Positions 1-64,000 of a stretch of 64,000 nucleotides of DNA are shown one piece after another; position 1 is the first letter of the stretch; every line of letters begins with the position of its first letter. The DNA is from Naumannella cuiyingiana (GTDB lineage Bacteria; Actinomycetota; Actinomycetes; Propionibacteriales; Propionibacteriaceae). The notes beneath the pieces were generated by a model. It was not told the DNA's origin, searched no databases, and worked only from the letters and a program-made list of their open reading frames with translations. Where the stretch lies: positions 992,001 through 1,056,000 of the forward strand of contig NZ_JACBZS010000001.1 in the NCBI RefSeq assembly GCF_013408305.1, read 5' to 3'. The translations under genes and the position numbers were made by a program.

Positions 1-446
1 ACCCGGGTCGCGTCGCCTGCGGTCACCGGTACGCCGAGATTGGCCTCGGCCAAGATCGCCGTCGTCTCATCGGCCTCGACCGGCGCGAGCCGCAGGCCAA
101 GGCGGCCGGCCGCGGCCGAGTCGGCGCCGATGCCGCTGCCGAGGTCGTGCAGGGCGTCGGCGTGCCCGGCCAGCCGCCGGGCCCGCCATGCCGACACGGC
201 GGGCCGGCTGGCCTGTTCCAGCCCCGCCGCGGTGAAGAACCACCGCTCGGCGTCGGCGCCGAACTTCGCGGCCGCGCGCCGCCGCAGCGACAGTTGATCC
301 AGGGCGGCGGCGGCCAGCGCGGGCCCGACCTCCGCGCGCAGCCGACTGGCCGCGTGCAGCGAGTCCGGATCGCCCAGGGCCGCGCCGAGCCGCAGCGCGC
401 GGGCTCCGGGCGTACCGACCAGCGCCCGCGCGGTGTCCGGGTCCAT
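1..446 (-). CDS. Class I SAM-dependent methyltransferase (THUMP-like type), 3' end outside window
   Basis: About 148 residues are visible from an ATG at 446; the rest lies beyond base 1. The N-terminus (MDPDTARALVGTPGARAL) and the alpha-helical stretch ending AAAKFGADAERWFFT match the conserved start of an actinobacterial family annotated as class I SAM methyltransferase or THUMP-domain-like protein. The SAM-binding motif I, DLGSGIGAD, is at about residues 103-111, followed by an acidic residue in APVEAD that would hold the ribose. The substrate is unknown; an RNA target is inference from family annotation. The gene diverges from the methyltransferase at 470. A TAGCAT -10 box seven bases before the ATG suggests a leaderless mRNA. 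Confidence 0.75.
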   Translation of the reverse strand, partial: MDPDTARALVGTPGARALRLGAALGDPDSLHAASRLRAEVGPALAAAALDQLSLRRRAAAKFGADAERWFFTAAGLEQASRPAVSAWRARRLAGHADALHDLGSGIGADSAAAGRLGLRLAPVEADETTAILAEANLGVPVTAGDATR

Positions 447-453
447 GCCGCAC

Positions 454-459
454 ATGCTA
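454..459 (-). promoter_or_regulatory. -10 box (TAGCAT) for leaderless start at 446
   Basis: TAGCAT on the minus strand ends seven bases before the ATG at 446, so transcription would begin at or next to the start codon. No ribosome binding site precedes the ATG, which agrees with a leaderless mRNA. No clear -35 box is visible. Confidence 0.45.
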
Positions 460-469
460 GGCGGCTAGC

Positions 470-1240
470 GTGACGCCTGTGGCGGATCGAGCCGACAGGC
501 CGGATGCACGGCGGGAGCTGGCCGGCGCGTTCACGGCCGGCGCGGACGCCTACGACCGGCTGCGGCCCGGCTACCCGCCTGCGGCGATGGAGTTGATCAT
601 CCCCGCCGGAGCGCGCGACGCGGCCGATGTCGGCGCGGGCACGGGCAAGCTCGCCACCCAGCTCACTGCGGCAGGGCTGTCGGTGTGGGCGATCGACCCG
701 GCGGCGCAGATGCTGGCGCTGGTGCCCGCGGGCGTCGAATCCCGGGTCGGCACGGGCGAGCACACCGGACTGCCGGACGCGAGCGTAGACCTGGTCACGT
801 TCGGCCAGTCCTGGCACTGGGTGGATGCGGAGGCCGGCACCCGCGAGCTGCACCGCATCCTGCGCCCGGGAGGCCGGGTGGCGATGTTGTGGAACAAGCT
901 GGACACGTCGGTGCCGTGGGTCGCCCGCTACGCCGACGCGATGCACACGGTGGACCCGCGGACCGATCATGAGCGGGAGGTTCGCCGGCAGGCGCCGGCG
1001 GGGCTCGCCGGCTTCGGTCGGATCGAGACCCGTGAAGTGCCGTGGCGAATGATCATGACCGAGGCTGATCTTGCGATGCTGGCCGAGACCCGTAGCTACT
1101 GGCTCGCGGCCGACGACGCCGTGAAGCACCCGGCGCGGGAGTTGATCATGGCCGCTGTCGGCGCGGCACCGCGGGCGGCCGACGGCCGCGTCTCGGTGCC
1201 CTATGCCACCGAGGTCGCCTGGGCCGACCGGAGGGGATGA
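470..1240 (+). CDS. Class I SAM-dependent methyltransferase (Methyltransf_11 type)
   Basis: 256 residues from a GTG. Motif I is DVGAGTGKL at about residues 46-54; VDLVTFGQSWHWVD near 105-118 is the post-motif II region seen in this family, and LRPGGRVAMLWN is the strand after helix E. The start sequence (RRELAGAFTAGADAYDRLRPGYP) is typical of actinobacterial methyltransferases of about 250 residues with unknown small-molecule substrates. It is transcribed away from the partial methyltransferase at 446, with only 23 bases between the two starts. A second GTG nine bases downstream (479) could be the real start. Confidence 0.8.
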   Translation: MTPVADRADRPDARRELAGAFTAGADAYDRLRPGYPPAAMELIIPAGARDAADVGAGTGKLATQLTAAGLSVWAIDPAAQMLALVPAGVESRVGTGEHTGLPDASVDLVTFGQSWHWVDAEAGTRELHRILRPGGRVAMLWNKLDTSVPWVARYADAMHTVDPRTDHEREVRRQAPAGLAGFGRIETREVPWRMIMTEADLAMLAETRSYWLAADDAVKHPARELIMAAVGAAPRAADGRVSVPYATEVAWADRRG

Positions 1241-1244
1241 CCGC

Positions 1245-1685
1245 TCAGCCGGCCCGATTCTGGATCGCGGCGCCGACCCGGGGCAGGGCCGACCGGACGT
1301 GGTCCTCGGCCTTGCCGCGCAGGCCACGGTAGGCCTTCTTGATGCCCTCACGGTCCGAACCGAGGACCCGCTTGTCGGCGACGCCGAGCAGCGCTTCGGT
1401 GGCCTCGTCGCCGCGGCCGGCGAGATAGGCGCCGAAGTCGGTCTGACCGGAGGCGGTGAAGTCGGCCCAGAACGGGTCGAGCGCGGCGGCGAAGTCGGGC
1501 AGCATCCGGTTCAGGCCGCGCTCGGTGAGGTTCGGGGCGAGCTTGCGCGCCGCGGCGTACCCGGTCTTGATCGCGGCACCGGACAGGCCGGACTTCTCGC
1601 GGACCTCGGCATCCACCACGGCGGACAGGTCGGCGATCACGGCGGGGCGCTGGTCATCGGCGAGAAGGTTGGCGGTCAGGCTCAT
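1245..1685 (-). CDS. Conserved actinobacterial protein, helical, function unknown (DUF6918-like)
   Basis: 146 residues, no signal peptide or membrane segment. The chain is alpha-helical with the conserved block GAAIKTGYAAARKLAPNL and a pattern of helices through the AALDPFWADF region, matching a soluble actinobacterial family that I recall as DUF6918. The start at 1685 is preceded by CCTCTC on the plus strand, i.e. GAGAGG on the coding strand. It ends four bases from the stop of the methyltransferase at 1240, so the two are convergent. No function can be inferred from the neighbours. Confidence 0.7.
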   Translation of the reverse strand: MSLTANLLADDQRPAVIADLSAVVDAEVREKSGLSGAAIKTGYAAARKLAPNLTERGLNRMLPDFAAALDPFWADFTASGQTDFGAYLAGRGDEATEALLGVADKRVLGSDREGIKKAYRGLRGKAEDHVRSALPRVGAAIQNRAG

Positions 1686-1777
1686 CGGATCACTTTCGTC
1701 GAGAGGGAGGTCGGCGGCGCCGGGTCCGGCACAACTCTAGGGATCACGGCGAGGACGCGCGAGACCCCGCCCCGACC

Positions 1778-1783
1778 TAGATT
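1778..1783 (+). promoter_or_regulatory. -10 box (TAGATT) for leaderless start at 1791
   Basis: TAGATT lies seven bases before the ATG at 1791, the spacing expected when transcription begins at the start codon. No purine-rich ribosome binding site is present between them. Confidence 0.5.
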
Positions 1784-1790
1784 GGTGGGC

Positions 1791-2063
1791 ATGTTCGGAC
1801 CTCCCGGTCCCCTGTCGCCCGGCGGCCGTGTCGCCGCGATCATCGGTGCCGTGATGGCCACCGTCTCGGCCCACCTGATCGCCGGCCTGTTGGTGTTCGC
1901 CTGGATCAGCCGCGACGGCCCGCACGGGTACGCGATGATCTTCTCGATCTTCTTCGCGATCCTGCTGACGCCCGTCGCTCTGATCGGGCTGGTGACCTTT
2001 GTCGCGGGGCTGTCCACGGCGTACCGCCGCAGGAACGGCGGCGCCCCGCCGCCCGCTCGGTGA
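1791..2063 (+). CDS. Small two-helix membrane protein, unknown function
   Basis: 90 residues. Two hydrophobic stretches are visible, at about 14-37 (RVAAIIGAVMATVSAHLIAG) and 47-74 (the YAMIFSIFFAILLTPVALIG region), joined by a short charged loop (SRDGPHG), with a basic C-terminus (YRRRNGG). This suggests a two-pass inner-membrane protein. The start is chosen because a TAGATT -10 box sits seven bases upstream and codon use is normal from here. It is convergent with the catalase gene. I do not recognise the family. Confidence 0.6.
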   Translation: MFGPPGPLSPGGRVAAIIGAVMATVSAHLIAGLLVFAWISRDGPHGYAMIFSIFFAILLTPVALIGLVTFVAGLSTAYRRRNGGAPPPAR

Positions 2064-2103
2064 ACGAGGCGACGGGGCGCACGCTGCCGTGCTCAGGCGG
2101 TGA

Positions 2104-3690
2104 TCACTGGGCGGCCTGCGTCGCCGACTCCACGATCGGATCGGCCGCGTCGGCCTTGGCAAGCTCGGGCTCGCCGCCCGGGTTCGCGCCGCCGACGCCG
2201 GCGCGTACCTTCTCCTCGATCTGCTTTCCGGTGTCGGCATCGACGTTCTTCCAGTACCAGAACGCGCGCTCCAGCACCTCGCCGTGCACGCCGCCGAGCA
2301 GGTGTCCGGCGACCGTGTTCACGAAGTCCTCGCGCTGGGCGTCGTCCCAGACCTCGCGGACCAGCGTGCCGGCCTGGCTCCAGTCGTCGTCGTCGGCATG
2401 CAGGGTGTAGGCCTCGCGGACCATCTCACCGTCGGCCTCCCAGCCGTCGCCGGCGGGTCCGGTCAGGTCGGCGAACGGACGACCCTCGGAGTTGGGCGCA
2501 TAGACCGGTGCATTGCCCTGATGCTCGTAGGCCATCGGACCGTCGAAGTTGTAGACATTGCGCGGTACGCGGGCCTGGTTGACCGGCAACTGGTGGTAGT
2601 TCGGGCCGATCCGGTAGCGGTGCGTGTCGGCATAGGCGAACACCCGGCCGAGCAGCATCTTGTCCGGGCTGAACCCGATCCCGGGCACCAGCGAGGACGG
2701 CTCGAACGCGGCCTGCTCGATCTGGGCGAAGAAATTGTCCGGGTTCTTGTTCAGGGTCATCGTGCCGACCTTGATCAGCGGATAGTCACTGTGCGGCCAG
2801 ATCTTGGTCAGGTCGAACGGGTTGTAGCGATAGCCGCGGGCCTCCTCATACGGCATCACCTGCACCGACAGGGTCCAGGACGGGAACTCGCCGTTCTCGA
2901 TAGCGGTGTGCAGGTCGCGCCGGTGGAAGTCGGCGTCCTCGCCGGCGATGCGGGTGGCTTCCTCGCCGGTCAGGCCCTCGACACCCTGATCGGAGTGGAA
3001 GTGGTACTTGACCCAGAACTTCTCGCCGGCTTCGTTGATCCACATGTAGGTGTGGGAGCCGTAGCCGTTCATGTGTCGCCAGGTGCGCGGGATGCCGCGA
3101 TCGCCCATCAGGTAGGTGACCTGGTGCGCCGATTCGGGGTTCAGGCTCCAGAAGTCCCACTGCATCTGGTTGTCGCGGAGCCCGGATCCGCCCAGGCGCT
3201 TCTGGGACCGGATGAAGTGCGGGAACTTGATCGTGTCGCGGATGAAGAAGATCGGGGTGTTGTTGCCGACAAGATCGTAATTGCCCTCGTCGGTGTAGAA
3301 CTTCAGGGCGAATCCGCGCGGATCGCGCCACGTGTCGGGCGAGCCCTGCTCCCCGGCGACGGTCGAGAACCGGGCCAGCATGTCGACCTTCGCCCCGGGC
3401 TGGAACAGCCCCGCCTTGGTGTAGCGACTGACATCCTCGGTCGTCTCGAACGTACCGAACGCGCCGCCGCCCTTGGCGTGGACGTTCCGCTCGGGGACCC
3501 GCTCACGGTTGAAGTGGGCCATCTGCTCGATGGCATGGAAATCGTGCAGCAGGATCGGACCGTTCGGGCCGATCGTCAGGCTGTGCCGGTCGCTCGCGGC
3601 CGGGGCCCCCGTGGCGGTGGTCGACCCGGACGCATCGACTCCGGCCAGCGTGTCGGCGGGCGGATCGCTCGTGAACTTCGCGTCGGTCAT
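2104..3690 (-). CDS. katA: Monofunctional heme catalase
   Basis: 528 residues, the size of small-subunit clade 3 catalases. It converts hydrogen peroxide to water and oxygen in the cytoplasm. The distal histidine is His71 in [12 protein letters not shown], the catalytic asparagine is in VGNNTPIFF (143-144), and the proximal heme ligand is Tyr353 in [12 protein letters not shown]. The first 35 residues are a Ser/Thr/Ala-rich extension. The start is supported by AAGGAGG six bases upstream of the ATG. Two TAGGCT/TAGGCA boxes and a TTGACC lie upstream on the minus strand around 3700-3770, so it is probably its own transcription unit. No Fur/OxyR-type regulator adjoins it. Confidence 0.95.
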
Positions 3691-3777
3691 GCGACTCCTC
3701 CTTCGTGCCTAGCTCAGACGTTGTGGATCTGTCCCTCAGCCTAGCCCTCTCTGGATTCGGTCAAGAAAGGGCATGGG

Positions 3778-4191
3778 TCAGGGGCGTGCCGGGAGCAGTC
3801 GGGCCTCCGCCTCGCCGGTGCCGGTGACCGTGCCGATGCCGATCACCGAGAGAAAGACGGTCGGCTTCTGGACGCTGGTCGTGACCCGCAGCCGGCCGGC
3901 GGCGGCGAGGGTTGCACCGGGTACGCCGGACTCGGCCAGCACCCGGCTCGCCGCGCGATCCGCGGCGGCATGATCAACTCGCCCGAGGAGCTCGCCGGCC
4001 GCGGACGCATCCACGCCGGAGCGCGCGGCACGCTGGGCGATCGCCTCCGCCTCCTGCTGGGCGGCGAGTTGCCGGCCGCCGTCGACCACCAGCCCGAGAA
4101 TGAGGACCACCATGGTCATCGACATCGCCACGACAACGGCGAGCGACAGGCCGCGCTCGCATCGGCGTACCGATCTTGATCTTGGTCTCAT
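3778..4191 (-). CDS. TadG-like pilus-assembly protein
   Basis: 137 residues with a basic N-terminus (RRCERGLS), then one hydrophobic helix (about 16-36) and VVDGGRQLAAQQEAEAIAQRAA, the pattern of TadE/TadG-like Flp pilus-assembly proteins. It is last of three genes joined by 4-base ATGA overlaps, so the three are surely co-transcribed. Tad pseudopilins are membrane-anchored and are usually made with the TadA/B/C secretion machinery, which is absent from this window. Exact family membership (TadG versus TadE-like) is uncertain. Confidence 0.65.
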   Translation of the reverse strand: MRPRSRSVRRCERGLSLAVVVAMSMTMVVLILGLVVDGGRQLAAQQEAEAIAQRAARSGVDASAAGELLGRVDHAAADRAASRVLAESGVPGATLAAAGRLRVTTSVQKPTVFLSVIGIGTVTGTGEAEARLLPARP

Positions 4192-4607
4192 CGGCGCTCC
4201 CGGTAGCGGTCGATCGGCGCGACACCCGTGCGGGTGACGGTCACATTGCCGACCGGGAGGCCGATGTCGGAGGACTGCAGCGTGCAGGTGACGGTGACGC
4301 TGACCTCCGCGCGGGTGCCCGCCCGAGCGGCGAATCCCGCGACATCGGTCGTCACGGAGGTCTCGGCGCAGCGCAGGCCGGCGGTGGCAAGGTTGGCCGT
4401 GGCGACGGCGGCGGCATCGGACCGGGCCTGGGGCGCAGAGCGGGCCAGGGATGCGGCGCGGGCCGAGGATCCGGCGGCGGACTCGACGGTCGTCTGCGCC
4501 ATCGCGTACCGCGCGGAGACGATCACCAGGAAGATCAACGCGAGGATGGCCGGGAAGATGATCACGGCCTCGATCGACAACGACATGCCGCGCTCGTCGC
4601 GCCTCAT
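4188..4607 (-). CDS. TadE-family pseudopilin
   Basis: 139 residues. The N-terminus MRRDERGMSLSIEAVIIFPA has the TadE signature: a short basic leader, Gly, then a hydrophobic helix with a Glu near position 5 of the mature part, as cut by prepilin peptidases. A single transmembrane helix is followed by an extracellular domain with two cysteines (LRCAET, VTCTLQ) that could pair. The start is fixed by the ATGA overlap with the upstream gene. An earlier in-frame start would run into the upstream gene and lose the leader. Confidence 0.75.
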   Translation of the reverse strand: MRRDERGMSLSIEAVIIFPAILALIFLVIVSARYAMAQTTVESAAGSSARAASLARSAPQARSDAAAVATANLATAGLRCAETSVTTDVAGFAARAGTRAEVSVTVTCTLQSSDIGLPVGNVTVTRTGVAPIDRYRERR

Positions 4608-4972
4608 GGTCGGGTGATCCGCTCGATCGGCATCGTTGCGGTCTCCTTGATCACGCCGATACCGGGGAGCTCGACAAGGGTCGGCGCCGATCCGGTGACG
4701 GTGACAATGACACGCTCGGGGCCGCGATCGACCGTGATCGCGGGCGCACGCATCCCGACGCGTTCGATGATCCGGTAACCGGCCTCCGTGCCGGCGACGC
4801 CGGCCCCGTGCCGCCGGTTGAGCTCGGCGGTGACCTGGGCGGCCGCGACGGCCGAATTGCGCGCATGCCAGTAAATGCCGATCTGGATGATTCCGATCAG
4901 CAGAATCATCATCGCCGGCAGAATGATCGCGGCCTCCAGCGTATGGCTCAGCCCACGCTCGTTGCGGCGCAT
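4604..4972 (-). CDS. TadE-family pseudopilin, first gene of tad-like trio
   Basis: 122 residues starting MRRNERGLSHTLEAA, again a basic leader, Gly and a helix carrying Glu, the TadE/prepilin pattern. One transmembrane segment (about 15-35) precedes a small extracytoplasmic domain. I chose the ATG at 4972 because GAAGGAG lies six bases upstream and the leader matches the next gene; a longer frame to 5089 exists but has no family support. The trio 4972-3778 begins here and diverges from the lipoprotein gene at 5165. Confidence 0.75.
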   Translation of the reverse strand: MRRNERGLSHTLEAAIILPAMMILLIGIIQIGIYWHARNSAVAAAQVTAELNRRHGAGVAGTEAGYRIIERVGMRAPAITVDRGPERVIVTVTGSAPTLVELPGIGVIKETATMPIERITRP

Positions 4973-5030
4973 CGCGACTCCTTCGGCCCGGGGGGACGAC
5001 CTGCGTGGAGTCTGCCGTGCGGGTATTGCG

Positions 5031-5090
5031 GTGTCCACAGGTTGTTCGAGTTGTGCACAGGATTTCACCGCGCAAACGGGGATATCCACA
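5031..5090 (+). promoter_or_regulatory. Cluster of three DnaA-box-like sequences in a divergent promoter region
   Basis: Three 9-mers in the same orientation, GTGTCCACA (5031-5039), TTGTGCACA (5051-5059) and ATATCCACA (5082-5090), resemble the DnaA box TTNTNCACA with 0-2 mismatches. Spacings of 20 and 31 bases put them on about the same helix face. They sit between the divergent tad-like trio and the lipoprotein gene. There is no dnaA, dnaN or AT-rich unwinding element, so this is not an origin; binding of DnaA for gene control is only a possibility. Confidence 0.3.
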
Positions 5091-5164
5091 GAAATGTGAG
5101 GGGCTATCGACAGGGCGCCGGGGCTGCTGGAAGGATCCTCGAAATCGGCGAGAGGAGCCCCCCA

Positions 5165-5737
5165 GTGATCGCTGCCGACCTCCGGCGCTTCGGCGCGCTC
5201 GTGATCGCGCCCGTTGTTGCTGTCCTGGCCGCCTGCACGCCCGCCGCATCCGAGCCTGCGCCAACGCCCACCCCCTCACCCTCTCCCTCCCAGACCCCCT
5301 TCGCCGAGAAGAATGCCGCCGCCATCGAGGCGTACAAGCGGTATGAGGAGATGCTGGAAGAGACCGGAAGCAAGGGCGGCTTCCCAGCGGACGATCCCCC
5401 GGACAGTGTGCTGGCCACGACCATGGGGGACGAACGGAAGCTCGTCATCGAGGATGCCGTGGTGCTCTATGACGCCAAAGAGCGCACCACCGGCTCACGC
5501 AGCGCCCGCGGCATCGAACTCCGCTCATCACGACCAGTTCCCGGCGCACCGGGGGGTCACGTCGTGGAACTCCGAGCGTGCCGTGACTTGTCGAAGCTCA
5601 AGCTTCAAGGGCCGAATGGTTCAGGCCCGGTGACCGAGGCCTTTCAGGAGGTCTTTCCATCCCTGTACTACGACGAGTCTGCGCCGGCTGGCTGGAAGGT
5701 CGCGAAGCTACGCGGAAGCCAGATAGAGAAATGCTGA
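5165..5737 (+). CDS. Putative lipoprotein, unknown function
   Basis: 190 residues from a GTG, with GAGAGGAG about ten bases upstream. A signal peptide ends in the lipobox VLAAC (Cys about residue 24), followed by a Pro/Thr/Ser linker and a soluble domain with Cys in ELRACRD and at the C-terminus (IEKC), so a disulfide outside the membrane is possible. It would be anchored to the outer face of the cytoplasmic membrane. The following gene starts inside its last codons, so both are translated together. I do not recognise the domain. Confidence 0.6.
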   Translation: MIAADLRRFGALVIAPVVAVLAACTPAASEPAPTPTPSPSPSQTPFAEKNAAAIEAYKRYEEMLEETGSKGGFPADDPPDSVLATTMGDERKLVIEDAVVLYDAKERTTGSRSARGIELRSSRPVPGAPGGHVVELRACRDLSKLKLQGPNGSGPVTEAFQEVFPSLYYDESAPAGWKVAKLRGSQIEKC

Positions 5738-6648
5738 CCGCACTACGGTCGGGGATCGTGGCGCTGGCCGTGCTCATGATCACGCTGGCAGCGGGCCCTA
5801 TGGCAGTAGGTGCGCCGACGGATGAGACTCCGCCACCTAGCGCTCAGCCAACGGAAGAACGGGCGAATAGCTACGGCTACTCCGATGTTGAACTTGACAT
5901 CAGAACCAAGGATGAGCGGGAGAGCAACTCATCGAATGCTCAGACGAACGGCACCGGGAGTGTGGGCCGCGGCCCCGCCCCCGATCCTTGGGCGGGTTTC
6001 TCCAAGGAGGAGCGCGAGGTTGCCGAGCAGACGGGTGGCGTACCGAGCGCGAACGGCAACGGCGAGATGGTTCACCTGTCGGTGTGCCTGGATGACCCGA
6101 CCGTGTCCGTGCTGTGCCCGAACTATCCAGGCGGAGGGGACGGCGCGCCGCCCGCGCCGACCATCGCGCCCGAGGAAGCCGCCCGTCGTGCGGTCGCGAA
6201 GATCCGCCTGACCGCCAAGCCGCCGGGGCTGAGCCCGGACTGGAACAAGAACAAATACAAGATGCTGGCCGTCGGCTTCCCGGTCTGGGTGCACGCCGAC
6301 CCGGATTCACTCACCCCCGTCAACGACTCCCAAAACATCGAAGGCCTCGGCGTCTCACTCGACGCCGCCAAACCGAACATCGCGGTCAAGATGGGCGACG
6401 GCACCACCCTGCGCTGCGCGCTGAAAGGCCGCCCGTTCAACCATCGCGACGAACCGGGCAGCGACGGCCCCTGCTCGCACCGCTACCAGAAAATGTCCCC
6501 ACCCGACGGCTACACCGTCACCGCCATCTACACCTGGGACGTCGCCTGGACCGCCGGCGGACAATCCGGCGTGATCACCGTGAGCAACCAGGCCAGCACC
6601 CAGATCCCCATCGGCGAACTCCAGGCGCTCATCACCGCCCCACGCTGA
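5731..6648 (+). CDS. Secreted protein of unknown function
   Basis: 305 residues. Residues 1-28 form a Sec signal peptide ending near VGAPT, followed by a low-complexity, Glu/Ser/Asn-rich segment to about 110. The C-terminal half (from about 145) begins ARRAVAKIRLTAKPPGLSP and holds the conserved-looking AVGFPVWVHADPDSL and YTWDVAWTAGGQSG; two Cys pairs are possible. A GFPVWVHA-type domain recurs in actinobacterial exported proteins that follow a lipoprotein gene, but I know no function. The start overlaps the stop of the lipoprotein gene by seven bases. Confidence 0.6.
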   Translation: MLTALRSGIVALAVLMITLAAGPMAVGAPTDETPPPSAQPTEERANSYGYSDVELDIRTKDERESNSSNAQTNGTGSVGRGPAPDPWAGFSKEEREVAEQTGGVPSANGNGEMVHLSVCLDDPTVSVLCPNYPGGGDGAPPAPTIAPEEAARRAVAKIRLTAKPPGLSPDWNKNKYKMLAVGFPVWVHADPDSLTPVNDSQNIEGLGVSLDAAKPNIAVKMGDGTTLRCALKGRPFNHRDEPGSDGPCSHRYQKMSPPDGYTVTAIYTWDVAWTAGGQSGVITVSNQASTQIPIGELQALITAPR

Positions 6649-6698
6649 CCACCCCCAACCACAGCCGGCCCCCAAGCAGCGCCCGCCGCGCACAAGCA

Positions 6699-6747
6699 TG
6701 TGCGATTTGTCGTCATCCCCGCGACCAAGATGACCACAAAACGCACA
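6699..6747. repeat. Imperfect inverted repeat, 18-bp arms
   Basis: TGTGCGATTTGTCGTCAT (6699-6716) and the reverse complement of 6730-6747 (TGTGCGTTTTGTGGTCAT) match at 16 of 18 positions around a 13-base spacer. It is AT-richer than its surroundings. It may be a terminator for the 6648 gene or a protein-binding palindrome; an arm-like sequence recurs upstream of ngcF at 21673-21690 (15 of 18). Confidence 0.55.
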
Positions 6748-7029
6748 CTCGTACCCGATGAGATTGCCGACCGCCCACCTCGCCGAGCGTGAGGCACTCG
6801 CTACCCAGAACTCTCCCACGTCATCGACATCGTGGCGCTCCCCGATCGCCCCACCGCTCAAGAACCTCAGGCGCGGCAACCGCCGATGAGCCAGCCGACC
6901 GTCACCCCGTCAGGTCCGACTTGCCACCGTGATCGCCCGGCAGCAGCGCGCTCCCACCAGTTCCCGGGCGATCCGGGGTCGGCGCAATCGATCGCCGCAC
7001 CCCGCTCTCCAGATCCCTCCCGCAGTCAA

Positions 7030-7056
7030 GCCCGCTCTGCGGCCCGCAGAGCGGGC
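7030..7056. terminator. Hairpin terminator downstream of tsaD
   Basis: GCCCGCTCTGCGG pairs with CCGCAGAGCGGGC around a minimal loop, giving a stem of about 12 bp. It lies between the convergent 5731-6648 gene and tsaD, 35 bases after the tsaD stop. On the minus strand it is followed only by a weak T pair, so termination by structure is inference. Confidence 0.55.
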
Positions 7057-7090
7057 ATAACTGCGGAAACAATCGGAGGCGAGGGGATGA

Positions 7091-8134
7091 TCAGACCAGG
7101 ACGCGGGAGACGGGCAGGCCCGAGTCGGCGCCGAACTCCAGACCCGAGGGCGGCAGCCCAGCCGCGACGACCTCCGCCCCGAGCGCGGCGATCATGGCGC
7201 CGTTGTCGGTGCACAGGCCCGGGCGCGGACGGCGTACCCCGATCCCGGCCGCGCCCGCACGCTCGGCGAGCAGCGAACGCAGCCGCGAGTTCGCCGCCAC
7301 CCCACCGCCGATCACCAGATCCGTCACGCCCTCGGCCCGGCACGCATCGACCGCCTTGGCCGTCAACACATCCGCGACCGCCTCCTGGAAGCTCGCCGCC
7401 ACATTGGCCACCGGAACCTCCCGGCCCTCCACCTCCGCGATCTCGACCCAGCGCGCCACCGCCGTCTTCAGCCCGGAGAACGAGAAGTCGAAGCGATGCC
7501 GTTCACGATCACGCGGCGAGGTCAGCCCGCGCGGGAACCGGATCGCCCGCGGATCGCCCCCGGCCGCCGCCTTGTCGATCACCGGCCCGCCGGGGTACGC
7601 CAACCCCAACACCCGCGCCACCTTGTCATAGGCCTCGCCCGCCGCATCATCGATCGTCGCCCCGATCGGCGTGATCGACCTCGCGATGTCGTCCACCCGC
7701 AGCAGCGACGTGTGCCCACCGGAAACCAGCAGCGCCAACGACCGCTCCGGCAACGGACCATGATCAAGAATGTCCACCGCGACATGGCCGGCCAGGTGGT
7801 TCACCCCGTAGAGCGGCTTGTTCGTCGCGTACGCCAACGACTTCGCCGCCCCGATACCGACCACCAGCGCGCCCATCAGCCCCGGTCCGGCTGTGACGGC
7901 AATCCCGTCCAACTCGCCAAGATCGACATCGGCCGCCGCCAGCGCCCGGCGCAGCGTCGGCTGCATCGCCAGCAGATGCGCCCGCGACGCGATCTCCGGC
8001 ACCACACCGCCGAACCGGACATGTTCGTCCACCGACGATGCCACCTCGTGCGCCAGCAGCTCTCCCCCGCGGACGACCCCGACGCCCGTCTCGTCACACG
8101 AGGTCTCGATCCCGAGGATCAGCGGCCCGCTCAT
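7091..8134 (-). CDS. tsaD: tRNA N6-adenosine threonylcarbamoyltransferase TsaD
   Basis: 347 residues, the family length. TsaD transfers threonylcarbamoyl from TC-AMP to A37 of ANN-decoding tRNAs, working with TsaB and TsaE. The N-terminus [15 protein letters not shown] is the ASKHA phosphate motif, metal-binding His113 and His117 are in NHLAGHVAV, and [10 protein letters not shown] and [12 protein letters not shown] complete the fold. The start is set by a 4-base ATGA overlap with rimI. Gene order tsaE-tsaB-rimI-tsaD is the usual actinobacterial one; groESL, which often follows, is not present downstream. Confidence 0.97.
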
Positions 8135-8571
8135 CGCCCGACCTCCCGCTTCATGATCACGGCCGCCACCCCGCCCGGGTAGTAGCGCGGACGGCGCCCC
8201 ACCTCGACAAACCCCTCGGCCCGATAGAACCCCAACGCCGCCGCATTGTCCTGGGCCACCTCGAGCCAGCACTCCCCCGCCGGCAGCCGATCCCCCGCGG
8301 CCGCGAGCAACGCCCGCGCCACCCCGCGCCGCCGCGCCCGCGGCGCGACCACGATCCGGTTCAGCTCGGCGACATCGGAGCGCCGAACCGTGATCACCCC
8401 GAGCAGCCCCGACCCGTCGGCCGCCACCAGCACCACGCGATCCGGCGCGGCAAGCTCGCCCTGCCAGCCCGCCGCGGACCAGCCCCCGGCGACGAACCCC
8501 GCCACCTCGAGCTCCATGATCGAATCCAGGTCGGCTGCCGCCGCCTCCCTGATCACCGGGGCGGCGATCAT
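8131..8571 (-). CDS. rimI: Ribosomal-protein-alanine N-acetyltransferase RimI (GNAT)
   Basis: 146 residues with a single GNAT domain. The acetyl-CoA pyrophosphate loop is [12 protein letters not shown] at about 80-91, preceded by the NRIVVAP strand, and [16 protein letters not shown] near the end is the RimI-type C-terminus. RimI acetylates the N-terminal alanine of ribosomal protein S18 in E. coli; in actinobacteria the substrate range is less certain. It overlaps tsaD by four bases and tsaB by four, so it is co-translated with the t6A genes. Confidence 0.9.
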
Positions 8572-9251
8572 GGTCTGCCCCGCAGACGGACGCGCCCGGA
8601 CCGGTTGACCAGGGTCGACTTGCGGCTGGTCGGCACATTCGCATCGGCGTGCCGCAGGTACAGCGGCTCCGGCCCGATCTCCGGCAGTCCGGGACCGACG
8701 AGCGCCAGCACGCCGCCGTCGGTCTGCTCCGGCCCGCCGGCAAGCGCGCGCCCGGCCAGCTCCGGCGCCAACGCCACGCCCGGTCCCGTCACCGCGACAT
8801 CGGGCACCTGCTGGGCGGGGGTGACCCGCGGCTCGCCGATCCGCGCCCGGTCCGCGCCATAGAGCGCCCAGTACACCTCGCCCCGCCGCGCATCGCTGAT
8901 CACGCAGAACTCACCCGGCGGCTCGGCCACCGCCGCGGCCACCGCGTCCAGGCTGCACACCCCGCGCACCGGCACGCCCAGCGCCGTGCCGAGCGTCTGC
9001 GCCGACGCGATGCCGACCCGCAGCCCGGTGAACGGGCCCGGCCCCATCCCGGCGATGATCATTCCGAGCCCGGTCGCGGCGATGCCCGCCTCCGCCAACG
9101 CCTCGGCGATCAGCGGCGTGACCCGCTCGACGTGCAGCCGGGAGTCGCCCAACCAGCGCCGGGCCAGCACCCGCCCGCCGGCTGCCACCCCGACCGCGAT
9201 CCCCGCGGACGTGTCGATCCCCAGCACGGGCCCCCGCGCCTGATCAGACAT
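8568..9251 (-). CDS. tsaB: t6A accessory protein TsaB
   Basis: 227 residues. The ASKHA start [13 protein letters not shown] and the family hallmark [21 protein letters not shown] (about 69-89) identify TsaB, the inactive TsaD paralogue that scaffolds the TsaBDE complex. The C-terminal part is shortened compared with TsaD, as is normal. It overlaps the upstream fusion gene by eight bases (9244-9251) and rimI by four. Confidence 0.93.
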
Positions 9252-10209
9252 GGGCCAACGCCCGGGCCAGCTCGCGCAGCTCGGCGCGGTCCCAGCGGCG
9301 GCCGACCGGATCGATCAGGACGGTACGCCCACCGCCTGGCTCGACCAGCAGATCCAGCTCCAACCGCTCGTCGGCAAGCTGCTCGGCGACCCCGCGACCC
9401 CACTCGATCACCGTGACCGAACCGGCCAGCGAGGCATCGAGATCAAGATCGTCCACCTCGGCGGCCGAGCCGAGACGATAGGCGTCGACGTGCACCAGGT
9501 CCGGCGTACCCGGCCCCGTGCGGTGCACCCGCGACAACACGAAGGTCGGCGAGATCACCTCCTCCTCCACCCCGAGCCCGGCGCCGATGCCCTGCACCAG
9601 CGTCGTCTTGCCGGCGCCGAGATCACCCGTGGCGATCAGCACATCGCCGCCGCGCAGCAGGCTCGCCAGTCGGCGGCCCAGCTCGGTCATCGCCTCGGCG
9701 GTGGGTACGCCGACCGCGACCGGCAGGTCGCGGACCCAGATCCCGCCCTCGGCGGTCTGCTCGTCGATCCGGTAGCCGTGCCGGGCCCACCGGCGGGCCA
9801 GCTCGGGGAACTCCCGCCGGACCAGCAGCCGCGCCCGGACGAATCCCGCCCGCGCCGCCACGTCGTGCGCGGCGGCGATCATCTGCGCGGCGATCCCGTG
9901 GTGCTGGAACCGCGGATGCACCGACACCCGCGTCAGCGTCACCTCGCCCTCCCCGGCGGGCACCAGCACGACGACGCCGGCCGGCTCGGCGCCGATCCGG
10001 GCCAGCACACCGCCGCCGCGGCGTACCGCCTCGGCGATGGTCGCCGGGGTCTCCGCCAGTGCCGCGGGCGGCGGGTCGACGGGCCCGCGCGCGGCGAAGG
10101 CCGCGTGCATCACCGCGACCATCTCCGCCGCGTCCTCCGGGCCGGCCTGGGCGATGTCGAGCGCCTCGAGCTCGTCGCCGGGACCGCCCGTCCCCTCGTG
10201 TTTCGGCAC
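9244..10209 (-). CDS. tsaE: Fusion of a GNAT acetyltransferase domain with TsaE ATPase
   Basis: 321 residues, twice the usual TsaE length. Residues about 15-165 are a GNAT domain ([19 protein letters not shown] is the acetyl-CoA motif; GYRIDEQT the C-terminal strand). Residues about 170-320 are TsaE, with Walker [10 protein letters not shown] (195-203), [10 protein letters not shown] and VHVDAYRL, then [10 protein letters not shown]. TsaE drives ATP-dependent cycling of the t6A complex. No internal start with a ribosome site separates the parts, so one polypeptide is likely. The GTG at 10209 follows a TACAAT box by six bases, consistent with a leaderless start. Confidence 0.9.
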
Positions 10210-10215
10210 CGGGCG

Positions 10216-10221
10216 ATTGTA
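10216..10221 (-). promoter_or_regulatory. -10 box (TACAAT) for leaderless tsaE-tsaB-rimI-tsaD operon
   Basis: TACAAT on the minus strand ends six bases before the GTG at 10209. It is a near-consensus -10 hexamer at the position expected for a leaderless transcript of the four-gene operon. The divergent tetR start is at 10243, so both genes share this 33-base gap. Confidence 0.6.
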
Positions 10222-10242
10222 GTGGTGGCACGATATGCCCCG

Positions 10243-10815
10243 ATGCCACTGACCGCCGACGAGATCGAGCGCTGCGCGCTGGGGATCCTCGACCGCTACG
10301 GCCTGGGCGATCTCTCGATGCGCCGGATCGCGGCGACGCTCGACGTGGCGCCCGGGGCGCTCTACTGGCACGTGCCGAACAAGCAGCAGTTGCTGATCCG
10401 GCTGGCCCGCCGGATCGTCGGCGAACCCGCCCCCGCCGCTGCGACCGCTTGGGCGGCCGGCCTCACCGCCTGGGCGCACGCGCTGCGTTCCCGGCTGCTC
10501 GCCCACCGCGACGGCGCCGAGCTGGTCTCCAGCGCCGTCGCGCTGGCCGGGCCGGAGAGCGGGCTCGACCCCGCGGCCGCGGCCCGCGCCCTGCTCCGTG
10601 CGGCCGGCTTTCCCCAAGCCGACGCGACCGCGGCCGCCGAGACCGCGCTGCACTACGTGCTGGGACAGACCCTGGCCTGGCAGGCGCGCGACCAGTTCCG
10701 CGGCCTGGGAGTGGTCGAGGACGCGCCGGTGCCCGACAGCTTCGACTTCGGGCTGACGGTGATCGTCGACGGCCTCGCAGCCCGCTACCGACCCGAGCGC
10801 CCGGGCGTTGGCTGA
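10243..10815 (+). CDS. TetR-family transcriptional regulator
   Basis: 190 residues. The helix-turn-helix is at about 22-45 (LSMRRIAATLDVAPGALYWH, then VPNKQQLL), the classic TetR N-terminal domain, followed by an all-helical ligand-binding domain. It lies 33 bases from the divergent tsaE fusion operon and 75 bases before the glycosyltransferase gene, so it may control itself and either neighbour; no clear palindromic operator is visible in the gap. The ligand is unknown. Confidence 0.88.
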   Translation: MPLTADEIERCALGILDRYGLGDLSMRRIAATLDVAPGALYWHVPNKQQLLIRLARRIVGEPAPAAATAWAAGLTAWAHALRSRLLAHRDGAELVSSAVALAGPESGLDPAAAARALLRAAGFPQADATAAAETALHYVLGQTLAWQARDQFRGLGVVEDAPVPDSFDFGLTVIVDGLAARYRPERPGVG

Positions 10816-10890
10816 TTCGTTACCTTGTGTTCGGGGACACGTTCGATCCCCGATGGCTGCGTGACCAGGAGAGCGAGTGAGGTGACACAC

Positions 10891-12030
10891 GTGAGGGTCG
10901 CTGTGGTTACGGAGTCCTTCCTCCCGCAGGTGAACGGGGTCACCCATTCCGTCCTGCGGGTGCTCGAGCATCTCCGGGACAACGGGCACGAGGCGATCGT
11001 GCTCGCGCCGTCGGCCGGTGGCCGGGCGCCGGCGCGCTATGCCGGCTTCCCCGTCGTGCACCTGCCGTCGGTCGCGATGCCCGGCTATGCGAGCTTCCGG
11101 GTCGCCACCACTCCGCAGTGGCTGATCGAGCGCGAGCTGTCCGCCTTCGCCCCCGATGTCGTGCACCTCGCCGCGCCGTTCGCGATGGGTCAGCGGGCGC
11201 TGGCCGCGGCCCGCCGCCTCGACCTGCCGACGGTCGCGATCTACCAGACCGAGATCCCCACCTATGCCGCGCGCTACGGCCTGCCCCAGGCCGAACCGCT
11301 GCTGTGGAAGTGGGTACGCAATGTGCACCAGCTCGCCACCATGACGCTCGCCCCGTCCCGGGCGGCCCGCAAGCAGCTCATCGACATCGGCGTCCGGCGC
11401 GTCGGCCTGTGGGGCCGCGGCGTCGACTCGGTCCGGTTCCATCCGGCCAAGCGGGACAAGGCCTTCCGGCGTCGGTACGCCCGCCGCGGCGAGATGCTGA
11501 TCGGCTATGTCGGGCGGTTGGCACCGGAGAAGCAGGTCGACGACCTGGAGGTGCTGGCCGACCTGCCCGGCACCCGCACGGTGATCATCGGCGAGGGGCC
11601 GCGGCGCGCGGAGCTGGAGCAGATCCTGCCGCACGCGGTCTTCCTCGGTCAGCGCACCGGCGACGAGCTGCCCCGGGCGCTGGCGTCGATGGACCTGTTC
11701 GTGCACCCGGGGGAGCTGGAGACCTTCTGCCAGTCGATCCAGGAGGCGCAGGCCTCCGGCGTACCGACCATCGCCCCGGCCCGCGGTGGCCCGATCGATC
11801 TGATCGACCCCAGCCGCACGGGCTGGCTGTATTCCCCCGGCGATCTGGCCGGCATGCGGGCCCACGTCCGCGACCTGCTCGGCGACGACCGCAAGCGGGC
11901 GAACTTCGGCGCCGCCGCCCGGGCGGCCGTCGAACACCGGACCTGGCCCTACATGTGCGACCGGCTGCTCGGCCACTACGCCGAGGCGATCGCCGAGCAT
12001 CGCGCCCAGCGGGCCTCGCTGCCGTTCTGA
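10891..12030 (+). CDS. mgtA: GT4-family glycosyltransferase, MgtA-like mannosyltransferase
   Basis: 379 residues. The start VRVAVVTESFLPQVNGVTHSV closely resembles actinobacterial GDP-mannose-dependent alpha-mannosyltransferases (MgtA/Rv0557 group) acting on glycolipid anchors of lipomannan. The GT-B C-terminal domain has IGYVGRLAPEKQVDDL (about 205-220) and the donor-site motif FVHPGELETFCQSIQEAQASG with its conserved acidic residues. I chose the GTG at 10891 because GAGGTGA lies five bases upstream; a GTG at 10882 is possible. Acceptor specificity is inference. Confidence 0.8.
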   Translation: MRVAVVTESFLPQVNGVTHSVLRVLEHLRDNGHEAIVLAPSAGGRAPARYAGFPVVHLPSVAMPGYASFRVATTPQWLIERELSAFAPDVVHLAAPFAMGQRALAAARRLDLPTVAIYQTEIPTYAARYGLPQAEPLLWKWVRNVHQLATMTLAPSRAARKQLIDIGVRRVGLWGRGVDSVRFHPAKRDKAFRRRYARRGEMLIGYVGRLAPEKQVDDLEVLADLPGTRTVIIGEGPRRAELEQILPHAVFLGQRTGDELPRALASMDLFVHPGELETFCQSIQEAQASGVPTIAPARGGPIDLIDPSRTGWLYSPGDLAGMRAHVRDLLGDDRKRANFGAAARAAVEHRTWPYMCDRLLGHYAEAIAEHRAQRASLPF

Positions 12031-12033
12031 GCG

Positions 12034-13284
12034 TCAGCCGGACGCGGCGCGGACCCGGCCGAACAGTCCGGCCAGCGCCGCATTGACCTGCTCGTCGCGT
12101 TCGATCATGGACATGTGCCCGGTCTCGGTGAGCCGCAGCAGCTCCGCGCCGGGCAGGGATTCGATCAAGGTCTCGGTGTGGCTGTAGGGCGTGATCAGGT
12201 CATCGGTGCCGCCGATGATCAACAGGTCGGTCCGGGCGAGCGCCGCGAACGACCCGGACTCGTCCAGCGTGGCGAAGGTCGGGTAGAAGTCGGCGACCAC
12301 GTCCAGCGGGGTGGCCTGCAACATCTCGTTGAGGAACTCGACCTTCTTCGCCGACACGTTCCGATCGGCGAAGCTGAGCCGCCGGGCGACCACGAAGCTC
12401 ACATCGCCGCTGCGCCGGCGGACGTGGCCGACCAACCCCGGCAGCCGGTTCAGCGTGGTCAGCACGGGCGGCGCCAGCCGGGAGAACAACGTGCCCGGGA
12501 TCCCCGGCACGATCGAGTGCCGACCCATCGCGCCGGAGCTCGTGTTCAGCAGCGCGACACCGCGGACCCGGGCGTGCTCGCCGAACCACTCCGGCCGGCG
12601 GCGGGCGAGATTCATGATCGTCATGCCGCCCATCGAGTGCCCGACCAGCACCATCGGCGCGTCGCCGACGACCTCGTCGATCACCTGTTCGAGGTCCGCG
12701 CCGAGTTGCGGCACGCGGGCCAGCTCGGGGGCCGAGTGCCCGGACCGGCCGTGCGAGCGCTGGTCGTAGAACACCGACCGGAACTGCCCCGCGAATGCCT
12801 TGCGCTGGAAGTACCAGTTGTCCATGCTCAGCGCGTACCCGTGCACCCAGACCACCGTCAGGTCGTCGGGCGCATCCGGCGCCTCGACCACCTCGACGTG
12901 CAGCCGGACGCCGTCGGGGGTGGTCAGCTCGCGGCCCTCGCTGTGCAGCGCGAACAGGTCCGCGGTCTCGCGATCCACATCGCGCAGCCGCCGCGCCAGC
13001 ACCCGGGACTGCACCTCCAGCCCGGCCGCCACTGCACCCACCGCCAGCGCGGTGACGCCGGCCGCGATGCCGACGCCCTTGGCGATCCCGCCGGCGGTCA
13101 GTGACGCCCCAGGCGTGGGGTACGCCCGGGCCGGGCGCGGGCCACCGGCGAGCCGGTGCACCCATTCCGCGGCCGACCGCGGCGCCACCCCGGGCACCCG
13201 GTGTCCGGCGGCGAGTCCTCGCCGGGCGGCGTCCGTGGCCCCGCGTACCGCCCCGCGCCCGGCGCTCCGACTGCCCTCAGACAT
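12034..13284 (-). CDS. Alpha/beta-fold hydrolase with N-terminal hydrophobic segment
   Basis: 416 residues. An N-terminal basic/Ala-rich region includes a hydrophobic stretch (about 65-92), probably a membrane anchor. The hydrolase domain has the oxyanion loop WVHGYALS, the nucleophile elbow GHSMGGMT (Ser about 219), an acid in IIGGTDDLITPYS and a late His in TETGHMSMIE. The place between alr and tsaE is where actinobacteria usually carry an alpha/beta hydrolase, so it belongs to this conserved neighbourhood although the role is unknown. It overlaps the alr stop by eight bases and is probably co-transcribed with it. Confidence 0.88.
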   Translation of the reverse strand: MSEGSRSAGRGAVRGATDAARRGLAAGHRVPGVAPRSAAEWVHRLAGGPRPARAYPTPGASLTAGGIAKGVGIAAGVTALAVGAVAAGLEVQSRVLARRLRDVDRETADLFALHSEGRELTTPDGVRLHVEVVEAPDAPDDLTVVWVHGYALSMDNWYFQRKAFAGQFRSVFYDQRSHGRSGHSAPELARVPQLGADLEQVIDEVVGDAPMVLVGHSMGGMTIMNLARRRPEWFGEHARVRGVALLNTSSGAMGRHSIVPGIPGTLFSRLAPPVLTTLNRLPGLVGHVRRRSGDVSFVVARRLSFADRNVSAKKVEFLNEMLQATPLDVVADFYPTFATLDESGSFAALARTDLLIIGGTDDLITPYSHTETLIESLPGAELLRLTETGHMSMIERDEQVNAALAGLFGRVRAASG

Positions 13285-14437
13285 CTGGCTCCTCCATGAT
13301 CACCCGCGGCACCCGGCCGCTGACCCTGGTCAGGATCTCGTAGCCGATGGTGCCCGTCTCGCGTGCCCAGTCCTCGGCCCGGGGTCCTTCCGGCGCACCG
13401 AACAGCACGACCTCGTCGCCGGGCCGCTCCGTCGCGCCGGCGCCCAGGTCGATCACCAACTGGTCCATGCAGACCCGCCCACGGATCGGGGCGAGCCGGT
13501 CGCCGACGCGGGCCGAGGCGACGTTGCTGGCCGCGACCGGGACGCCGTCGGCGTACCCCAGCGGCACCAGCCCCACGACCGTGTCGGTGCGCGCCGTCCA
13601 GGTCTGCCCGTACGACACCGACTCCCCCGCCAGCAGGGGCTTCACGGCCACCAACTGGGCGCGCAGCCGCATCACCGGCGCGAGGTCCAGCCCGGCATCG
13701 GCCGCGAGCTTGCCGTCGGCGGGATCGACGCCGTAGCCGGCGATCCCGATCCGGACCAGGTCCAACCGCGATCCCGGGGTCGCCAGCGCGCCGGCCGAGT
13801 TGGCCAGGTGCCGGATCGGCGGCCGGAGGCCGTGCTCGTGGGCGATCCGGCCCGCCCGCTCGTAGGCCGCCTGCTGGTCGGCGATGCTCGGATCCTCGGG
13901 GCTGTCGGCGCTGGCGAAGTGCGACCAGATGCCGACCACCTCGATCAGCCCGTCGGTCTCCGCCTCGGCGGCCGCCGCGCACAGGGCCGCCCAGTCCTCG
14001 GGCCGGGCCCCGTTGCGGTGCAGCCCGGTGTCGGCCTTCAGGTGTACCCGGGCGGTCGAGCCGGTCGCCCGCGCGGCGGCCGCGAGCCGGGCCAGTTGCG
14101 CCGGCCGGTGCGCGGTCAGGTCGATTCCCGCGGCCACATGGGGGGCGAGCTCGGTGTCCTCGCCGTACAACCAGGCCAGCACCCGCCCCGTGTCGCCGTC
14201 GGCCCGCAGCGCCGCGGCCTCCTGCGGCGTGGCGACGCCGAGCCACTCGATCCCCGCCCGGCGCGCGGCCCGCGCGATCGGCAACATGCCGTGCCCGTAG
14301 GCGTTGGCCTTGACCACCAACATCACCCGCGCCGGGGCGACCAGCGCGCCGATCGCCGCCAGGTTGGCGCGCAGCGCGCCGAGATCGATCACGGCGGACG
14401 CGGTTCGCGGGTCGGTGGGGGCCGGGTGGTCGGTCAT
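13277..14437 (-). CDS. alr: Alanine racemase
   Basis: 386 residues, normal length. It interconverts L- and D-alanine with PLP for peptidoglycan precursors. The PLP lysine is Lys43 in VVKANAYGHG, SVSYGQTW carries the catalytic tyrosine, and RIGIAGYGVDP and GRVCMDQLVIDLG are family motifs. The ATG at 14437 overlaps the nnrD stop by four bases, and the 3' end overlaps the hydrolase start. D-alanine supply sits beside glmS and glmM, i.e. wall synthesis genes. Confidence 0.97.
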   Translation of the reverse strand: MTDHPAPTDPRTASAVIDLGALRANLAAIGALVAPARVMLVVKANAYGHGMLPIARAARRAGIEWLGVATPQEAAALRADGDTGRVLAWLYGEDTELAPHVAAGIDLTAHRPAQLARLAAAARATGSTARVHLKADTGLHRNGARPEDWAALCAAAAEAETDGLIEVVGIWSHFASADSPEDPSIADQQAAYERAGRIAHEHGLRPPIRHLANSAGALATPGSRLDLVRIGIAGYGVDPADGKLAADAGLDLAPVMRLRAQLVAVKPLLAGESVSYGQTWTARTDTVVGLVPLGYADGVPVAASNVASARVGDRLAPIRGRVCMDQLVIDLGAGATERPGDEVVLFGAPEGPRAEDWARETGTIGYEILTRVSGRVPRVIMEEPDV

Positions 14438-15834
14438 CGCGCCTCCCGGAGCAACGCGGCGATCGTCGCCGGCAGGTAGCTCGCCAGCGCCTGCGGCGGG
14501 TACGGGCCGGGGTGCCACTCGGCAGTGATCGCCTGCAGCGATGCGGCCGCCACGCCAGCATCGGCGGCCGGCAGGCCGGCGGCGAGCAGCGTTCCGCAGA
14601 TGCCGGCCAACGTGTCGCCGGAGCCTGCCTGACCGGTCCACGCCGGGCCGGGGGCCGCCAGCCACACCTGATCGTGCCCGGGCGCGAGGACGAACTGGTT
14701 GGTGCCCTTGAGCAGTACGCAGGCGCCGGTCATCTCGGCCGCGCGGCGACCGGCAGCAATCGGGTCGGCCTCGACCACGGCGCGTTCGGTGTCCAGCAGC
14801 CGGGCCAGTTCCCCGGCATGCGGGGTGAGCAGCACCCGCCCGGAGAGCGGGTGCCGCGGCAGGGCCGCGATGGCGTCCGCGTCCAGCACGGTCGGCAGGC
14901 CGAGGGCCAGCACGCTGTCCACCCGGGTGCGGGCATCGGGCCGCTCGCCCCAGCCGGAGCCGAGCAGCCATGCCTGCACCCGGCCGGTGCCGATCGTCAC
15001 ATTGGGCAGTGCGCGGACCACCTCACGGCCAGCCTCGCCCGGGCCGGCGTAGCGGATCATGCCCGCGCCCGACCAGGCCGCGCCGGTACAGGACAGCACC
15101 GCCGCCCCCGGGTAGCGCGCCGAGCCGGTGTCGATGCCGAGCACCCCGCGGGAGTACTTGTCGTCGCCGGCCCCCGGCACCGGCCAGGCGCGGGCCACGT
15201 CGGCCGCCTGCCAACCGGCGAGCAGCGCCGCCTCCGCGCGCAGGTCGATGCCGATGTCGGCCACCACGACCTCGCCGCAGGCATCGGCGGCGGGGCGGAG
15301 CAGGTGACACAGGCGGCGCCCGCCGAAGGTCACCGTGCGATCCGCGCGGAACGCGGACCCGGGCGCGACCGCACCGTCGGCGTCCAGGCCGGACGGCAGG
15401 TCGACCGCGAGCACGGGCCCCCCACGCTCGCGCGCCAGTCGCGCCGCATCGGCTGCCGCGCCCCGCAGCCCGGGCCGGGCACCGATGCCGAGGATCGCAT
15501 CGATGATCAACACCTGCGGCCCGATCATGGCCAGCGCATCGTCGATGTCGATCATCGACCCGCCCGCCGCCGTGAGCGCGGCCGCCGCGGTGTCGTCGGC
15601 GCCGCCGAGGACGGCGCAGGCGGCCACGGAGGCGCCGGCGCGGGCCAGCCGCTCCCCCGCCCACAGGCCGTCGGCGCCGTTGTTGCCCGGGCCGGCGAGG
15701 ATCAGCACCGGCCGATCGGGACCGGCCTCGCGGGCGACCGCTTCCGCGGCGCGCCGCATCAGCTCGCCGGTCGCCAGCTCCGGTGCTGCCTCCTCGGCGG
15801 CGCGAATCGCCGCCACCGTCCACGCGTACCTCAC
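14434..15834 (-). CDS. nnrD: Bifunctional NAD(P)H-hydrate epimerase / ADP-dependent dehydratase
   Basis: 466 residues. The N-terminal epimerase domain (about 1-210) has LILAGPGNNGADGLWAGE, in which the common GNNGGDG is GNNGADG; the C-terminal ribokinase-like dehydratase has LLTPHAGELARLL, LLKGTNQFV and AGSGDTLAGICG (about 410-421), the ADP/NADHX site. It repairs hydrated NAD(P)H. The GTG at 15834 has no obvious ribosome site. It overlaps alr by four bases, so both are in one operon with acpS and glmS upstream. Confidence 0.95.
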   Translation of the reverse strand: MRYAWTVAAIRAAEEAAPELATGELMRRAAEAVAREAGPDRPVLILAGPGNNGADGLWAGERLARAGASVAACAVLGGADDTAAAALTAAGGSMIDIDDALAMIGPQVLIIDAILGIGARPGLRGAAADAARLARERGGPVLAVDLPSGLDADGAVAPGSAFRADRTVTFGGRRLCHLLRPAADACGEVVVADIGIDLRAEAALLAGWQAADVARAWPVPGAGDDKYSRGVLGIDTGSARYPGAAVLSCTGAAWSGAGMIRYAGPGEAGREVVRALPNVTIGTGRVQAWLLGSGWGERPDARTRVDSVLALGLPTVLDADAIAALPRHPLSGRVLLTPHAGELARLLDTERAVVEADPIAAGRRAAEMTGACVLLKGTNQFVLAPGHDQVWLAAPGPAWTGQAGSGDTLAGICGTLLAAGLPAADAGVAAASLQAITAEWHPGPYPPQALASYLPATIAALLREAR

Positions 15835-15874
15835 GACGCGTGCCCCACCGTCCGGAACCGCGCGAGCCGGGGCC

Positions 15875-16234
15875 TCACGGCTCGCTCCGCTCGCAGATCA
15901 CGTACGCCGCGGCGATCCCGGCGTCGTGGGACAGCGTCAGATGGATCTTGTCCACGCCGAGCTCGGCTGCGCGCGCGGCGACCGTGCCCGTGATCTCGAA
16001 GCGGGGTCGGCCGTGCTCGTCGCGCACCACCTCCGCATCGTGCCAGCGCAGGCCGCCCTCGGACAGCAACGCCTTGGCCAGGGCCTCCTTCGCCGCGAAC
16101 CGGGCCACCCGCGACGACAGCGGCAGCGCAACCTCGGCCTCGGTCAGCCAGCGGGCCGAGAAGCCGGGACGGCGATCCTCCGCCGCGGCGTAGCGGTCGA
16201 TCTGGCAGACGTCGACGCCGATGCCGATGATCAT
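15875..16234 (-). CDS. acpS: Holo-[acyl-carrier-protein] synthase
   Basis: 119 residues, the usual size. It moves phosphopantetheine from CoA to apo-ACP. The start MIIGIGVDVCQIDR holds the metal-binding Asp8, and WLTEAE, RFAAKEALAKAL (Glu and Lys of the active site) and HLTLSHDAGIAAAYV are family motifs. It begins eight bases after the glmS stop and belongs to the glmS-acpS-nnrD-alr operon. Confidence 0.96.
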   Translation of the reverse strand: MIIGIGVDVCQIDRYAAAEDRRPGFSARWLTEAEVALPLSSRVARFAAKEALAKALLSEGGLRWHDAEVVRDEHGRPRFEITGTVAARAAELGVDKIHLTLSHDAGIAAAYVICERSEP

Positions 16235-16242
16235 CCGCCTGC

Positions 16243-18105
<1,863 letters not shown>

Positions 18106-18149
18106 GGCGGGCAGATTACCCGCCGGTCGGCGATCCGCGGAAAACGCGC

Positions 18150-18182
18150 GAGGCCCGCCCCGGTCGCGCCGGGACGGGCCTC
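18150..18182 (-). terminator. Intrinsic terminator of the ngcFGE operon
   Basis: A 14-bp stem (GAGGCCCG arm pairing with CGGGCCTC, extended through CCGG) with a 5-base loop lies 27 bases after the ngcE stop. On the minus strand it is followed by CGCGCGTTTT, giving a T run. It separates ngcE from glmS, so glmS needs its own promoter in the remaining 44 bases or upstream read-through. Confidence 0.75.
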
Positions 18183-18208
18183 GTCAGCCGCTGCTTGCCG
18201 AAGAATCC

Positions 18209-19651
18209 TCAGGCGGTGCGGTTGAACTTGGTGATCTTTGGGTCGTTCTTCACCGAGTCGGACACGCCCTGCATGGTCTCGCAGTACTGCTCGGCCTTCA
18301 TGCTGCCGTTCAGCAGGGCCCGCATCGGGTCCTTCTGGCCGTCCTTGAGCGCGGCGTACCAGGTGAACGCGAGCGGGTAGAAGACGTTCTCGCCGGCGGC
18401 GCTGACCCAGTCCGCGACCGACTTCAGCGCGGTCGACGGGTCGGTCAGGTTGTCGCCGGCGCCCTTCACCGCGCACAGGTTGCCGGTCAGGTTGGCGAAC
18501 TGCGTGGTCGCCTCCTTGCTCAGCATCATTCGCAGGTACTCCATGCCGCCCGGCTTGTTCGCCGACTGCTCGGCAACGATGAACGGCTCGCCCGCGCCGC
18601 CGTGCAGCGCCTCGAACGGCAACTGGTCGCCGGGGCTGGACGGGGTCGGGAAGGTCTTCATGTCGAAGCCGTCCGGCACCTTGCCCTTCATCTCGTTCTC
18701 CAGCCACGAGCCGCACGGCAGCAGCGCGCCGCGGCCGTTCAGCCACTCGGCCTGGCTGGTGGTGTGGTCCATGCCCTCGGAGCCGTTGAAGATGAAGCCC
18801 TTGTCGTACAGCTCCTGGTACTCCTTGGCCGCCATCAGCACCGAGTCGTTGGTCCAGGCGTCGTCGGCGAGGTTGTCGATCTTCAACATGATGTCCAGGC
18901 CGCCGTTCTTGATGGCGGTCGAGGTCAGCATGGCGGTCATGTACTGGGTGTGTACGCCGGTGTGGATGATCGGCGCCAGGCCCGTGCCCTTGATCGTGTC
19001 GCACAGGGCCAGGAACTCGTCCCAGGTCTTGGCGATCTGCCAACCCTTCTCGTCGAACAGCTTGGAGGAGTACCACCAGCCCCACATCGAGAAGATGTAG
19101 TTCAGCGCCCGCATCACGCCGTCGTAGGAGCCGATCTCCTCCGTGCCGGGCAGCAGGTAGTCGCGGATCTTGGTGTTCGGGTCATCGATGGTCGGGGCGT
19201 CCAGCAGGACGGTCATGTCGGCGAGCTGGTTCTGCGCGACCAGCGCCGAGGTCGGCATGGCGTCCGCGCCGGCATTGTCGATCACCTCGGGCGGATTGCC
19301 GCCGGAGAACCGCGGCTGCAGCTCGGTGGCGATCTTGGTCGTCGAGACCATCTTGGCGACGTCGCCGCCGGCCCACTTGTTGTAGAGGGCGACATGCTCG
19401 GTGCCGTACTGGTCGCCGTAGCCGCCGTTGAAGATGACGACCTCGAGCGGCTTGGACTTGTCGACGCCGAACGGGTTCTCGGCCGTCTTCTCCTCGGTGC
19501 CGCCGGCGTCGCCGCCGGGCGTACCGCCACCACCACCGGTCGCGCAGGCGCTGGCCAGCCCGGTGCCGGCGACGGCTGCGGTGATCGCCGCGGTCCTGAT
19601 CACGGTGCGCCGGGTGACGAAGGCCGCCGCCGGATTCAGCTCATCGGACAT
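18209..19651 (-). CDS. ngcE: GlcNAc/diacetylchitobiose ABC transporter substrate-binding lipoprotein
   Basis: 480 residues. A twin-arginine-like start (TRRTVIRTAAI) leads to a lipobox, GLASAC (Cys about 36), so it is probably exported by Tat and anchored as a lipoprotein. The sequence NPFGVDKSKPLEVVIFNGGYG and ATELQPRFSGGNPPEVIDNAG matches NgcE-type binding proteins of Streptomyces rather than general maltose-binding proteins. It would capture N-acetylglucosamine or chitobiose for import. It is the third gene of a permease-permease-binding protein operon; the ATPase is not encoded here and is probably a shared MsiK-type subunit elsewhere. Its neighbour glmS fits an amino-sugar theme. Confidence 0.8.
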   Translation of the reverse strand: MSDELNPAAAFVTRRTVIRTAAITAAVAGTGLASACATGGGGGTPGGDAGGTEEKTAENPFGVDKSKPLEVVIFNGGYGDQYGTEHVALYNKWAGGDVAKMVSTTKIATELQPRFSGGNPPEVIDNAGADAMPTSALVAQNQLADMTVLLDAPTIDDPNTKIRDYLLPGTEEIGSYDGVMRALNYIFSMWGWWYSSKLFDEKGWQIAKTWDEFLALCDTIKGTGLAPIIHTGVHTQYMTAMLTSTAIKNGGLDIMLKIDNLADDAWTNDSVLMAAKEYQELYDKGFIFNGSEGMDHTTSQAEWLNGRGALLPCGSWLENEMKGKVPDGFDMKTFPTPSSPGDQLPFEALHGGAGEPFIVAEQSANKPGGMEYLRMMLSKEATTQFANLTGNLCAVKGAGDNLTDPSTALKSVADWVSAAGENVFYPLAFTWYAALKDGQKDPMRALLNGSMKAEQYCETMQGVSDSVKNDPKITKFNRTA

Positions 19652-19718
19652 CGGTCAACTCTCCTTCTCCTGCCCGGCGACATTGCCGGGATGGTCTGGG
19701 TCTCCGGGTCGGCGGCGA

Positions 19719-20624
19719 TCATTTGACCGCCCCCGCTGTCATCCCGGTCTGGATCTGCTTCTGGAACAACAGGTACACGATCAGCACCGGCGCCATGCCG
19801 ATCACGAGGCCGGCGAACAACCCGGAGAAGTCCGAGGCGTACCCGGCCTCCGAAGCCATCTTGCCCAGCCCCTGGGTGATCACATACATCCTCGGGTCGG
19901 TGTTGATGAACAGCGGGATCAGGTACTGGTTCCACAGCCCGAGGGTGTTGAACAGGCCGACCGCGACGATGCCCGGCCGGGCCATCGGCAACATCACCTT
20001 GAAGAAGGTGGTGAAGTGGCCGGCGCCGTCGACGAAGGCGGCCTCCTGGACCTCCTTCGGCAGCGCCGCGAAATAGGAGGTCATGAAGAACACGGTGAAC
20101 GGCATCGCCCAGGCGACGTAGACCAGGATCAGGCCCTGATAGGTGTTCAGCAGGCCCATCGAGCGCATGATCCCGAACAGCGGGACGAGCGCAATGAACA
20201 GCGGGATCGCATTGGCGACGATGAACACGAAGTGCAGGGCCTTGCGCCCGGGGAAGACGTAGCGGGCGATGCAGTAGGAGACCATGCAGCCGAGCAGCAT
20301 GACCAGCACCACCGAGCAACTGACCACGATCACGCTGTTCATGAAGTAGATCGAGAAGTTCGCCTCGTTCCAGGCCCGGGCGTAGTTGTCCCACTGCGGG
20401 ACCAACGGCGGCCGGTAGGACTCGACGAAGATCTCGTTGTCGGTCTTCAGCGAGCTCATGAACACCCAGATCACCGGGATCGCGACGACCAGCGCCCAGA
20501 CCGCGAGCAGCACGTGGGTGATCCCGATCAGCGGACCGGAGCGCGCGTGCACCTTCTCGGGTGCGATATCGGATGCCGGCTCCGGGGAGGGTACGCCCGG
20601 CGCGGCCTGCACCTTCGTGCTCAC
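19719..20624 (-). CDS. ngcG: Sugar ABC transporter permease (NgcG-like)
   Basis: 301 residues with six predicted transmembrane helices. The EAA loop EVQEAAFVDGAGHFTTFFKVMLPMARPG (about 190-217) marks a MalG/NgcG-type inner permease that docks on the ATPase. It starts at a GTG in a 4-base overlap (GTGA) with the ngcF stop. A 67-base gap separates it from ngcE, which has its own ribosome site (GGAGAG before 19651). Confidence 0.82.
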   Translation of the reverse strand: MSTKVQAAPGVPSPEPASDIAPEKVHARSGPLIGITHVLLAVWALVVAIPVIWVFMSSLKTDNEIFVESYRPPLVPQWDNYARAWNEANFSIYFMNSVIVVSCSVVLVMLLGCMVSYCIARYVFPGRKALHFVFIVANAIPLFIALVPLFGIMRSMGLLNTYQGLILVYVAWAMPFTVFFMTSYFAALPKEVQEAAFVDGAGHFTTFFKVMLPMARPGIVAVGLFNTLGLWNQYLIPLFINTDPRMYVITQGLGKMASEAGYASDFSGLFAGLVIGMAPVLIVYLLFQKQIQTGMTAGAVK

Positions 20625-21562
20625 AGCTCCACCTGCTCCCTGCGGGTGATCCGCAACATCACAGCGGCCACGATCGCCGTCACGGCGAACACGATCACGC
20701 CCTCGGCCGAGGAGAAGCCGAACAGGCCCTGGGTCTTGGCCTTGAACACCGACAGCGCCATCACGGTGGTCGCGTTGTCCGGCCCGCCCGGCCCGATGGT
20801 CATCAGGTTGACGATGGCCAGCACGTCCAGACACATGATCATCAGATAGACCAGGGCCGTCTGCACGGCGGGCCAGAGCAGCGGCAGCGTGACCCGGAAG
20901 AAGGTCTGCACCTTGCTGGCCTTGTCGATCGCCGCCGCCTCCAGCAGCTCGCGCGGGATGGCCGCCATCGCGGCGGTGAAGTGCACCATGTAGAAGCCGA
21001 CGTTCATCCAGACCAGGAGGAAGATCACCACACCCAGCGCGGTCCACGGTTGCGCGAGCCAGGCCTGCCCGGCGGCCTCGTTCGGGCCGGGCGGGGAGAA
21101 GGTGATCAGGCGTACCAGCCAGTTCAACAGGCCGTTCGGCTGGAAGGTCTGCTGGAACATGATCGCCAGCGCCGCGACCGAGATCACCTGCGGCAGGAAG
21201 AACAGCAGCCGGTAGAAGCCCGCGCCGCTGACGCCCTTGAGCTGTCCGGCCCTGGTGCTGCCGGCGAGATTCAGCATGGTGGCGAAGAAGAGCGCGATGG
21301 TCAGCGTGATCGCCGGCACCACCACCAGCAGGATCAGGTTGTTGCGCAGGCCGGCCCAGAACTCGCGGTCCAGGACGCCCGCCTGACTGAACAGCGACTG
21401 GAAGTTCTGCAGCCCGACGAAGTTGTAGTTCGGCGTGTAGCCGGTCCAGTCGGTCAGCGCCAGATAGAAGATCTGCAGGAAGGGCGAGATCACGAAGAGC
21501 GCGAAGATCAGGACCGGCACCACGAGGAAGGAGAACAGGAAGAGCGTCTTTCCCTTGTGCAT
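20621..21562 (-). CDS. ngcF: Sugar ABC transporter permease (NgcF-like)
   Basis: 313 residues from the ATG at 21562, chosen because GGGAGG is five bases upstream; the frame continues to 21655 but that part looks like untranslated leader. Six transmembrane helices; the EAA loop is ELLEAAAIDKASKVQTFFRVTLP (about 197-219). It pairs with NgcG to form the membrane channel. It is the first gene of the operon, an F-G-E order instead of the E-F-G order I know from Streptomyces. Confidence 0.82.
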   Translation of the reverse strand: MHKGKTLFLFSFLVVPVLIFALFVISPFLQIFYLALTDWTGYTPNYNFVGLQNFQSLFSQAGVLDREFWAGLRNNLILLVVVPAITLTIALFFATMLNLAGSTRAGQLKGVSGAGFYRLLFFLPQVISVAALAIMFQQTFQPNGLLNWLVRLITFSPPGPNEAAGQAWLAQPWTALGVVIFLLVWMNVGFYMVHFTAAMAAIPRELLEAAAIDKASKVQTFFRVTLPLLWPAVQTALVYLMIMCLDVLAIVNLMTIGPGGPDNATTVMALSVFKAKTQGLFGFSSAEGVIVFAVTAIVAAVMLRITRREQVEL

Positions 21563-21759
21563 CGCGCCTCCCACGCTCGTGCCCGTCCGGTCGACCGCGC
21601 CGCAGCCCGCGGCCGGATCCGGCAGCTCGTCCGGCCGGATCAGCGTGCCAACCATATGGGTATCGCACAGTTCTGACCGCGAAACGCACAGTATGTTGCA
21701 TAAGAGTTATCTGATGATGCCGCGTGCGACGCCGCCGGGAGCGCCCGCGAGCGGTCCGG
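21563..21759 (-). promoter_or_regulatory. Promoter and operator region of ngcF
   Basis: A relatively AT-rich stretch (21655-21715) lies between the divergent ngcF and coaA genes. On the minus strand it has ACTGTGCG twice, 22 bases apart (around 21668 and 21691), the second part of TGTGCGTTTCGCGGTCAG (21673-21690), and a CATACT -10-like box. The direct repeats could be repressor sites controlling uptake by amino sugars. They do not resemble the Streptomyces DasR site. Function is inference. Confidence 0.4.
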
Positions 21760-21765
21760 CACAAT
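21760..21765 (+). promoter_or_regulatory. -10 box (CACAAT) for coaA
   Basis: CACAAT ends seven bases before the GTG at 21773, the leaderless spacing seen at several genes in this window. This favours the GTG over the ATG at 21764, which overlaps the box. Confidence 0.4.
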
Positions 21766-21772
21766 GGCGGGC

Positions 21773-22756
21773 GTGAATCATGGCGCCGTCGCCCCGCCCG
21801 GTCCGGCCGACCTCCGCGAGGTCGGCCAGAGCCCGTTCGTCCAACTCCGTCGGGCCGACTGGGCCCGCCTCGCCGCCTCGACCCCGATGACGGTGGACGA
21901 GCAGACGCTGAACCAGTTGCGCGGCCAGGGCGACCCGACCAGCCTGGACGAGGTCGTCGAGGTCTATCTGCCGCTGACCCGGTTGATCTCGAAGTATGTG
22001 CAGCACACGGGCGATCTCTATCGCGCCAGCAACGCCTTCCTCGGGCTCTCGGTGCGGCGTACCCCGTTCGTGATCGGTGTGGCCGGCTCGGTGGCGGTCG
22101 GGAAGTCCACGACAGCGCGGCTGCTGCGCGAGCTGTTGGCCAACCTGCCCGAGCACCCGCGGGTCAGCCTGGTCACCACCGACGGCTTCCTCTACCCCAA
22201 TGCCGAGCTGGAGCGCCGCGGTCTGCTGCTGCGCAAGGGCTTCCCGGAGTCCTACGACCGGCGGGCCCTGCAGCGGTTCGTGGTCGACGTGAAGTCCGGC
22301 CTGCCGCGGGTGGAGGCGCCGGTCTACAGCCACCTGGTCTACGACATCGTGCCGGGCGAGCAGGTGGTCGTGGAGCAGCCCGACATCCTGATCGTCGAGG
22401 GCCTGAACGTGCTGCAGCCCGCCCGGGTTCGCGCGGACGGCACCGCGGGCCTCGCGCTGAGCGACTTCTTCGACTTCTCCGTCTACGTCGACGCCTCGGT
22501 CGACGACGTACGGCGCTGGTACATCGACCGGTTCCTGATGCTGCGCGAGACCGCGTTCCGCGATCCGCGCTCGTTCTTCCGCCGGTTCGCCGACCTGAGC
22601 CGGGACGAGGCCGTCACCCGTGCCGGCGAGATCTGGGACAGCATCAACGGCCCCAACCTGGTCAGCAACATCGCCCCCACCCGCGGCCGTGCCACGGCCA
22701 TCTTGCGCAAGGCCGCCGACCACAGCGTCGAATGGGTGCGGATCAGAAAGCTCTAG
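21773..22756 (+). CDS. coaA: Type I pantothenate kinase
   Basis: 327 residues from the GTG at 21773 (an ATG nine bases earlier is in frame). It phosphorylates pantothenate, the first step of CoA synthesis. The P-loop is [17 protein letters not shown] (about 100-116), with [22 protein letters not shown] and IVEGLNVLQ as family motifs; length is normal. It is convergent with glmM and the two stop codons share a CTAG palindrome. In most actinobacteria coaA runs in the same direction as the rplM-rpsI-glmM genes, so it seems inverted here. Confidence 0.96.
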
Positions 22757-24105
22757 CCGAGGCCGAGGTGCTCCCGCACCACGCCGGCCAGGGAATCCGC
22801 GACGGCGTCGGCCTCCTCGTGGGTGGCGGCCTCGACCATCACCCGGACGAGCTGCTCTGTGCCCGAGGGGCGCAGCAGCACCCGCCCGGAGTCGCCCAGC
22901 CGCCGGCTCGCGGCCTGCACGGCCTCCAGCACGCCGGGATCGGTCCCGGCCCGGGCCTTGTCGACACCGGAGACGTTGACCAGGACCTGCGGCAGCCGGT
23001 GCATCACCGACGCCAGGTCGGCGAGCGAGCGGCCGGTATCGGCCATCCGGCGCAGCAACTGCAGCGCGGTCAGGGTGCCGTCCCCGGTGGAGGCCCAGCG
23101 CGACATGATCACGTGGCCGGACTGTTCACCGCCGAGCGAGAAGCCCTGGGCGTTCATCAGCTCCAGCACGTAGCGGTCGCCGACGGCGGCGCGCTGGACG
23201 GAGATACCCGCCTCGGTCATCGCATTGACCAGGCCCTGGTTGCTCATCACCGTGGCGACCAGGGTGTCGCCGACCAGTTCGTCGGCCTCGGACAGGGCCA
23301 GGGCCAGCACGGCGAGGATCTGGTCGCCGTCGATCATGGCGCCGGACTCGTCGACCGCCAGGCAGCGGTCGGCGTCGCCGTCCAGCGCGAAACCGGCGTG
23401 ACAGCCGTGCTCGACGACCGCGCGCTGCAGCGAGCCGGGGTGGGTCGAGCCGCAGTCGTCGTTGATGTTGGTGCCGTCCGGCTCGGCGTGGATCGCGATC
23501 ACCTCGGCACCCAGCGCCCGGCAGGCCTGGGCGGCGGTGCGGTACGCCGCGCCGTTGGCGGCGTCGATCGCCACCTTCAGCCCGGTCAGGCGTACCGGCG
23601 CGACCGAGGAGACCAGATGCTCGACATAGGCGTCGACGGCGGCACCGTCGTCGGTGACCCGGCCGACGGCGGCGCCGGTCGGGCGCTGCCACTCGGCCCG
23701 CAACTGGGATTCGATCCGCTGCTCGAGGCCGTCGTCCAGCTTGGCCCCGCCGCGGGAGAAGAACTTGATCCCGTTGTCCGGCATCGGGTTGTGGCTGGCC
23801 GAGATCATCACGCCGAGGTCGGCGCGCGAGTTCGCGACGAGGTACGCCACCCCGGGCGTCGGCACCACGCCGAGCCGGATCACATCGACCCCGGCGCTGG
23901 CCAGGCCGGCCACGACCGCGGCCTCCAAGAACTCCCCGGAGGCGCGCGGGTCGCGGCCGACCAGCGCGACCGGACGGTGCCCGTCGAAGGCTCCGACCTC
24001 GCCCAGCACGTGGGCGGCAGAGACCGACAGGTCGAGCGCCAGCTCCGCGGTCAGGTCGACATTCGCCCGTCCGCGGACGCCGTCGGTGCCGAACAGGCCC
24101 GCCAT
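22753..24105 (-). CDS. glmM: Phosphoglucosamine mutase
   Basis: 450 residues. It converts glucosamine-6-P to glucosamine-1-P. The phosphoserine is in [16 protein letters not shown] (about Ser104), the metal-binding loop is ALDGDADR, the sugar loop is GGEQSGHVI and the phosphate-binding loop near the end is [15 protein letters not shown]. It starts seven bases after the rpsI stop, so it is co-transcribed with rplM-rpsI. Its stop overlaps the coaA stop in opposite orientation. Confidence 0.97.
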
Positions 24106-24112
24106 CGGCAGA

Positions 24113-24658
24113 TCAGCGCTTGGAGTACTGAGGTGCCTTGCGGGCCTTCTTCAGGCCGGCCTTCTTGCGTTCCTTGATCCGCGCGTCGCGGGTCAGCATG
24201 CCGGCCTTCTTCAGCGCCGAGCGGCTGGCCTCGGCGTCGACGCCGTTCAGCGCGCGGGCCACCCCGAGGCGCAGCGCCCCGGCCTGGCCGCTCGCGCCGC
24301 CGCCGTTGATCCGGGCGATCACGTCGTAGGAGCCCTCGACACCGGCGGTGCCGAACGGCTCGGAGACGATCTGCTGGTGCACCTTGTTGGGGAAGTAGTC
24401 CTCGAGGTTGCGGCCGTTGATCGTCCACTGGCCACTGCCGGGAACGATCCGGACGCGGGCCACGGCCTCCTTGCGGCGGCCGGTCGCGGCGCCCGGGGCG
24501 ACGACGGCCGGGCGGGCGGTCGACTCCGCCGCGGCCGAACCGGAGCCGGCGGCCTCGGAGCGGTAGGCGATCGTGCGGCCACCCTCGGCGAACGACGCCG
24601 GCGCCTCGTCGGTGGTCTCGACGGACTCGGTGTTCTCGCTGACGTTTCGCTGCGTCAC
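24113..24658 (-). CDS. rpsI: 30S ribosomal protein S9
   Basis: 181 residues. The conserved S9 core begins [17 protein letters not shown] at about 60 and ends with the typical [11 protein letters not shown] tail that reaches the P-site tRNA. The first 55 or so residues are an acidic, Ala/Ser-rich extension, common in actinobacterial S9. The GTG start overlaps the rplM stop by four bases (GTGA), which fixes it. Confidence 0.97.
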
Positions 24659-25119
24659 TTGGCCGTCCCCTTCTCGGTCTGGCTGATGCGGGTGATCTCG
24701 TAGGGCTGGGGCCGCTGCGCGGTGTGCGGGTGCTCGGCGCCGCCGTAGACCTTGAGCTTCTTGATCTGCTTGCGGCTCAGCTTGTTCTTCGGGAGCATCC
24801 CCCACACGGCGAGCTCGACGGCGCGCCGGGGGTCGGACTCCAGCAGCTCACCGTAGGCGACCTGCTTCAGGCCGCCGGGGCGACCGGAGTGCCGGGTGGC
24901 GAACTTGTCGGTCCGCTTGTTGCCCGACAGGGCGATCTTGCTGGCGTTGACGACGACGACGAAGTCCCCGGTGTCGACGTGCGGGGCGTAGGTGGGCTTG
25001 TGCTTGCCGCGGAGCAGACCGGCCGCGCTGACCGCGAGCCGGCCGAGCACGATGTCCTCGGCGTCGATCACATGCCAGTTCCTGGTCACCTCGCCAGGCT
25101 TCGGGCTGTACGTGGACAC
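24655..25119 (-). CDS. rplM: 50S ribosomal protein L13
   Basis: 154 residues. The core [28 protein letters not shown] and [25 protein letters not shown] is L13. The GTG at 25119 is chosen for its AAGGATC nine bases upstream and the usual STYSPKPGE start. It is the first gene of rplM-rpsI-glmM; the promoter is at 25293-25322 and the leader is about 165 bases long, enough for control by structure, though I see no named leader element. Confidence 0.96.
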
Positions 25120-25292
25120 GTTGATGATCCTTGGTGTTCGGGTGTTGTCGTCCGGAACGCCGGGCGGGCGTACCGAACAGGTCTCGGTGTGCGCTGCGAG
25201 TCTCGCGGAGGCCTCTGCCAAGTCGGCCCGCCAGACAGCGCGCACCTTGGGAGCGGGGACCCCGAGGGCATGCCTGAGCGCAACAGCGTCTT

Positions 25293-25322
25293 AAGATACC
25301 CGCGCGCCGGGCTGGCGGTCAA
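25293..25322 (-). promoter_or_regulatory. Promoter of rplM-rpsI-glmM
   Basis: On the minus strand TTGACC (25317-25322) is 18 bases from TATCTT (25293-25298), close to the housekeeping sigma consensus. Transcription would start near 25286, giving a leader of about 165 bases before rplM. The -35 box lies just downstream of the stop of the upstream lipoprotein gene. Confidence 0.7.
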
Positions 25323-25332
25323 AACCGCGCGG

Positions 25333-26046
25333 TCACCGGCTCAGCCGCTCCCCGAGGCCGCGCAGTTGCGCCTCGGACGCGGCGTCGTCGTCGTTGACGA
25401 TGATCAACGCCACCCGGTCGCCCCGGCGGGCCACCACCTCCGACCAGCGCTCGCCACCGTAGTCGCGGCGTCCGGCGTACCACCCCTCGCCGGCGGCCAC
25501 CCGCTGGGCGGCCGGCATCGCGTCGGTGGCGGGGCAACTGGCCAGCACGGCCAGATAGGTGTCGAAGTACGCCGTCGCATCCCCCGCGGACCCGAACTGC
25601 AGCAACAGACCGTTGCCCGGTCGGTCGCGGTCATCCAGATAGGTACCGGCCAGCGCGAAGGCGGCGGCCGGCCAGCCACCGCCGGTGTTGCCGGGACAGG
25701 TCGGCATGGCCTCCCACCCGGCCCGCTCGCCGGCGACCTCGTGGGTCCAGGTGCCGTTCGGCACGTACTCGTTCTCGGCCGGCGGCCGCTCCTGCGCGGC
25801 GAACCCGAGCACCTCGTCGGGAAGATCCGCGGGCGTCAGCGGCCCCGCGGTGACGGCCGCCGGGCTGGTGCCCGCGGACGGCGCATCGCGGGGCGGTGGC
25901 TCCGGCGGCAGGGTCTCGCCGGGCGGCAGCGGCAGCACCGATTCCTCGCTGGGTCCGGGCGATGGGTCCGGCGCCGGGCCGGGCTGGCTGCAACCACCCA
26001 GCACCAGGACGGCGCCGGCGGCCGCCAGCAGCGCGCGAGCCTTCAT
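25333..26046 (-). CDS. Putative lipoprotein, sensor-domain-like
   Basis: 237 residues. The signal peptide ends in the lipobox LVLGGC (Cys19), followed by a 40-residue Pro-rich linker. The globular part (LPDEVLGFAAQERPPAENEY onwards) has two cysteines (PTCPGN, ASCPAT) and alternating strand/helix pattern like the extracellular sensor (PknH-type) lipoprotein domains of actinobacteria; that likeness is tentative. The start overlaps the stop of the LGFP gene by one base, so both are made from one mRNA. Confidence 0.65.
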   Translation of the reverse strand: MKARALLAAAGAVLVLGGCSQPGPAPDPSPGPSEESVLPLPPGETLPPEPPPRDAPSAGTSPAAVTAGPLTPADLPDEVLGFAAQERPPAENEYVPNGTWTHEVAGERAGWEAMPTCPGNTGGGWPAAAFALAGTYLDDRDRPGNGLLLQFGSAGDATAYFDTYLAVLASCPATDAMPAAQRVAAGEGWYAGRRDYGGERWSEVVARRGDRVALIIVNDDDAASEAQLRGLGERLSR

Positions 26047-28037
26047 CACGGGCCCCAGTTGAAGTGCTGGTAGTCCCTGCCCGGGTTCCAGCGCCCGCCC
26101 CAGAACCAGCCGCGGCTCTCGAACCCGCGGGTCAGCGAGCTGCCCGTCCACAACATGCCCTGTGAGGTGATCTTGCGGTTGAGTTGACCGTCCTGGACGT
26201 AGCCTCGGCCGTTCGACGGCCACCAGGTGCCGTTCTTGTCCCGGAACGGGTTCTGCACGGTGTTCGTGTCGACCGCGGTGCCGTAGGAGTGCGGCGAGAC
26301 CGCCTGCGGGTTGCCGACCACCGACCGGCAGTTGAAGCCCGAGGTGTTGTTCGCGACCATCTGGTCGGGGTCGTTGCCGCGCCACACGTTCGGGTTGTCC
26401 ATCCGGGCCACCGGGAAGCGGGCCTTGAATGCGTCGTTGAACGCGTCCACGACGCGCTGGGCGTAGCTGTCGCGGATGATCATCTGGCCGCGATGGATCC
26501 GGCCGTCGTAGCCCCAGTAGTTCATGTCGATGGTGCGCAGGCTGCCCGGACCCACCGGGCAGCCGGAGCGGTAGGTGTAGCGCACGTCGGAGCTGGAGGT
26601 ACGCCGGATGGTTGCGTTCTGCCGGTACTCGGTCGAGGCGCGCGAGCCGTCCCAGGTGATCCGCCCGTACTGGAAGTCCTGGCGGCACTTCCCGTCGCGG
26701 CACCACTCGCTGCCGGTCGGGAAGCCGAGCAGCCCACGCTCCCAGCCCTGCGCGGCCCAGGCCTTCTCGATCGCCCCGACGACCGGCCGGGCGCCGGTCC
26801 TGGGAGTCCAGTAGATCGATCCGCCGGTGAACTTCTGGTAGCAGCCGCGGTCCTTCAGGGTGCACCGCTCGCCGGTGGTCGGGAAGCCGAGCCGGCCGCG
26901 CTCCCAGCCCTGGGCGCCCCAGGCCGCGGCGATGCCGCCCCAGATCGGCTGGGCCCCGGTCCTGGCGGTCCAGTAGATCGATCCGCCGGTGAACTTCTGG
27001 TAGCAGCCGCGGTCCTTCAACGTGCAGCTCTCCGCGCTGATCGGGAAGCCGAGCCGGCCGCGCTCCCAGCCAAGCCCGGCCCAGGTATTGCGGATCGAGC
27101 CCCAGACGGGGTGCGCGCCCGTGCGGGGCGACCAGTAGATGTCGCCGCCGGCGAACTTCTGGTAGCAGCCGCCGTCCTTCAGAGTGCACCGCTCACCCGT
27201 CGTCGGGTAGCCGAGCCGGCCGCGCTCATAACCGAGGTTGGCGTGGGTGATCCCGATGTTGCCCCAGGTGGCCCACGCGCCGGTCGCGGAACTCCACAGC
27301 ACCAGGCCGCCGCGGAACCGCTGGGAGCAGCCGCCGTCGCGCAGGCCGCACAGCTCGTCGGCGATCGGGTATCCCAGGCGCCCCTGTTCCCAGCGCAGGT
27401 CCGCGTACCGGCCGAGGAGCTGGTTGGTCACCGCGTGGACGCCGGCATCGCGCTGGTCGTAGATGATCGCCTTGGTGAAGCGCTGCAGGCAGCCGCCGTC
27501 GGCGAGGCCGCAACTGCGTTCGTCGGTCGGGAAGCCGGCGCGGGCGAGCCCGACCCGGTCGAAGGCGGCCAGCATCCGCGCTTCGATGATCTTGGCGCCC
27601 GTCGCCTGCGACCAGTAGATCGCGCCGTTGCGGTAGCGCGCCATCCGCCCGCCGGGCACCGCGGTCTCCGCCTTGGTCACCGCGCCGAGCGGCCCGGCGG
27701 CGCCGCCGGAGGCCCGGTACCGCGCGGCGATCGGGGTCTCCGCGGCCAGCTCGTGGCGTTCGACGCTCGGCGTGGCGCTGGGACTCAGGCTAGCGCTGGA
27801 ACTCGGGGTCTCGGTGGGGCTCGGGGTCTCGGTGGGGGTGGCGGACGGGGTCGTCGGCCTCGGCGAGGCGGTCGCCTCGCCGGTCGGCGGCGGCGTGGCC
27901 CCCGGCGTCACGCCGGCCGATGGGCTCGGCGATGGGCTCGGTGTCGGGGGCGCGCTCGGCGGCTGCGCGTACGCCGTCGCGCCCACCGCGGTCCAGGCGA
28001 CCACCGCCGCCACCATCAGGCCGACAACCCTGCGCAT
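26046..28037 (-). CDS. Secreted LGFP-repeat protein with C-terminal M15 (VanY-like) peptidase domain
   Basis: 663 residues. A signal peptide (1-24) is followed by a Ser/Thr/Pro-rich linker to about 95. Then come about seven LGFP-type repeats of 54 residues (ERGRLGFPT, then C-x5-GGC or C-x5-RGC, then QKFTGGSIYW); each has a Cys pair. The C-terminal 160 residues carry SPHSYGTAVDTN, the SxHxxGxAxD zinc signature of M15 D-Ala-D-Ala carboxypeptidases, and YQHFNWGP at the end gives the last His. It probably binds the cell envelope by its repeats and trims peptidoglycan. GAGGGGAG lies five bases before the ATG; the leader is part of a 107-bp duplication. Confidence 0.85.
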   Translation of the reverse strand: MRRVVGLMVAAVVAWTAVGATAYAQPPSAPPTPSPSPSPSAGVTPGATPPPTGEATASPRPTTPSATPTETPSPTETPSSSASLSPSATPSVERHELAAETPIAARYRASGGAAGPLGAVTKAETAVPGGRMARYRNGAIYWSQATGAKIIEARMLAAFDRVGLARAGFPTDERSCGLADGGCLQRFTKAIIYDQRDAGVHAVTNQLLGRYADLRWEQGRLGYPIADELCGLRDGGCSQRFRGGLVLWSSATGAWATWGNIGITHANLGYERGRLGYPTTGERCTLKDGGCYQKFAGGDIYWSPRTGAHPVWGSIRNTWAGLGWERGRLGFPISAESCTLKDRGCYQKFTGGSIYWTARTGAQPIWGGIAAAWGAQGWERGRLGFPTTGERCTLKDRGCYQKFTGGSIYWTPRTGARPVVGAIEKAWAAQGWERGLLGFPTGSEWCRDGKCRQDFQYGRITWDGSRASTEYRQNATIRRTSSSDVRYTYRSGCPVGPGSLRTIDMNYWGYDGRIHRGQMIIRDSYAQRVVDAFNDAFKARFPVARMDNPNVWRGNDPDQMVANNTSGFNCRSVVGNPQAVSPHSYGTAVDTNTVQNPFRDKNGTWWPSNGRGYVQDGQLNRKITSQGMLWTGSSLTRGFESRGWFWGGRWNPGRDYQHFNWGP
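26700..27640 (-). repeat. 162-bp in-frame repeats inside the LGFP gene
   Basis: Segments starting with CCAGTAGAT at 26808, 26970 and 27132 recur exactly 162 bases apart, i.e. 54 codons. The first two share about 45 identical bases in a row (through the CCGCCGGTGAACTTCTGGTA region), implying recent duplication or gene conversion; flanking copies to about 27640 are more diverged. Confidence 0.85.
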
Positions 28038-28140
28038 CCCGACTCCCCTCACCCCGTGCCCCGCCCGTCCGGGACCCCGTCGCACCGGTCGAGTCCGGCA
28101 ACCGCCGCCGGGTTCCGTCGTCTCGGACACTAGTCGCGCC
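28034..28140 (-). repeat. 107-bp direct repeat, copy 1 (leader of the LGFP gene)
   Basis: This segment aligns without gaps to 28788-28894 with nine mismatches in 107 bases (about 92%). It holds the ribosome site GAGGGGAG and the ATG of the LGFP gene at one end and a TAGTGT box at the other (within ACTAGT), so it looks like a duplicated promoter plus untranslated leader. Confidence 0.85.
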
Positions 28141-28183
28141 CGCGGCGCCGAGCGCCCGGGGCTCCCGCGCGGCGCGAACCTGA

Positions 28184-28771
28184 TCACAGGGTGCGACGCA
28201 TGATGAGACGCGGCATCTTGCTGGCGACCGCGTCGGTCTGCCCGATCACCGCGAACCCGGCCTGGTCGAACATGGCGCGCGTGCCGACGAACGCCATCGT
28301 CAGGTCCATCCGCTTGCCACCCGGATCCACCGGGTACGCCTCGACCGCAGGCGCACCGCGCGATGCGGCGTAGTCGACCGCGCCGCTGATCAACTTCTCG
28401 GTCACACCCTGGCGGCGATGGCCGCTGCGTACCACCACACAGATGATGCTCCACACCGCGACGTCGTCGACCGGTCTGATCAGCTTCGATGCCTCGAGCC
28501 TCGGGATGTCGGTACGCGGGCCGATCGAGCACCAGCCGACCGGCGTCTGATCGCGATAGGTCACCACCCCCATCGGATGCTTGCGGCGGGCGAGCTTGCG
28601 CGCTGCGCAGGCTCGGGCGTCGTCGCCGGTGCCGCCGAGTTCGGTGATCTGGCTCTGCTGCAGCCGATGCGACAGGCACCAGCAGTGCGTGCCGCGGCGG
28701 TTCGGATTGATCACATCGGCGAAGTCGTCGAACCGTCGCGGCGTGACGGGGTGGGTTTCCCAGGTGGTCAT
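28184..28771 (-). CDS. GNAT-family N-acetyltransferase
   Basis: 195 residues. WSIICVVVRSGHRRQGVTEKLI (about 105-126) is the GNAT acetyl-CoA strand and pyrophosphate loop; the C-terminus has FVGTRAMFDQAGFAVIG. The N-terminal part (RGTHCWCLSHRL) is Cys/Trp-rich as in a group of actinobacterial acetyltransferases with unknown substrates. The ATG at 28771 overlaps the stop of a seven-codon upstream frame that starts in the duplicated leader. It is flanked by the two copies of the 107-bp repeat, so it has the same upstream region as the LGFP gene. Confidence 0.8.
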   Translation of the reverse strand: MTTWETHPVTPRRFDDFADVINPNRRGTHCWCLSHRLQQSQITELGGTGDDARACAARKLARRKHPMGVVTYRDQTPVGWCSIGPRTDIPRLEASKLIRPVDDVAVWSIICVVVRSGHRRQGVTEKLISGAVDYAASRGAPAVEAYPVDPGGKRMDLTMAFVGTRAMFDQAGFAVIGQTDAVASKMPRLIMRRTL

Positions 28772-28787
28772 CGGCTCAAAGGTGATC

Positions 28788-28894
28788 GCATCTCGACTCC
28801 CCTCACCCAGTGCCCCGCCCGTGCGGGACCCCGTCGCATCCGCCGAGCCCGGCCACCGCCGCCGGGTTCCGTCGTTTCGGACACTAGTCGCGCC
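28788..28894 (-). repeat. 107-bp direct repeat, copy 2 (leader of the GNAT gene)
   Basis: Partner of 28034-28140, same orientation and length. Its preserved ribosome site and ATG now open a short frame, MRSPLSR, whose TGA overlaps the ATG of the GNAT gene. The other end approaches the gltA promoter. Confidence 0.85.
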
Positions 28895-28964
28895 GGCGCG
28901 ACCACGTGATGCGAATCGCACGAGTCCGGACTGACCCAGTTGGGCAACTGGTGTCATCGCGCCC

Positions 28965-28970
28965 TAGGTT
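28965..28970 (+). promoter_or_regulatory. -10 box (TAGGTT) for leaderless gltA
   Basis: TAGGTT ends six bases before the gltA ATG at 28977; a TTGGGC 19 bases upstream could be the -35 box. No ribosome binding site is present, so the mRNA is probably leaderless. Confidence 0.55.
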
Positions 28971-28976
28971 TGTCCC

Positions 28977-30257
28977 ATGACCGATTCGCTCAGCATCCGC
29001 GACAACCGCACGGGTGGCGAAGAAGAGATCGCGATCAGCGACGACACGATCCGGGCCGGCGACCTGAAGAAGTTCGCTGTCGACGGTGAGCGCGCGTTGG
29101 CCACCTACGATCCGGGATTCGTCAACACGGCCTCCTGCAAGAGCGCCATCACGTTCATCGACGGCGACAAGGGCATCCTGGAGTACCGGGGCTACCCGAT
29201 CGAACAACTGGCCGAGAACTCGACCTTTCTCGAGGTGGCGTACCTGCTCCTGAACGGCGAACTGCCGACCGAGGACCAGCTCGCCACCTGGGTGGACCGG
29301 GTGACCAACCACACCTATGTGCACGAGAACCTGAAGACCTTCATGCAGGGCTTCCGCTATGACGCGCACCCGATGTCGATGCTGATGTCGTCGGTGGCCG
29401 CCCTGTCCTCGTTCTACCCCGAGGCCAACCAGATTCACGACCCGGAGGTCGTCGATCTGCAGATCATCCGGATGATCGCCAAGATGCCGACACTCGGCGC
29501 GTTCGCCTACCGCCACGCGCAGGGCAAGCCCTACATCTACCCGAGCAACGACCTGTCCTACACGGCGAACTTCATGTCGATGCTGTGGAAGATGTCCGAG
29601 CCGGTCTACCAGGCCGACGAGCGACTGGTCCGGGCGATGGAGGTCTTGTTCATCCTGCACGCCGACCACGAGCAGAACGCCTCGGCCAATGCGGTCCGCT
29701 CGATCGGCTCGACCCAGGTGGATCCGTACTCGGCGATTGCCGGCGGCATCGGCGCCCTCTACGGACCGCTGCACGGCGGCGCGAACGAGGCCGTGCTGAA
29801 GATGCTGCGCCGGATCGGCGATGTCGCCAATGTGCCCGACTTCATCGAGGGCGTGAAGGCCGGAAACGAGCGCCTGATGGGCTTCGGGCACCGGGTCTAC
29901 AAGAACTACGATCCGCGGGCCAAGATCATCAAGAAGGCCGTCGACGACGTCTTCGAGGTGACCGGCGTCAACCCGCAGCTCAAGATCGCCCAGGAGTTGG
30001 AGAAGATCGCGCTGGAGGACGACTACTTCGTCTCCCGCAAGCTCTATCCCAATGTGGACTTCTATTCCGGGCTGCTGTACGAGGCCCTGCAGTTCCCGCC
30101 GGAGATGTTCACGGTGCTGTTCGCCATCGGCCGCACACCGGGCTGGCTGGCCCAGTGGAAGGAATTGATCAACGACCCGGAGCAGAAGATCGCCCGGCCG
30201 AAGCAGATCTACACGGGCCACCGTGGGCGCGACTTCGTCCCCATGGACAAGCGTTGA
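28977..30257 (+). CDS. gltA: Citrate synthase
   Basis: 426 residues, type II (hexameric) length. It condenses oxaloacetate and acetyl-CoA. The catalytic residues are in GPLHGGANEAVL (His), MGFGHRVYKNYDPR (His) and YPNVDFYSGLLYEAL (Asp), and the chain ends with RPKQIYTGHRGRDFVPM. The start is fixed by the leaderless promoter. It is followed nine bases later by the sigma-factor fusion gene, and the two could be read through. Confidence 0.97.
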   Translation: MTDSLSIRDNRTGGEEEIAISDDTIRAGDLKKFAVDGERALATYDPGFVNTASCKSAITFIDGDKGILEYRGYPIEQLAENSTFLEVAYLLLNGELPTEDQLATWVDRVTNHTYVHENLKTFMQGFRYDAHPMSMLMSSVAALSSFYPEANQIHDPEVVDLQIIRMIAKMPTLGAFAYRHAQGKPYIYPSNDLSYTANFMSMLWKMSEPVYQADERLVRAMEVLFILHADHEQNASANAVRSIGSTQVDPYSAIAGGIGALYGPLHGGANEAVLKMLRRIGDVANVPDFIEGVKAGNERLMGFGHRVYKNYDPRAKIIKKAVDDVFEVTGVNPQLKIAQELEKIALEDDYFVSRKLYPNVDFYSGLLYEALQFPPEMFTVLFAIGRTPGWLAQWKELINDPEQKIARPKQIYTGHRGRDFVPMDKR

Positions 30258-30266
30258 GCGAGGACC

Positions 30267-32270
30267 GTGACCGGAACGGGGGATGTGTTCGACGGCGACG
30301 ACCCGGCACCGACTGGTGACGGATCTCGTTCGTCGAACGGTCGCCGCACCGACGACGTGATGCAGGCCCCGGGGACCGGTGGAGAACCGGGACCCGGGGC
30401 CGAGCCCGATGCTGCCCTGCTCGCCGAGGTGCGGGCGGGCCGAAGCCATGCCTACGGCGAACTCTGGGAGCGCTACGCCCCCGCTGCCCGCCGCCTGGCG
30501 CGCCGGTTGCGGCCGTCCGGAGATGCCGATGACCTGGTCAGCGAGTCCTATCTGCGGGTGCTGCGCTCCATCCGTGCGGGCAACGGCCCACAGGACAACT
30601 TCGCCGCCTATCTGTACGCCACGCTGCGCCGGCTGGCCATCGACGAGACCCGTTCGCCGCGCTCCCGGGTGGTCCCGACCGACCAGTCCGACGATCTGGA
30701 CGCGGCGCATCCGTCGGCCGAGGAACTGTTCGCCGAGCTTGCCGACCAGCGCACCGCCGTCGCGGCCTGGCACAGTCTCCCGTCCGAGACCCGCGACCTG
30801 TTGTGGCGAGCGGTCGTGGACCAGCAGCGTCCGACCGCGATCGCCCGGCAACTGGGGGTCAGCGCCAACGGCGTCTCCTCGCGCGTCCGGCGCGCCAAGG
30901 AGCGGCTGCGCGAGGCGTACCTGACCGAACACGCGCGGACCGCGCGGATCCCGGCCTGCCGCCCGGTCCGACCGCTGCTGGCGCGCTACGTCCGCGACGC
31001 CCTGGGCCCCGCGAAGCGCCGCATGGTCGATGAGCACCTCGACACCTGCGCCGACTGCGGGCGCGCCCTGATCGTGCTGCAGACCATCGACAAGGCAATC
31101 GTGGCCGTGATCGCACCGGTCGTCGGAGCCGGCGCGTGGGCCGCCGCCGATGCCCTGGCCGGCACGGCGCCCGTGGCTCGCGCGCAGGGGAACCCGGGAC
31201 CCGGTGACCGGGGGTGGGGCAGGCAGCGAGACGGCGGCCGAGAACACGGCGGCCGGGCCACCCACTCCGTTGCGCGCATCCTGGTGGCGATGCTCGCCAT
31301 CGCGGTCGCGGCCGCGATGGCGTACGCGCTGAGCCGACCCGAGGCCCCTGCGCCCACCGGGTTCGGACCGGCCGCGGGGACCGGCAACGGTGCCGGCGCA
31401 CCCCCGCCGGCAGATCCACCCCCGCCCCCGCCCCCTGCGGGTCCGCCGGCTCCTCCGATGGGCCCGCCCGCTCCCCCGATGAGCCCACCCGGCCCCGACG
31501 ACGGCGCCCCGGCCGGCCCGCCAACCCCCGGACCGGCGTCCCCGGGACCCACGCTTGCCACACCGAAGGCCAATGCGGTCCGCCGACCGCGTCCCGCGCC
31601 GACCGTCGCCCCCACCCCCGCGCGCCCTCCCGTCGGGCCGACGGCGCTGCCGTCACCACGCGCGCCGGAACCCAGCCCGTCGCTGCGCTCGGTCTCGCCG
31701 AAACCCAACCCGTCGATGCGCTCGGTCCCGCCGGAACCGAGGAGCCCCGCCACGTCCACCCCGACACCGAGGCCTACCGCCACCCCCAGCCCGACTCCCA
31801 CCCCCAGCCCGACTCTGACCTCGAGCCCGACTCTGACCTCGAGCCCGACTCTGACCCCCAGCCCGACTCTGACCCCCAGCGCGTCACCGAGCCCGGCCGG
31901 CACGCCCACCCCCACACCGACACCAACACCCACACCGAGCCCAACACCGAGCCCGACACCGACACCGAGCCCGGCCCCCTCCGTGTGGACGATGGAGATC
32001 GAGATGAGCGAAGACCTCCCGGTGGGCTACGTGGCGGCGCTCACCGTGCCGGAGGGTTATACGTTGACCTCGGTTCGTGACCTCCACTACGGCGAGCCCA
32101 CGGAGCACCTGGAGGTGCCCGGGCGGACATTCGTCGATGCCGTGCAGCCGGGGCGGCTGCTGATCCGGGGAACGCGGGAGCCCGGCGCCGAGCCGGGCTC
32201 GCTCACCGCCGATCTGCGCAGCTACGGCGGCCGGGAGCTCGCGGGCAGCGGCAGCTACCCGATCCCCTGA
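30267..32270 (+). CDS. ECF-type sigma factor fused to zinc finger, membrane helix and proline-rich exported stalk
   Basis: 667 residues. Sigma region 2 is at about 60-130 (DADDLVSESYLRVLRS), region 4 at 160-217 (TAIARQLGVSANGVSSRVRRAKERL). A zf-HC2 anti-sigma-like zinc motif follows, His257-x3-Cys261-x2-Cys264 (EHLDTCADC). One membrane helix at about 335-355 leads to a 215-residue Pro/Ser/Thr stalk and a final beta-rich domain of about 90 residues (MEIEMSEDLPVGYVAALTVPEGY). The layout resembles actinobacterial ECF groups with a built-in zinc finger and membrane anchor (ECF52/53-like, from memory). It would place a sigma factor at the membrane, released by an outside signal. The GTG at 30267 lacks a strong ribosome site. 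Confidence 0.8.
   Translation: MTGTGDVFDGDDPAPTGDGSRSSNGRRTDDVMQAPGTGGEPGPGAEPDAALLAEVRAGRSHAYGELWERYAPAARRLARRLRPSGDADDLVSESYLRVLRSIRAGNGPQDNFAAYLYATLRRLAIDETRSPRSRVVPTDQSDDLDAAHPSAEELFAELADQRTAVAAWHSLPSETRDLLWRAVVDQQRPTAIARQLGVSANGVSSRVRRAKERLREAYLTEHARTARIPACRPVRPLLARYVRDALGPAKRRMVDEHLDTCADCGRALIVLQTIDKAIVAVIAPVVGAGAWAAADALAGTAPVARAQGNPGPGDRGWGRQRDGGREHGGRATHSVARILVAMLAIAVAAAMAYALSRPEAPAPTGFGPAAGTGNGAGAPPPADPPPPPPPAGPPAPPMGPPAPPMSPPGPDDGAPAGPPTPGPASPGPTLATPKANAVRRPRPAPTVAPTPARPPVGPTALPSPRAPEPSPSLRSVSPKPNPSMRSVPPEPRSPATSTPTPRPTATPSPTPTPSPTLTSSPTLTSSPTLTPSPTLTPSASPSPAGTPTPTPTPTPTPSPTPSPTPTPSPAPSVWTMEIEMSEDLPVGYVAALTVPEGYTLTSVRDLHYGEPTEHLEVPGRTFVDAVQPGRLLIRGTREPGAEPGSLTADLRSYGGRELAGSGSYPIP
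31788..31877 (+). repeat. 18-bp tandem repeat in the stalk of the sigma-factor fusion
   Basis: Five units of AGCCCGACTCTGACCTCG or close variants follow one another, coding for the six-residue unit SPTLTS or SPTLTP. A second, six-base-based tract (CCGACA/CCCACA) follows at about 31914-31980. Unit gain or loss keeps the frame and would change stalk length only. Confidence 0.85.
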
Positions 32271-32329
32271 CCGGAAAGAAGTTCGCGATCTCGCGACACG
32301 GTCGGCGGGGTGCCTCGTCTTCATTGGTG

Positions 32330-32420
32330 GCGGATGACTCCCCGGGGAGGCTCCGCCGTCTGTCGGGGGGGCAGGCCGTTGTGGCCTGCAAACGCGGCCC
32401 GGGCCAGCGGCCCGGGCCGC
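32330..32420 (+). terminator. Stack of hairpins after the sigma-factor gene
   Basis: Three elements occur in 90 bases: GGCGGA pairing with TCCGCC around the palindrome CTCCCCGGGGAG (about 32331-32358), GCAGGCC-GTTGT-GGCCTGC (32371-32389), and a perfect 12-bp stem GCGGCCCGGGCC with a 3-base loop (32394-32420). The last probably ends the gltA/sigma transcript. The rest of 32271-32496 holds no gene; a TATCCT box at 32482-32487 probably serves trmB. Confidence 0.6.
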
Positions 32421-32496
32421 CTTCGAGTTCTTGACCCGGGTCCGACCCGTTCGACGACTGGGCGCCCCCCGTGCCCGCCCCTATCCTGACGTGATC

Positions 32497-33225
32497 ATGA
32501 CTGCCGCCGACAACCCGCCCGAGTCCCACCGCCGCGAGGTGGTCTCGTTCGTGCGCCACCGGGCCCGGATGACCCCGGCCCAGCAGCGGGCCTGGCGCGA
32601 ACACGGCCCGGACCACCTGGTCGAGGTGGACAAGGGCGCCGGCCACGGCGCAATCTCTGCCGGGCAGAGCGTCGACTGGTCCGCGGTCTTCGGCCGCCGG
32701 TCCGAGCTGGTCGTCGAGATCGGCTCCGGCGCGGGCGACTCGCTGGTGGCGATGGCAGCCGAGCGTCCGGATCTCGACATCGTGGCATTCGAGGTGTTCC
32801 AACCGGGGATCGCCGCCACGATGATCAAGCTGAATCGCGCCGGCGTGCGCAATGTCCGGCTGGTCGAGGGCAACGGCGTGCACGGCCTGCAGCATCTCTT
32901 CGCTCCCGGCTCCCTCGCCGGCATCTGGGTCTTCTTCCCCGACCCGTGGCCGAAGACGCGCCACCACAAGCGACGGCTGGTGAACCCCGAGTTCGCGGCC
33001 CTCGCCGCGTCCCGGTTGCGGCCGGGGGGCCGCCTGCTGGCGGCCACCGACTGGGCACCGTACGCCGACCGGATGCGTCGGGTGCTGGACGCCGAACCCG
33101 AGTTGATCAACGAACATCCCGACGGGTGGGCGCCACGCCCGGCCGGCCGCGTGATCACCCGGTTCGAGGGCCGCGGCGAACGCGCCGGACACGACATCCG
33201 CGACCTGTCCTATCGCCGCCGATGA
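32497..33225 (+). CDS. trmB: tRNA (guanine-N7)-methyltransferase
   Basis: 242 residues. It methylates G46 of tRNA. SAM motif I is VVEIGSGAGDSLVAMA, and the family signature VFFPDPWPKTRHHKRRLVN (about 148-166) is intact. The ATG is preceded by TATCCT nine bases upstream, so the leader is at most a few bases long; a GTG six bases earlier is an alternative. The stop overlaps the truA start by ATGA. The three downstream-overlapping genes all act on, or probably act on, RNA. Confidence 0.95.
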   Translation: MTAADNPPESHRREVVSFVRHRARMTPAQQRAWREHGPDHLVEVDKGAGHGAISAGQSVDWSAVFGRRSELVVEIGSGAGDSLVAMAAERPDLDIVAFEVFQPGIAATMIKLNRAGVRNVRLVEGNGVHGLQHLFAPGSLAGIWVFFPDPWPKTRHHKRRLVNPEFAALAASRLRPGGRLLAATDWAPYADRMRRVLDAEPELINEHPDGWAPRPAGRVITRFEGRGERAGHDIRDLSYRRR

Positions 33226-34061
33226 GATTTCGAATCGACCTCGCCTACGACGGCGCGGGCTTCTCCGGGTGGGCGACCCAGCCGGGGCTGCGCACGGTGC
33301 AGGGCGAGCTGGAGTGCTGGCTGCCCCGGGTCCTGCGCCTCGACGCGCCGACGCCGCTGACGGTTGCCGGCCGCACGGACGCCGGCGTCCACGCGCGCGG
33401 CCAGGTGGCCCACGTCGACCTGCCTGCCGACACCGACCCCGACCGACTCACCCGCCGGCTGCGCCGGGTGCTGCCGGCCGACATCACGATCGCCGCCGTG
33501 CGGCCGGCGGCGCCGGGATTCGATGCGCGGTTCTCGGCACTGTGGCGTCGCTACGCCTATCGGCTGTCCGACCGGCCCGCCGATCCGTTGCTGCGCAACC
33601 AGGTCGTCGCCGTGCCCGGCCCGCTGGACCCCGAGGCGATGAGCGAGGCGGGGTCGCGACTGCTCGGCCTGCGCGACTTCGCGGCATTCTGCAAGCGCCG
33701 CGACGGCGCGAGCACCGTGCGTACCCTGCTCGAACTGCACGCGGAACGGATCGCCGACGGACCGTTCGCCGGGGTGGTCGAGCTGCGGGTACGCGCGGAC
33801 GCGTTCTGCCACTCGATGGTCCGCTCCCTGGCCGGCGCGCTGGTGGCGGTCGGGCAGGGCCGCCGAGACCTCGCCTGGCTGGACGCGGCCGGGGCGGCGA
33901 CCGCCCGCCCGTCGTCGATCCAGGTGATGCCGGCCCACGGACTCACCCTTGAGGAAGTCGGCTATCCCCCCGATGATCGGATGGGGGCGCGAGCGGACGA
34001 GGCGCGAGCGTACCGGCAGCCGCCGGAAACCGGACCGGGTGACGGGCAGGAGTTGAGGTGA
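33222..34061 (+). CDS. truA: tRNA pseudouridine(38-40) synthase
   Basis: 279 residues. The catalytic Asp53 is in AGRTDAGVHARGQVAH, and RFSALWRRYAYRL and FCHSMVRSLAGALVAVGQG are TruA motifs. The start overlaps trmB by four bases and the stop overlaps the next gene by four. In many actinobacteria truA follows rplQ; here rplQ ends at 42256 without it, so truA has moved into a tRNA-modification operon. Confidence 0.96.
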   Translation: MRFRIDLAYDGAGFSGWATQPGLRTVQGELECWLPRVLRLDAPTPLTVAGRTDAGVHARGQVAHVDLPADTDPDRLTRRLRRVLPADITIAAVRPAAPGFDARFSALWRRYAYRLSDRPADPLLRNQVVAVPGPLDPEAMSEAGSRLLGLRDFAAFCKRRDGASTVRTLLELHAERIADGPFAGVVELRVRADAFCHSMVRSLAGALVAVGQGRRDLAWLDAAGAATARPSSIQVMPAHGLTLEEVGYPPDDRMGARADEARAYRQPPETGPGDGQELR

Positions 34062-34654
34062 GCGGCCAGTACTTCGAGACCCCCACGGGCCCCATCCGTG
34101 CGCGCGAGGTGACGGCGACGATCTGGGACCGCGAGTTCCGCTTCGCCACCGCGAACGGCGTCTATTCCGCCGCGGGGCTGGACCCGGGCACGGGCGTACT
34201 GCTGCGCGAGTCCGAGCCGCCCGGCCATGGCGGCCATCTGGTCGATCTCGGCTGCGGCTGGGGCCCGATCGCGATCGGGCTGGCGGTCTGCGCCCCCCAG
34301 ATCACCGTCGATGCCGTCGACGTGAACCGCCGGGCGCTGGAGTTGTGCGCCCGCAATGCCGAGGCCGCAGGAGTCGCGGACCGGGTACGCGTCCTGCACG
34401 CCGACGAGGTCGACCCGACCACCCGCTACGACGAGCTGTGGTCCAATCCACCGATCCGGATCGGCAAGGCCGCCCTGCACGATCTGCTGTTGGAATGGTT
34501 GCCCAGGCTGGAATCGGGCGGCCGCGCGCGGATGGTCGTCGGCCGCAACCTCGGTGCCGACTCGCTGCAGCGCTGGCTGGTCGAACAGGGCTACCCGACC
34601 GAACGCGTCGGCAGCGCGAAGGGCTTCCGGATCCTGCAGACCACAGCTCCCTGA
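34058..34654 (+). CDS. RsmC-like class I methyltransferase (MTS domain)
   Basis: 198 residues. SAM motif I is LVDLGCGWGPIAIGLA, and the catalytic NPPIRIGK (about 131-138) is the NPP(I/F)H/R motif of RsmC/RlmG-type rRNA guanine-N2 methyltransferases. Single-domain versions like this are common in Gram-positive bacteria. The GTG overlaps the truA stop by four bases. The target guanine is unknown. Confidence 0.85.
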   Translation: MSGQYFETPTGPIRAREVTATIWDREFRFATANGVYSAAGLDPGTGVLLRESEPPGHGGHLVDLGCGWGPIAIGLAVCAPQITVDAVDVNRRALELCARNAEAAGVADRVRVLHADEVDPTTRYDELWSNPPIRIGKAALHDLLLEWLPRLESGGRARMVVGRNLGADSLQRWLVEQGYPTERVGSAKGFRILQTTAP

Positions 34655-34759
34655 GCCGGCCGCCGGGGCCGGCTTTGGGGGAGTATTGTCGACACCAATG
34701 GCCGCAGGTACGCGCAAGCGGCTGGCGCGGCCGGGACAACACCGACGAAGGGATGACCC

Positions 34760-34969
34760 ATGGGTATTGGTGACCGGATCCAGAACGCCGCCGAGGACGC
34801 CATCGGCAAGGCCAAGGAGGCCGTCGGCGACCTGACGGACAACGACAAGCTCAAGGCCGAGGGCAAGGTCGATCAGGGCAAGGCCGACGTGAAGAACTTC
34901 GGCGAGGACGTCAAGGACAAGGCCGGCGAGGCCCGGGACTCGTTCGAGAATCGTCGCGACCAGCACTGA
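34760..34969 (+). CDS. CsbD-family stress-response protein
   Basis: 69 residues, highly charged and helical, with the CsbD pattern GKAKEAVGDLTDNDKLKAEGKVDQGKADV. CsbD proteins are small general-stress proteins of unknown mechanism. AAGGGATG lies before the ATG and a TATTGT box is at about 34684-34689, so it is likely to have its own promoter. Confidence 0.85.
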   Translation: MGIGDRIQNAAEDAIGKAKEAVGDLTDNDKLKAEGKVDQGKADVKNFGEDVKDKAGEARDSFENRRDQH

Positions 34970-35017
34970 CCTGCTCTCCGGCGGACGCCACGGCCGAACG
35001 GGCCGGTGTCGTCTATC

Positions 35018-35051
35018 GTGCGGGGCGTCGCCTTCGGGCGGCGCCCCGCAC
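35018..35051. terminator. Long hairpin with UUCG-type tetraloop after csbD
   Basis: GTGCGGGGCG pairs with CGCCCCGCAC and CGCC with GGCG around TTCG, a nearly continuous 15-bp stem. It lies 48 bases after csbD and 43 before the next start. It probably ends csbD transcription. A TATCGT sequence at its left edge could be a promoter for the next gene, in which case the hairpin would be in that leader. Confidence 0.65.
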
Positions 35052-35094
35052 GTCTGCGTCCGATCACTTGTCCGGCCACCGGGAGGTACGCCCG

Positions 35095-36180
35095 ATGACT
35101 CCAGCCCGTCCGCTCGCGAAGGTGCTCTCCGCGCTCGCCGCGACCCTGCTGCTGCTGTGGCCGGCGCTGCCGGCCGCCGCGGCGCCGCCGGCCCAGGCCG
35201 CCGCGGACGCCGGGGCCTGGCTGGCGGCCCAACAGGCACCCGCCGACGACCCGACGGTGATGGTCGATGTGGCCCTCGGCCTCGTCTCTGCCGACCGGGG
35301 CGACGACGCCGCGCGGCTGGCCGATGAGCTGGTCGCCGACGCGGGCGATGCCGATGCCGCGTCGGCGGCGAAACTGGCGGTGCTGGTGAGCGCGACCGGG
35401 GGCGATCCGGCCAATGCCGGCGGGACGAATCTGATCGAGGCGATCGGCAAGGGCACCGCGAAGGACGGCCAGGTGGGCCAGTATGGCTCGGCCTTCGGTC
35501 AGGCCTGGGCGATCCTGGCCTACGCCTGGGCCGGCGAGGAGGTCCCCGACCAGGTGGTGACCAAGCTCGGCGACTACGTCGACCCGGCCGGCTCGGGCGC
35601 CTTCGGGTTCGAGACCGACGGGAAGTTCAGCCCGGATGTGGACAGCACCGCGATGGCGATCATGGCGCTGTCGAGGCTGACCGAACCGAGCAAGCTGCAG
35701 GAGCCGGCAATCGCGTGGCTGGAGTCCCAGCGTGCGGCCGACGGAAGCTTTCCGGGCTTTTCCAAGGTGAACTCGACCGGGCTCGCGGTCGCCGCGCTGA
35801 CCGAACTGGGCCGCGACGAGACCGCGGGCCAGGAGTGGCTGGCGGCCCAGCAACTGCCGGACGGGTCGCTGCCGGCCGCCGAGGGCGGTGCCGGAGACCT
35901 GCGCGCGACGAGCCAGGGCGTACTCGGCCTGACCGGCATCGGGTACGCCACCCTCGTCGGGACCCAGGGCGCCGACCTCGGCGGCGATGTCGTCTCCAGC
36001 GACGAGGGTCCCGATACCTCCGACGGGCTCAGCCCGGGGCTGCTGGTGGGAGTGGCGGTCGCGGTCGGCGCCGGCGTGCTGGCTGCTGGGCTGTTGCTGA
36101 CCCGGCGTCGGCGTACCACGGAATCTTCCGGTACGGCTGCGGGCGCACCCCGCGACCGGGACGGGTCGACCGACTCCTAG
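35095..36180 (+). CDS. Cell-surface protein with prenyltransferase/squalene-oxidase-like repeats
   Basis: 361 residues. A signal peptide (1-28, ending PAAAA) is followed by helical repeats typical of alpha/alpha-barrel (squalene cyclase-like) modules, e.g. [31 protein letters not shown] and [10 protein letters not shown]-terminal membrane helix (about 310-333) and a basic tail (LLTRRRR) anchor it, without an LPxTG motif. GGGAGG lies eight bases before the ATG. Similar proteins often adjoin cobalamin or metal transport genes in actinobacteria, but nothing of that kind is here; the ligand is unknown. Confidence 0.75.
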
Positions 36181-36263
36181 ACTCATCGGCGAGAGGCCAC
36201 TTGTGCTCAACCGCCCTTGAGGACGCATGCTGGCAGGTACAAGATCAACGAGAGGAATCGATC

Positions 36264-36884
36264 ATGGCCGAGTACACCCTTCCCGATCTCCCCTATGACT
36301 ACGCCGCGCTGGAGCCGCACATCTCCGCCAAGATCATGGAGCTGCACCACGACAAGCACCACGCGACCTACGTGAAGGGCGCGAACACCGCGGTGGAGAA
36401 GCTGGCCGCGGCCCGCGAGGCCGGTGATCTGGCCAACTTGAACCAGTTGACGACCGACCTGGCGTTCAACCTCGGCGGTCACGTCAACCACTCGATCTTC
36501 TGGAAGAACCTGTCGCCGGACGGTGGCGGTCAGCCCGAGGGCGAGCTGGCCGCGGCCATCGACGAGAACTTCGGCTCCTTCGAGAACTTCCAGAACCAGT
36601 TCACCACCGCCGCGACCGGCATCCAGGGCTCCGGCTGGGCGATCCTTGCCCACGACCCGCTGGGCGATCGGCTGAGCATCTTCCAGTTGCGTGATCAGCA
36701 GGCCCAGATCCCCGCGACCCAGACGCCGCTGGTGGTCCTCGACATGTGGGAGCACGCGTTCTACCTCGACTACCTCAACGTCAAGCCGGACTACGTGAAG
36801 GCCTGGTGGAACATCGTCAACTGGGCCGATGCCGCGCAGCGCTTCCAGGCTGCTCGCGCCATCCCGTCTCCCCAGGCGGAGTGA
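36264..36884 (+). CDS. sodA: Superoxide dismutase, Fe/Mn family
   Basis: 206 residues. Metal ligands are His28 (MELHHDKHH), His76 ([10 protein letters not shown]), Asp160 and His164 ([13 protein letters not shown]). Gln121 in [10 protein letters not shown] is the second-sphere glutamine typical of Mn-type enzymes; propionibacterial enzymes of this family can use either metal. GAGAGGAATC precedes the ATG. With katA at 2104 it forms the oxidative-stress set of the window, though not adjacent. Confidence 0.96.
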
Positions 36885-36907
36885 GTCCGACCCGTTCCTG
36901 ACCGCGC

Positions 36908-36941
36908 GAGCCCGGTCCGCCTCCCTGGGCGGGCCGGGCTC
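36908..36941 (+). terminator. Terminator hairpin of sodA
   Basis: GAGCCCGGTCCGCC pairs with GGCGGGCCGGGCTC (one T-G wobble), a 14-bp stem with a 6-base loop, 24 bases after the sodA stop. No long T run follows. Confidence 0.65.
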
Positions 36942-36970
36942 GCCGCATTCAGGCGTGAGAACATCGGGCG

Positions 36971-37738
36971 ATGGACGAGCAGCAGGCGCGCCGGGCCAGG
37001 GCCGCCGAGGAGGACGCGAACGCGCGACTGCGCGCGGACGCGGTGCCGCCCGGGCCGGTGCGGGCCTACGGGGAGGATCCCGACGAGCTGGTGGAGGTCT
37101 TCGGCCCCGCCGACGGCCCTGCCGTGGTCTTCGTGCACGGCGGCTTCTGGCGGCCGGCCACCGACCGGGCCCACGCCCGCACCACGGCGCGCGCGCTCGG
37201 CGATGCCGGGTACGCGGTGCACCTCGCCGAGTATCCGCGAACACCCGGCGACCCGGACCGCACACTGACCTCACTGACCCGGTTGGCGGGTACGCCGGCC
37301 GCCGGATACGGGCGCGGGGTGGACACGCTCGGCGAGGCGACCTGGCTCGGGCACTCCGCCGGCGGCCACCTGGTGTTGTGGCTCGCCGCGCGCGGCCTGA
37401 TCGCGGAGGCGATCGCGCTGGCGCCCGTCGCGGATCTGGCCGCGGCCCGGGAGCAGGGGCTCGGCCGCGGGGCCGTCGCGGCCTTCTTCGGCGACGGTGA
37501 TCTTGCCCGCTGGGACCCTCGGTCGTTGGCAGGCGCCGACGGCCCGGGTCGGGTCACCGTCCTGCACGGGACCGACGACGTGACGGTGCCGATCGAGCAG
37601 GGCCGGGCCTTCCCGGAGTCCCTGGTCGAGCTGCCCGGCGCCCACCACTTCGACGTGATCGATCCCGAGTCACCGCACTTTCGCGAGGTCGTGGCCCGGC
37701 TGCCCCGCGGCGGCCCCGCACCGTCGACGCAGGAGTAG
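36971..37738 (+). CDS. Alpha/beta hydrolase, probable kynurenine formamidase
   Basis: 255 residues. HGGFW at 56-60 is the HGGxW oxyanion signature of the eukaryote-type kynurenine formamidase (AFMID) family, and LGHSAGGHLV holds the nucleophile Ser129; GTDDVTVP and GAHHFDVI supply Asp and His. It is convergent with kynU (7-base gap) and close to kynA, so hydrolysis of N-formylkynurenine is the likely role. The common bacterial KynB (cyclase type, HxGTHxDxP) is absent from this window. The start ATG at 36971 has a weak upstream site. Confidence 0.7.
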   Translation: MDEQQARRARAAEEDANARLRADAVPPGPVRAYGEDPDELVEVFGPADGPAVVFVHGGFWRPATDRAHARTTARALGDAGYAVHLAEYPRTPGDPDRTLTSLTRLAGTPAAGYGRGVDTLGEATWLGHSAGGHLVLWLAARGLIAEAIALAPVADLAAAREQGLGRGAVAAFFGDGDLARWDPRSLAGADGPGRVTVLHGTDDVTVPIEQGRAFPESLVELPGAHHFDVIDPESPHFREVVARLPRGGPAPSTQE

Positions 37739-37745
37739 CCCCGGC

Positions 37746-38942
37746 TCAGCGGAGCTGGCGCTCGATCGCGTCGAGGGCGGCCTCGACCTCGGCGAAGCTG
37801 GTGCTCAGCGGCGACAGGCCGAGCCGGATGCCGTCGGGCTCGCGGAAGTCGGGGATGACCCCCTCGCCCCACAGCGCCCGGTAGATCTCTCGGAATGCCG
37901 GGTGCGCGAGCGTCACGTGCGCACCGCGGCGCTCCGGATCGCGGGGCGAGGCGACCCGCACCCCGAGGCCGGCGAGGCGGGCGTCCACCTCGGCGATCAC
38001 GTACTCGCCGAGCTTGATCGACTTCTCCCGGATCGCCGGCAATCCGGCCCGCTCGATCAGCCTGATCATGTCGGCGATCGGCGCCATCCCGAGGATCGGC
38101 GGCGTACCGCTGACGAAGCGGCGCATCCCGGTGGCCGGCCGATAGTCCGGGCCCATCGCGAACGGGTCCGCATGCCCCATCCAGCCGGTGATCGGCTGCT
38201 CCAGCCGATCCTGCAGCCGTGCCGCGACATAGCCGAAGGCGGGTGCGCCCGGGCCGCCGTTCAGGAACTTGTAGCTGCAGCCGACCGCAAGATCGACATC
38301 AGCGGCATCGAGAGCGACCCCGACCACCCCGGCCGAGTGACACAGGTCCCACAACACCAGCGCGCCGGCCTCGTGTGCGATGGCGGTGATCGCCGGCAGA
38401 TCGGCCAGCCAGGCCGATTTGTAGGCGACGTGGCTCAACAACACCACGGCGGTACGCCCGTCGACGGCGTCGGCGACCTGCTCGGGGCTGACCCCGGCCG
38501 CCGGATCCGGTCGCAGCCAGACCAGCTCGGCGCCCGTCTCCCGCGCGACCGCGGCGGCCAGATAGCGATCGGTGGGGAAGTTCTCGGTGTCGAGCACGAT
38601 CCTGCTGCGCCGCGGGTCGAGCGCCACCGCCGCCCGCAACCACTTGTAGAGCAGCACTGTCGTCGAGTCTCCGATCATGGTCTGCCCGGGTCCGGCGCCG
38701 AGCACCACCCGTCCGAGCTCGTCGCCCAGCCGCAGCGGCTCCGCCATCCACTGTTCGTCCCAGGAGCGGATCAGCCCGGTCCCCCAGGCACCGTTGATCA
38801 ACTCCTGCACGCGCTCCGCGCTGGCCCGCAGCGGCCGGCCGAGCGAGTTGCCGTCGAGATAGGCCGACACCCCCTCGGCCGGCAGGAACTCCGCGCCGAA
38901 CTGCGCCAATGGGTCCGCGGCGTCGAGCTCGGCGGCCCTCAC
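37746..38942 (-). CDS. kynU: Kynureninase
   Basis: 398 residues. It cleaves kynurenine to anthranilate and alanine with PLP. The PLP lysine is in [14 protein letters not shown] (about 236), preceded by [11 protein letters not shown]-terminal [10 protein letters not shown] and WMGHADPF are kynureninase motifs. The GTG at 38942 overlaps the kynA stop (GTGA), so both are co-translated. Product anthranilate could feed tryptophan or quinone synthesis. Confidence 0.94.
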
Positions 38943-39784
38943 GCGCCGATCTCCGTGCGTACCGAGAACAGCTCGGGGAAGAACGTGAGGTCGAGCGCGC
39001 GCTGCAGGAAGCCGACGCCGGACGATCCCCCGGTGCCGGTCTTCATCCCGATCGTGCGCTGCACTGTCTTCAGGTGCCGGAAGCGCCAGAGCTGGAAGTT
39101 GTCCTCCAGGTCGACCAGCTCCTCGCACGCCTCGTAGACGTCCCAGTGATCATGGGCGTTGGCATAGATCTCGACGAAGACCTCGGTCAGTTCCGCGTTC
39201 GGCGTGTGCGCGAGGGTGACATCGCGGTCGAGCACCTCGGCCGGGATGGCGTACCCCCGACGCGCGAGCGCGCGCAGGAACTCGTCGTACAGGCTCGGCG
39301 CCTCCAACAACTCGGTCAGCAGGGCATGGGCGTCGGGGTCGGCGCGGTGCACGTTGAGCATGCCGCGATGTTTGTTGCCGAGGGCGAACTCGACGGCGCG
39401 GTACTGCCAGGACTGGAATCCCGAGGAGTGACCGAGGAAGCCGCGGAACTCGGCGTACTCGGTCGGGGTCAGGGTGGCCAGCACCGACCACTGCTCGGTC
39501 AGCGTGCGCTGGATGTGCTTCACCCGGGCGATCCGCTTCAGCGACTCGCGGAACTCATCGGCCCGCAGCAGCGCGGAGGCCGAGCGCAGCTCGTGCAGCA
39601 CCAGCTTGAACCACAGCTCGGTGGTCTGGTGCTGGATGATGAACAGCAGCTCATCGTGATGCTCGGGCCGGCTGACCGGATGCTGGGCCGACAGCAGGGT
39701 GTCCAGATCGAGATAGGAGCCATAGCTCATCTCGCTGGCGAAGTCGGTGTGGATGCCGGACTCGATGTCTCGGGTGTTGCTCAC
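38939..39784 (-). CDS. kynA: Tryptophan 2,3-dioxygenase
   Basis: 281 residues. It opens the indole ring of tryptophan to N-formylkynurenine using heme. [37 protein letters not shown] and [22 protein letters not shown] (proximal His and substrate loop) are diagnostic. The GTG at 39784 follows a TAGGGT box by six bases, i.e. leaderless. It is the first gene of kynA-kynU. Confidence 0.96.
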
Positions 39785-39790
39785 CAGCGC

Positions 39791-39796
39791 ACCCTA
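39791..39796 (-). promoter_or_regulatory. -10 box (TAGGGT) for leaderless kynA-kynU
   Basis: TAGGGT on the minus strand is six bases before the kynA GTG. The glsA stop is only 26 bases upstream, so the kyn genes may also be reached by read-through from glsA. Confidence 0.55.
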
Positions 39797-39821
39797 ACGC
39801 CGAGGCGCCGGGCCGGGCCGG

Positions 39822-41033
39822 TCAGGCGTCGTCCGCCTTGCCGAGATAGACCCCGTCCGGGTCGTCGACGATCACCTCGATGCCGTCGGCCTCCAACCGG
39901 CGCCGACCTTCCTGCAGCATCCGCAGCCCGACATCGTTGACGGCGAAGACCCGGGTCAGGTCGAACACCGCGCGCGGCTCGGTGATCGGTTGCTCGACCA
40001 GCGCGCGCAACATCCGCTCCGCCTGCGGGAACTGGACGCTGCCCTGAAGCTCGAAGACCGCGCTGTCGGCATCGTCGCGCCGGGACCGCATCACCGACCG
40101 CGCGGGCTGCGGCGCCTCCATCATGTGCATGCCCATGTCGTCCGACAGCCGCTCGAAGATCTGCACCCCGCGGACGCTGTTGCCGTGCGCATCCAGCCTC
40201 GGCGAGAACGTCGCCAGTCCGACCTGCCCGGGCAGCGCGCCGATCAGCACCCCCGACACCCCGCTCTTGGCCGGGATGCCGACGCTGGTCACCCAGTCGC
40301 CGGCCGCGTCGTACATCCCACAGGTCGTCATCACGCTCAGCACCTGCCGGTTCACCCGCGGCGGGATCACCTGCTCCCCGGTGAGCGGCTGGACGCCGCC
40401 GGCCGCCAGCGTCGCCGCCATCACCGACAGGTCGTGCGCGGTGACGTTGATCGAACACTGCCGGATGTAGCCGCGCACGGCGTCCTCGGGGTCGCCCTCG
40501 ACGATGCCGCGCGAGCGCAGCAGATTGGCCAGGGCGCGGTTGCGGTACGCCTCGGACATCTCGGAGGCGAACACCGCCTCGTCCACGGTCAGCTCGCGCC
40601 CGGCCAGCCGGCCGGCGAACTCGCGGAAGCGCTCCACGCGCGCATCGAGATTGTCGCCGTCGATCAGGGCATGTGCGGCGATCGCGCCCGCATTGATCAT
40701 CGGATTGCGCGGCCGCCCGGTGGCGGGGTCCAGCGAGATCTCGTTGAACGCATCCCCCGACGGCTCCACATCGATCTTCTGCAGCACGGCCTCCAGCCCG
40801 CGATCGATGACCGCCAGCGCGTAGGCGAACGGCTTGGACACCGACTGGATGCTGATCTCGTCGGCGGTGTCGCCGACGTCGTAGACGGCACCGTCGACGG
40901 TGCACAGCGAGACGCCGAGCCGGTCGGGGTCGGCGTCGCGCAGTTCGGGAATGTAGTCGGCCGGCGCGCCGGAGGTGTCGCCGCCGCAGGTGTCGAGCAC
41001 CTGGGTCAGATAGTCCGGAATCGGTGACCTCAC
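39822..41033 (-). CDS. glsA: Glutaminase with C-terminal STAS-like domain
   Basis: 403 residues. The beta-lactamase-like glutaminase domain (1-300) has the SxxK nucleophile at 64-67 (SVSKPFAY), NPMINAGAIA and MTTCGMYDAAG. The last 90 residues (FELQGSVQFPQAERMLRALV onwards) look like a STAS domain, a combination found in other actinobacterial glutaminases. It releases ammonia and glutamate from glutamine. The GTG at 41033 follows a TAGGCT box by six bases. Confidence 0.92.
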   Translation of the reverse strand: MRSPIPDYLTQVLDTCGGDTSGAPADYIPELRDADPDRLGVSLCTVDGAVYDVGDTADEISIQSVSKPFAYALAVIDRGLEAVLQKIDVEPSGDAFNEISLDPATGRPRNPMINAGAIAAHALIDGDNLDARVERFREFAGRLAGRELTVDEAVFASEMSEAYRNRALANLLRSRGIVEGDPEDAVRGYIRQCSINVTAHDLSVMAATLAAGGVQPLTGEQVIPPRVNRQVLSVMTTCGMYDAAGDWVTSVGIPAKSGVSGVLIGALPGQVGLATFSPRLDAHGNSVRGVQIFERLSDDMGMHMMEAPQPARSVMRSRRDDADSAVFELQGSVQFPQAERMLRALVEQPITEPRAVFDLTRVFAVNDVGLRMLQEGRRRLEADGIEVIVDDPDGVYLGKADDA

Positions 41034-41039
41034 GGGCCG

Positions 41040-41045
41040 AGCCTA
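41040..41045 (-). promoter_or_regulatory. -10 box (TAGGCT) for leaderless glsA
   Basis: TAGGCT on the minus strand ends six bases before the GTG at 41033. No ribosome site intervenes. Confidence 0.5.
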
Positions 41046-41208
41046 ACGGAGCCGGACGTCCGGCCCGCTGGGCTGCACGGGTACGCCGCGGCGGCGTCCG
41101 GGCACCGACCGGACGCGGTGTCCGGGACGTCCGGGAGGACGGGCCGGCCCTTGTGGGACAGGCGGGCCGGGCCGTGGGCTGGGGTTCCGGGAAACGACGA
41201 GAGGATCC

Positions 41209-42171
41209 ATGATGACCGCTCCCACGACGCCGCGCCGCCTCGGCCGGCGCATCTTCGCCGGGCTCGGCGCCGCGGCCCTGAGCACCGGCGTACTGCTCGG
41301 CGGCCTGTCGACCGCGCCCACCGCGACCGCTGCGCCGGCGCCGGCCGAGCAGACCGCGGCCTCGACCGACATCCGCACCGCCCAGATCAATCTGCGCGGC
41401 CTGGACTACTACCACGACGCCGTCGACGGCGAGAACGGTACGAACACCTTGGCCGCCGTCCGCGCCTTCCAGACCGATGCCTGCATCGAGGTGGACGGTT
41501 CCTACGGGCCGCAGACCGCAGCGGCCGTGTCGGCGAAGATCAAGCAGGTGCAGGCACGGGTCGGCATCGACCAGGACGGCTCCTACGGGACCGCGACGAC
41601 GGAGGCGGTGCGCAAGTACCAGACCGCCAAGGGCCTCAAGGCCGACGGGATCGCCGGCCCCGAGACGATGCGCAGCATGGGCATCTCGCGGACCGACTGC
41701 GAGGCGCCGACGACCGACGAGCGGGTCAAGAAGATCCTGGCGCTCGCCGAGCAGCAGGTCGGCATCGTGGCCGGCCCGGATGCCCAGAAGTTCTTCTACG
41801 GCGAGTGGTCGCACCTGGACACCACGAACCGCGAGACGGGCAACTGGTGCGCGGGCTTCGTGTCCTGGGTCACCAGCAAGCAGCTCGGCCTCCACCCCTA
41901 CAACATGGTCGGGGTACGCCACTACCGGGCCAAGGCCGAAGCGAACGACGAGATGAGCTTCGTCGGCCAGGCCCGCCCCGGCGACTTCGCCGTCTACGAC
42001 TGGGACAACAACGGGGTCTGGGACCACATCGGCATCGTGAAGACGGTCAACGGGGCGTCGTTCACGACCATCGAGGGCAATACCTCCGGGCCGAAGGCGA
42101 AGTCCCAGGTCGCCGAGCGCAACCGCGGCACCGACCAGGGCTACGACGTGGAGTTCATTCGCCTGAAGTGA
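41209..42171 (+). CDS. Secreted peptidoglycan-binding CHAP-domain hydrolase
   Basis: 320 residues. A twin-Arg-containing signal peptide (RRLGRRIFAG, cut near 42) is followed by two short peptidoglycan-binding repeats (VRAFQTDACIEVDGSYGPQT; VRKYQTAKGLKADGIAGPET). The C-terminal CHAP-like domain has the nucleophile Cys in NWCAGFVSW, with DHIGIVKTVNG providing His and TIEGN following. It would cleave peptide bonds of peptidoglycan. GAGGATCC precedes ATGATG; either ATG may start. A strong terminator follows. Confidence 0.85.
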   Translation: MMTAPTTPRRLGRRIFAGLGAAALSTGVLLGGLSTAPTATAAPAPAEQTAASTDIRTAQINLRGLDYYHDAVDGENGTNTLAAVRAFQTDACIEVDGSYGPQTAAAVSAKIKQVQARVGIDQDGSYGTATTEAVRKYQTAKGLKADGIAGPETMRSMGISRTDCEAPTTDERVKKILALAEQQVGIVAGPDAQKFFYGEWSHLDTTNRETGNWCAGFVSWVTSKQLGLHPYNMVGVRHYRAKAEANDEMSFVGQARPGDFAVYDWDNNGVWDHIGIVKTVNGASFTTIEGNTSGPKAKSQVAERNRGTDQGYDVEFIRLK

Positions 42172-42192
42172 GGCGCGGTCAGGACTGACGCG

Positions 42193-42232
42193 CAACGGGC
42201 GCCGCACCACCGAAGTGGTGCGGCGCCCGTTG
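42193..42232. terminator. Bidirectional terminator between CHAP gene and rplQ
   Basis: CAACGGGCGCCGCACCAC and its exact reverse complement form an 18-bp stem around the tetraloop CGAA. It follows the CHAP gene by 21 bases and the rplQ stop by 23, so it serves both convergent transcripts. Confidence 0.9.
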
Positions 42233-42255
42233 TCTGTCGGCTGGCTGTCGGCGGG

Positions 42256-43041
42256 TCAGCCGGCCTTGCTGAAGCCGGCGGCCTCGGCGGACTCCTCGGA
42301 GTCGAACCAGACCTCGGCGACCGTCTGGTCGTACCAGCGCGACTCCGGGGTGTGGAACTTCATCGAGTCCTCGTTGCCCTTGATCGCGAAGCCCTCCGGC
42401 GGGGTCTCGCCGCGGAAGGAGCCCTTGCCGTAGTCCTTGACCTCGGCGGCCTCCTCGGCGGCGGCGTCCTCGGTCGCGGTCTCGTCGGCGGCGGCCTCGG
42501 CAGATTCGTCGGCGGCGGTGTCGACCTCGGCGGCCGCGAGTGCGGCGGCCTTGGCGTTGCTCTCCTCGGTCGTCTCCTCCTCGGCAGCGGCCGGCGCGGC
42601 GGCGGCCTTCTTGGCCGGTGCCTTCTTGGCGGCGGCCTTCTTGGCGGGCTTGGCGCCCGACTTCGCGTTGCGGGACTCCTCGACCGACTCGGTGACGATC
42701 TCGATCACGGCCATCGGGGCGTTGTCGCCCTTGCGCGGCCCGACCTTGATGATCCGGGTGTAGCCGCCGTCGCGCCCGGCGAGGGCCGGGGCGATCTCGG
42801 TGAACAGGACGTGCACGACGGACTTGTCCCGGACGTGGGTCAGCACCTGCCGGCGGGCGGCAAGATCACCGCGCTTGGCCTTGGTGATCAGCTTCTCGGC
42901 GAGCGGGCGTACCCGCTTCGCCTTTGCCTCGGTCGTGGTGATCTTCCCGTGCTCGAACAACTGGCTGGCCAGGTTGTCCAGGATGATCCGCTCGTGTGCC
43001 GGGCTGCCGCCCAGGCGGGGACCCTTGGTGGGGGTAGGCAT
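42256..43041 (-). CDS. rplQ: 50S ribosomal protein L17 with acidic linker and C-terminal extra domain
   Basis: 261 residues against about 120 for the L17 core. Residues 1-118 are L17 ([42 protein letters not shown]). A Lys/Ala-rich then Glu/Ala-rich linker (125-200) leads to a 55-residue domain, [17 protein letters not shown], then [18 protein letters not shown], which resembles the small domain I recall as the sunset domain in actinobacterial proteins. The extension is exposed on the ribosome near the exit tunnel by position, which is inference. truA does not follow. Confidence 0.93.
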
Positions 43042-43074
43042 CTGTCAGTTCTCCAATTGATCTTCGGTGGCCGC

Positions 43075-44112
43075 TCAGTACTGCTCGGTCTCGGCGAAGT
43101 CGGCGTCGCCGCGCTCGTCGCCCTCGGTGTCCTCGTCGTCGTAGCGACCGATCGCGGTCAGCGGGTCGAAGCCGGGCGCGCTGTCCTTCAGCGACAGGCC
43201 CATCTCGGCCAGCTTCAGCTTGACCTCGTCGATCGACTTGGAGCCGAAGTTGCGGATGTCGAGCAGGTCCTGCTCCGAGCGCGAGACCAGCTCGCCCACG
43301 GTGTGGATGCCCTCGCGCTTGAGGCAGTTGTAGGACCGCACGGTGAGGTTCAGGTCCTCGACCGGCAGGGCCAGGTCCGCGGCGAGCTGCTCGTCGACCG
43401 GCGACGGGCCGATCTCGATGCCCTCGGCCTCGGTGTTCAGCTCGTGCGCGAGGCCGAACAGCTCGACGAGGGTACGCCCGGCCGAGGCGACCGCGTCGCG
43501 CGGACGGATGGCCGGCTTGGTCTCGACGTCGACGATCAGCTTGTCGAAGTCGGTGCGCTGCTCGACGCGGGTGGCCTCGACCTTGTAGGTGACCTTGAGC
43601 ACCGGGGAGTAGATCGAGTCGACCGGGATCCGGCCGATCTCGTTCTCGAAGCCCTTGTTCTGCACGGCGGAGACATAGCCGCGGCCGCGCTCGACGACCA
43701 GCTCCATCTCCAGGCGGCCGTTGTCGTTCAGGGTCGCGATGTGCAGCTCGGGGTTGTGGATCTCGACCCCGGCCGGCGGCGCGATGTCGGCGGCGGTGAC
43801 GGCACCGGCGCCGGACTTGCGCAGGTACATGACGACGGGCTCGTCCTCCTCGGAGGAGACGACCAGCGCCTTCAGGTTGAGGATGATCTCGGTCACATCC
43901 TCGACGACGCCCTCGATGGTGGAGAACTCGTGCAGGTTGCCCTCGATCTTGATGCTCGTCACCGCGGCGCCCGGGATGGACGACAGCAGGGTGCGGCGCA
44001 GGGAGTTGCCCAGGGTGTAGCCGAAGCCGGGCTCCAGCGGCTCGATGACGAACCGCGAACGGAACTCGTCGACCTTCTCCTCGGACAGTGCGGGGCGCTG
44101 TGCGATCAGCAT
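43075..44112 (-). CDS. rpoA: DNA-directed RNA polymerase subunit alpha
   Basis: 345 residues. The N-terminal assembly domain has [21 protein letters not shown] and the C-terminal domain has [35 protein letters not shown], the DNA- and activator-binding part, then an acidic tail ([15 protein letters not shown]). It is preceded by a 130-base gap after rpsD and followed by rplQ 33 bases later. Confidence 0.98.
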
Positions 44113-44242
44113 GTTCGGTTTCCTTTCGGCCGCCCGCTATTTGACGGCGAATGGGTGGACCCGGTCGCTGCTGCGTACCGGGTTGGTACGCCGGTGCGCC
44201 GCGCGGATGATGATCACCGCGAGACGCACCGGCGTGGCGGGC
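44113..44242 (-). other. Structured gap between rpsD and rpoA
   Basis: This 130-base spacer can fold: GCCGGTGCG (44190-44198) pairs with CGCACCGGC (44225-44233), with an inner CGCGG/CCGCG pairing, and ACCCGGT pairs with ACCGGGT just beside it. It may be a processing site or a control element adjusting rpoA against the ribosomal genes. No gene is visible. Confidence 0.45.
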
Positions 44243-44854
44243 TCAGCTCACCTTGGAGTAGAGCTCGACGATCAGTTGCTCCTGGACGTCGACGGCGATC
44301 TGCTCGCGCTTCGGCAGCGCGTGCACCAAGATCATCATCGGGTCGGTGCGGGCCTCCAGCCAGCCCGGGACCTCGCGCTCGCCATGGGTCTCGCGGGCGA
44401 CGACCAGCGGGTGCAGGTCGGTCGACTTCTCGCGCACGGTGATCACATCGTGCGGGCTGACCCGGTAGGAGGGGATGTTGACCTTCTTGCCGTTGACCTC
44501 GAAGTGGCCGTGGTTGACCAACTGGCGGGCCTGGCGGCGGGTGTTGGCGAAGCCGGCGCGGTAGATCACGTTGTCCAGCCGGGACTCGAGGATGCGCAAC
44601 AGCACGTCGCCGGTGCGCCCGGTGAGCCGGTTGGCCTCCTCGTAGTAGCGGCGGAACTGCTTCTCCAGCACGCCGTAGGCGTAGCGGGCCTTCTGCTTCT
44701 CCCGCATCTGGAGCAGGTACTCCGACTCCTTGGTGCGGCCGCGGCCGTGCATACCCGGCGGGTAGGGGCGGCGCTCGAAGGCCTTGTCGTTGCCGACCAG
44801 GTCGGTGCCGAGACGACGCGACTTCTTGGTCAGCGGGCCGGTGTAACGAGCCAT
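44243..44854 (-). CDS. rpsD: 30S ribosomal protein S4
   Basis: 203 residues. S4 is a primary 16S rRNA binder. The start MARYTGPLTKKSRRLG and the S4 RNA-binding domain (LLRILESRLDNVIYRAGFANTRRQARQLVNHGHFEVNG) are typical, and YPPGMHGRGR matches the zinc-free form. A 28-base gap separates it from rpsK. Confidence 0.97.
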   Translation of the reverse strand: MARYTGPLTKKSRRLGTDLVGNDKAFERRPYPPGMHGRGRTKESEYLLQMREKQKARYAYGVLEKQFRRYYEEANRLTGRTGDVLLRILESRLDNVIYRAGFANTRRQARQLVNHGHFEVNGKKVNIPSYRVSPHDVITVREKSTDLHPLVVARETHGEREVPGWLEARTDPMMILVHALPKREQIAVDVQEQLIVELYSKVS

Positions 44855-44882
44855 GATTCAGTCCTTTCCTGTGTCGTCTCGA

Positions 44883-45287
44883 TCAGACCCGGCGCCGCTT
44901 GGGCGGGCGGGTGCCGTTGTGCGGTACAGGGGTCACGTCGGCGATCGCGCCGACCTCGAGGCCGACCGCGCCGAGCGAACGGATCGCGGTCTCCCGGCCG
45001 GAACCGGGGCCCTTGACGAACACGTCGACCCGCTTCATGCCGTGGTCCATGGCGCGCCGGCCGGCGGCCTCCGCGGCCATCTGGGCGGCGTACGGGGTCG
45101 ACTTGCGCGAACCCTTGAAGCCGACGGTGCCGGCCGAGGCCCAGGCGATGACCGCGCCGGTCGGGTCGGTGATCGTGATGATCGTGTTGTTGAACGTCGA
45201 CTTGATGTGGGCCTGGCCCGCGACGATGTTCTTCTTCTCCTTGCGGCGCACCTTCTTGGCGCCGCTGCTGCGTCCTGCAGTAGCCAT
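44883..45287 (-). CDS. rpsK: 30S ribosomal protein S11
   Basis: 134 residues, typical size. [37 protein letters not shown] and [18 protein letters not shown] are S11 signatures. It lies 11 bases after rpsM in the infA-rplQ operon. Confidence 0.97.
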
Positions 45288-45298
45288 CTGGTGCGTCC

Positions 45299-45667
45299 TT
45301 ACTTCTTCTTGCCGGCGACGGGCTTGCGCTTGCCCTTGCGCTGACGGGCGTTGGTGCGGGTCCGCTGGCCGCGGACGGGGAGACCGGAGCGGTGCCGCCG
45401 GCCCTGGTAGGTGCCGATCTCGACCTTGCGGCGGATGTCGGCGGCGATCTCGCGGCGCAGGTCGCCCTCGATCTGGTAGTTGCCATCGAGGTGGTCGCGC
45501 AGCGCAACCAACTGCTCGTCGTTCAGCTCGTGGACGCGGAGGTCACCGGAGATACCGGTGGCCTTCAGGGTCTCCAGCGCGCGGGTACGCCCGACGCCGA
45601 AGATGTAGGTGAGTGCGACCTCGAGGCGCTTGTCGCGCGGCAGGTCGACACCACTGAGGCGTGCCAT
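45299..45667 (-). CDS. rpsM: 30S ribosomal protein S13
   Basis: 122 residues from the ATG at 45667 ([20 protein letters not shown]); AAAGAG is six bases upstream. An in-frame ATG at 45682 is not supported. [22 protein letters not shown] is the conserved tRNA-contacting tail. Confidence 0.97.
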
Positions 45668-45834
45668 GTGTGACTCTTTCACTCATCGGAGGTGTCGGCG
45701 TGAAGCGTCCCGGCGGTGCGGGCCCCGGCCTCCGACCGGGGGTGGACCCGCCGGCGAGCGGCGGGCTGCATTCACGTTGTTGGGTTATTCAGTTGTCGTC
45801 GAGCCGTGACTGCGGCCCGGCCGCAGCGGGCTGG
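45668..45834 (-). other. 167-base structured spacer between rpmJ and rpsM
   Basis: The gap is long for this operon. In the RNA three hairpins can form: CTGCGG with CCGCAG just after rpmJ, CCCGCCG with CGGCGGG, and CCCCGG with CCGGGG. The position directly before rpsM is where the alpha operon of E. coli carries the S4-controlled pseudoknot, so an analogous control site is possible, but I see no sequence likeness. Confidence 0.45.
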
Positions 45835-45948
45835 TCAGCCCTGGCGCTGCTTGTGGCGCGGGTTCTCGCAGATCACCATCACGCGACCGTGCCGGCGGAT
45901 CACCTTGCACTTGTCGCAGATCCTCTTGACGCTCGGCTGAACCTTCAT
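45835..45948 (-). CDS. rpmJ: 50S ribosomal protein L36 (zinc-binding form)
   Basis: 37 residues: [20 protein letters not shown] and the rest. Cys11, Cys14, Cys27 and His32 (CDKC and VICENPRH) are the zinc ligands, so this is the zinc-containing paralogue. AAAGAGAG is close upstream of the ATG. It lies 71 bases after infA. Confidence 0.96.
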
Positions 45949-46019
45949 CGAGCTCTCTTTTCGATCTGGCCCCGGGCAGGCGTGCACCCGTCGGGGAGTT
46001 GATGATTTGTTGACCCCGG

Positions 46020-46241
46020 TCACCTGTGCCGGTAGACGATGCGGCCGCGGTTCAGGTCATAGGCGGAGACTTCGACAACCACCCGGTCCGACGGAAGGAT
46101 CCGGATGTAGTGCTGGCGCATCTTGCCGCTGATGGTGGCAAGCACCTTGTGGCCGTTGCTCAGCTCGACGCGGAATGTCGCGTTGGGCAGGGCCTCGACC
46201 ACGGTTCCCTCAAGCTCGAGGACGCCTTCCTTCTTTGCCAT
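46020..46241 (-). CDS. infA: Translation initiation factor IF-1
   Basis: 73 residues with a single S1/OB fold: [21 protein letters not shown] and [22 protein letters not shown]-type core (here [13 protein letters not shown]). It is the first gene of infA-rpmJ-rpsM-rpsK-rpsD-rpoA-rplQ. TAGGGAGC is five bases upstream of the ATG, and the promoter is at 46313-46341. Confidence 0.97.
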
Positions 46242-46312
46242 TGCTCCCTAAACTGTTCGCTCGGAACTCCTGAATGCGGACATGCATCACCCACACGGGT
46301 GACCGACGCTCT

Positions 46313-46341
46313 ACTCTAGTGCCCGATCCCCCGCAGCCCAA
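46313..46341 (-). promoter_or_regulatory. Promoter of the infA operon
   Basis: TTGGGC (46336-46341) is 17 bases from TAGAGT (46313-46318) on the minus strand. Transcription would start near 46306, giving a leader of about 65 bases. The -35 box abuts the repeat array that begins at about 46376. Confidence 0.6.
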
Positions 46342-46435
46342 ATCGTCGTACGCCGGTCCGGCCCAGGCCGGTCGAGCCCGTCGAGCCCCAGGCCGGTCGA
46401 GCCTGTCGAGACCCCCGCCGAGCGAGCCTGACGCC

Positions 46436-46551
46436 GGTAGAGCCCGTCGAGAGCCCCCGCCGATCGCCGAAATCGACCACTCGCCACGATTCCGGCCACC
46501 ACACCACGCCCAAGCCCGCCCAAACCCCGACCAGTGGTCACTTTCGGCGCC
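46436..46551. repeat. Array module 1
   Basis: Palindrome GGTAGAGCCCGTCGAGA, then GACCACTCGCCA, a C-rich run (46509-46528) and GACCAGTGGTCACTTTCGGCGCC. It is the most diverged copy. On the minus strand the C run reads as four G tracts. Confidence 0.85.
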
Positions 46552-46638
46552 AGGTTTCGACGGCGCCAGGTCTCGACGGCGGGAGATCTCGACGGCGGGA
46601 GGGCTCGGCGGCGCGAGGGCTCGACCTCGACCAACGCC

Positions 46639-46753
46639 GGTCGAGCTTGTCGAGACCCCCGCCGAGCGCCAAAACCGACCACTCGCCAGGGTTTTGGCGA
46701 CCACACCACGCCCAAACCCGCCCGAACCCCGACCAGTGGTCACTTTCGGCGCG
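46639..46753. repeat. Array module 2
   Basis: GGTCGAGCTTGTCGAGACCC palindrome, CCAAAACCGACCACTCGCCA, an inner hairpin TCGCCA/TGGCGA, the C-rich run at 46711-46730 and GACCAGTGGTCACTTTCG. GACCACT and AGTGGTC form an inverted pair across the module. Confidence 0.88.
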
Positions 46754-46850
46754 AGGTTTCGGCGGCTCGAGGTCTCGACGGCGCGAGGTTTCGGCGGCGG
46801 GAGATCTCGGCGGCGGGAGATCTCGACGGCGCGAGGCCTCGGCGGCGCTC

Positions 46851-46965
46851 GGTCCAGCCTGTCGAGACCCCCGCCGAGCGCCAAAACCGACCACTCGCCA
46901 GGGTTTCGGCCACCACCTGGCGCCCAAACCCGCCCAAACCCCGACCAGTGGTCACTTTCGGCGCG
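46851..46965. repeat. Array module 3
   Basis: GGTCCAGCCTGTCGAGACCC, then the same core as module 2 with a changed middle (CCACCACCTGGCGCCC), and the C-rich run at 46923-46942. Over most of its length it matches module 2 closely, suggesting recent duplication. Confidence 0.88.
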
Positions 46966-47066
46966 AGGGCTCAGCGGCGGGAGGTCTCGACGACGCGAGG
47001 TCTCGAGGTCTCGACCGCGGGAGATCTCGACGGCGCTCGTTCCTCGCCTGCTCGAGCAGCGCTCGA

Positions 47067-47948
47067 CTACTTGACCGCGCCCATCGCCAGGCCGCGGACG
47101 AGCCGCTTCTGGGCCAGCCAGCCGGCCAGGATCACGGGCACGATGGCAATGGTCACCGCGGCGCTCAGTACCGCGAGGAACTGGCCGCGGCCGTCGACGA
47201 ACGAGCCGAGGAACGGCGGCGTGGTCATCGCGGCGACCGAGGTCAGCAGCAGCGCCAGGAAGTACTCGTTCCAGGCGAAGATGAAGCAGATCAGCGCGGC
47301 CGCCGCGGCGCCCGGCGCCACGATCGGGAACGCGATCCGCCACAGCTCGCGCCAGTAGGTCGCCCCGTCCACCTGGGCCGCCTCGACGATCGCGGCCGGC
47401 ACCTCCTCGAAGAAGGAGCGCATCATCCAGATCGCCAGCGGCAGGTTGATCCCGACGTAGAGGATGCCGAGCACGGTCAGGTTGTCCAGCAGCCCGAACT
47501 GCCGCAGCAGCAAGAAGATCGGGATGATCACCGCGGCGAACGGCATGAACCGGGTGGAGATCACGAAGAACAATGCATCGGACCACTTCGAGATCCGGCG
47601 TACCGACAGGGCGTACGCCGCCGGGATCGCCAGCGCCATCACCACGATCGTCGAGCCGATCGACACCGCCGCGGAGTTCAGCAGGTACAACCCCATCCCC
47701 CGCTCGAAGACCTCGGCGTACCTGTCCAGGGTCAACGGTGTGTTGATCAACGGCGTCGGGGATGCGGCAGCGGCCTCGGACTTGAACGAGGTGAAGACCG
47801 TCCACAGCACCGGGAAGAAGAACAGGAACACCAGCAGCCAGGTCAGCAGGGTGATCAGCGCTCCGCCGAGCTTGCGGCCGGCGGGCGATCCGCCCCGCCG
47901 GGCCCGCGTCGCCTCGGCGCTGGCTGCGGGTTCGGTCACGGCGCTCAT
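47067..47948 (-). CDS. Carbohydrate ABC transporter permease (MalG/SmoG type)
   Basis: 293 residues, six transmembrane helices. The EAA loop is AAIVEAAQVDGATYWRELWRIAFP (about 190-213), which contacts the ATPase. It is the last gene of a binding protein-permease-permease operon, each overlapping the next by four bases. No ATPase gene follows; the array at 46376-47057 begins right after the stop. The substrate is inferred from the binding protein. Confidence 0.88.
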   Translation of the reverse strand: MSAVTEPAASAEATRARRGGSPAGRKLGGALITLLTWLLVFLFFFPVLWTVFTSFKSEAAAASPTPLINTPLTLDRYAEVFERGMGLYLLNSAAVSIGSTIVVMALAIPAAYALSVRRISKWSDALFFVISTRFMPFAAVIIPIFLLLRQFGLLDNLTVLGILYVGINLPLAIWMMRSFFEEVPAAIVEAAQVDGATYWRELWRIAFPIVAPGAAAAALICFIFAWNEYFLALLLTSVAAMTTPPFLGSFVDGRGQFLAVLSAAVTIAIVPVILAGWLAQKRLVRGLAMGAVK

Positions 47949-48880
47949 CGCCCCTCCTCGGTGAACACCCGGAACAGCTTGCGCAGGGCGAAGGTCGCCA
48001 CCACGATGATCAGCACCACGGTGACAACGCCGTAGGCCGCGGCCTCGCCGACCTGCTGGCCGATGAAGGCCCGCTCGTACAGCAGGTACGGCAAGGTCTT
48101 GGTGCCGCCCGCCCCCTTGGTGATGATGTTGATCGGGTCGAACAGTTGCAACATCAAGATCGTGCCCAACAAGATCGCCAGTTCGGCATAGGTACGCAGA
48201 TGCGGCACGGTCATGAAGAAGAACCGCCGCACCGGGCCGGCGCCGTCGACATCGGCGGCCTCCAGCACCTCGCCGTCCTGGGACTGCAGGCCGGCGAGCA
48301 GCAGCAGCATGAAGAAGGGCGTGTACTGCCAGACCATCACCATCATCACACTGAGCATCGGATGGTCGGTGTTCCAGGCGATCGGGCCGATGCCGAGCAA
48401 CCCGAGGAACCAGTTGACGATGCCGCCCTCGGTGTTCAGCAGCGACCACTTGAAGATCAGCGAGGCCGCTGCCGGCATCACCAGGAACGGCGTGATCAGC
48501 AGGGTCCGCGCGAGGCTGCGGCCGAAGAACTCGCGGTTCAGCAGGACGGCCAGCAGCAGCCCGAGGACCAACGAGATGATCACCGAGCCGCCAACGATCA
48601 GCACGGTCGCCAGCACCGACGGCAGGAAGTAGCCGTTGGTGAAGACGGCCGCATAGTTCTCCAGGCCCGCGAAGCCCCGCTGTTCGGGCCGGGACAGGTT
48701 CCAGTGCTGGAAGGAATAGAAGATCGTCACCACGAACGGGATCTGGGTGATCAGGATCAGCGCACCGATCGCCGGCAGCAGCAGCGTCCGCGCGAACCGG
48801 CGCTCGGCCGGATCCTGGTGCGACGGCGGCCTGGTGCGCGGCCTCACGCTCTCGGGCGCCTCGGCGGTCGCGGTCGTCAT
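47945..48880 (-). CDS. Carbohydrate ABC transporter permease (MalF/SmoF type)
   Basis: 311 residues, six transmembrane helices after a 35-residue polar N-terminus. The EAA loop is GEVLEAADVDGAGPVRRFFFMTVP (about 212-235). WNTDHPMLSVMMVMVWQYTPFF and the general sequence resemble polyol (mannitol/sorbitol) permeases. Start and stop are fixed by 4-base overlaps with its neighbours. Confidence 0.87.
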   Translation of the reverse strand: MTTATAEAPESVRPRTRPPSHQDPAERRFARTLLLPAIGALILITQIPFVVTIFYSFQHWNLSRPEQRGFAGLENYAAVFTNGYFLPSVLATVLIVGGSVIISLVLGLLLAVLLNREFFGRSLARTLLITPFLVMPAAASLIFKWSLLNTEGGIVNWFLGLLGIGPIAWNTDHPMLSVMMVMVWQYTPFFMLLLLAGLQSQDGEVLEAADVDGAGPVRRFFFMTVPHLRTYAELAILLGTILMLQLFDPINIITKGAGGTKTLPYLLYERAFIGQQVGEAAAYGVVTVVLIIVVATFALRKLFRVFTEEGR

Positions 48881-50220
48881 TGGCCTGCCTCCCTTCGCTG
48901 CTGTTCGCCCGCGCGCTGGGCGATCGCCTGGGCTTCGTCGAGCGCCTGTCGGGTGCTCGTGCGGCCCGCGAGCGCATCGGCGAAGGCCTGGGTCGCCTGG
49001 TTCCCGACATCCTGGAACTCGGGGATCGAGACGTACTGGATGCCGACCCACGGCTGCGGCGCCACGCCCGGCTGCGCCGGGTCGACCTCGGACAGGGTCT
49101 GCACCGTGAGCGGACCGAAGGCCGAGCTGACCTCGGCGTACTCGGGAATCCGATAGGTCGAATTGCGGGTGCCGGGCGGCAGCTCGGACCAGCCGACCTC
49201 GTTGCCGACCAGCTCGATGTAGTCCGGCGAGGTCGCCCACTTCACGAAGTCGGTCGCCGCCTGCTGCTTCGTCGATGCCGCGTTGACGCCGAGATTCCAC
49301 GACCACAGCCAGCCCGCCTGATCGGTCTCGACCACGGGCGCCGGCACGTAGCCGACCTTCCCGGCAACCTCGGAATCGTCGCTCTCCAGTGCGCCGGCCG
49401 CCGAGGTCGCGTCGTACCACATCGCCGCGCCCCCGGTGCTGAACAGGTTGTAGCACTCGGTGAAGCCGTAGGAGACGGGATCGGGCTCGCCGGCGTTCCG
49501 GGTCAGGTCGACGTAGAAGTTCGTCGCATCGGCAAAACCGGGCGCATTCACCTTCGCGTCCCAGTTCATGTCGTACCACTGCCCACCGAAGGTGTTGACC
49601 ATCGAACCGAGGATCGCGCCGGCCTCACCCCAGCCGGGTTTGCCGCGCATGCAGATGCCGGCCCGCTCGGGACTCTTCAGTTGCCCGGCAAGATCGGCGA
49701 CCTGCTGCCAGGTCGGGTTCTCCGGCATCTCCAGTCCGGCCTCGTCGAACACATCGGTGCGATACATCAGGAACGACGACTCGCCGTAGAACGGCGCCAC
49801 ATACATCCGGTCCTCGTAGGTGGCCGCCTGTCGGATCGGCCCGATCAGGTCGTTCACCTGGTACGCCGGATCCGAGCTGAGCGGGTCGGTGAGATCGACG
49901 AGCCAGCCGTTGCGGGCCCAGATCGGCACCTCGTACGAGCCGACCGTCATCACGTCGTACTGGCCGCCGCCGGTCGCGACGTCCTTGGTGGCCGCGGCGC
50001 GGAGGTCGTTCTCCTCCATGAACAAGATGTTCACCCGTACGCCGGGATGGGTGCGCTCGAACTCGGGGACGAGCGAGGCCATGTCCTGCATCTGGGAGTT
50101 GTTGACGCTGGCGACCGTGATCGTCGTGATGCCCGGCTGCTCGCCGAGCCGGCCGAACCCGGCGCAACCGGTCGTCAGCATCAGCGCTCCGGCCACCAGC
50201 GCCGGTCCGAGTCTCTTCAC
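48877..50220 (-). CDS. ABC transporter substrate-binding lipoprotein, probable polyol/sugar (SmoE/MtlE-like)
   Basis: 447 residues from the GTG at 50220, with GGGAG seven bases upstream. The lipobox is LTTGC (Cys about 19). TITVASVNNSQMQDMASLVPEFE, GGGQYDVMTVGSYEVPIW and FYGESSFLMYRTDVF match the binding proteins of sorbitol/mannitol transporters. It is the first gene of the operon with two permeases. Substrate choice is inference. A TAGAGT box and a GTTGCGCAAC palindrome lie upstream. Confidence 0.8.
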   Translation of the reverse strand: MKRLGPALVAGALMLTTGCAGFGRLGEQPGITTITVASVNNSQMQDMASLVPEFERTHPGVRVNILFMEENDLRAAATKDVATGGGQYDVMTVGSYEVPIWARNGWLVDLTDPLSSDPAYQVNDLIGPIRQAATYEDRMYVAPFYGESSFLMYRTDVFDEAGLEMPENPTWQQVADLAGQLKSPERAGICMRGKPGWGEAGAILGSMVNTFGGQWYDMNWDAKVNAPGFADATNFYVDLTRNAGEPDPVSYGFTECYNLFSTGGAAMWYDATSAAGALESDDSEVAGKVGYVPAPVVETDQAGWLWSWNLGVNAASTKQQAATDFVKWATSPDYIELVGNEVGWSELPPGTRNSTYRIPEYAEVSSAFGPLTVQTLSEVDPAQPGVAPQPWVGIQYVSIPEFQDVGNQATQAFADALAGRTSTRQALDEAQAIAQRAGEQQRREAGQ

Positions 50221-50277
50221 CGCCGACTCCCGTCCGCGCCCCACCGGGCGCTGCTCTCGACATTGAGGGGAGTTCGA

Positions 50278-50318
50278 CTCTAGACGGGCGGCCCGCGCCG
50301 GGCGGGGTGTTGCGCAAC
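50278..50318 (-). promoter_or_regulatory. Promoter and palindromic operator candidate of the polyol ABC operon
   Basis: TAGAGT (50278-50283, minus strand) is a -10 box about 58 bases before the GTG. The perfect palindrome GTTGCGCAAC (50309-50318) is placed near -35, as an operator of a sugar-responsive repressor would be. No regulator gene is next to it. Confidence 0.4.
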
Positions 50319-50342
50319 GCGGGCTCGATCAGTTGGGCCCGA

Positions 50343-51521
50343 TCAGTTCACGGGGCTCTCCGCGAGCGCGACGCTGCTCGAGCGCTCCTCGCCGGCGGCA
50401 TCGGTCCAGACCAGTTCGACCCGCTGGCCCGCCTCGGTGCCGGCGAGCACGCTGCTCAACCGGCCGCCGCTCTGCACCGGCGTACCGTCCACCGAGAGGA
50501 TGACCGCACCGGGCTCGATCCCGGCCCCGGCGGCGGGCGAATCGGGCACCACATCGACGATCTCGCCGACGGTGTCGACGCTGACGCCGAGGTAACCGGA
50601 CCGGCCGATGGTCACCGGCCCGGAGCTGTCGCCGGCCTCGATCTGGGCGGCGATCTCGGTGGCGGTCGCGATCGGCACGGCGTAGCTGTCCGGGGCAGCG
50701 TCGGACTCGTCGCTGCGGCTGGCCGAGCGCATCACCGAACCCGCGGTGCTCAGTCCGACGACCTCGCCCTCGGCGTCGACCATCGCCCCGCCGGAGTAAC
50801 CGGGAACGACGGGCACGCTGGTCTCGATCATTCCCTCGAGGCGGGAGCCGAACCCTCCGTTCTCCCCCGCCACGGTCACCGAACGGTCGGTCGCCCTGAC
50901 CTGACCGTCCACCGTGCGCAGCCGGCCCTCGCCGCCCGGATTGCCGATCGCGGTCAGCGCCTCGCCGGTCTCGACGCCGTCGGTGTCGATCTTGGCCGGA
51001 GTCAGTGCCTTCTCGATGCCGAGCAGGGCCACATCGGCGGAGGAGTCGAAGCCGAGCATCGTGGCGGACTGGGCCTCGCCGCCGGCGGAGGTCACCCGGA
51101 CCCGCTCGGAGTCGGCGACCACGTGGTAATTGGTCAGGATCAGGCTCCCGTCGCCGATCACGACACCCGAGCCGGCCCCGATCCCGTTCGAGGTGCGGGT
51201 GTCGATGATCACGACCCCGGACCTGGTCGAGGCCGGGGCGGCGTCGGGCGCCTGGGCGATCGTCGGCGGCCGGGTGTCGGTGATTCCGGGAACCGTCGGC
51301 AGGTTGCCGCCGCCCGGTGCGAGGACGCGGGCGACCAGCGCGCCCGGCAGCAGGGATCCGCCGAGCATCACCAGCACGGTCGCGATCCCGGCGAGTGCGG
51401 CCAACGGGGCGGGGATGCGGCGGGCGGGGGTCTGGCGAGCGACTGGCGGGTCGGTGAACCGAGGGGATGAGGGATGGGGATGTCGGTTCACCGACCCGGA
51501 CCAGTGGCTCATGTCCGACAT
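50343..51521 (-). CDS. Membrane-anchored HtrA-like serine protease with PDZ domain
   Basis: 392 residues. A cytoplasmic N-terminus, one membrane helix (about 38-67), then a trypsin-like domain with His133 (LTNYHVVAD), Asp163 (SSADVALL) and Ser243 (PGYSGGAM; the usual GNSGG has Tyr here). A C-terminal PDZ domain begins near 305 (GYLGVSVDTV, AGIEPGAVILSVDG). It would cut misfolded proteins outside the membrane. It starts 39 bases after the MFS gene ends and could be co-transcribed with it. Confidence 0.88.
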   Translation of the reverse strand: MSDMSHWSGSVNRHPHPSSPRFTDPPVARQTPARRIPAPLAALAGIATVLVMLGGSLLPGALVARVLAPGGGNLPTVPGITDTRPPTIAQAPDAAPASTRSGVVIIDTRTSNGIGAGSGVVIGDGSLILTNYHVVADSERVRVTSAGGEAQSATMLGFDSSADVALLGIEKALTPAKIDTDGVETGEALTAIGNPGGEGRLRTVDGQVRATDRSVTVAGENGGFGSRLEGMIETSVPVVPGYSGGAMVDAEGEVVGLSTAGSVMRSASRSDESDAAPDSYAVPIATATEIAAQIEAGDSSGPVTIGRSGYLGVSVDTVGEIVDVVPDSPAAGAGIEPGAVILSVDGTPVQSGGRLSSVLAGTEAGQRVELVWTDAAGEERSSSVALAESPVN

Positions 51522-51560
51522 CTCACCCGGCGACCATGCGAGAGCGCTGACGGAAAGCTG

Positions 51561-52877
51561 TCAGGTGGCTGTGGAAGTCGCCACCGGCTGGGCGTACCCG
51601 GCGGAAAGCCTGCGGTAGGCACCGCTCCGGAAGGCGACCAGTACCGCGCCGACCATGATCACGGCGGCGATCATGAAGATCAACGCCATGCCGCGCGCCT
51701 GCCCTTCGCCGAGCAGCCAGCCGACGGCACCGCGGCCAGCCGGCGAGTCGACCCACGGGATCAACACGAACTCCGCGAGCGGCCCGATCAGAAATGCAGA
51801 CACCGGCGCCGCGGCCGCCTCGACGCTCTGCGCGAAGCCGAAGACCCGGCCCTGGCGCTGCAGTGGCACGACCTTCTGGATGATCGTCTGCTCGGCGGCC
51901 TCCGCCGCGGGGATCAGCATCATGAAGACGAACATGCCGGGGACGAACAGCCACCAGGTCTCACGGACGGCGAAGAACAGGCCGACAGCGGACACGCCGA
52001 GATTGACCAGCAGCAGGGTACGGATCGGATTGGCGCCGAGGCCGGTACGCGAGATCACCAGCCCGCCGACGATGAATCCCGTGCTGGTGATCGCCAGCAC
52101 GATCCCCCACACACTGACGTCGAACAACGTCAGCCCGTAGGGGTCGAGCAACGCCATGTAGACCCCGCCGATCAGGTTGTTGAAGGTACTGAACAGGATC
52201 AGCGCCAGCAGCCCGGGCATGGCCCGCACCGCACGCCAGCTACCGGCCAGGTCGAGCCGCTTGTCCGCGACCTCCGGATCGCGCAGCACCCCCTCCTCCG
52301 GGATCCGCACGGTCAGCAACTGGACCAGCGCAAGTGCCGTCGCGACGATCGCGATGATCAAGGTCGGCCCCATCCCGAGCAGCCCGATGGACAGGCCGGA
52401 GAACACCGAGGTGACCAGGAAGGCCAGACCCTGGACGCTGCCGACGAGGCCATTGGCCTTGGCCCGCTCGGGCTCCGGCACCAGCAGTGTGACGGTGGTC
52501 GACAAGGCGATGTTGCGCATGCTTTCCACCACCCCGCCGATCAGGATCAGCACGGCGAAGATCCAGAACCACGGGCCGCGCAGGTCGAGCAGCGCGGGTG
52601 TCGGCACGGTCGCGAAGGTCAGTCCGGCCAGCAGGTAGGAGGTCAGGGTGATCGTCGAGGAGGCGGCCATCGCGGTCTTCTTGCGTACCCGGTCGACGAT
52701 CGTTCCCCACAGGGTGCCGGTCAGGGCCACCAGCAGCATGTAGGTGCCGCCGATCATCGCGGTCGCCGTCACCGAGCGCGTCTCCAGGTAGATCCAGAAG
52801 GTCAGCGCGAACCACAGGTAGCTGCTGGTCACATTGGCCAGCAATGTGTTCACCAGCACCAGATAGAAGGACTTCAT
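51561..52877 (-). CDS. Major facilitator superfamily transporter
   Basis: 438 residues, about 12 hydrophobic helices. The cytoplasmic loop 2-3 motif is GTIVDRVRKKTAM (about 58-70), an MFS motif A variant, with a similar GGLVISRTGLGANPIRTLL in the second half. The likeness is to drug or macrolide efflux-type MFS-3 proteins; the substrate is unknown. The ATG at 52877 has GGGAG nine bases upstream and a TAGGCT box about 33 bases further, so it has its own promoter. Confidence 0.85.
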   Translation of the reverse strand: MKSFYLVLVNTLLANVTSSYLWFALTFWIYLETRSVTATAMIGGTYMLLVALTGTLWGTIVDRVRKKTAMAASSTITLTSYLLAGLTFATVPTPALLDLRGPWFWIFAVLILIGGVVESMRNIALSTTVTLLVPEPERAKANGLVGSVQGLAFLVTSVFSGLSIGLLGMGPTLIIAIVATALALVQLLTVRIPEEGVLRDPEVADKRLDLAGSWRAVRAMPGLLALILFSTFNNLIGGVYMALLDPYGLTLFDVSVWGIVLAITSTGFIVGGLVISRTGLGANPIRTLLLVNLGVSAVGLFFAVRETWWLFVPGMFVFMMLIPAAEAAEQTIIQKVVPLQRQGRVFGFAQSVEAAAAPVSAFLIGPLAEFVLIPWVDSPAGRGAVGWLLGEGQARGMALIFMIAAVIMVGAVLVAFRSGAYRRLSAGYAQPVATSTAT

Positions 52878-53031
52878 GATCAGCTCCCGGTCCGTCGATG
52901 CTGGCCCCAGCCTAGGTCGCAGGACTGACAACGGCTTGTCCGATCTTGCGCAGCCCCCGCTGGCCGGATCGCTGCGATTCCTGGCGCGCGCAGCACTGGT
53001 CGGGTACGCCGTGGCACGCCAGCATCGGGCC

Positions 53032-53547
53032 ATGCCGCAAGCCGAGATCAAGGACTGGACCTGGGTGCTGGAGCGCCGCTGTCCCGAGTGTGGGTTCGAC
53101 GCCTCGACCGTGCCGTATGAGCGCGTCCCCGAACTGCTGCGGGAGAATGCCGCCGCCTGGCCCGCGGTGCTGGCCCGCGCGGACGTCCGTGACCGGCCCG
53201 CGCCGGAGGTCTGGTCGCCGCTGGAGTACGCCGCCCACGTCCGCGACGCCCATGTCATCTTCGGTGAGCGGCTCGCGCTGATGCTCGGCGACGACGATCC
53301 CGCGTTCGCCAACTGGGATCCCGACGAGACCGCAGAGCGCGATCGCTATGCCGAGGCCGATCCGGCCGCCGTCGGGCAGGCGCTGATCCGGGCGGCCGAC
53401 CGGACCGCCGCCGCCTTCGCCGCGGTGGCCGCCGGCGACCTCGGGCGTACCGGCCGGCGCTCGGACGGCACGATCTTCACGGTGGAGTCGCTGGCCCGCT
53501 ACTACGTCCACGACCCGATACATCACCTGCACGACGTGGACCGCTGA
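53032..53547 (+). CDS. DinB-superfamily protein
   Basis: 171 residues. The four-helix DinB/maleylpyruvate-isomerase-like fold is suggested by WSPLEYAAHVRDAHVIFGERL and by ARYYVHDPIHHLHDVDR, which carries the metal-binding His residues; ERRCPECGFDAST near the N-terminus is a Cys pair common in the actinobacterial subgroup. Such proteins may be mycothiol-dependent transferases; that is family knowledge, not shown here. The start is chosen at the ATG giving MPQAEIKDW. Confidence 0.82.
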   Translation: MPQAEIKDWTWVLERRCPECGFDASTVPYERVPELLRENAAAWPAVLARADVRDRPAPEVWSPLEYAAHVRDAHVIFGERLALMLGDDDPAFANWDPDETAERDRYAEADPAAVGQALIRAADRTAAAFAAVAAGDLGRTGRRSDGTIFTVESLARYYVHDPIHHLHDVDR

Positions 53548-53571
53548 CCGGGCGTACCGGCGACGTCGGTC

Positions 53572-54459
53572 TCAGGCGGGCACGACGGGCCCGCCGAGCC
53601 CGCCGCGCTCGCGATACATCTCGACGGACTCGCGCAGGGCACGCAGCACGTAGGGCGGGAAGTCGAGGCCCTTGTCGTGGGCCCACAAGATCGACTTCTC
53701 CACCCGGGAGACCTCCCGGGCGTACGCCTCCAGGTCCTCGGCGAATCCCAGCCCGATCACCACGCCGCCCATGTCGGCGGTATAGGTCTTGCGCTGGTTG
53801 GTGCCGACCAGGCCGTAGGAGAAGTTGCGCAGTCGCCGCGTCAGCCACAACTGCCACGGCTTGAGCACGCGGTCCTGCTGCATCTTCTCCGCCGACATCT
53901 TGTAGAAGGCGAAGTGCCCGGGCTCCTGCTTCTTGATCTGACCGATGATCGTCTTCGAGATCGCCGTCTCGCCGAGGCTGTTCATGCCCTTGGTCATCGC
54001 GTTGTACGCCAGCACCGCCTGCCGCTCGGTCGCCGCACCGGTCAGGTAGTACATCAGCCGCGCCACCTCCTGGATTGGCTCGATGTGGGCCAGCGCACCG
54101 AGCATCTTCATGCCCATCTGCACCTCGAGCATCGGCTCGGCGGGGGCGAGGCCGAGCTCGGTCTGCAGCTTGTCCAGGATCAGGCCGTGCTGGATCTCCT
54201 GGGGTTGCCAGACATCGGCGTAGAAGTAGCGGTCGACCTCGCTGACATCGGGCAGCAGCACCAGGAGCTCGAGCACATTGCGGTCGACCTCGAGCTCGAC
54301 CCGGGCCAGATAGTCGAGGATGTGTGCGTAGTCGCGGGCGACCGCCCCGGGGTCGTGCACGGTCCAGTCGACCGAGCCCATCGGGATCGGCGGATGCTCG
54401 TCCTCGAGCCGGCGAACGCTGTCCATCAGCATCGTGTCGGTGATCTCGCGGCGGGGCAC
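53572..54459 (-). CDS. Ferritin-like di-iron protein (acyl-ACP desaturase-related)
   Basis: 295 residues, all helical. Two metal-type motifs, DVWQPQEIQHGLIL (ExxH) and IKKQEPGHFAFYK (ExxH), plus further acidic residues (LLVLLPDVSEVDRYF) fit a four-helix di-iron centre like those of stearoyl-ACP desaturases. Related actinobacterial genes are often mis-named as a GTP-binding protein. I use the GTG at 54459 because a TAGGGT box is seven bases upstream; longer frames to 54492 would begin at TTG. The substrate is unknown. Confidence 0.7.
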   Translation of the reverse strand: MPRREITDTMLMDSVRRLEDEHPPIPMGSVDWTVHDPGAVARDYAHILDYLARVELEVDRNVLELLVLLPDVSEVDRYFYADVWQPQEIQHGLILDKLQTELGLAPAEPMLEVQMGMKMLGALAHIEPIQEVARLMYYLTGAATERQAVLAYNAMTKGMNSLGETAISKTIIGQIKKQEPGHFAFYKMSAEKMQQDRVLKPWQLWLTRRLRNFSYGLVGTNQRKTYTADMGGVVIGLGFAEDLEAYAREVSRVEKSILWAHDKGLDFPPYVLRALRESVEMYRERGGLGGPVVPA

Positions 54460-54466
54460 GGGCCCA

Positions 54467-54472
54467 ACCCTA
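54467..54472 (-). promoter_or_regulatory. -10 box (TAGGGT) for leaderless start at 54459
   Basis: TAGGGT on the minus strand ends seven bases before the GTG at 54459. The divergent nagZ gene has a TAGGCT box at 54495-54500 on the plus strand, so the two promoters are back to back. Confidence 0.5.
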
Positions 54473-54539
54473 ACGCACGCCGGGTGAGCCAACTTAGGCT
54501 TCCCTCAGTCTGGTCGCGCGGAACGGCCGGTGGCACAGT

Positions 54540-56003
54540 GTGGCCGTGCAATCGGAGTCGGAACTGGCCGCACTGGCGCGCGGCGTGCTGGCGCCCGGAT
54601 TCGTCGGGACGAGTGTGCCGGGCTGGTTGGCCGACGAGCTGGATCGCGGGCTCGCCGGGGCCTGGCTGTTCGGTCACAACCGGCCGGCCGAGGGGTTCGC
54701 GGCGCTGACCGGTGAGCTGCGCGCGATCGCGCCGACGGCGCTGGTCTGCTCCGACGAGGAGGGCGGGTCGGTCACCCGGTTCGAGCCGGACGGGTCGTCC
54801 TGGCCGGGCGCCCACGCGCTCGGGCTGGTCGACGATCCGGTACGCACTGAGGCGGTGGCCGCCGAGCTGGGCGCCGCGCTGCGCGGGGAGGGGATCGACC
54901 TGACCGCCGCGCCCGATGTGGACGTGAACTCCGATCCGGACAATCCGGTGATCGGGGTACGCGCCTTCGGCGATGATGCGGAGCTGGTGGCCCGGCACGG
55001 CGCCGCTTTCGTCCGCGGGCTGCAGGCGGGCGGGGTGGCGGCCTGCGCCAAGCACTACCCCGGGCACGGCGCGACCCGGCAGGACTCCCATGTCGCCCTG
55101 CCCCGGGTGGACGCGCCGGAGGCCGTGGTCCGGGAGCGTGATCTGGTGCCGTTCGCCGCCGCGGTGGCGGCGGGGACCGACGCGATCATGACCGCGCACG
55201 TGATCTTCGACGCCTACGGGCGCGAGCCGGCGACGCTGAACCCGCGGCTGATCGGGCTGCTGCGAGACGAGCTCGGCTTCGACGGGGTGGTCTGCACCGA
55301 CGCACTGGACATGGCGGCGATCCGGGACGGCTGGGGCATGGGCCGCGGCGCGGCGCTCGCGCTGGCGGCCGGGGTGGATCTGATCTGTATCGGGAATCCG
55401 GTGGGCGGCGGCTACGACCCCGCCGCGGCGCTCGCCGAGATCGTCGACGCGATCATCGGGGCCGTGCGCTCGGGCGCGCTGCGGGAGACCCGGCTCGCCG
55501 AGGCGGCCGGGCGGGTGGCCCGACTGGCGGAGCGGGCGGCGGCCCGGCGGGCGGCCTTCGGGGAGCCGGTACGCCGGGCGCCCGGCACCCGCAGCGAGGT
55601 CGGGACACAGATCGCGCACGAGGCGCTGCGGCGTACCGGCCCGTTGCCGAAGTTGGGTGCGCGGCCCTGGCTTGCCGAACTGCGCGGGCCCGACAACATC
55701 GCCGCCGGGCGTACCCGGCCGTGGGCGCTGGTGGAACTCGCCGCCCGGTTGCCGGGGGCGCGGCGGGTGGTGATCGAGACGATTGCCGATCTTGCCGGGC
55801 TGGACGATGAGCCGCTGGTCGTGCTGCTGGGCGCGCAGCCCGACGGCGCCACCGCCGAGTTGCTCGACGCGGTGCTGGACCGGCGCCCGGACGCGCTGGT
55901 GATCAACACCGGAGTGCCGCGGGATCTCCGCGGGAAAGTGCTGGAGACCGCCGGGCCGGGCCGGGTCGAGGCGATCGCGGCCGCGGAGGCACTGGTCGGC
56001 TGA
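54540..56003 (+). CDS. nagZ: GH3 beta-N-acetylhexosaminidase (NagZ)
   Basis: 487 residues. It removes GlcNAc from muropeptides. The NagZ-specific loop is KHYPGHGATRQDSHVALP (about 177-194), holding the His/Asp acid-base pair, and the nucleophile Asp is in GVVCTDALDMAAI (about 257). Length and the extra C-terminal domain fit Gram-positive NagZ (YbbD-like). No signal peptide is seen, so action on imported fragments is likely. Its neighbour at 57529 makes the next two recycling enzymes. The GTG at 54540 or the one at 54546 may start. Confidence 0.9.
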   Translation: MAVQSESELAALARGVLAPGFVGTSVPGWLADELDRGLAGAWLFGHNRPAEGFAALTGELRAIAPTALVCSDEEGGSVTRFEPDGSSWPGAHALGLVDDPVRTEAVAAELGAALRGEGIDLTAAPDVDVNSDPDNPVIGVRAFGDDAELVARHGAAFVRGLQAGGVAACAKHYPGHGATRQDSHVALPRVDAPEAVVRERDLVPFAAAVAAGTDAIMTAHVIFDAYGREPATLNPRLIGLLRDELGFDGVVCTDALDMAAIRDGWGMGRGAALALAAGVDLICIGNPVGGGYDPAAALAEIVDAIIGAVRSGALRETRLAEAAGRVARLAERAAARRAAFGEPVRRAPGTRSEVGTQIAHEALRRTGPLPKLGARPWLAELRGPDNIAAGRTRPWALVELAARLPGARRVVIETIADLAGLDDEPLVVLLGAQPDGATAELLDAVLDRRPDALVINTGVPRDLRGKVLETAGPGRVEAIAAAEALVG

Positions 56004-56012
56004 CCGATCGCG

Positions 56013-56062
56013 TCGTCAGGTCTCGCCCCCTGGCGCCAGCTTCAGCGGGCGAAACCTGACGA
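56013..56062. terminator. Large inverted repeat after nagZ
   Basis: TCGTCAGGTCTCGCCC and GGGCGAAACCTGACGA form 16-bp arms with one mismatch; the 18-base loop includes the palindrome CTGGCGCCAG. It lies between the convergent nagZ and the small membrane gene. No T run follows on either side. Confidence 0.6.
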
Positions 56063-56072
56063 AGAGATCGAA

Positions 56073-56276
56073 CTAGCGCTGACGGCGACTCGCCCGCCCC
56101 CGCCCCGACGATCCCCGCCACAGGAGGACGATTCCGGCCACGCCACAGAGGACACCCAGAGCCCCCGCAGCGATGCCGAGCCACGAACCCCGATTCGCCG
56201 CCCCGGAACCGCCGATCACGGCACCCAGCATGATCAAGGCGACTGCGGCGATCACTGGACGGGAAATTCCGAGCAT
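56073..56276 (-). CDS. Small membrane protein, unknown
   Basis: 67 residues. Two hydrophobic helices (about 7-25 and 31-53), then a basic tail (RGSSGRGRASRRQR). GGAGG lies nine bases before the ATG, and codon use is normal, so I take it as real. It starts 26 bases after the end of the isochorismate synthase gene and may be read with it. I do not recognise a family. Confidence 0.6.
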   Translation of the reverse strand: MLGISRPVIAAVALIMLGAVIGGSGAANRGSWLGIAAGALGVLCGVAGIVLLWRGSSGRGRASRRQR

Positions 56277-56302
56277 CGCAACAGACCTCCAAGAGTCCTT
56301 TC

Positions 56303-57427
56303 CTACACCCCAAGGGCCCGGCGCATGGGCTGGAGCTTGACCTCGGTCTCGGCGTACTCCCACTCGGGATCGGCGCCTGCCACGATGCCGCCGCCGGCAT
56401 AGCAGCGCACGCCGCCGGGCTCGCGCTGGCCGCAGCGCAGGGCCAGCCCGATCTCGCCGTTGCCGTCCGCATCCATCCAGCCGACCGGCCCGGCGTAGCG
56501 CCCGCGGTCCCGCGGCTCGAACTCGTTGATCAACTCCACGGCCCGTTTGGTCGGTACGCCGGCCACCGCCGGCGTCGGGTGCAGCGCGGTGATCAACCGC
56601 AGCGGCGACGACGCGGGATCGGCGACGCGGCCGGAGATGTCGGTGGCCAGATGCCACAGGTTCGGCAGTTGCAGCGGGTACGCCGCCGGCCGCTCGTCGT
56701 CCAGCACCGCCAGCCCGGCCAGCTCGCCGAGCACAGCGTCGGCGGCCAGCCGGTGCTCGGCCACCCGGCGCGGATCGCCCAGCAGGGTCTCGGCATCGCC
56801 CGCGGTGCCGGCCAGCACCCGGGTCCGGAACCGGTCTCCCTGCCGGGCGATCATCAGCTCCGGCGTCGCGCCGAAGAGCCCGTCCACGGCAAATGTCCAG
56901 GTCTGCGGATAGCTGGCGGCCAACGCCTCGAGGGCGCGGGCGCACCGGGCGTCGTCGGCACGCACGTACTCGTCCCGCGCGACCACGATCTTGTCCGCGG
57001 CGCCGCCGGCGATCGCCCCGAGCGCCGCCTCGACCAGCCGGCGGTGCCCCGCCCGGCCGGCGCTCTCCCCCGGTGCGGCCAGTCCCCGGATCTCCTCACC
57101 CGCGAGCCCGACCGTCAACCCATCGTCGGCCGCGGCCAGTTCGGCGAGCAACCCGGCGTCGACGGCCTGCTCCCACGCGGTCTCGCCGCGGCGTACCGAC
57201 CGCGGGACGCGCAGCACGCTCGGCAGCGCCGAGGAGTCGTCGAAGGTGGCGGCGAGGAAGGCGGTGAGCGGGGCGGGGCCGCGATCGCGGTCGGCCAGCC
57301 GCTGCCACACGGCGTCCATCCGGGCGAGCCGGTCGCGGCCGGAGAAGGCCAGCCGCCAGCCGCCCGATCCGGTGAGCGCGGCACCGTCGCGTACCCAACC
57401 CAGCCGGTCGACGAAGGCCTCCTCCAC
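56303..57427 (-). CDS. menF: Isochorismate synthase
   Basis: 374 residues. It isomerises chorismate to isochorismate for menaquinone (or a siderophore). The chorismate-binding enzyme core has KIVVARDEYV, FRTRVLAGTAGD, LHPTPAVAGVPTKRAVELI and YAGPVGWMDADGNGEIGLALRC with the catalytic Glu/Lys, ending CYAGGGIVAGADPEWEYAETEVK. No other men or siderophore gene is in the window, so its pathway is inferred; menaquinone is the more likely. The start GTG at 57427 has a GATCAT box seven bases upstream. Confidence 0.92.
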   Translation of the reverse strand: MEEAFVDRLGWVRDGAALTGSGGWRLAFSGRDRLARMDAVWQRLADRDRGPAPLTAFLAATFDDSSALPSVLRVPRSVRRGETAWEQAVDAGLLAELAAADDGLTVGLAGEEIRGLAAPGESAGRAGHRRLVEAALGAIAGGAADKIVVARDEYVRADDARCARALEALAASYPQTWTFAVDGLFGATPELMIARQGDRFRTRVLAGTAGDAETLLGDPRRVAEHRLAADAVLGELAGLAVLDDERPAAYPLQLPNLWHLATDISGRVADPASSPLRLITALHPTPAVAGVPTKRAVELINEFEPRDRGRYAGPVGWMDADGNGEIGLALRCGQREPGGVRCYAGGGIVAGADPEWEYAETEVKLQPMRRALGV

Positions 57428-57515
57428 GGCGTCGATGATCCCACGCGGCCCACCAGCCCCGGAAATCGCGAGCCGACCCGGACCCGAACGCCGGGGGTTC
57501 GCGGGCCGCCGCTGT

Positions 57516-57521
57516 TAGCTT
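57516..57521 (+). promoter_or_regulatory. -10 box (TAGCTT) for leaderless start at 57529
   Basis: TAGCTT ends seven bases before the GTG at 57529. The GGAGG between them is too near the GTG to act as a ribosome site, which favours a leaderless start. Confidence 0.5.
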
Positions 57522-57528
57522 GGAGGCC

Positions 57529-59376
57529 GTGTACAGCGGAATTGATCTTGGCAAGACCGGGTGCCGGTTGGCGGTGGTCGACGAGCGGCCGGTGGTCGTC
57601 TCGGGGCCGGGTGCGCCGGGACTTGCCGAGCCCGGCGGCATCGCCGAGGCCGTCCGCGCGGTGCTCACCGTCCGGGAGGCGTTGCCAGCGGCGCAGCGCC
57701 AGCTCGCCGGTTCGCTGGTCTGTGGGGCCGCGGGCGCGGCCGCGGCGCCGGAGGCCGCGGCCGAGCTCGCCGCCCGGCTGGAGGCCGAACTGCCGGGCAC
57801 CGAGGTCACGGTGACCAGCGATGCGGTGATCGCCCACGCCGGTGCGCTGGGCGGCCGGTCCGGCACGGTCGCGGCGCTCGGCACCGGCGCGGTGGTGATC
57901 AACGTCTCGGCCCGCGGGGAGCTGCGGATCTTCGACGGCTGGGGCCCCTGGCTCGGCGATGACGGGTCCGGCGCCTGGCTGGGTCGCGAGGCGCTGCGGC
58001 GGGTGCTCGCCTCCCGCGAGGCCGACTACGACCTGGGCCCGCTGCTGGATGCGGCCCGCGCTCGGTTCGGCGACCTGGCCCGGTTGCCACGCACGCTCGC
58101 CGCAAGCGGTACGCCCGCCCGCGCCACCGCCGCCTTCGCCCCCGACGTGTTGGGCCTCGCCGCCGAGGGCGATGCCGCGGCGCGTGAGCTGGTGACGGCG
58201 GCCGCCGAGGCGCTGGCGGGCACCATCGAGCGCGCCGGCGACGGGCCGGTCGCGGTGACCGGTGGCCTGTCCGGCTCGGAGCTGTTGTTGGCCGAGCTGG
58301 CCGGCGCCAGCGGCCGCGAGGTGGTCCGCGGCGAGGGCACGCCGCTGGACGGGGCGCTGCTGCTGGCCTCGGGCGCGCCGGCGCCGCACCGGGAGATGCT
58401 GATCGGCCCGGCGGCCGAGCCCGGCGAGCGCTCGGAGGTTTCCGACGGTTCGGTGGACCGGCTGGGCACCGAGCAGGTACGCCGCGATCTTGCCGATCTC
58501 GACACCTTCTCCAGTACCCGCCTGGTCGACGTGCTGCTGGATGCCGAGGCGTCGGTACCAGCGGCCATGCGCGCCGCGCACGGTCAGCTCGCGACGGCGG
58601 CGCGGATGGCGGCGGAGGCGTACGCGCGCGGCGGGCGGATCGTCTACGTCGGCGCGGGTACGCCGGGGCGCCTCGGCGCGCTGGATGCCGCCGAGATCCC
58701 GCCTACCTACGGGGTGGATCCCGGCCGTTTCGTGGCACTGCTGGCGGGCGGCGAACAGGCGATGACCGCCGCGATCGAGGGCGCGGAGGACGACGAGGAG
58801 GCGGCGCGCGCCGACATCGAGCGCCTGGCGATCGGGCCGGCCGACCTGGTGATCGGCATCGCGGCCTCCGGGCGTACCCCCTATGTGGTCGCCGCCCTCA
58901 CCGCGGCCGCCGAGCGCGGCGCGCCGACCGTCGGCATCACCAACAACCACGGCACCGCCGTGGCCGCGGCCGCCGAGGTCGGCATCGAGTTGCTGACCGG
59001 GCCCGAGGTGGTGTCGGGCTCCACCCGGATGAAGGCCGGCACCTCGCAGAAGATCGCGCTGAACATCATCTCCACAGCGGCGATGATCATGAACAACAAG
59101 ACCTACGGCGCCTGGATGGTCGACGTGGCCGCCACCAACGACAAGCTGCGGGCCCGCGCCAACCGGATCGTCCGGGAGGCCACCGGCCATGATCACGGCG
59201 ACGCCGAGCGGGCGCTGGCCGCTGCCGGCGGTGAGGTGAAGACCGCGATCGTCAGCCTGCTCACCGGCGGCGATGCCGAGGCTGCCCGGGAGCGCCTGGG
59301 CGCCGCCGACGGCAGCGTGCGCAAGGCGTTAGAAGATGATCAACAACAAGATCAACAAGACGAGCAGGGCGACTGA
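57529..59376 (+). CDS. Fused BadF/BadG-type amino-sugar kinase and N-acetylmuramic acid 6-phosphate etherase
   Basis: 615 residues. Residues 1-290 are a BadF/BadG/BcrA ASKHA kinase (GIDLGKTGCRLAVV, GTVAALGTGAVV, WGPWLGDDGSGAWLGREAL, VAVTGGLSGSEL), as in GlcNAc kinases and clostridial MurK. Residues about 315-600 are MurQ (STRLVDVLLDAEA; AGTPGRLGALDAAEIPPTYG with the catalytic Glu; GIAASGRTPYVVAAL; GSTRMKAGTSQKIALNI). Together they would phosphorylate MurNAc and remove its lactate to give GlcNAc-6-P. nagZ is close by. The end overlaps the next gene in antisense by 48 bases. Confidence 0.9.
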   Translation: MYSGIDLGKTGCRLAVVDERPVVVSGPGAPGLAEPGGIAEAVRAVLTVREALPAAQRQLAGSLVCGAAGAAAAPEAAAELAARLEAELPGTEVTVTSDAVIAHAGALGGRSGTVAALGTGAVVINVSARGELRIFDGWGPWLGDDGSGAWLGREALRRVLASREADYDLGPLLDAARARFGDLARLPRTLAASGTPARATAAFAPDVLGLAAEGDAAARELVTAAAEALAGTIERAGDGPVAVTGGLSGSELLLAELAGASGREVVRGEGTPLDGALLLASGAPAPHREMLIGPAAEPGERSEVSDGSVDRLGTEQVRRDLADLDTFSSTRLVDVLLDAEASVPAAMRAAHGQLATAARMAAEAYARGGRIVYVGAGTPGRLGALDAAEIPPTYGVDPGRFVALLAGGEQAMTAAIEGAEDDEEAARADIERLAIGPADLVIGIAASGRTPYVVAALTAAAERGAPTVGITNNHGTAVAAAAEVGIELLTGPEVVSGSTRMKAGTSQKIALNIISTAAMIMNNKTYGAWMVDVAATNDKLRARANRIVREATGHDHGDAERALAAAGGEVKTAIVSLLTGGDAEAARERLGAADGSVRKALEDDQQQDQQDEQGD

Positions 59377-59700
59377 CCCGACGATCACACCGAGCGCAAC
59401 CCGGCTGAATCCGGCGCCGCGCGGGGGCCCGCCGACCTCCCCCGGCTGGCCCGACTGCGCGACGATCGCCGGCTCGGCGTGGGTCGGCAGCGGCGGCAAC
59501 CCCTCGACCACCGGGACCAGCTCGCCCAGCGAACCGGCGGCATAGAGCCGGTCGAGGCGCTGCTGGTAGTCGTCGGCGTCGAGCTGCCCGCGGGTGTAGG
59601 CATCGTTGAGCTGCCGCGTCAGTCGCTCCCGCTCGGCGTCGTCCACCGGCGCGGTGGGCGTGCTGCGGTACTTGCTCGAGATGGGCAGATCGCCGCTCAT
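59329..59700 (-). CDS. DUF1707 domain membrane protein
   Basis: 123 residues. The N-terminal DUF1707 domain (VDDAERERLTRQLNDAYTRGQLDADDYQQRLDRLYAAGSLGELVPVV) is an actinobacterial SHOCT-like module of unknown role; a Gly/Pro linker and one C-terminal membrane helix (ALGVIVGSVALLVLLILLLIIF) follow. The last 16 codons are antisense to the 3' end of the kinase-MurQ gene. The ATG follows a TAGGCT box by six bases. Confidence 0.85.
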   Translation of the reverse strand: MSGDLPISSKYRSTPTAPVDDAERERLTRQLNDAYTRGQLDADDYQQRLDRLYAAGSLGELVPVVEGLPPLPTHAEPAIVAQSGQPGEVGGPPRGAGFSRVALGVIVGSVALLVLLILLLIIF

Positions 59701-59706
59701 GGACCC

Positions 59707-59712
59707 AGCCTA
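59707..59712 (-). promoter_or_regulatory. -10 box (TAGGCT) for leaderless start at 59700
   Basis: TAGGCT on the minus strand ends six bases before the ATG at 59700. It lies at the 3' end of the upstream glycosidase gene, so read-through is also possible. Confidence 0.5.
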
Positions 59713-60918
59713 GTGCGTCGAGAGTCGCAGCCGGGGCGCTCGACCGGCCAGCCGCTCGGTCAGCCAGGCGTCGAACGCGTCACTCTCGGGCCCGCCAAGG
59801 GAGCGATCCGAGCCGTCCTCGGCGAGCGCCAGTTCGACCACGGGGCCGGCCGCGGGGGCCGGCCGCGCGGCGCGGATCCGCGGCGCCTGCTCGGCCAGCG
59901 CACGGCCGATCGGCTTCGGCCGATTGTGGGCATCGATCAACCCGAGGCCGTACTCCAGCTCCGGGAAGTCGGCCAGGTCGCGGGACACGTCGTGGCTGGC
60001 CCACCAGGTGATGCCCCACAGATCGGGGGCGTCGGCGAGCGCGCCGACCGTGTCGGTGAGGAACGCCTCGGCGTCGGCGATCAGCGGGCGCCCGTCGTGG
60101 GCGGCACGCGGGGCACCGACCTCCTGCAGCCAGACCCCGCGCCCCGGCGGCGACCAGGCCCGCGCCAGTTCGACCAGATAGCGCGCGAACTGTGCCAGCG
60201 CCGGATGATCGGCGCAGTAGCGCCGTCCGACGCCGCCGAACACCCACGCGTGGACGACCGTCAGGGCCCCGCGGCTCGCGGCGAGCCGTGGGGTGAACGG
60301 GTGATCGTCGGCGAACCACACGTCGTCGTCGAAATTGGCCTGGTGCAGGCCGGTCGGCCAGACCCGCTCGGCCGCGCCCAGCAAGGCGTCCAGCCAGGCG
60401 CCGGCACCGGCGGTGTCCAGCGGGTACGCCGAGGGGTGCCGCGCCGCCGCGAACTGGCCGAACTCGTTGCCCAGGCCCAGCCCGAACGCGTTCGGGCGGC
60501 CGGCCAGCTCGCGGCCGAGGACATCGATCAACCGCGCCTGTGCGGCCACCACGTCGGGATCGGTGAAGACATTGCGCCGGTGCCAGCTACCGACCCAGGC
60601 CGGCAGGAAGTCGAAGCTGGACAGGTGGCCCTGCAAGACCTCGACCGAGACGTCGAGGTCGCGCTCGGCGGCGAGGTCGGTCAGCGCCAGCAGATCGGCG
60701 ACCGCGCGGGTGTTGATCATGGTCCGGTCCGGCTGCAGGATCGGCCACAGCGGCAGCACCCGGAGATGATCGACGCCCAGGGCGCTGATCGCGTCCAGGT
60801 CGCGAGCCGCGGCGGCCGGATCGAAGTCCAGCCAGGAGTGGAACCAACCCCGGCTCGGCGTGTAGTTGACGCCCAGCCGCGGCGCGGTCCGATCGGTCGG
60901 CGGTGTCTCGATGATCAT
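59710..60918 (-). CDS. GH5-like glycoside hydrolase
   Basis: 402 residues, no signal peptide, so probably cytoplasmic. GVNYTPSRGWFHSWLDFD at the start, the acid/base Glu152 in GLGNEFGQF and the likely nucleophile Glu266 in GVWLQEVGAP fit a clan-A (beta/alpha)8 glycosidase close to GH5 subfamily 18-type enzymes. The substrate could be a beta-mannoside or a glycoconjugate sugar released by the cell; this is inference. An ATG nine bases earlier (60927) is an alternative; GAGG lies eight to nine bases before 60918. Confidence 0.75.
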   Translation of the reverse strand: MIIETPPTDRTAPRLGVNYTPSRGWFHSWLDFDPAAAARDLDAISALGVDHLRVLPLWPILQPDRTMINTRAVADLLALTDLAAERDLDVSVEVLQGHLSSFDFLPAWVGSWHRRNVFTDPDVVAAQARLIDVLGRELAGRPNAFGLGLGNEFGQFAAARHPSAYPLDTAGAGAWLDALLGAAERVWPTGLHQANFDDDVWFADDHPFTPRLAASRGALTVVHAWVFGGVGRRYCADHPALAQFARYLVELARAWSPPGRGVWLQEVGAPRAAHDGRPLIADAEAFLTDTVGALADAPDLWGITWWASHDVSRDLADFPELEYGLGLIDAHNRPKPIGRALAEQAPRIRAARPAPAAGPVVELALAEDGSDRSLGGPESDAFDAWLTERLAGRAPRLRLSTH

Positions 60919-60985
60919 GCCGACCATCCTCGCGGATCGGGAAAACTGGTGGCGGGGGCATCGGGCGCGGGGCCACCATGCACCC

Positions 60986-62062
60986 ATGGTGCACATCGAC
61001 CGCGTGACCACACCCGACCCCGACGGGGCGGGCGCCTTCGACGAGGTGGCCGCGATCGACCGGGCCGTGCTGATCGAGACCCACGGCAACGACGATCTCG
61101 CCGACTCCGCCGCGGCCCGTCGCGCGCGGTTCGCCGACCAGTCCGACAAGGCCCGTGAGCTGTTGCTGATCCGGGCCGAGCCGGAAGGCCCCGCGCTCGG
61201 TGCCGCCGAGGTCATCTACCCGCTGCGGGAGAACGTCGAGACCGCCGAGACGACGGTGCAGATCGTGCCGGGGCATCGGCGCGCCGGTCTGGGAAGCGCG
61301 CTCGCGCAGGCCGCGGAGGATGCCGCGCGGGCGCGCGGGCGTACCCGCATGCTGGGCTTTGCCGAGCACCCCGACGGGGCCGAGGGCCCGGGCGCCCTGC
61401 TGCCGCCGACCGGGGTGGGCCGGGCGCCGCGCGACAGCCCGCCGGTCGCGTTCGCGCTGGGCCGGGGTTATCGGCTGGAGCAGGCCGAGCGGATGTCGAC
61501 CCAGCCCGTGCCGCTGGATCCTGGGGTACGCGAGAGGCTGCAGCGCGATGCCGACGAGCGCTCGGGCGGCTATCGCCTGCTGGGCTGGCGAGATGCCGCC
61601 CCGGCCGAACACGTCGATCAGATCGCCGAGCTGTTCACCCGGATGAGCGTCGACGTGCCGCACGCCGAGCTCGGCTATCAGGAGGAGGTGTGGGACGCGG
61701 ATCGGGTACGCCGGCGCGAGGCGCGGGCCGCGGCCGGCGGGCGGACCGCCTTCACCACGGTCGCCCAACACATCGGCTCGGGCCGGCTGGCGGCGTTCAC
61801 GATCATCGAGGTTCCGCCGGACAAGCCCGCGGTGGGCTACCAGGCCGAGACGCTGGTCCGCGCCGAGCACCGCGGGCACCGGCTCGGGCTGGCGATCAAG
61901 CTCGCCAATCTCGACCTGGTCGCCGCCCACCGGCCGCAGATCGCCCGGATCCACACCTGGAACGCGGGCGAGAACGAGTGGATGCTCGCGATCAACCTGG
62001 CGATGGGCTACCGGCCGGGCCTGCTGGAAACCGTGTGGAGCAAGCGGCTTTCTGGGGTGTGA
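60986..62062 (+). CDS. GNAT-family acetyltransferase with two GNAT domains
   Basis: 358 residues, twice the size of one GNAT domain. The first has TVQIVPGHRRAGLGSALAQAA (about 85-105); the second has QAETLVRAEHRGHRLGLAIKL (about 285-305) and NEWMLAINLAMGYRP. Tandem GNAT proteins are common in actinobacteria (mycothiol synthase is one), but this sequence is not a clear match to MshD. The ATG was chosen as the first in frame with MVHIDRVTTPD; no strong ribosome site is visible. Confidence 0.8.
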   Translation: MVHIDRVTTPDPDGAGAFDEVAAIDRAVLIETHGNDDLADSAAARRARFADQSDKARELLLIRAEPEGPALGAAEVIYPLRENVETAETTVQIVPGHRRAGLGSALAQAAEDAARARGRTRMLGFAEHPDGAEGPGALLPPTGVGRAPRDSPPVAFALGRGYRLEQAERMSTQPVPLDPGVRERLQRDADERSGGYRLLGWRDAAPAEHVDQIAELFTRMSVDVPHAELGYQEEVWDADRVRRREARAAAGGRTAFTTVAQHIGSGRLAAFTIIEVPPDKPAVGYQAETLVRAEHRGHRLGLAIKLANLDLVAAHRPQIARIHTWNAGENEWMLAINLAMGYRPGLLETVWSKRLSGV

Positions 62063-62091
62063 TTCGAGGTGTGATCGTGACGCATCCGTGG

Positions 62092-62097
62092 CATGAT
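62092..62097 (+). promoter_or_regulatory. -10 box (CATGAT) for the toxin-antitoxin pair
   Basis: CATGAT ends six bases before the ATG at 62104, the leaderless spacing. Antitoxins of this type usually repress their own promoter, so the operator should be in the 41 bases before 62104. Confidence 0.4.
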
Positions 62098-62103
62098 GGG
62101 GGC

Positions 62104-62481
62104 ATGGTCACCACTCTGGACCAGCGGGCCCACAAGGAATCCGTCACACTTCCGGTCGCAAGCCTCACCGAGGAGCTCCGGGACCGGCTCGGCGCCACCC
62201 TCGTCGCATATATCGCGGGGGTGAAGGAAACGCGCGCGGTTCGGCAGTGGGCCCACGGCGAACGCGAGCCGAGCGCAGCGGTGGTACAGCGACTTCGCCT
62301 CAGCCACCAGATCAGCACCATCCTCGGTGACCGCCACGGCTCCCGAGTCGTCCAGGCCTGGATGCAAGGACTCAACCCGGATCTCGGTGACATCGCGCCC
62401 GCACGAATTCTCCGCGAGAGCGATATCGACGAGATCGGTGAGCGCGTCCTTGGCGCGGCCCGCCATTTCGCCGCTGCCTGA
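62104..62481 (+). CDS. Xre/MbcA/ParS-type antitoxin
   Basis: 125 residues. LVAYIAGVKETRAVRQWAHGEREPSAAVVQRLRL (about 33-66) is the helix-turn-helix part of the Xre-MbcA-ParS antitoxins, and the C-terminal half (VVQAWMQGLNPDLGDIAPARILRES) is the toxin-binding DUF2384-like part, ending in Ala residues that can block the toxin active site. It lies eight bases before the RES toxin gene. GC content drops from here to about 63250. Confidence 0.85.
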   Translation: MVTTLDQRAHKESVTLPVASLTEELRDRLGATLVAYIAGVKETRAVRQWAHGEREPSAAVVQRLRLSHQISTILGDRHGSRVVQAWMQGLNPDLGDIAPARILRESDIDEIGERVLGAARHFAAA

Positions 62482-62488
62482 GGCCTGG

Positions 62489-63250
62489 ATGCCCCTCACT
62501 CTCGCCGAACCGGCCGAGCAGGGCATCTGGCGCGTCGGCTACGCCCCGGATCCGTGGGCATGGACGGACTGGAAGTGGGCGACCGGGCACCACTTCGACG
62601 GGCGCTGGGACGATCTCGACGGCACCTTCCGGTCGATCTATGCCGGCGCGAGCCTCTATTCCTGCTTCGTCGAACTGCTCGCGCCATTACGTCCAGATCC
62701 ACAGCTCGCCGAGGAAATCGCGGCCATCGTCGCCGATCCAGAGGATGTCGAGCAGTTTCCGACGACACCCGCGGGCGATGTCGATCCTTCTTGGCTCGAC
62801 AACCGAGTCGCCGGAACCGCTACCCTCACCGGAGCCTTCTGCGATGTCACGACCTCGACCACCATCGCGACCCTGCGCCCCTCCTTCGCAACCAGAGCGA
62901 CTGAACTGGGATTGAACGATTTCGACGTATCCGCGCTCAACGACGCCGCAGCCCGGCCCCTGACCCAAGCGATCGCCACTCGTCTGTGCCGCTCAACTGA
63001 TCTTGACGGAATCCGCTACACCTCGCGGCACGGCAGCGACCTCACCCTCTGGGCCATTTTCGAACGAAGCATCAATCGGCCGCCACGTTGCATTGATCAG
63101 CAGCAAGCGCTCGATCTGACGCCGACCCACCCCGAACTTCTCGCCGCGTTCGCCACACTCGGATTGCGCTGGCTCCTCCCAGATGCCGACCTGCCTGCGC
63201 CGACCATCGATGGGCCAGGCATTGAAGGTGTGGAACGAGGTCTTTTCTGA
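62489..63250 (+). CDS. RES-domain NAD-degrading toxin
   Basis: 253 residues. RES-domain toxins break down NAD+ and are held inactive by the upstream Xre/MbcA antitoxin. The conserved Arg is in GIWRVGYAP, a GRWDD follows, SIYAGASLYSCFVELLAPL carries the Tyr and Glu, and DGIRYTSRHGSDLTLWAIFE the Ser. GAGG lies just before the ATG. At 253 residues it is longer than the common 150-220, with an extra C-terminal part (from about 200). Codon choice is less GC-biased than the neighbours, a sign of transfer. Confidence 0.85.
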   Translation: MPLTLAEPAEQGIWRVGYAPDPWAWTDWKWATGHHFDGRWDDLDGTFRSIYAGASLYSCFVELLAPLRPDPQLAEEIAAIVADPEDVEQFPTTPAGDVDPSWLDNRVAGTATLTGAFCDVTTSTTIATLRPSFATRATELGLNDFDVSALNDAAARPLTQAIATRLCRSTDLDGIRYTSRHGSDLTLWAIFERSINRPPRCIDQQQALDLTPTHPELLAAFATLGLRWLLPDADLPAPTIDGPGIEGVERGLF

Positions 63251-63328
63251 CGCGCGAGCCAACCTGACCTGAACGGCGCGCCTAGGCGTAGTCGCGCTCG
63301 GCGCCCGAACCCAGCAGAATCGGCCCTC

Positions 63329-64000
63329 GTGAACACTTCCGAGGGGCCGCGCGAGGGCGAGCGGCTGGCGGTCTTCGACATCGGCGGCACCGACGTCAAG
63401 GCCGGCCTGCTGACCGACGCGGGCCTGTCGGGGGTACGCCGGGTGCCCACGCCGGGCGTACCGGGCACCGACCGCGCCACAGACCTGACCGCGCTGATCG
63501 CCGAGCTGGCCGCCGACGCCGACGCCATCAGCGTCGTGGTGCCCGGGATCGTCGACGAGGCGGCAGGCGTGGTCCGGTTCGCCGCCAACCTCGGCCTGCG
63601 CGAGGAGCCGCTGCGTGACCGGCTCGCGGCCGCCACCGGATTGCCCGTCGCGCTCGGCCACGACATCGCGGCGGTCGGCGTCGCGGAGCGCCGACTCGGC
63701 GCGGCGCGCGGCGTCGACAACGTGCTGGTCCTGCCGATCGGCACCGGCATCGCCGGGGTCGCGTTCGTGGACGGGCACCGCCTGCGCGCGGGCGGGTACG
63801 CCGGGGAGATCGGCCACGCCCCCGTCCCGGGCGGCGGCCCCTGCAGTTGCGGCGCCACCGGCTGCCTGGAGACGGTGGCCTCGGCCGCGGCGATCGCCCG
63901 CCGGTTCAGCGCGGAGTCCGGCATCGCGGCCGCCGGGGCACGCGAGGTGGCGGCCCTGCTCGACGATCCCCGCGCCGGTGCCGCCGCGCGCCGCGCCTGG
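63329..64000 (+). CDS. ROK-family sugar kinase, 3' end outside window
   Basis: 224 codons are visible. AVFDIGGTDVKAGLL (about 15-29) is the ATP phosphate loop, LVLPIGTGIAGVAFVDG the second, GHDIAAVG holds the catalytic Asp and GGGPCSCGATGCLETVAS the zinc-binding ROK motif. It is a glucokinase or N-acetylhexosamine kinase; the lack of an N-terminal helix-turn-helix shows it is an enzyme and not a ROK repressor. A CAGAAT box is eight bases before the GTG. The substrate cannot be told from what is visible. Confidence 0.88.
   Translation, partial: MNTSEGPREGERLAVFDIGGTDVKAGLLTDAGLSGVRRVPTPGVPGTDRATDLTALIAELAADADAISVVVPGIVDEAAGVVRFAANLGLREEPLRDRLAAATGLPVALGHDIAAVGVAERRLGAARGVDNVLVLPIGTGIAGVAFVDGHRLRAGGYAGEIGHAPVPGGGPCSCGATGCLETVASAAAIARRFSAESGIAAAGAREVAALLDDPRAGAAARRAW

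Follow-up and report, generated by a model that had tools for sequence, protein, structure and literature searches.

The repeat array beside infA

What is the repeat array that lies beside infA in Naumannella cuiyingiana, and what brought it there? A preliminary description of the window (the whole 64,000-nucleotide stretch of DNA analysed here) had recognised three modules separated by tracts of a 16-bp tandem unit and capped by GTCGAG-type palindromes, and tandem-repeat analysis bears out both the modules and the 16-bp tracts between them. The modules are 172-nt copies starting at 46454, 46656 and 46868, at spacings of 202 and 212; modules 2 and 3 are 87% and 77% identical to module 1, respectively, and the 202-bp period scores 786 in Tandem Repeats Finder. 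The palindromes, of 19 nt each, were found at 46395, 46639 and 46851, and the GACCACT/AGTGGTC inverted pairs that had been described are present in all three modules, with arms at 46466/46518, 46668/46720 and 46880/46932. A second proposed inverted repeat, TCGCCA/TGGCGA, is exact in module 2 only. The array also lies where it had been placed, between the stop codon of a sugar-type ABC transporter permease gene and infA, both on the minus strand; the matches of the permease to sugar ABC permease models each fall under the cut-off of the model concerned. The features of the locus are as follows.

about 46362-47035, no strand: whole repeat array (tandem-repeat analysis)
46020-46241, minus strand: infA, downstream of the array (TIGR00008, E 5e-34)
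46395-46413, no strand: GGTCGAGCCTGTCGAGACC palindrome, with a further partial copy at 46362-46399
46466-46548, no strand: inverted doublet 1, made of arm + at 46466-46496, a 21-bp spacer and arm - at 46518-46548 (profile scan)
46545-46625, no strand: 16-bp tandem tract 1 (tandem-repeat analysis)
46639-46657, no strand: GGTCGAGCTTGTCGAGACC palindrome
46668-46750, no strand: inverted doublet 2, made of arm + at 46668-46698, a 21-bp spacer and arm - at 46720-46750 (profile scan)
46747-46848, no strand: 16-bp tandem tract 2 (tandem-repeat analysis)
46851-46869, no strand: GGTCCAGCCTGTCGAGACC palindrome
46880-46962, no strand: inverted doublet 3, made of arm + at 46880-46910, a 21-bp spacer and arm - at 46932-46962 (profile scan)
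46962-47035, no strand: 16/24-bp tandem tract 3 (tandem-repeat analysis)
47067-47909, minus strand: sugar-type ABC transporter permease, 3' part, upstream of the array (best model NF040932, E 2.5e-30, under cut-off)

The core of the array consists of three inverted pairs of a 31-nt arm within tandem-amplified filler. Folded as single-stranded DNA, doublets 1, 2 and 3 give z-scores of -2.6, -3.5 and -2.6, respectively. The sequence YGACCACTSGYC, with at most one mismatch, occurs 15 times in the window, 9 of them inside the array, against 5.9 expected, and 0 of 100 shuffles reach 15. The 16-mers and the GTCGAG palindromes seem to be tandemly amplified sequence that surrounds the element, not its core. 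Palindromes of the GGTCTCGACRRGCTCGACC type number 10 in 218.5 kb of N. cuiyingiana DNA and 0 in the reversed control, in a scan for which most loci had been chosen for holding arms. All ten fall within the window array's locus or arm-holding loci (L190, L192, L194 and L203 included), and they could be either another element or a favoured target. Two other repetitive regions were seen in the window: a 162-bp tandem repeat of 3.3 copies at 26700-27338 (score 638, also with a 324-bp period), and a cluster of 18-, 21- and 33-bp tandem repeats at 31421-31973.

Several functional suggestions in the preliminary description fared less well. It had placed the array close to a -35 box, a claim left without tool support because a consensus scan of 46200-47150 shows no sigma-70 promoter. 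The same scan shows no terminator, and promoter or terminator function of the array, as judged by consensus, was rejected. A known Rfam RNA was rejected as well, as there is no match at gathering score in 45900-47300, and the ideas of an insulator or a source of small RNAs find no backing in either scan. (In four of the nuclease loci described below, Rfam finds RNase P alone.) The array had been called non-coding on the ground that its 16-bp period breaks every frame; that is not literally so, since long ORFs cross the array in several frames, and it is the repetition at the DNA level that argues against coding. The heptamers AGTGGTC/GACCACT are, we assume, half of the DasR dre operator, and their pairing in this array differs.

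A dispersed arm with a constrained spacing

A BLAST search with one module found 53 places in the N. cuiyingiana genome. We built a profile from 46 N. cuiyingiana arms chosen by the core (C/T)GACCACT(C/G)G(C/T)(C/A), a choice that itself makes this core invariant; outside the selection stand GCC at one end of the arm, and GTT and GGC at the other. The aligned unit is 31 nt long, with a consensus that has GCC at its start and GGC at its end. This profile has 102 matches in the genome at E<=1 and 88 at E<=0.01, and the earlier suggestion of a dispersed REP-like element was therefore right. The same description had held that its novelty would fall away if the modules occurred nowhere else and varied as neutral decay in relatives; run on the genome, the search finds arm matches elsewhere. 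When the N. cuiyingiana loci retrieved for holding matches were scanned together with the window, 92 arms were found, against 0 in the reversed sequences.

The distance between neighbouring arms is mostly regular. Among pairs less than 120 bp apart, the left ends are separated by 52 or 53 bp in 52 of 64: 20/20 in '+-' orientation, 12/17 in '++', 20/26 in '--' and 0/1 in '-+'. Compared between loci, the spacers of tandem (direct) pairs have a likeness of 0.342 versus 0.315 when shuffled, the arms themselves reaching 0.751; inverted spacers are somewhat more alike, at 0.478 versus 0.367 shuffled. Because the distance is mostly fixed while the spacer sequences differ, the length of the spacer appears to be constrained more than its sequence, and this would suit proteins bound on one face of the helix. 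Rough gene calls place 18 of 23 arm clusters between genes and 4 over an ORF, the remaining one lacking two neighbours; one of the 'overlaps' arises from a glnA start that was extended too far.

Outside N. cuiyingiana the arm is scarcely found. Among 57 genomes including that of N. cuiyingiana, 7 of the 56 relatives have 1-3 weak profile matches each at E<=0.01. The one in a genome of the same genus (G001) lies inside an ORF by eye, and a genome of the same order (G054) has three, one of which lies between genes among similar inverted motifs. Around position 1500 of locus L098, also from G054, there are inverted GCGAGTGGTC/GACCACTCGC pairs, apparently intergenic, which are possibly a further palindrome family with a similar core. 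A survey of the class, covering 394 genomes at E<=1e-4, found N. cuiyingiana and one single match, inside an ORF by eye, and the 31-nt pattern has 0 occurrences in the GTDB genome_contigs with the N. cuiyingiana genome left out; on these two results a widely shared arm was rejected. Enrichment is confined to the longer arm: the bare 9-mer GACCACTSG is at background in N. cuiyingiana (122 versus 105 backwards), and the 11-mer YGACCACTCGC occurs 54 times versus 6 backwards. Counts of the same 11-mer are 48 versus 9 in G225, a genome of another family, and 4 versus 21 in G303, of the same genus as G225.

A nuclease gene between copies of the arm

Arms are found on both sides of one gene, which lies 1.7 Mb from the array between the genes for NAD+ synthase (nadE) and glutamine synthetase (glnA).

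G000:C1:2733201-2734214: P0001, AbiEi-nuclease fusion, 338-codon ORF with arms on both sides

Upstream of P0001 there are two full arms and a partial one, and downstream there are three arms in the opposite orientation. The N-terminal part of the protein matches PADLOC AbiEi models (2e-6 for P0001; 6e-13 and 6e-17 for its homologs L312 and L254). The C-terminal part resembles REase_MTES_1575/DUF559, with L312 above the cut-off of PF18741 and P0001 below Pfam's cut-off; two paralogs of P0001, L239 and L240, are without any Pfam match at E<=0.1.

A predicted structure of L312, a Phycicoccus homolog, stands in for P0001 (pLDDT 94.9). In this model residues 5-184 resemble the AbiEi antitoxin 6y8q (Z 9.7, rmsd 5.8, 171 aligned; Foldseek E 9e-5), and residues 189-294 resemble the catalytic domain of the homing endonuclease I-Bth0305I, 3r3p (Z 12.2, rmsd 2.4, 96 aligned); the comparison with Vsr, 1cw0, gives Z 9.6. 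Eight residues are invariant in 40 proteins (S201, E204, R208, D237, G251, H254, D264 and R267), among which E, D, H and D presumably match the EDxHD motif. The profile matches and the model point to an AbiEi fold in the N-terminal half, and the model to a Vsr/EDxHD-like catalytic fold with conserved acidic and His residues.

The gene has relatives in many genomes. Homologs of P0001 at E<=1e-10 were found in 153 of 296 Actinomycete genomes, N. cuiyingiana included, with at most 7 candidates scored per genome. In the distant genome G225, where the arm motif forms palindromes and 26-27-bp tandem arrays, a DUF559 gene stands between five motif copies on one side and four on the other. In G303 and G225 we also noticed more DUF559 genes within long palindromes, each of its own sequence (L186, L182 and L174, with best flank scores of 128, 102 and 67, respectively).

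Palindromes beside most of the homologous genes examined

A first look at 30 homolog loci suggested a bracketing pattern. In the test that we applied, the 400 nt upstream of a gene were compared with the 400 nt downstream of it, with a threshold score of 45. The first set comprised 41 loci, hand-picked from the listed homologs together with three N. cuiyingiana genes, mostly on long contigs, and 19 of the 41 were among the 30 seen beforehand. An inverted flank match of at least 45 was found in 26 of these 41 loci versus 0 of 115 control genes from the same stretches, and 2 of 774 sliding windows reached 45. The second set was independent and consisted of the best 80 of 124 relatives, less 4 left out at contig ends, from Nocardioides, Intrasporangium, Phycicoccus, Ornithinimicrobium, Terrabacter, Microlunatus, Kribbella and other genera; here 50 of 76 testable loci had a match in either orientation versus 0 of 120 control genes.

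Taken together, with one locus of the first set dropped under a longer flank rule, 83 of 116 loci have matching repeats (score >=45) versus 3 of 580 mismatched flank pairs, each made up of the upstream flank of one locus and the downstream flank of another, and matching flanks were seen in 0 of 235 control genes from both sets. Because two loci occur in both sets (L259 = L363 and L246 = L383), the 116 loci are 114 distinct ones. The remaining 33 of the 116 fall short of the 45-point threshold. P0001 itself scores 39 inverted and 26 direct, under the threshold, though arms flank the gene. Where the bracketing sequences were inspected, they are mostly palindromes of about 55-90 bp, and some of them, such as that at L240 (-35.9 kcal/mol, z -13.9), fold almost perfectly. 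As judged by these flank comparisons, palindromes that vary in sequence stand on both sides of most of the homologous nuclease genes that we examined in Actinomycetes.

Two further homologs in N. cuiyingiana, at 2507294 and 1240821, are bracketed by two unrelated palindromes, and half of one of these recurs in the window.

7031-7073, minus strand: half-palindrome of a second family (GCGGGCATAACTGCGGAAACAAT), which brackets the AbiEi-nuclease gene at G000:C1:2507294

This copy indicates that at least one more such repeat family has a copy away from its gene. DUF559 genes at large were set aside as the cognate family: PF04480 has 18 matches in 5 of 6 genomes, and 6 of the 17 testable genes have a flank match of at least 45. 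In G001, 1 of 7 PF04480 genes reaches this score, the one that resembles P0001 over 276 residues.

Palindrome class follows the nuclease clade in one genus

Within one family (f23) we classified 14 loci, the retrieved part of those in the homolog survey, 13 of them from a single genus (g72). In this genus, GATCTTGGAG stands on both sides of 7 of 7 genes that encode QYEGDVH-clade proteins, and GATCATGG(A/G)G on both sides of 5 of 6 that encode EYDGDHH-clade proteins; the sixth of these, L250, has its motif upstream only. L248, from another genus of the family, has GATCATGGGC on both sides. The motif of another clade was found at 0 of the 14 loci, and G192 and G240 hold both clades, each paralog with its own palindrome class. 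By sequence comparison, the clade of the nuclease predicts the class of the palindrome in genus g72, and 12 of 13 loci bear this out on both sides.

The closest relative of P0001 that we saw, in G015, has 57-62% amino acid identity. It is bracketed by ACCGCCCACTCG-type cores, one base different from the N. cuiyingiana core ACCGACCACTCG; those upstream form a 51-bp array, and those downstream lie 46-54 bp apart. The reading frame of this homolog (L421, G015:C80) changes at residue 282, from either decay of the gene or a sequencing error.

Dispersal varies from one palindrome to another. Within genus g72, all 12 of 12 genomes have the sequence GTTGATCWTGGAG, in 8-279 copies, against 0 backwards; among the places listed, mainly in G202, G182 and G163, most copies form pairs, at 59 bp in the CTTGGAG class or at 47-48 bp in the CATGGAG class. 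Outside this genus, four palindromes were each sampled in 400 kb, and dispersal was absent or low for 3 of them. That of L278 had no match in G059; that of L243 had no BLAST hit in G250, with no 14-mer match and 1 11-mer match; that of L270 had no exact copy and 1 BLAST place in G068; and that of L269, also in G068, had 6 half-sites, in 2 of 20 stretches. Because sampled palindromes are often without dispersed copies, bracketing appears to be the common state and spreading an occasional one.

Insertion, copying and inversion of the unit

The gene and its palindromes move together. In G001 the nadE-glnA site is empty, with the nadE and glnA matches 101 bp apart instead of 1387, and nadE and glnA are also adjacent in G046 and G043. 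The junctions of the empty site resist alignment at single-base level and gave no sign of a target duplication. G113 has two cassettes at different sites that are 90% identical over 1122 bp, with no likeness elsewhere in the 11-kb stretches compared; in L253 one boundary of the match coincides with the outer end of one palindrome, and the other boundary lies 24 bp beyond the second palindrome. G222 has the cassette in the opposite orientation to that in G113 and G096, at the same site; at another site G113 has it inverted relative to G096, in each case between flanks of about 81-91% identity, the turn falling within the palindromes. Comparison of these sites shows insertion, copying and inversion of the palindrome-gene-palindrome unit; the same-site inversions could be explained by ordinary recombination between inverted repeats. 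Directly past the outer palindrome of the cassette in L253 there is about 1.35 kb of extra DNA (about 5993-7342, G113) that is absent from L263 and L255.

The L312 protein has no relative among 50,697 phage records and one among 72,556 plasmid records, on a chromosome-sized record. In IMG/VR one viral contig encodes a partial relative (40% over query residues 125-217), and because of it the nuclease genes are not strictly chromosomal.

Discussion

To our knowledge, REPINs are the best-described tiny chromosomal palindromes with a dedicated enzyme. The system is like REPIN/RAYT: both have short inverted doublets between genes, a repeat-flanked nuclease gene and repeat-specific genes (PMC3116915 and PMC3733652, in the sections cited), and in N. 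cuiyingiana 20/20 neighbouring '+-' pairs lie at 52/53 bp. The nuclease gene inside its repeats repeats the architecture with a different enzyme, an AbiEi-Vsr-like fusion and not a Y1 HUH transposase. Y1_Tnp (PF01797) has 0 matches in the N. cuiyingiana genome, in a search that was positive in 5 of 14 control genomes, and REPs mobilised by RAYTs were rejected for this genome; the GTAG or CGTC end tag of REPs is likewise absent from the arm consensus. With neither a Y1 transposase nor such a tag, the system is not a member of REPIN/RAYT. TIRtrons, with their TIRYTs, are alike in that long inverted repeats bracket a gene whether or not the repeats form a family, as the cited part of PMC3733652 has it, which recalls the undispersed palindromes seen here; their enzyme is of another class.

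Each half of the protein also has known counterparts. With AbiEi, the antitoxin of a type IV toxin-antitoxin system, it shares the N-terminal DNA-binding fold, and it differs in being fused to a nuclease and in having sites on both sides of its gene and, in some genomes, dispersed. No AbiEii toxin gene lies beside P0001, at this one locus. The C-terminal nuclease fold is that of I-Bth0305I and Vsr; unlike I-Bth0305I, the gene here is free-standing between palindromes, with no sign of an intron or intein. The nuclease domain is also like that of REase_MTES_1575/DUF559, which has been described as a Vsr-family nuclease (PMC3710099), and the relevant sections of that paper do not mention a repeat association. 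Among the matches listed from open-licence PubMed Central, with subscription papers and preprints lying outside, there was no report of palindromes with DUF559, MTES_1575 or AbiEi-nuclease genes.

We suggest, with a probability of roughly 0.7, that three copies of a small non-autonomous palindromic element, tied to the P0001 nuclease, have piled up in tandem to form the array beside infA. The element consists of a pair of inverted 31-nt arms with a 21-bp spacer between them. We infer that the nuclease binds, cuts and, with the help of repair, disseminates it. The AbiEi-type winged helix of one monomer would bind one arm, and pairs of monomers would assemble on arms about five helical turns apart, in phase. 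The Vsr/EDxHD-like nuclease would then cut at or beside a palindrome, and repair from another copy, in a process like homing or gene conversion, would put the whole cassette or a short doublet into new intergenic sites. At the array, unequal recombination between the GTCGAG palindromes and the 16-mers would have turned one insertion into three modules. The layout of the palindromes resembles known binding sites, as far as the relevant part of PMC7319586 describes them: AbiEi binds a pair of 23-bp inverted repeats separated by 3 bp, and Rv2827c binds two pairs with 13 bp between them.

That resemblance can also be read in another way. The palindromes could be operators through which the AbiEi-nuclease regulates itself, as AbiEi and Rv2827c do, with the dispersed copies serving as a regulon or as chromosome-organising sites and their spread being incidental. 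The AbiEi fold of the N-terminal half, the inverted repeats bound by AbiEi and Rv2827c (PMC7319586, same part) and the regular spacing of the arms, which would suit cooperative binding, all agree with this. We nevertheless consider it unlikely. Copies are found both 5' and 3' of the gene, the cassettes are duplicated and inverted, and, unlike a conserved regulon, the arm is missing from the 56 relatives save for 1-3 weak matches in 7 of them.

Alternatively, the nuclease gene could be a passenger that homes into palindromes spread by an unrelated transposase or by replication slippage. Cassettes do sit between palindromes at several sites, and some bracketing palindromes are abundant while others are undispersed. 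It is hard, however, to see a passenger in a gene whose clade is tracked by palindrome class in genus g72, even between paralogs in one genome (G192 and G240), and the sister species G001, with no gene at its nadE-glnA site, has one weak arm match; we regard this explanation as quite improbable.

Very little probability attaches to a defence or addiction device, in which the nuclease would attack DNA that lacks or carries the palindromes and the genomic copies would be decoys or self-marks: P0001, set between nadE and glnA, has no partner gene beside it, against which stand the origin of the AbiEi models in a defence-system library and the occurrence of Vsr-family nuclease domains in conflict systems (PMC3710099, in part). 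Finally, a neutral minisatellite that resembles the dispersed copies through shared low-complexity, GC-rich sequence has the 16-bp and 202-bp tandem structure and the background level of the bare 9-mer in its favour and may hold for the 16-mer filler, but as an account of the arms it is contradicted by 92 matches versus 0 in reversed sequence and by a 394-genome survey (E<=1e-4) that found N. cuiyingiana and one single match, and we give it almost no credence.

Returning to the element and its nuclease, we lean towards the view that AbiEi-Vsr fusions and their cognate palindromes are an unrecognised class of selfish chromosomal element, widespread in Actinomycetes, which moves as a palindrome-gene-palindrome unit and in some lineages has given rise to tens to hundreds of non-autonomous arms. 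We rate the system as new as such within the open-licence literature. If this view is true, a DNA-binding domain of toxin-antitoxin origin and a homing-type nuclease have together made a counterpart of REPIN-RAYT that is independent of it and non-HUH. The REPIN way of life would then have evolved more than once, in two systems that share a layout and have unrelated nucleases. The second system would also give a testable function to a large uncharacterised family of DUF559/MTES_1575-type genes, could account for many of the repeats between genes in high-GC genomes, and would provide proteins with their matching palindromes for the study of how DNA specificity coevolves.
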